A stretch of DNA of 21,209 bases from Chloromonas sp. AAM2. Taxonomy: Eukaryota; Chlorophyta; Chlorophyceae; Chlamydomonadales; Chlamydomonadaceae. Below, in pieces: positions 1 to 21,209 of this stretch. Every line of letters begins with the position of its first letter. Within the stretch, counting starts at the first letter, position 1. The notes beneath the pieces were generated by a model. That model ran no database searches. It was not told where the DNA came from and saw only the letters and a list, made by a program, of their open reading frames with translations. Where the stretch lies: positions 1-21,209 of the forward strand of contig QAXH01003804.1 in assembly GCA_004335635.1 (NCBI GenBank). Reading direction: 5' to 3'. The position numbers and the translations under genes are program-made.

Positions 1-2557
1 CAGCCTGACTCGCTGCATTTCTGCTGCTTCCATGTATGGAACATGCTGTTGGCATGTCGCATCAGGAACACATGCAGGAAAGGAAAGGGAATATAAGCAC
101 ATTGGATTACCATTGCCAGGCAGAGTTTAGACCAGCTTGGTAGGCCTGCGCTGTGGATGTCAAACGAAAACAGGCAACAGAAGGTGATGCAGCCAAAACT
201 TCGGAGCACAAGGAACAAACAGGTTTTGGCATTGACATGCTGGCAAGTCCAGGCGATTCACGATGAGAGTATCTATCGGTGTGTTTTGGCGTGTGCTGGA
301 TTGACATTATGGCTGAGCTCTGGTGTTGCATGGCCACTGGACAGCGTGCAGTTGGTTGATTGACACGTGTTGACATGCAGTTCTAATCAAGCCTTGGTCT
401 CTGCAAGCTACGCCACATGCATCACATGTGTCATTGTCTGACTGCTGTGGCGTGTGTGACAGGCATTGATTGCCTTGCTTTGTTGGTTAGCACAGAAAGG
501 AACATGGTGATGCGGCATACCACGACAATCTGACTTGGTTTGAGACGCGTCCATGCCGCATGGAAAGAAAATTGGGCTGCATGCTTGCAGACTCTGTGTG
601 CTGGGTTTTGTTCAACACTCGTGCTTCTTCTGTCACTTTGAGGTCTTGCCCCAGTCGTTCCATTCAAACACTGGGCAGAAGCCACTGTATTCTTGTTTTC
701 ACAGCTGGTGGTATAAACCCCTGAGCTGCTGCTGGGTTGCTAGGCTTGCTTTCCACCCTCCCTCGCCAGGCCGAGGTATTCTTTGGTCGCCTCGGACAAA
801 GCAGCCACTGAGATGGCTGTTGCTGCTGCATGCAATTGTAAAAAAGGATGGTTTCAGTGCCGCACCCAAGAACTGTCGCAGAACTGACAAACTTCCTACT
901 TTTACGTTTTGTCGCAATGCTATTCTGAAGGATGCATGTGATTTGTATTTGTCTAGGAGGCTACAAAGTGATGCTAAGGTCATGCAAACTGCTTCCAGGT
1001 TCATTCAGCCTTTGCTCACAACAGCAATGCTAAGATTGCTGGTCATGATGCATTTCACCAGCTTTATTTTGTTTTGGTCTGTCATCAGCGTCTAATTATG
1101 GTATAGGGCGCTGTCACTGGATCGCTGGGTGCTGACTCTGTCGACTGTCTGAATGCAAATGCTTGCTATTTGTACCAGGCAGCTGTAACACAAATGTCCC
1201 TTGAGAGAAACCTGTCCGCAGCTCCCACATTAGGCTCTTGGCCGACTGGCAGCTTATTGACACGACGGCTGTCTGTCATGCCTCATTTGGTCACAATGAG
1301 ATCATCATCATCATTACATGGCTTTTCATGGTTCAACCCATGGTGCTGCAGCTAGACACAATGAGATGATCAAGACTTATGAAGACAACTGAGGCAACCT
1401 GGAGACACCTAGAACGCTGTTGGTCTGTCTCTCATTAACATGTGTCGAGCAAGAGAGCACAGCATTCTCGTCTTGGTTTGGTCGGCCAGGTTCATGCTGG
1501 TGTCATCATCATGCATCGGCAGCATGAGACGGTGTGTTAACTTGTGCGGTCATGGCTTTGACGAGTTTTTCCGGGGGCGCTTTTTGCCGACGTTGAATCA
1601 CAGAGGATGGAAACACCGCTCACCCTGTTCTTTGTCCACACCATTTGTAGGCTGCTTCAGATGTGTAACAAGATCATCGAACGCTGGCGGCGCGCGTTCT
1701 GGGACAATTCTTGCGTTTTGCACTGAAACCAGTGGTGATGCTCTTTTTTAAGCATGGGTTTGGATGCCTTTTGAGGTGGGACGTGGCTTCATGCCAGCTG
1801 CTCAAAAATGAAATGTTACACTTCTTGCATACTCCTCAACACCTTTACACCACCCACAGGCCAAGTTTCACATCCTAATCACCAGACTTTGCGGCACTGT
1901 GAGCTTGCCAAGCTTGCAGCACATCATCAGATTATTTATCTCCTCACTGGGACTACTGCATCTGCACGTGTCGACATCACTGCTCTCAATGGATTCAATT
2001 CTCACAGCAGAACATACATGAAGAAAATGCAACACGCCCAAGGATCAAATCCTTCAGCCAGGGGAGCTGCAACGAGCTCTTGGAATGTGTACAAATCTGA
2101 GATAACCACAGGAACGAACTTGCACCGACTAAGGCAGGCAATGTTTTCACTGCCATGAGCCAGCAACAGAAGGAACTGGACCATTTTGTTGTTCTCTGAA
2201 CGTCTTATCGTCAATTCTTCCAATGCCAAGTCTTCTGCAAATTCAAAACACGTGATTGCTACGAACTACCAGTGAAGCGCGCTGCAACCTTGCACAGCTT
2301 ACAACTACTGAACCCAAGTGGTGGCAAGGTCATAAGAATACAAGGCCAGCATCGTCTGAACCCATCAAACATCCCATGACTTCCGCAAGTGCTTACTGTC
2401 TTCATCTGCTACCTATCCTAAGTGGAACTTGTAGCACACAACAATTCACTCAATGCCAACTCTCAACCGCTTGACTGAGCTGTGTGGCATGCTGTGGACT
2501 GCTGAGCCCACCCATGACAGAGGGTTTCCAAGTAGCATGGCACAGCTCCGCCAAACT
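1..2557. other. No recognisable gene
   Basis: Short ORFs occur on both strands, but none shows family motifs, coherent splice sites or a convincing domain. TGTAA occurs on the plus strand near 837, 1183 and 1660, so part of this could be the 3' UTR of a plus-strand gene that lies mostly outside the window. That is speculative. The only structured item is the dispersed repeat copy at 1301-1350. Confidence 0.5.
1301..1350 (-). repeat. Dispersed repeat with GAT tail, copy A
   Basis: On the minus strand this reads ...CCATGGGTTGAACCATG, AAAAGCCATGTAATGATGAT and further GAT units. It nearly matches copies at 18311-18361 and 18677-18731. A conserved body ending in a simple-repeat tail is how the 3' ends of non-LTR retrotransposons or SINEs look. 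Confidence 0.65.
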
Positions 2558-2742
2558 GCACCTCCGCAAGTGTGCTGTACTGCTAGGCATCACACCATGT
2601 TCCTATCACATGGAAAGCAAGCATGTCTAGCTTTGGCTCCAGCTTATCCTGCACCTCCGCAAGTGTGCTGTACTGTTAGGCATCACACCATGTGCCTATC
2701 ACATGGAGAGCAAGCATGTCTAGCTTTGGCTCCAGCTTATCC
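2558..2742 (+). repeat. 92-bp tandem duplication
   Basis: Two copies (2558-2649 and 2650-2741) differ by only a few bases. Both begin TGCACCTCCGCAAGTGTGCT. They lie just beyond the predicted 3' end of the VASt-DysF gene. The near identity points to a recent duplication. Confidence 0.9.
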
Positions 2743-2798
2743 TGCATTTTGCTCCTATGCGACTGTCTAGCTTGTTGCTTGTATTTTCTGCATAACAA

Positions 2799-2803
2799 TT
2801 ACA
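2799..2803 (-). terminator. TGTAA polyadenylation-type signal of the VASt-DysF gene
   Basis: TGTAA on the minus strand lies 126 nt downstream of the stop codon. In Chlamydomonadales this pentamer is the usual poly(A) signal, about 10-20 nt before cleavage. That would put the transcript end near 2785. Five-base motifs occur by chance, so support comes only from position. Confidence 0.5.
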
Positions 2804-2928
2804 CTGCGATTGCAGCTGTTGTCATCAGCTGCTGTTCACGTACATGGCAGCAATAACAGCAACCACGACACCACTGTGGCTCTTGCTGCTGGCCATTGCA
2901 AGCACCTGTCGTTGGACTTGTCAGCACA

Positions 2929-4247
2929 TCACAGCTGGGTTGTTTGCTGCTGCTGCTGCTGCTGCTGTGGCTGCGGCTGTTGGTGGCTGTTGTTAGTTGA
3001 TCTGAGTGGGTGACCAACCGATGAACTCCCACGTGACGACAAACTGTCATACGAGGCAACCGAACTCAACTGCCCAGACCCTCCTTGCACCCCTGCCCCT
3101 CGCCCCCCTGTCCCCACACCTGCACCCGCACCACCGCTACTGCCATGCCCCCTAACAGCCCCGCTACCAGACGCAGCATCTCCTGATGCACTCTCCCTCA
3201 GTACCGCCCCAAGCTTCTTTCCCACTGCAGCCTGACGGGCACTCCTGCTGTGGTGCTGCTGAATTCCACCTCCCGCCTTCGGCGGTCCGAGTCCCGTCGT
3301 CAACGCCGACACCAAATTATCACTAGTGTAAGACAGATCTCCTGATCCCCAGCCTTCCTTGGACGGGCTCTGCACGGTTGAGTTGTGGCTGCCAGGACTC
3401 ATGGCCACATCGGTCGGCGGGGCGGTGAAAGCGGTGGGGTTGGCGGGCTTGCGGGGAACGGAACCGCTGCTGCTTACTGCAGCGGGGCCGTCAAAGCTCG
3501 CGCGGACGGGCTGTTGCTGCAGCTGCCTCGGGGACGTTGTTGTGGTTGGCATCGGCAGGCTATTGCCAAAGACCGGCGGCAGCTGCGGAATACTTCTGCC
3601 TTGCGGTACGACATGACTAGACTCAACTACGGGGACGTCACCGGAATCCAAAAAGGCGGTTTCTCCGATGCCCGCTGTGCCTGCAGTCGGTACGGGTGCA
3701 CCTGCCACCTGGCCCCCGATAATAGACGCGTAATCTTGCCCTCGGCTTTCCATCCATTCGCTCGGCTGATGGTGGGACGAAGTCGCTGCAGCTGGTGGCG
3801 TTGAGCTGGTATGACGAACGGGAGCGGGGCCAACAATAGCTTCGGCACTGTTGCTTCGAGCCATGGCGGTGACCGGAGCAGGGCCGGAGGCAGTTGCGGT
3901 TGCGGCCGCGCCGGACGCTGAAACGGCCGCAGCAGTGGATTTCCGCAGCTCGCCTGCGGACTTGGCCGATTGCTGTCCCGCAGGCGGGCCGACGGCCCGC
4001 AAAACGTCTACCGATTTGAACGACAGCTGCGGTGCGACAGCCATGCCCTGCGGCTTTGACCCCCCGTTTTGTGCGCTCGCAGGCGATTTGAGGGGGGAGG
4101 TGGTGGTGGGAGACGTGCTGGCGCTGGCGCCCCGGTCCATGGCGCCCTGCGGCTCGGGCACGGGGAAGCGCAGCGTGTTGAGCCGCACGCGTGTCCGGAA
4201 CCACCGGCGCCGCCGCACGAAGTGCTTGATGGTACACTTGCCCGTGC
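2929..4247 (-). other. Exon 13: DysF C-terminus and disordered Ser/Gln-rich tail
   Basis: The terminal exon encodes the end of DysF (residues 972-990, including [10 protein letters not shown]) and then about 420 residues of Ser/Ala/Gly/Pro/Thr-rich sequence without a recognisable fold. It ends in a Gln-rich run ([17 protein letters not shown]) and TGA at 2931-2929. The open frame runs on upstream past the TTTGCAG acceptor at 4248-4250, so the exon start was set by splice site and phase, not by the nearest ATG. Confidence 0.85.
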
Positions 4248-7200
4248 CTGCAAACCACACGCATACACAATTGCATGTTGTAAGCGCTGTTGATCACCGG
4301 TCCCGGTGATGTTGTCGCCTACCATGTCACCATAGCTGTTGTATGCATGCAGGAAGCAATGAACAACTGTATGCTGACACCTGATACCAACAGCGCCTGG
4401 TGTCGTCACACCTTGCATACAACCTGACGTGGTACGCAATGGAGGTTTGCGTAAACCACACATCAACCAAGTGTGAGTTGTGATGATGCAACCACGTAGG
4501 CGCTGCTGAAGTTTGGGTGGAAATGACATTGTCACAAAGCCGACGGCCTGCCATGCTAGAGAGCAATTCTACCGTACACGCATAACCGCTCGAGACCTTA
4601 CACTAGGCGTGCATATGTGCTTCCCTCAGACACAGGGCAGCCTGCTGTTAGGACTGGTTGCTGCGCATTATAGCCGGGCATGAAGTTCAGAGGGAGGGAG
4701 GTAGTGTGGGCCAATTCCATGTGCTGCGCAGTTGCCAAGCCAGCGCATGCCATGTCATAGCCGAGCACAATGTTCAGACCCAACACGAGACAGTGTGGGC
4801 TGATGCTCAACAACAAAGCATGTGCCAACTTGCATGCAGCAGCGGGATGCTTCAGCTCTAGACACACACACCAGTCACCAATGCATACACAAGACATGGC
4901 ATTGATGCATGTGCGAGCTTGCCTGCAGGAGCGGGGTGCTTCAGGTAGTTGAAGTCCAGCGCATAGGTCCAGCCCTGATCATCCACTGCATCCCTGTCCA
5001 GACCCTCCATGTCCAACTGCCAGTCCTCCTCAACCCAACTGAATAGAAACGGACATCGCATGGGGCAAACACGCAACACTTCAGCGGCGTCTCGTGTGCA
5101 TGTCTCATGGAACGTGACTGGCAGTCTAACCACCCTGTTTTGTTGACCGCTCCTTCCTGTATTCTGTCAACTGCTTCAACCTGTATTTTGGTGGATAGCA
5201 GCAGTGGAAAGAGTGATACTGCAACACACTGCTGTATACACATCCCTGCAGGACAATGCCAACCGATCCGATCCAATTCCACTCACTGCCCTCCTCTGGT
5301 TAGTTTCAGTGTGATTCTTTAGCGTGTTGACAGAGAATTGTATGCAGCCCCACACACCACAGTGCTTGACACTCACTGCCATCCTCTGGGTAGTGGCGGC
5401 TCGACCTGGTCGAATATCATGGAGGCGCTGCCCCCCGGCCCGCCTAAGGCATCGCTCCAGTGACCCACTCGGTCCGAGGGAAGGAAGTGGCCCGGCCACA
5501 TGTGGCCCCAACCCCTGCAGGGCAAGGCACAGGGCGCAACCGATATAGTGGTGGTCCCAAAAAAAAGGCGTTTGCCATTTTTCCATGGACTGCACTCTGT
5601 CAGCACCCTGTCAGCTTCATGCACGATGTCAAATCTTTCGTTACACTCGTGTTGTTGTTGTTATTGTTGTTGTCCTTAGTTACACTCATGCCCACAGAGA
5701 CCCCTGCGGCGACACACAGACACCCACAAACGCCACGGCCACAACCACACCTGAAAGGCTGGAACCGCTCGTTTTCGAACACTTCCTCCTCCACAACGTC
5801 CGGCCCGTCGTCTGCTGGGCCGTTTCTCATGCTGACGCTGCCCGGGCCCGTCAGCTGCGCGGCGCCCGTGGAGGCGGCGGGGACGGAGGCGCCCTCGGGG
5901 ACCTGACCGTCCTCGCCCTCGCCGGGCAGGATCATGCCCTGCGGGAATGACAGCCGACAACTCATTGCATGGAGGTTATAAGAGCGGCCACAGTGAGCAG
6001 ATCACGTGATCAACGTGATCGGCCACGTGGCGTGAAAGCAAACCACTCATTGCATGGTGATCGAGGCTGACTACACATGGCTGCCAGGAGAAGTGGCCCA
6101 GGCACAGACACAACACACCAGTCTCCCTACTGCCGTGGTGGGCCTTTACGTCAACGACAGGTGCTAAGCCCTTCCATATTTCCTTAGTGGCATGGGATCG
6201 CTATACACATCACGTGATTAGATTTGAGGGCAACTGACGGCCATGACCTTTTGCATGTGAAGCGAATAGACGCCAACGGCTGGGATCACATGGATATTGT
6301 GACCATCATGACCATCACCAGCAATGCATGCTGTCTAAGTTCCATCTGGCAGTGCTGCAAGTGTTGAACGTGCACGTCTGAATGGGCACATTGAGTTTGT
6401 TGTTCAAGAGTTTGCAGAGGGTGTTTAACCACCATGTCGCGCCTTGCCACACCCTGCTTATCGTAGTCTTACCGGTTTCATTCCCAATGCGCCTTTAAAA
6501 CCGTCAGACAAGGCATCGAAGCTGTCCGACACAGACTTGAACCAGTTGTTGCCAGGCATGTACTGCAGTTCAACAACGACGAACACAACTGGGTGTCAAA
6601 ATTCTTGGTGAACAAGTGAGTGCTGGGGGTGCTGGGGGTTGCATGGCCCATGATGCTTGATGTGTGCGATGCAGAAGAACATGCATGCATTTCACATCAG
6701 CCAGTGAAACCCATACAACAAATTGAGTTGCAGAATCACGTACAATAACTACACAATCCGTCTGCGTTTAAAGTTGGTCTAAAAATGCAGGTCAAAGGCA
6801 GCAACACAAGGAAGCAAGACATCTATGACAGGGCGAGTACCCAGACGAGTTGCAGGGTGAGAAGAGCAAGTGTGTTTGGAAAATGCACGTGACAGGTGGA
6901 CCAGGTGGATACAAGGCAAACTCCCAACCAATCGCCCAAACAGGCACAAGGCAAGTACCCTGCAAGCTCATGAAACGGCCAGCACGTGACAACCAAGTCA
7001 ACGAAACGGCCAGACATGTGGCGCACCTGCGCTGGAGGCATGGCACCCGGCGGGTACTGTGCCCCAAAGACTTGCGTGGTGGTCGTGCTGGTCGTGGTGG
7101 TGACAGCAGCCATAGATGAGCCAGCCGCAGGCACTATAGTAGGAGGCACCACGCTGGTGGGTGGGCTGCTGGAGAGGGAGATGGAGGTGCCGATCGAGCT

Positions 7201-10200
7201 GTCGGGGGCCAGGGCGGCGTCACCGGCGGTTGGAGAAACGTCATTTGTAACGTCTGGCATGTGGGAGAAGGTTGTGAGCAGGCGATCATTGCCGGCGTGC
7301 GAGGATCTGCAGCAAGAGATACGACCATGTTATGGTATGTGAGGGCTGCTGTGCACATTTGTCCGTGTGTGTGCATTTGAACAACTTCATCTGAGACTAG
7401 CAGCATGACCTGCTCGGTAGACAGAGTAAAAAAACAGAAGGGGCCGTCCCCAAAGTATGAAAGAAATTGGGACAAGCCTGTGGCCAGCTCTTACCAAACT
7501 CGCAAGAAACTGATGTTTGTCGACTGTGGCTCCTAAACAGGGGATGTGTGCTGAATGTACTAGAAACGAACAAAAGGAAGTTCCTCTGCGACAACAAGCA
7601 CACAATGCGTGGAATTCATATCTTGCCACCAACCTTGGGGATCCAGAAGGCGAGGGAGGGTTTGTCTTGGAAGCCCGGACAGTGGTTGCAGAGCCGTTTC
7701 CAGCTGCCATGGCGGCTGCATGCGCTTTTGCGCTAGCAGCTGCCAAGTCAGCAGCAACAGGATCGTCAGCCCAAGGCTGAGTGGTGCCTTGGCGAACGCT
7801 GCCTTCTGGAGACGTCTTCTGAGAAATTGCAGCAGACGGGGTAACATCCTCACTGGCCTTACCCGGTACTGCAGTTGGGACGGCTGACTTCGTTGATGGA
7901 GGTTGGGCAGTTGGGATGGTTGACTTCGTTGATGGAGGTTGGGCAGTTGGGATGGTTGAGGTGGTTGGGGACGTCGACAGATGCTGACTGGAACTGGGCA
8001 TCACCGACATTTCCATCTGCACTGGCTGGTGGTTGTTGATACGGCTGGTGGTTGCAAGTGAGGAGATGTTTCTGGTAGCGGTTGTGGCAGTTGTGGTGGT
8101 TTGTGTGATTGCTATGCGTGGTGGCGAAGTGTTGTTGTTGCCGCTGTTGTTTCTGTTACCGGCTGTTGTACCCGACGCAGATGTGCGGCCAGGACTGGTA
8201 TTCGCAGCAGGTGGTGTTGACATCGCTGGAACTGTTCTTGGCAGCTCAGACGCCGGCGCCAAAGCAGTCAAGGTTGTCGATGTCCCAGCTCCCGTTGTTG
8301 GATTAACCATTTGCGCGGAAGGCCCGCTCGACACTGGACCAGTCCCACCACTCTGACTTCGACTGGGTGTGGTTCCTGGAGCAACAAGGCTGGCTGCTTG
8401 GGTCGGCAAGACGGGCGCCGGCCGGCCCTTTGGTGGGACGATATCCGCCCGCCTTGGCCCCGCCTTGGACACGTGCTGCTGCGGAACCGGTGTTCCGTTA
8501 ACGTTCACTACCTTAGCCTTTGGGATGGCTGGCCCGCCTGCGCCCCCCGCTGCGGCTATCGCCGCACCCCGGAGCGTGGGTGTGGCGGTACCGGAGGCGG
8601 CGAGGGCGTGGGAGCGCGGGCCGGGGCTTTCTTCTAAGGGAATCGGCTCAGGCTCGGAGGGGGCAGCCGTGACGTGGGGCGAAGAGATGGAACGGCTGTG
8701 ACGTAAGGGGATCGATGCCTCGCTAGCTGGTCTGCATGCACAATACAAGGTGCTGACTGATGGGTAACGTGTTCGTTTGTGAGTCGCCTAGCTGAATGCC
8801 AGGAGTAGTCCAAAACAGTAGTAGCAGTGAGTGACGGGCATAACACACAGCGGCAGCAAAGTCTCTCTGAAGGCTTGTGTGGCGCACGCAGCATTGCCAC
8901 TGCTTCGTAGCACCTCTTTCCACCTGATGCCTGTTCAACTCATTCGTACCGCCATGACCCCTCCTACTCGGCCACTGCGCCACTCGTGCCTGGCCTACCA
9001 TGCCACAGACCAACAGCTCCTCTGCACCAAGTCTCGCCCTCCCCCTTCCTCAGGCTGTTCTACTGCCAACTCAACAAATACAGTCCATGAATGCATGCGG
9101 TGACCCACAGGCTCCACTGCTTTACTCACCCGACATGGTCCATGGAGGCGTGTGCAGCCCATATGACCATGTAGTTGACCGCAGCCACCAGCAGCAGCGA
9201 CACTATCACCTCGGCCAGCGAGTCGGGGATGTCAACTATGTGGGTGATGGGCAGGCACATGAGCCACAGGACGCCCCTGTGCGAGGGAATGAAGCAGGCA
9301 GTGTGAATGACTCATATGTACATGAGCAGCAGACAGTGCGGGCGACTCAGATGCCCATGTGAAAAACTTGGTGAGCGATTCAGGCCTCCCCAGCGCATGG
9401 CCTCCCCAGCGCATGGCCTCCCCAGCGCATGGCCTCCCCAGTGCATGTCATCACATACACAGCTGCCGCACGTCCCACTGACCTTGAGCCTGTGCAGAAC
9501 AGCTGCACGCTCTGCAGTATCGACACCAGCATGTTGACCAGTGACAGGGTCACAACGGCCGCCATCACGCGCGCTACCACCCCCTCGCTCGCTGCGCTGC
9601 GCATGCCCGCACCCACAACGTCTGACAGGATAGACACCTGCGCACACGCATGGGAGAAGCTGCAGCGTTCGATCACATGCTATTGATTCGTAGAATTTGC
9701 AAATAAAAACCTCACTGTAAAATCGCGGCTCGACTGCAAGGAGTACCGACATGAAACCAAGCATTCCAAAACCTAGCGATCAACGCCTAGACCGTTGACC
9801 GTCAACCATTCTAGCGCTCGTTGCAGCCGCACCGCAATGGTCGCTTGAAGTTTGACTAAGGCGTGCGCCCCGGGGCCCATAACTTGCCAGCCCGGCCACC
9901 GATTGAGAAGCCAAGCGGCTCATTGGATAGCTTACAACATGTACAGTATCATGTGAACGACTGCGGAGGCATTGCGCACTTTGACACGCTGATTCTCGGC
10001 CGCAACGATTGCCGGTGTGACGCGCATGGTCTGCCGAAGTGCAAGTCGAACAATATAACAGACCTAGTGCGGTGTCCTCATGCTTTGAAGGACTTAACAT
10101 CCTTCTCGCACCCATTGGTACGCTTTTCGGGAGGTTTTAACTCGGTTGCTGTTGGTGGCCGGCGGGCTGTGGCGTGCCGGAGAAAGCTACGGAACGCAAC

Positions 10201-13200
10201 AACGGCGCGATACCCTGGCGCACATTGATGAAACCTAGCTTGAAGCAACACACTAAACGATAGCTTTCAGAAGATCTCTTGTTCGTTCACATCGGCTCTG
10301 TGGTTGCAAAGATGACCCTAAACATGAGCCCAAACAGTGATGGTACCCATGTGTGTGCCTATTGCGCCATCGCTCAGGGTCGCTGATCCTAATTGTGAGA
10401 GATAAAGATCTCAGTGCCAGACGACACGCAATACAAGCAGACGCACAGAAACAAACACCCACAGACACCCACAGACACGCACAGACACCCACAGACACTC
10501 AGACACGCACAGACACACAAAGACACGCACAGACACCCACAGACACCCACAGACACGCACAGACACGCAGAGACACCCACAGACACCTACAGACACGCAC
10601 AGACACGCACAGACACGCACAGACACCCACAGACACGCACAGACACCCACAGACACGCACAGACACCCACACACGCACAGACACCCACAGACGCCCACAG
10701 ACACGCACAGACGCCCACAGACACGCACAGACACGCACAGACACGCACAGACACCCACAGACACGCACAGACACCCACAGACACACAGACGCGCACAGAC
10801 ACACACCTTTTTGGAGCGGTTTTCGCTTCCACCACCGTCACGACCCTGCAGCCCGCACCCAAGTATAGCCCACCAACACTCCCCTCAAACCCGGGTCTCG
10901 TGGGGTCAGTTCTACCCTGGACTGTCGTATGCAGCAACCGTCTCGTTTTTTAACATCGAGGGTACACTCTGTCTCAACACCGAGTTCTGTGCAGCGAGTT
11001 GTGAAGACCTTCGACTGGAGTTTGAGTTCTTAAAGCCAGGGCTTTCTGGGCCTGTCAACTGAACAGTGGGGCTGCAGTGGAGTCAAAGGCTGGCGCACTT
11101 GTTGGTAAGGCCAGAAAGCAATCCTGTTGGCGGCCGCTTTGTTCCTGTCTGTGTTTTTTTATTGTTTTTTTTATTGTTATTTATTATTATTATTATTATT
11201 ATTGTTATTATTATTGTTATTATTATTGTTATTATTATTGTTATTGTTGTCTTTGTTCCTAAGTCTGTGTTAACCTTGATGCAAAGTTTTAGACATGTGT
11301 TGGTTGTATCAATCTGATTTCAATGCCAGCTGTATCAGCTTGCGCCCCTCTCTTACCTGCTCTCCCCAGACCAGTTGGTTGTATGCGTACTGCATAGGGC
11401 CCAAGCGCTTCGGAGGCTCCCTGTGCGCATGGACATGGCAGCAGCACCGTGGTAATGCTAGTGGGAAACACGCAAAACATACATCAACCAACCAACCAAT
11501 CAGTCTATCCTACCCTCAACTCCTGCAATCAGTCCAGATAAACTGTATGTATGTATGTATGTATGTGTGTGCAACACTTGACGCCTTGCTTGTGCCAAGG
11601 ACTTGGTGTTTCAGAATATGCGTGTATTCATAATATTCAGAGTAATCAGAATCAGATGTTTCAGAATATGCGTGCGTCCAATCTGGCACCCAGCCCTTGA
11701 CCTTCTGGGTTCTGTTGACTGTGGAAAGACTGTCGTGAACTGTCGCACTGACGCCCTTGGTCCGCAGCACCGCATATTAGGTGCAAAACCGCTGCGAGAG
11801 CGGACAAGTCCTCACGCGTGTTCAATCTTGCACAACAAAAACCCCAGCCCATGATTATCCGCACCTTGGCACTGTCACTGTCACCACTTGTGGCTCATGT
11901 GGCGGTGGTGGTGCCTCCCCTGACCCTGCCTTAGCCGCTGCCGCCGCTTTGGCTGCTGCAGCCGCAACGGCAGCTGACTCTGCCGCCGGCCCAGCCGCCG
12001 CTGCTACAGTCAGCACGCCCGCCTCTGGCACCTCCTCTATTTCGTGGAAGCCCGCTAACGCTTGGCCGTACTGCTTGTATGTGCCACGCACGCCACCTAC
12101 AAAAAGTAACCAGCCCTAGTGCTTTCTTTGCTGTGTCAGGATATCTGAGGCAAGACCTTCCCACGTGGTAGTCAACACACAGAACCTGTCCACAGAAGCA
12201 TTGTCCAATGCAGGGACACATAGGACAACACACAAAACCTGGCTGACCTTCTCACAATGCTGATAGCAGAGGCTACCCCAGCAGTTCCTAACATTGAATC
12301 CACGCTTTACCACCAATTCCCTATCAGCTGACCTGGTGTTCCTAGCGCATGCCTCAGTCCCTTACCCTCCACTGCCTTGGCCACTATTCCTTTTAGCATG
12401 CGGTTCATGGAGGGACTCCAGTGGATGTGGAAAGTGACGTACAGCAGGGTGGCACTGGGGCTCTCGGCGTACATGGAGCTGCGGAAGAATATGTCAAACT
12501 TGTCGCCGTAGGGGGCCGATGTGTTGGCCTTGATCTCCATCACGTACCTGCAAGGGAGGTCCAGGATGGGACGTAGGGATGCAATGCCAGGCTGTCATCA
12601 TGTAGCAATGAACAAACTGGCAGAAAGTATCATCAGTCTAGTGTAGCTAGGTAGGCTTGCGTGGCAGAGGTACAAGGTCGCAGGGTGCCATGCATGTGCA
12701 CATGGAGTCAGCGCTTGGCGGAGCAGTATTAGTGGCTGAACTGTCTGCTGTCATGGACATGGCGTGCTATCATCTTATCATCATCGCCAGCATCAGCATC
12801 CTTCCATGACGTGCAGATTTGTGCAGAGCATCGTTTCATGAGAAAACGGATCAAAACGTCAGCAGGCAGGCCTACGGTGCTGCAGCTCAAACAGTTCCTG
12901 GGCAGGCTGTGCTTTAAGACCACAAAGGCTACAAAACCGCAAAGGCCTGCCTGTGTGTACCCTGGTGCCTGCAAGAACAGCCTTCGCCTACACCTGGCTC
13001 TGAGCCTGTCCTGCTGTACGCAACGGCTCATCGGCACTAGCAACAGCACAACCTTGGCACCACATGACTTTTGTGACAGTGCCACACAGGCTGTGACTGG
13101 AGCCGCATGGGACGCCCTGAACCCGTTCTGCTGTGCAAATGTTTGCCACTTGAGACTGTCCTGGACTTGGCGTGCTGACCTCAGGCCGCTATGCCTGGTG

Positions 13201-14177
13201 CTCAGCTGTGCGCCGTACAAATGCCGCCACGCTCATTTTATTCATTCCATGGGCCATGCCATGCAACCTGAAAATCACATTGTAGTTTCCCCCAAAATCC
13301 TCTGAAATCAACTGCTGCATGTGTGTCTGGTGTTCGGGGCTTGGTTGCCTACCTGTCACCTGGACGGTACTCCGTGCACAATTGAACCTCCTCGTTGTTA
13401 AAGGGCTTTGTGGCCAAGGCCGCTGGCGGGCTCTCAAACCGCACCTGCTCGTATGCATCACATGGACCACGCTGGATGCAGGCGTGTCGTTGCATGCCAT
13501 GCTATGTGGGGCCGTAACGAGTGCTTGTGATTAGAATACACGCTATTCCAAGCACAATCCGCTGTTCATGAGGTGGGCGACACAGCAAGACAGCCCCAGT
13601 AGACAGGTCAGACGGGCACTGCAGCCACTGCAACAGCTGCTGCACCAGTGATATTATATATACTTATTACAATTGACATGCGCAAACAAGTATCAAACCC
13701 AGCTACAAGTACAAGCATGACAGCTGGCCACTGGACAGGGTGGCACCCTGGCTGCAGATGACAGTCCAGCTTATGTGGGCACACACCTTGCGCCATTTGT
13801 TTCCTTCTAACTTGTCTGTGCTTGGAGGAGGGACCTCCCATGCGAACTGACCCTGTGGCAGCTGATCCTGGGATGAGAACCATGATGTCTCAACCAGATG
13901 CGTGTCATTTCGCATCCTGTGAAGCTCGCCCTGCGGGCGACAGTCAGCCTCGGTTCGTGTGCCCTTTCAAGCAGGCATGTTCGCTGGCAGGTTGGAAAGT
14001 TGCGCTGACTTTCGACCAGGCCATGCAAGCTGACCCAGCACCTTCGCCTTCCTAGCTTACCGTGAGTTCGGAGTTGATCCATAAAGTCTTGAACAGCTCA
14101 TCTACGCTGCATTTGACCCGTACACACAGCAACACGATTTTGGATTGGTCACCATCGTCTGGCCAGAGCCGGGTCAT
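2929..14177 (-). CDS. VASt-transmembrane-DysF domain protein, 13 exons, 1409 aa predicted
   Basis: Exons, in transcript order: 14177-14061, 13930-13787, 13444-13353, 12547-12366, 12096-11865, 9659-9483, 9276-9130, 8731-7634, 7306-7027, 5938-5751, 5514-5377, 5038-4923, 4247-2929. Every junction keeps phase and the exon total (4230 nt) divides by three. Residues about 10-180 resemble the VASt domain (StAR-like fold, binds sterol/lipid in GRAM/VASt proteins). Residues about 287-311 and 336-356 are membrane segments. Residues 365-823 are a low-complexity linker. Residues about 870-990 form a dysferlin/peroxin (DysF) domain. The tail is Ser/Gln-rich. The predicted job is a membrane-anchored lipid-binding protein, perhaps at a contact site; that is inference. 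No GRAM domain precedes the VASt domain, although this is the usual partner. The start is the only in-frame ATG in exon 1; an earlier exon would have to overlap the divergent reductase gene. The least certain junction is 11865/9659, because a second acceptor lies at 9637. Confidence 0.85.
2944..2985 (+). repeat. CAG/CTG trinucleotide tract coding polyglutamine
   Basis: An uninterrupted run of CTG on the plus strand is followed by imperfect units. Read on the minus strand it encodes the Gln-rich C-terminus of the VASt-DysF protein. Such tracts often vary in length between strains. Confidence 0.9.
4821..4949 (-). repeat. Duplicated copy of the exon 12 end inside the next intron
   Basis: The 3' end of exon 12 with its donor (4909-4949) has a diverged direct copy at 4821-4861 within intron 12. 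The copy keeps the sense of the coding end (LKHPA read on the minus strand) but has lost the donor context. It is a decayed local duplication, not an alternative exon that keeps the DysF motif. Confidence 0.7.
4923..5938 (-). other. DysF (dysferlin/peroxin) domain exons 10-12
   Basis: Exon 10 (5938-5751) ends with an acidic stretch and [13 protein letters not shown], the opening motif of DysF-N (E.xENxR..P). Exon 11 (5514-5377) continues with [15 protein letters not shown] and VGHWSD, then PPLPRGW. Exon 12 (5038-4923) gives [10 protein letters not shown] and [11 protein letters not shown], the Trp-rich DysF core. The last exon then supplies [10 protein letters not shown], the typical DysF-C ending. 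DysF domains occur in dysferlin, TECPR1 and yeast Pex30-type proteins of ER-peroxisome contacts. The motif order is complete, so the domain looks intact. Confidence 0.88.
5939..7026. other. Intron 9 with CACGTG palindromes and a coding-like stretch
   Basis: This 1088-bp intron of the minus gene contains the perfect palindrome GATCACGTGATC (6000-6011), GCCACGTGGC (6022-6031) and ATCACGTGAT (6209-6218), plus a direct repeat of CTCATTGCATGG (about 5971 and 6045). CACGTG is the G-box core in plants. It also occurs at several other places in the window, so function here is unsupported. Confidence 0.5.
6363..6619 (+). pseudogene. Possible coding remnant, antisense within intron 9
   Basis: Two plus-strand stretches read like protein. 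The first, 6363-6428, gives [20 protein letters not shown] then TAA. The second, 6467-6619, is 50 residues between stops, including [20 protein letters not shown] and [15 protein letters not shown] then TGA. They could be pieces of an inserted element or of a retrocopy. I recognise no family, and a chance reading is possible. Confidence 0.3.
7027..8731 (-). other. Exons 8-9: disordered Pro/Ser/Thr/Ala-rich linker
   Basis: Exon 8 (8731-7634, 365 residues) and exon 9 (7306-7027, 93 residues) encode a long low-complexity stretch rich in Ala, Pro, Ser, Thr and Gly. No fold is recognisable. It includes two perfect copies of a 12-residue repeat ([12 protein letters not shown]) and runs of Thr near the end of exon 9. 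The junction is CCCCAAG/GTTGGT to CTGCAG/ATCCTC, phase 2. Length and composition suggest a flexible tether between the membrane part and the DysF domain. Confidence 0.78.
7871..7956 (-). repeat. 36-bp coding minisatellite in exon 8
   Basis: Two identical 36-bp units (7885-7920 and 7921-7956) are preceded by a decayed partial copy (7871-7884). The unit is a multiple of three and encodes the dodecapeptide [12 protein letters not shown], so copy-number change keeps the frame. Confidence 0.9.
9130..9659 (-). other. Exons 6-7: two transmembrane segments
   Basis: Exon 6 (9659-9483) carries a hydrophobic stretch of about 25 residues beginning [19 protein letters not shown]. Exon 7 (9276-9130) carries [16 protein letters not shown], which is moderately hydrophobic, followed by a clear membrane helix ([20 protein letters not shown]). 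The junction uses AAG/GTCAGT and CACAG/GGGC with matching phase 2. The pair could form a hairpin with VASt and DysF on the same side of the membrane. In GRAM/VASt proteins a C-terminal membrane anchor in the ER is usual, so an ER location is the natural guess. Confidence 0.78.
9385..9448 (+). repeat. 16-bp tandem repeat, four copies
   Basis: Four head-to-tail units of CCTCCCCAGCGCATGG, the last with two changes, lie in intron 6 of the minus gene, 35 nt from the exon 6 donor. They create a run of open reading in several frames that is not coding. Confidence 0.9.
10461..10806 (+). repeat. Decamer minisatellite (ACAGACACSC)n
   Basis: About 35 head-to-tail units of a 10-bp motif, mainly ACAGACACCC and ACAGACACGC, with a few slipped or shortened units. 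It lies in intron 5 of the VASt-DysF gene. The motif has no stop in most frames on either strand, so it produces several long but meaningless ORFs of Thr/His/Arg or Cys/Val repeats. Confidence 0.95.
11150..11255 (+). repeat. ATT/GTT-rich simple repeat
   Basis: A T-rich stretch followed by (ATT)n interrupted regularly by GTT gives a 12-bp higher-order pattern (TTATTATTATTG). It lies in intron 5 of the minus gene. Confidence 0.9.
11603..11676 (+). repeat. Short direct repeat TGTTTCAGAATATGCGTG
   Basis: Two near-identical copies, about 50 bp apart, flank an AT-rich spacer in intron 5. A (TGTA)n microsatellite lies just to the left (about 11543-11566). Confidence 0.75.
11865..12096 (-). other. 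Exon 5: alanine-rich linker after the VASt domain
   Basis: This exon encodes residues 180-255. It starts with a short non-repetitive part ([20 protein letters not shown]) that may close the VASt fold, then runs into a poly-Ala/Gly stretch and a short poly-Pro. The acceptor is TTGTAG before GTGGCG. The donor I chose (AAG before GTGCGG) leaves phase 2. Several in-frame GTGACA donors lie just upstream, so the end may shift by up to about 20 nt, or a small extra exon may lie in the 2.2-kb intron that follows. Confidence 0.65.
12366..14177 (-). other. VASt-domain exons 1-4
   Basis: Four exons (14177-14061, 13930-13787, 13444-13353, 12547-12366) encode residues 1-178. Recognisable VASt features in order are: an opening strand and helix ([15 protein letters not shown]); a Trp-containing stretch ([10 protein letters not shown], then NKWRKVRFESPP); an acidic segment ([16 protein letters not shown]); the conserved [11 protein letters not shown] motif; and a final strand plus helix ([10 protein letters not shown], then [11 protein letters not shown]). 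Intron phases are 0, 0, 2 and 1, and all agree with the following acceptors. None of these exons could be called from a single long ORF. Assignment to the family rests on the order and spacing of these motifs, not on a database search. Confidence 0.82.
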
Positions 14178-14558
14178 CTCGGACAAGTTTTTTGAATTGG
14201 GCGCTGTTATCTGAGTTGTTGACTCAAGCCCAGTCCCCCATTAGCTGCGTTGGATGCGTCGCGAGAGCAGTCTGAACTCGGAGGCGGTCAATTCATTATG
14301 ATGACGCAATGATGACCGGCTTCCGTCCGACCTGTGGCCGATCTATCAATGCAAGGGTGTAGCCTTGCTTTTGATTTCTCGGTTCAGCTTCTCGCAGAGT
14401 GTACGCGCCGCTGATGTGTTTGTCTACGCGGCATCCGTTTCGATGAAACCTTTGCGGTTGAGACCGCTGACCTTCTTAGGGTTTAGGGTTATCCTCGTTG
14501 TGTTCAGCCAGTTTTAATCTCTATATTGCCCCGGGGCACATTAAATCCAGCAAGCATC
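14178..14558. promoter_or_regulatory. Shared divergent promoter region
   Basis: These 381 bp separate the ATG of the VASt-DysF gene (minus, 14177) from the ATG of the aldo/keto reductase (plus, 14559). Both 5' UTRs and core promoters must fit here unless there are unseen upstream exons. No clear TATA box is visible; a weak TCTATATT lies about 35 nt before the reductase ATG. The telo-box-like repeat at 14476-14491 is the most distinct motif. Confidence 0.6.
14476..14491 (+). promoter_or_regulatory. Telo-box-like element (TTAGGGTTTAGGGTTA)
   Basis: Two and a bit units of the plant-type telomere repeat TTTAGGG lie about 68 nt upstream of the reductase ATG. In land plants short interstitial telomere motifs (telo boxes) sit near the 5' ends of many genes and bind regulatory proteins. 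Whether that holds in this organism is inference. A chance remnant of telomere repair is the alternative. Confidence 0.55.
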
Positions 14559-17500
14559 ATGGCCACAGCATCAGGCACTATCAAGACAGGTGGGTACCCC
14601 AAGGAGGCGAATGGGTCAAATCACGAACACTGCATCTGTTGACCAGCACGCCCTTTCAAATCACACAAGCAGACGACCAGTGCCTTCTCCTACAGTAACA
14701 AACAGCCGGACATTCGTTTTCAGGCCCGTTTCTTGGAGCTCCATCAGTGCCACGCCTTGGCTTAGGCCTTGCCGCCCTGGGCCGCCCAGGATACAGTGAG
14801 TGCAGGAAACGGCAATACAACAATCTCTTGCTGTGCTCTTAGCTGACTTTCCCTGAATTTAATAAATTTATAAATCAGATGTCAGGGTTGGTCATGCTAT
14901 GTAGATGTCTGAGGGTACTGACTCTACATGTTAATTTTAGCTTGTATCTTTCCCCTGTGCTGTGATATATGTAGGAGTCTCAGCTAACTGTATACAGGGA
15001 TCCCAGCTAACATTCGTTAACGGTAATAACGTTGATACCCTAACGTTTATGTTACTTGTTACTGCCTATTTTTGAAACAGAGTAGAGAATTGAAGGTGTC
15101 CAATGTTAAATATGAAAGGATATTCGGAATTCCCAACATTTGTACAATCAGAAACCAATGTTAGCAACAGCTTACCCACCACGCCCCACAGAGCAACCCT
15201 TGTTCTCCCTGGCCACATTCCGTACTCAAGATCACTACTGCGCCTCCTCTGATAAAGGGCCTGCAGCCACCCCTGATGGGCCTGCTGGCAGATCTGCAAA
15301 TGCCGTATCAGCCGCGATCGCACATGCCTTGGCTGTGGGTTAGCTGCCGGCAGCGCAGAAGCCTGACACTTCGCTGACAAGCACCGGCTGTGGTAGCTTT
15401 TGCCATTGCTGCTTGTTTCGGGGCTTATTCAGTTCAACAAGGATTTCTTTTAACCGAGTAGAGAAGTTGAGGGTCCAAAGTTAACTATGAAAGCGTATGC
15501 CTGAATTATAACACGGGGTCCAAAGCAAAACTGAAATGCCATGCGTTCCAAATCAGGCAGGACGAAAGCAACAGCCAAAGCAAGCCTTGTGTCGATTTGC
15601 CGGAAGCGTTGTAAACGCGCAGTTACTGGTCAAGTGAACCTGGTATGCTTTAATATATTGGTTTTTTTAATTACATCAGGGGTTTCCGCATGCACCTAGC
15701 GCGAACGCTAGCCAGCCAACACTGTTGTGCTACTCGTCACAACATAGCATAGCAGTTGGAAAGAAGAGTGGGAATCGCCCACCGCTCTGGTCCTCACCAC
15801 TTGGCATGCTTGCTGCTCACTGCTCAGTCAATCTCGGACATGGCTCGGACTTTTCATCCAAAAGCAAGGAGGACATGCGCCAACAGAGCTGGGAGGTGCT
15901 GGATGCGGCGCATGAGGCAGGGCTGAGATACTTTGACGCCGCAAGAAGGTGACTGGCTGGGGCACAGACTGGACGCATAGGTCACATACAAGTACTGGGG
16001 CCAGTTCCGGACAGAATCCCACTCGTCCTCGGCCTCCCATGCTGAACCAACCCCCATGCGCTGATGTCCGTGTTGTATGTCACGGCTTCAAACGAACATT
16101 CTTTTTTTACCTGTTGCTCAGGGCTGTTCAGGACGTGTACAGCAGGAAGCTGTTAGCTGGGAACTGTTTTCTTTTGTTGCTCGGTCAGGACGGTATCCGG
16201 CTTTGCCTCTGGCATGGCTTGCTTGGTCTCTTACTTTGTCTCTTGCATGGCCGCTTCGTCTCTTACTTCACCTCTTGCATGTGGGCTGCCTGCTTGTGGT
16301 CTAACCATCAGGGTCGATATGAGCAAGTGTGCAGTGACTTCATTTATACAACCCACAACTAGTGGAGTAGCCCGTGCTGTGCCCTTGACAATCAGACAAG
16401 CAGAGCCCGTGCTTCTTTTGTCTTATGGAGTAGCGGAGTAGCCCGTGCTACATCACTACGTCATTCAACCACACAACTACGTCATACTACGTCAACTACC
16501 ACATCTACGTCATACTACGTCAACTACCACATCTACGTCATCCGACAATAAGACAAACAGAGCCCATGCAGTGACTTCAATCATACAACTTCAAGAATCA
16601 AGACCGGCACACATGTAGTGACCAGTAGGTTACCGGTAATTTCCCTCCCCCCTTGCCCCCGCTGAGCAGTCCTCCCCGGACTGAAGGCCATGTAAACAAC
16701 AACAACAACAAGACCGGCATACACACATGGCTGCAGTTATGGACGGGCGGAGGAGTTCCTGTCCGGCTGGCTCAGGTCGCGTCGACATGTGCCCGGATCC
16801 TTGCTCGTGGGCTCCAAGTGGGGATACTATTACACGGCTGACTGGCAGGTAGGCTCTCCTTCTGATACTGTCTTCTTCTTTACCACCTAAAGCTTGAGTT
16901 GCGAGGAACGGGCGAAAACTGATCTCTTTGCTCTTGTATTGAAGGTCTGGGCAATGGGAAGGGCTGGCTGCTGGGGTTGCGCTGTGACTTGAAAGCAAGC
17001 AAACAAACAAACAAACAAACAAACAAACAAGCAAACAAACAAGCAAGCAAACTGAACACGCCTACTGCGACCTTAGGAGTAAACGAACTAGACATGAACA
17101 GCAAGGGTCTTTTACTGTCTATACTAGCTTGCGCAATGCCTCCAAAGACTCACTGTGCCCGCTCTTTGTATCCCACCTACCATCAATACCACCTGACTAG
17201 GCCTCCTGGCCCTTCTTGTGTCCCTTTATCTAGTCTTTGACCTTGACTTTGGCGGCTCTATCCTTGGGTTGGCCTGCCTTGCCTGCTTTGTTCCCTGCTT
17301 TCCTTTGGCTTTCTTGCTCAGGGTAGGCCAGGGCGGTGCCCATCCCGGTCCGTGTCCTCTGACGGCTTCCCTGGTGTAAATACATATGTATCAATTGTCA
17401 TTGCAATTCACACGAAGTATCGTGGGGCTCCTTAGCATCATTTTGCCATCTGAATAAATCTGTGCAGGCCCGCCTATGTATTTCAACTAACGCAGAGGCG

Positions 17501-20193
17501 CTACATTCTGTTTCAACTGTGAAAACACAATGTAACTGCACATTTCACGTACGTGTCCTTGCAACTTCATCAGGAATGCCTCTTGCTTCCCATGCAGACA
17601 GACACGGGGGGTGCGCCCCACGAGGTCAAGGAGCACACGGCCAACCGCCTAGCGCTGCAACAGAAAGAAACGGCTGCCCTGCTGGGTGATCACGTGACTC
17701 TCTACCAGGTGCACAGCGCCACCCTGGAAAGCGGCGTGCTGCAGGTAGGCGCCTTTTGTAACGTTTGTTCACCTCTTGTTTGGGAGCTCCACACCTTTCT
17801 TTCCCTTTCCGGCGTGCTGCGGGCAGGCGGCTGAAAAACCAAGGTTTGATAGCTGTGCTGCTCGTGCAGGCGATACTGGTCTTGCTGGATTGTGTCATGT
17901 TTGAGAACTGCCTTCTGTTCTGTTTTATCGTGGATGTTTTCTTCTGTTGCTCGGGATTGGTCAGGGCGGTGTCCACTTGCGTCTCTTGCACCGCTTGAAC
18001 TGATCAGCATGGTGAGTTTGCGCAACGGTTGAAACACATGCTCCTCGGCAGGTGATGTTCAATGACTTAACGGCAATGACAGGCCAGCATCCCAAGCAGG
18101 CGCATGACGATTGCCATGCAATGATGCCGCACATGACATGCGGGAACAACCGACAATCACCATGTTTGCATTCCATCATTCTGCCCATGACCCTGCCAGA
18201 CCTTCCAGAGGACCCTGAACCTTGCATGTGCATGATTTTTGGGGGCACCAGGCCCATGCTTTGTTTAGGATGGGGATGTTGGCTGCTGTTGAGCGCCTAG
18301 CTGGTTGGTCCTGCGGTACCGTGGGTTGCACCATGAGAAGCTATGTAATGATGATGATGATTCCGCCCATGCAGGCCCACGACGTGCTGTCGGGTTTGGA
18401 AGAACTCAAGACGTCACGCGGGTGGCGCATAGGCCTCTCACTCTCAGGCACGTGACAACCAAGCACGTGGTGCTTAAAATCACACTTGTGCCTTTCACAG
18501 CCACGTGCATTGCAAACTTTGAAGTGCCAGCTCGGCTAATTCATTGTAAAAGGGTGGCTCTTCAGTGACACCCAAGCACATGATACTTCAAGGCCTTGAT
18601 AGCCAATACAATACAATACAATACAATACAATACAATACAATACATCTTTATTAATCCTGTCATTGGATTTGTGTTCAGCCATGGGCCTTCTATGAAAAG
18701 CCATGTAATGATGATGATGATGATGATGATGGGCCTTCTATGTGTATGTGAAGTGCACGTGCAGTTTTACATCTGCGATTCCTGCATGCGCACGTGACTG
18801 TTTCCATGTACGTTTCCTGCAGGTGTTGGCCAGTCCGACACCCTGAGGTTGGCCCTGCAGGTTCGCATGTCGTGTGGTCGGCGGCTGTTCGACTGCGTAC
18901 AGGCCACATGGAACCTCCTGGAGCAGTCGGCGGGGGCAGCGCTGGAAGAAGCGCATGACCAGGGCATGGACATTATTATTAAGGTTGAGCCCTACTGGAT
19001 TGACGATGCTGATGCTCCTTGACACGACCAGGCAGAGATGGATGGCATGGTGCCAGTTGGTGACAGTCAGGTTAAGGTTGATGATGTTGGCAGCCTTCAG
19101 TTAATGTTGTTGAGGGTCCAGAGGTTAGTTAATGTTGTTGAGGGTCCAGAGGTTCAGGTATCTGCCAGGGTCCAGGGCACTGCAGTTTGCTTTGAAGTAT
19201 GACTGTTTTGGCGGTAAGGTGATTTTCACTACCTCGCTCACCATAAACGGCGATGCTGATGCTCCTCAAGGCTGTTGATGTTGATACTACTGCTACGCAG
19301 CCTTCAAATGATGCTGTTTTCTGCCACTCAGCTTTCGCTACTTTGCTTAGCAACAACGTGGCCATATGAAGCTCCTTACCATGTTGTCTTGAACACACTG
19401 AGGCTCCGTTACAAAACCATTTGTGCGCTCATCTGAAGCAAAACAGGGCGTCAGCTTTTGCATACGTCAAGATAGTCGAGAAACCAAAACGACAACGCAC
19501 GATTACGAATTTACCCAAGCATAACATTGACATGCCAGCCAATAGACCGAGTGCTGTGTCGTCCTGGGTACTGGTGTGCGCAGGAGGGCGTGGCCAACGG
19601 CCGGCTGACCCAGCGCAACTCTGACCCTTCCTTCGCCCCCCAGCGGGCCCTGCTGGGCTCTCTGGCCTCACAGTTGGGGTGTGGTGTGGATGCTCTAGCG
19701 CTGGCTGCGGTCATGGCACAGCCCTTCAGGCCAATGGTACTGTCAGGAGCGACAACAGTGGAGCAAATCAGGTGAAATTGAGGGAGGGGGGCAGAGATGG
19801 GGAGGGCAAGAGGACGGGAGGCAGCTAGTAGGGCAGCCGGCAGGGTACCCTTGGCTATATATATATATATATATATATATATGGCTAGGTTGTGTGAGAT
19901 GATGGTCCATCTGTTGATTCCATTTGATTCTGGATTTTCTGCTTTGCCTGTTGTTGCATCCCGCCTTAGATACTGAACCACCTTAGGAACATCAAATGGA
20001 CAATCTTTTACCATAGTGTTCAGTGACCAATTATCACCAACTGTCTGATGGCTGTTTCCATTGCAGGTCTAACGCTGAAGCCCTTGAAGTGTGCGATCAG
20101 CTGCAGCCCAGTGACCTGTCAACCCTCCAACGGGCCCTGGTGCAGCCCGCGGCAGAGTACTGGGCTCAGCGCACCCGGCTGGCGTGGAACTAG
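14559..20193 (+). CDS. Aldo/keto reductase, 9 exons, 343 aa
   Basis: Exons: 14559-14589, 14724-14795, 15828-15948, 16737-16848, 17598-17744, 18375-18447, 18823-18983, 19584-19771, 20067-20193 (TAG). Total 1032 nt, and all phases match. The product is an NAD(P)H-dependent oxidoreductase of the AKR superfamily, a TIM barrel of normal length. Visible family motifs: PRLGLGLAALGRPGYINLGH near the N-terminus; YFDAARSYGRAEEFLSGWL; VGSKWGYYYTADW; LYQVHSATLESGVL; GWRIGLSLSG; FDCVQATWNLLEQ; SGATTVEQI near the cofactor site; and EYWAQRTRLAW at the end. The catalytic tetrad is complete: Asp71, Tyr76, Lys102, His151. The substrate is not evident. The motif wording resembles uncharacterised reductases of bacteria and algae. 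The start is the ATG of a 31-nt first exon whose donor phase fits exon 2. Exon 6 appears to use a GC donor (TCAG/GCACGT). No TGTAA signal is seen after the stop, and no signal peptide is evident. Confidence 0.92.
16330..16620 (+). repeat. Complex repeat block with ACGTCA array in reductase intron 3
   Basis: A 28-bp unit (16483-16510 and 16511-16538) is perfectly repeated and contains ACGTCA twice. In all six ACGTCA cores fall within about 90 bp. Flanking blocks such as GGAGTAGCCCGTGCT, CAGAGCCC and GTGACTTCA also recur, so the whole block looks like nested duplication. ACGTCA is the core of bZIP/CRE sites, but regulatory use is untested. Confidence 0.8.
16995..17051 (+). repeat. (CAAA)n microsatellite
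   Basis: A run of CAAA units with a few CAAG interruptions in intron 4 of the reductase gene. A shorter (AAC)n run lies at about 16694-16710, just before exon 4. Confidence 0.9.
17727..17832 (+). repeat. Duplicated copy of the exon 5 donor region in intron 5 of the reductase gene
   Basis: The exon 5 end with its donor (17727-17753, GGCGTGCTGCAGGTAGGC) has a diverged copy at 17809-17830 (GGCGTGCTGCGGGCAGGC). The copy has lost the GT donor. Confidence 0.6.
18311..18361 (+). repeat. Dispersed repeat with GAT tail, copy B
   Basis: It reads ...GTGGGTTGCACCATGAGAAG, CTATGTAATGATGATGATGA and matches copy A on the other strand at 1301-1350. It ends about 13 bp before reductase exon 6, so the acceptor sits almost directly downstream of the repeat tail. 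Confidence 0.65.
18604..18671 (-). mobile_element. Non-LTR retrotransposon 3' end with (TATTG)n tail
   Basis: On the minus strand this reads a short body with GGATTAATAAAGATG followed by eight or so TATTG units. AATAAAG plus a pentanucleotide tail is how the 3' ends of some LINEs look. Only the tail end is present, which fits a 5'-truncated insertion in reductase intron 6. Confidence 0.55.
18677..18731 (+). repeat. Dispersed repeat with GAT tail, copy C
   Basis: It reads CCATGGGCCTTCTATGAAAA then GCCATGTAATGATGATGATG and more GAT units. The core ATGAAAAGCCATGTAATGAT is identical to copy A. It abuts the LINE-like tail in opposite orientation, and GGGCCTTCTATG recurs on both sides of the GAT run. 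Confidence 0.65.
19856..19882 (+). repeat. (TA)n microsatellite
   Basis: About thirteen TA units in intron 8 of the reductase gene, flanked by GGC and GGCTA. Confidence 0.95.
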
Positions 20194-20680
20194 CAATAGG
20201 TATATCAGCAGCGGAGAACAGAAACTAGTTTTAGGTAGGCGGACTCTGGCAAAGCCAGCTGACTTTACGACGGCGCTGCACTACACACTCTGCCACGGAG
20301 CGGCTTTTGGAGCTGGTGAATTTGAAAGCAAATGACAAAAACCTATTAAATCAAATCCTCAATATGATGGTCCAGGTGTTCGAGTGCGAACAGATGCTAG
20401 AAATATAGAGAAGATTATGAAGAATACATACCCTTTGATATCTGAAAAGGGTGCCTTGATTTTGAGATTGAAAGAAAAGTGTGAGCCCTTTGAATTGCAA
20501 TCAAAAGCAAAACAAAATTCAGTAAACGCACTTTGCAGTGTCACACAATGTCACCCCCTCTATGGTGTGTCCCATGGCATCCACTGGGTGCTGAGTGAAG
20601 CCTGAGGCACTCGCAAGCCCATATCCATGGTGCGCATGGCAATGTGTTTCAGGCAAAACCCACCCGTACGGGCCCCGTAG
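20194..20680 (+). other. 3' flank of the reductase gene with ambiguous coding-like stretches
   Basis: No gene is assigned. One frame around 20285-20390 reads ERLLELVNLKANDKNLLNQI before a stop. A second frame from about 20340 to 20605 reads through an AT-richer stretch that includes RNIEKIMKNTYPLISEKGAL. Both look more protein-like than chance but match nothing I recognise. They could belong to the mobile element to the right, to a separate broken gene, or to the 3' UTR. Confidence 0.35.
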
Positions 20681-21209
20681 AATCAAAGCTTTTCCAAAAC
20701 AGTTACGGGTGGCAGTTACGGCCGGTTTCTGTTGTGCCTTTGCAACTGCCGGCCAGGTTTACAGGCTGCCGGTGCTTTTGCAGCCCTTCACACGGCGCGA
20801 CGCGAGCTGTCAGGCTTGGTGAAGCACTTTTGCGGACATGGCGACAAATCCTTTTTCAAGGCCAATGCAGATCTGTTTAACGAATGGCCAGTGATCAAGA
20901 AAACGTTGTTCAATCATGTTAATCTGGGGAGGCATAGCTCGCCTGACATGATCAATCCCAGCGTTGTTTGGGCTCATGTTGCAGCCAGGCCTCTAACCAG
21001 CTCATGTTGGTTTCTATCATGTTCACATTATCGGTGCACACAGCTGATGTCGAGCGTGGCTTCAGTCAGTTTGGGATCATCAAGACCGAGTTGCGCAACC
21101 GTTTGTCGGCCACGGTCATGGATGCACTGCTTCGTGTCAAGCTGCATGGGAGTATTGATGATGTTAGCAACGAGGCCAGTGCGATGCTTGAGGCTGCCAT
21201 TGACTTGTG
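20681..21209 (+). mobile_element. hAT-type transposase, C-terminal part, apparently frameshifted and cut by the window end
   Basis: From about 20681 one frame reads without a stop through ELSGLVKHFCGHGDKSFF and FNEWPVIKKTLFNHV to about 20990. The reading then continues one frame over (21001-21209) with LMLVSIMFTLSVHTADVERG, FSQFGIIKTELRNRLS and MDALLRVKLHG. The ERGFS...K.ELRNRLS pattern is the hAT C-terminal dimerisation region. One indel near 20990-20998 joins the two parts, so this copy is probably dead, although an unrecognised intron could also explain it. Neither end nor terminal repeats are visible; the element runs out of the window. Confidence 0.7.

Follow-up and report, generated by a model that had tools for sequence, protein, structure and literature searches.

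A VASt domain, two membrane segments and a DysF domain joined in one predicted protein of Chloromonas and other green algae

We identified a gene on the minus strand of a 21,209-nucleotide stretch of Chloromonas sp. AAM2 DNA (contig QAXH01003804.1, hereafter the window) that carries, in one stop-free reading chain (14177-2929), a VASt domain, two membrane segments and a DysF domain of full extent, bearing out the combination named in the original prediction. An architecture search found both domains joined in one predicted protein in 53 of 60 relatives, and this arrangement, which recurs in many green algae, suggests an uncharacterised protein moving or sensing lipids where membranes meet.

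Gene structure

The gene model comprised 15 exons and 14 introns, with a product of 1453 aa (Table 1), and replaces the 13 exons and 1409 aa proposed originally. The stretch previously read as a 2.2-kb intron 5 (11864-9638, 2227 nt) holds a 64-nt exon (11420-11357), the end of which (QLVWGEQ) aligns with relatives and which was apparently missed in the first reading. Thirteen introns were GT-AG, and intron 14 (4922-4248) was GC-AG. The acceptor of exon 3 was picked to give the WRK/VRFE join seen in relatives, the alternative being an upstream acceptor at 13501.

Searching the window by tblastn with the 60 relatives (E<=1e-3), we found that 9 of the 15 exons (1-5, 7, 8, 13, and 14) were each matched singly, so the exon chain is more than chance; exons 6, 9-12, and 15 had no match of their own. 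A single minus-strand match (5639-5454) fell outside the exon rule, and the plus strand had no match. Junctions 1/2, 2/3, 3/4, 4/5, 6/7, 7/8, 12/13, 13/14, and 14/15 showed 13-27 identities over about 30 columns against relative P0001, and the weak junctions 5/6, 8/9, 9/10, 10/11, and 11/12 showed 7, 12, 1, 9, and 3, respectively. Exons 9-11, which encode a fast-evolving linker, were placed mainly by open frame and splice sites, and their borders are less sure. By eye, WFKSVSDSF of exon 11 resembles WIDSVTDSF of P0012, a pairing that the junction alignment does not make. Elsewhere in the window, a herpesvirus-protein Pfam line in the open frame at 20681-21208 (16.9 bits, cut-off 19) was taken as chance.

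Table 1. Exons of the VASt-DysF gene in the window (tblastn, matching relatives out of 60)
Feature	Position	Strand	Support
Whole coding span	2929..14177	-	15 exons, 1453 aa; translated without stops
Exon 1: start codon, VASt N-terminal part	14061..14177	-	tblastn 8/60
Exon 2: VASt	13787..13930	-	tblastn 12/60
Exon 3: VASt	13353..13444	-	tblastn 11/60; junction alignment
Exon 4: VASt core (APYGDKF)	12366..12547	-	tblastn 29/60
Exon 5: VASt end and Ala-rich linker	11865..12096	-	tblastn 1/60; junction 4/5, 24 identities with P0001
Exon 6: 64 nt	11357..11420	-	QLVWGEQ aligns to P0001 QLVWGDQ and P0003 QLVYKDQ; no own tblastn match
Exon 7: membrane helix 1	9483..9637	-	Hydropathy; family TM profile; tblastn 2/60
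Exon 8: PDS-motif loop and membrane helix 2	9130..9276	-	Hydropathy; tblastn 12/60
Exon 9: low-complexity linker	7634..8731	-	Open frame; start aligns weakly to P0001; no tblastn match
Exon 10: linker	7027..7306	-	11-residue segment aligns to P0001 VYGAKYPLSAM; no tblastn match
Exon 11: short linker segment (WFKSVSDSF)	6473..6562	-	Open frame, splice sites; no tblastn match
Exon 12: linker and first DysF strand (13-residue segment)	5751..5938	-	Junction 12/13, 27 identities with P0001; no tblastn match
Exon 13: DysF tip loop (22-residue segment)	5377..5514	-	tblastn 58/60
Exon 14: DysF core, then GC donor	4923..5038	-	tblastn 53/60
Exon 15: last DysF strand (14-residue segment) and low-complexity C-terminal tail	2929..4247	-	Junction 14/15, 24 identities with P0001; KKLGAV motif; no tblastn match

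Domains of the predicted protein

Neither domain was rejected by domain searches, and both scored above their Pfam cut-offs. VASt (PF16016) was identified at 43 bits (cut-off 27) over aa 20-177, covering profile positions 6-149 of 152, when the N-terminal piece was scanned alone. A scan of the whole 1453-aa product found Pex24p and missed VASt, which the result with the N-terminal piece marks as a scan miss, not absence. The family's own VASt profile gave one stretch at E<0.01 (aa 17-198). Fold assignment was decided by fold searches with predicted models of 2 relatives, in which the Aster/Lam StART-like cup fold of sterol-transfer proteins was found, in keeping with the tie to sterol transfer drawn originally; a PDB phmmer search with VASt gave nothing below E 0.36, with YSP2 at 0.85. 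A StART-like fold alone shows no ligand, and the domain may carry something other than sterol. GRAM, which helps targeting in LAM/Aster proteins, was not detected when the window protein was scanned with Pfam, nor did it appear in the precomputed Pfam lists of any of the 60 relatives.

Scanning the genome with the Pfam VASt profile, we obtained no match at the window, whose exons divide the domain among them, and 1 locus on another contig (32 bits). The family's VASt profile barely detects that locus (best E 0.029 among its frames), which makes a separate VASt gene likely there. Genome scans with the Pex24p and GRAM profiles gave no match, and neither did their controls, so these two scans carry no information. 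The VASt-TM-DysF gene is apparently single-copy in this genome.

Two membrane helices were identified by hydropathy at aa 296-324 and 348-372, and the family TM profile matched aa 291-368 (E 5e-23); the TM piece alone had no Pfam match at E<=10. The linker to DysF spans 547 aa in the window protein and 108-662 in the family and is hardly conserved. No FFAT-like motif was found in 15 scanned proteins (the window protein and 14 relatives), the C-terminal tripeptides of 61 proteins held no common signal, and a motif like the C-terminal KKLGAV of exon 15 was found in 3 of the 14 relatives scanned.

DysF was identified as the C-terminal part of Pfam Pex24p (39.7 bits, cut-off 26.8), with only profile positions 246-358 or 249-358 matched. 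Its best PDB sequence match was TECPR1 (8p5p, E 1e-6). In 59 aligned DysF rows, which leave out the short stretches of P0002 and P0059, R76, W118, and W122 (TECPR1 numbering) were kept throughout, and the equivalents of the tryptophan/arginine stack (W116/118/122/138 and R159/161/165) in 54-59 rows. The sphingomyelin-binding W77 and W154 of the TECPR1 N-terminal DysF were not kept: the window protein has F and I, and the rows hold L (31), F (16), H (4), V (3), A (2), and Y (1) at the W77 position (2 not itemised) and M (17), I (12), L (8), V (6), gap (6), and A (3) at the W154 position (7 not itemised). The tip loop reads PFRGWGHxWPGHFLPxD, with conserved R, F, W, and W at the tip. In the P0001 model, DysF was weak as a whole (pLDDT blocks of 41-79), and the low pLDDT of the loop may mean just poor prediction. 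Mean pairwise identity over 51 sequences was 0.55 for DysF vs 0.29 for VASt.

Relatives and distribution

Seven of the 60 relatives showed a single domain, with P0015, P0020, P0022, P0027, P0035, and P0059 having no VASt match and P0002 (named partial) no DysF match. P0011 and P0013 each carried three DysF stretches and P0052 two, and the TM profile matched none of these proteins; it also missed P0019, which bears a TECPR1-like name, P0057, and, at the 1e-3 limit, P0017 (E 3e-3). In the tree, the window protein was sister to P0001 and adjoined Chlamydomonas eustigma, and the VASt and DysF halves co-vary across the family. Instead of a peculiarity of one alga, we found a family present in Chlorophyceae, Trebouxiophyceae, and Ulvophyceae, a distribution that records presence only and says nothing on prasinophytes, streptophytes, or land plants, given that relatives must share short exact words. 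Sampling was biased, as 2 of the 3 homology searches started from DysF, and the first scored only the 7992 candidates sharing most words. Viral contigs gave 2 pattern matches and no relative.

Discussion

Likeness to the LAM/Ltc and Aster (GRAMD1) sterol-transfer proteins lies in the predicted StART-like VASt fold of the relatives' models; the algal protein differs in having no detected GRAM, two membrane segments, and DysF behind a long linker. Plant VAD1 and C2-GRAM-VASt proteins share VASt and, as described in excerpts of Khafif et al. 2014 (PMC4082322), carry GRAM and C2 where the algal protein has DysF. The same excerpts describe oomycete VASt-VASt-Pex24p proteins that likewise have VASt first and Pex24p in the same chain, with two VASt domains by this published description vs one in the window protein; they call the pairing an innovation of the oomycete lineage and leave a membrane pair unmentioned, and the text of that paper had no hit for alga, Volvox, or Chlorella. 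The novelty of the pairing implied originally was therefore overstated. Among the matches listed for VASt domain and DysF in the open-licence PMC literature, no title concerned such a protein, and VASt domain with Chlamydomonas returned nothing.

A membrane-anchored green-algal lipid-handling protein, in which DysF would decide where and VASt what is moved, has in our judgment an even chance of being correct. The N-terminal VASt would form a StART-like cup binding one hydrophobic lipid, most likely sterol, and the two helices would hold it in a membrane, probably that of the ER, leaving both VASt and DysF cytosolic; the hairpin might also sit in a non-ER membrane. The long linker would carry DysF toward a membrane rich in anionic lipid, most likely phosphatidic acid, into which the tip loop would dip; this membrane would belong either to another organelle or a lipid droplet (in trans) or to an ER subdomain (in cis). 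A contact-site lipid protein thus stays the most economical function, as originally proposed, but the peroxisome link is not supported: we found no peroxisomal evidence, and in excerpts of the DysF literature (among PMC12101078, PMC12101077, PMC10476172) peroxisomes figure no more prominently as partners of the domain than phosphatidic acid, lipid droplets, vacuole, and lysosome do.

We consider it rather unlikely that the protein is a cis-acting organiser of ER subdomains, a green-algal counterpart of fungal Pex30, with helices and DysF gathering at phosphatidic acid-rich budding spots of lipid droplets or peroxisomes and VASt serving as local lipid sensor, not shuttle. According to excerpts from the same literature, DysF of yeast Pex30 binds phosphatidic acid, and Pex30 requires it to accumulate at ER-lipid-droplet contacts; the better conservation of DysF than VASt, by which DysF may be the essential half, fits this reading. 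Fungal Pex23/Pex30 proteins (Pfam Pex24p), whose membrane part is of the reticulon-homology kind, also resemble the algal one in having membrane segments, then DysF with an aromatic and basic tip, a likeness taken from description. However, the algal membrane segment leaves the N-terminal part of Pex24p unmatched and finds no Pfam family by itself, VASt stands in front with its complete fold kept in the models, and the length of the linker fits a protein that bridges a gap.

A membrane-damage sensor of the TECPR1 kind, with DysF detecting exposed lipid and recruiting repair or autophagy factors, is improbable. The best PDB match, R76, the tryptophan/arginine stack, and the name of P0019 agree with it, but the two exposed sphingomyelin-linked tryptophans are not kept, and scans of the window protein and P0001-P0003 contained no tectonin repeat or PH domain. 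Green algae are not known to contain sphingomyelin, which also counts against it. Least probable by far is a false joining of two adjoining genes by the exon chain, to which the little support of linker exons 9-11 by relatives and the 7 single-domain relatives would point; against it stand the 53 relatives with both domains in one predicted protein, the co-variation of the halves, and P0045, a 623-aa protein that has VASt, TM, and DysF and whose label names the MMETSP set of transcriptomes.

We tentatively propose, below even odds, that a Lam-type sterol carrier and a Pex30-type phosphatidic acid sensor, two separate proteins in yeast, are fused into a single chain in green algae. Such a protein would couple spots of phosphatidic acid build-up, as at lipid-droplet or organelle-budding sites, to sterol delivery or removal, and would be very old in chlorophytes, predating the split of the three classes. 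The Pex23 family is called fungus-specific in excerpts of PMC8172628, with Ostreococcus its listed green alga; against such literature, which makes the DysF family fungal and the pairing oomycete, VASt and DysF stand here in one chain across three green-algal classes. For the study of how lipids move at membrane contacts, this supplies a concrete candidate in a group used for oil production, and the joint role of VASt and DysF becomes testable in a single protein.

Gene structure and domain composition

The VASt-DysF gene lies on a 21.2-kb contig (C998) of a 74.4-Mb assembly with 2324 contigs. We built its exon chain from splice sites and reading frames, choosing the exon 3 acceptor for the WRK-VRFE join; the translated chain has a coding sequence of 4362 bases including the stop, giving 1453 residues with 0 internal stops, and its introns comprise 13 GT-AG and 1 GC-AG (intron 14). 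The 13 exons of the original prediction were not borne out, and its apparent 2.2-kb intron 5 contains a 64-nt exon (11420-11357) at which QLVWGEQ matches relatives in the alignment. By tblastn, between 1 and 58 of 60 relatives matched each of exons 1-5, 7, 8, 13, and 14 singly, and none of the 60 matched exons 6, 9-12, or 15 singly; for exons 6, 12, and 15, support comes from alignments with relatives that span their junctions. Alignment was poor at the junction of exons 5 and 6 and from that of exons 8 and 9 to that of exons 11 and 12. The aldo/keto reductase gene on the same contig is transcribed away from the VASt-DysF gene.

Features of the contig
Feature	Position	Strand	Remark
VASt-TM-DysF gene	14177 to 2929	-	one gene, 15-exon chain
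Minisatellite in intron 6	10451-10806		10-base ACAGACACGC unit, 36 copies
Aldo/keto reductase gene, multi-exon	about 15830-20192	+	Pfam Aldo_ket_red 70.9 bits, cut-off 24, pieces joined by eye
Frame resembling hAT transposase C-terminal dimerisation region	20947-21207	+	13.7 bits, below cut-off 21.4; contig end

When the protein was scanned in separate pieces, residues 1-205 matched Pfam VASt (43 bits, cut-off 27). The piece holding DysF matched the last third of the Pex24p profile (39.7 bits, cut-off 26.8); the whole-protein scan returned Pex24p at 34.8 bits and missed VASt. Hydrophobic stretches at residues 296-324 and 348-372 lie between the two domains, and a linker of 547 residues separates the TM profile match from DysF.

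Conservation and evolution of the fusion

Three homology searches yielded 60 relatives, in which profiles seeded by the window protein identified VASt in 54, DysF in 59, and both in 53, VASt preceding DysF in all 53. VASt, TM, and DysF were all present in 47/60, in that order in 47/47, and a hand count of the precomputed Pfam column gave PF06398 with PF16016 in 29/60. Source names include Volvox, Gonium, Astrephomene, Chlamydomonas, Sanguina, Tetradesmus, Myrmecia, Coccomyxa, Apatococcus, Auxenochlorella, Chlorella, Micractinium, Parachlorella, and Bryopsis. Taxonomy was looked up for Volvox carteri and Tetradesmus (Chlorophyceae), Apatococcus and Picochlorum (Trebouxiophyceae), and Bryopsis (Ulvophyceae); class placements of the other relatives are presumed. 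One relative, P0045 (taxid Picochlorum oklahomense), with an MMETSP label that presumably denotes a transcriptome project, holds VASt, TM, and DysF within 623 residues.

A tree built from the combined VASt and DysF domains of 51 sequences and rooted at its midpoint recovered the expected Chlorophyceae, Bryopsis/Ulva, and Trebouxiophyceae groups, with several nodes weakly supported, and placed the window protein sister to the relative P0001 (support 0.91), adjoining Chlamydomonas eustigma. Across these sequences, VASt and DysF distances correlated (r 0.84), and mean identity was higher for DysF (0.55) than for VASt (0.29). Three relatives (P0011, P0013, and P0052) carry VASt plus two or three DysF stretches and form a separate long branch.

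Searching its own genome with the protein gave 11 exon matches, and because all 11 fall on this contig, the gene looks single-copy in this genome. A second VASt-like exon, on another contig of the genome (G000:C1103:36116-36262, minus strand; 32 bits, cut-off 27), is not close to this family.

In Khafif et al. 2014 (PMC4082322), VASt with Pex24p is listed as VASt-VASt-Pex24p and taken for an oomycete-lineage innovation, and the terms alga, Volvox, and Chlorella gave no hits when its text was searched. A 2021 survey (PMC8172628), in the sections retrieved, calls the PEX23 family fungi-specific and has Ostreococcus as green alga in its species table. Searches of the open-licence literature found no description of a green-algal VASt-DysF family.

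The DysF tip and putative function

Among 59 rows (58 relatives plus the window protein; P0002 and P0059 excluded), the tip loop QPFRGWGHxWPGHFLPxD conserves R in 56, the first W in 55, the second W and P in 58 each, and D in 59. In the model of one relative, P0030, this loop (residues 498-511, sequence checked) has pLDDT <50. A conserved yet low-confidence loop would be the expected look of a flexible membrane-inserting loop; the plain alternative is that the low pLDDT reflects poor prediction only.

In yeast Pex30, one DysF end is reported to bind phosphatidic acid, with most contact at W298, I301, K304, F392, and Y395; W303 and nearby arginines lie in the same regions, and the authors state that TECPR1 uses the same distal DysF region. 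In TECPR1 it is reported to bind sphingomyelin, with W77 and W154 among the residues needed. The algal proteins resemble TECPR1 in retaining R76 and the tryptophan-arginine stack in the alignment but differ at two positions, with L or F replacing W77 in 47/59 rows (F in the window protein) and M, I, L, or V replacing W154 in 43/59 (I in the window protein). The algal tip therefore looks fit to engage a membrane, yet unsuited to sphingomyelin recognition of the TECPR1 type.

Outside the domains, a scan of 15 proteins showed conserved short motifs in linkers and tails of P0003 and P0006-P0009 and of P0014, P0015, P0018, P0020, and P0021: a KPMRAAPAPKQF-like motif in 5, a DPLGAL-like motif in 7, and IIEDYA in 5, in members near Tetradesmus. 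These are possible docking motifs.

The serious alternative is that the protein organizes an ER subdomain in cis as the green-algal counterpart of fungal Pex30, with VASt as a local lipid sensor. The peroxisome link of the original prediction is possible, but no result here points to peroxisomes in particular. The interpretation we consider best is that the protein is anchored in a membrane and acts in lipid transfer or at contact sites, with cargo, organelle, and direction inferred from related families such as LAM/Aster, Pex30, and TECPR1: VASt would hold cargo, the helix pair would keep the protein in the membrane, and the long linker would let DysF reach a phosphatidic-acid-rich patch, in trans or in cis.
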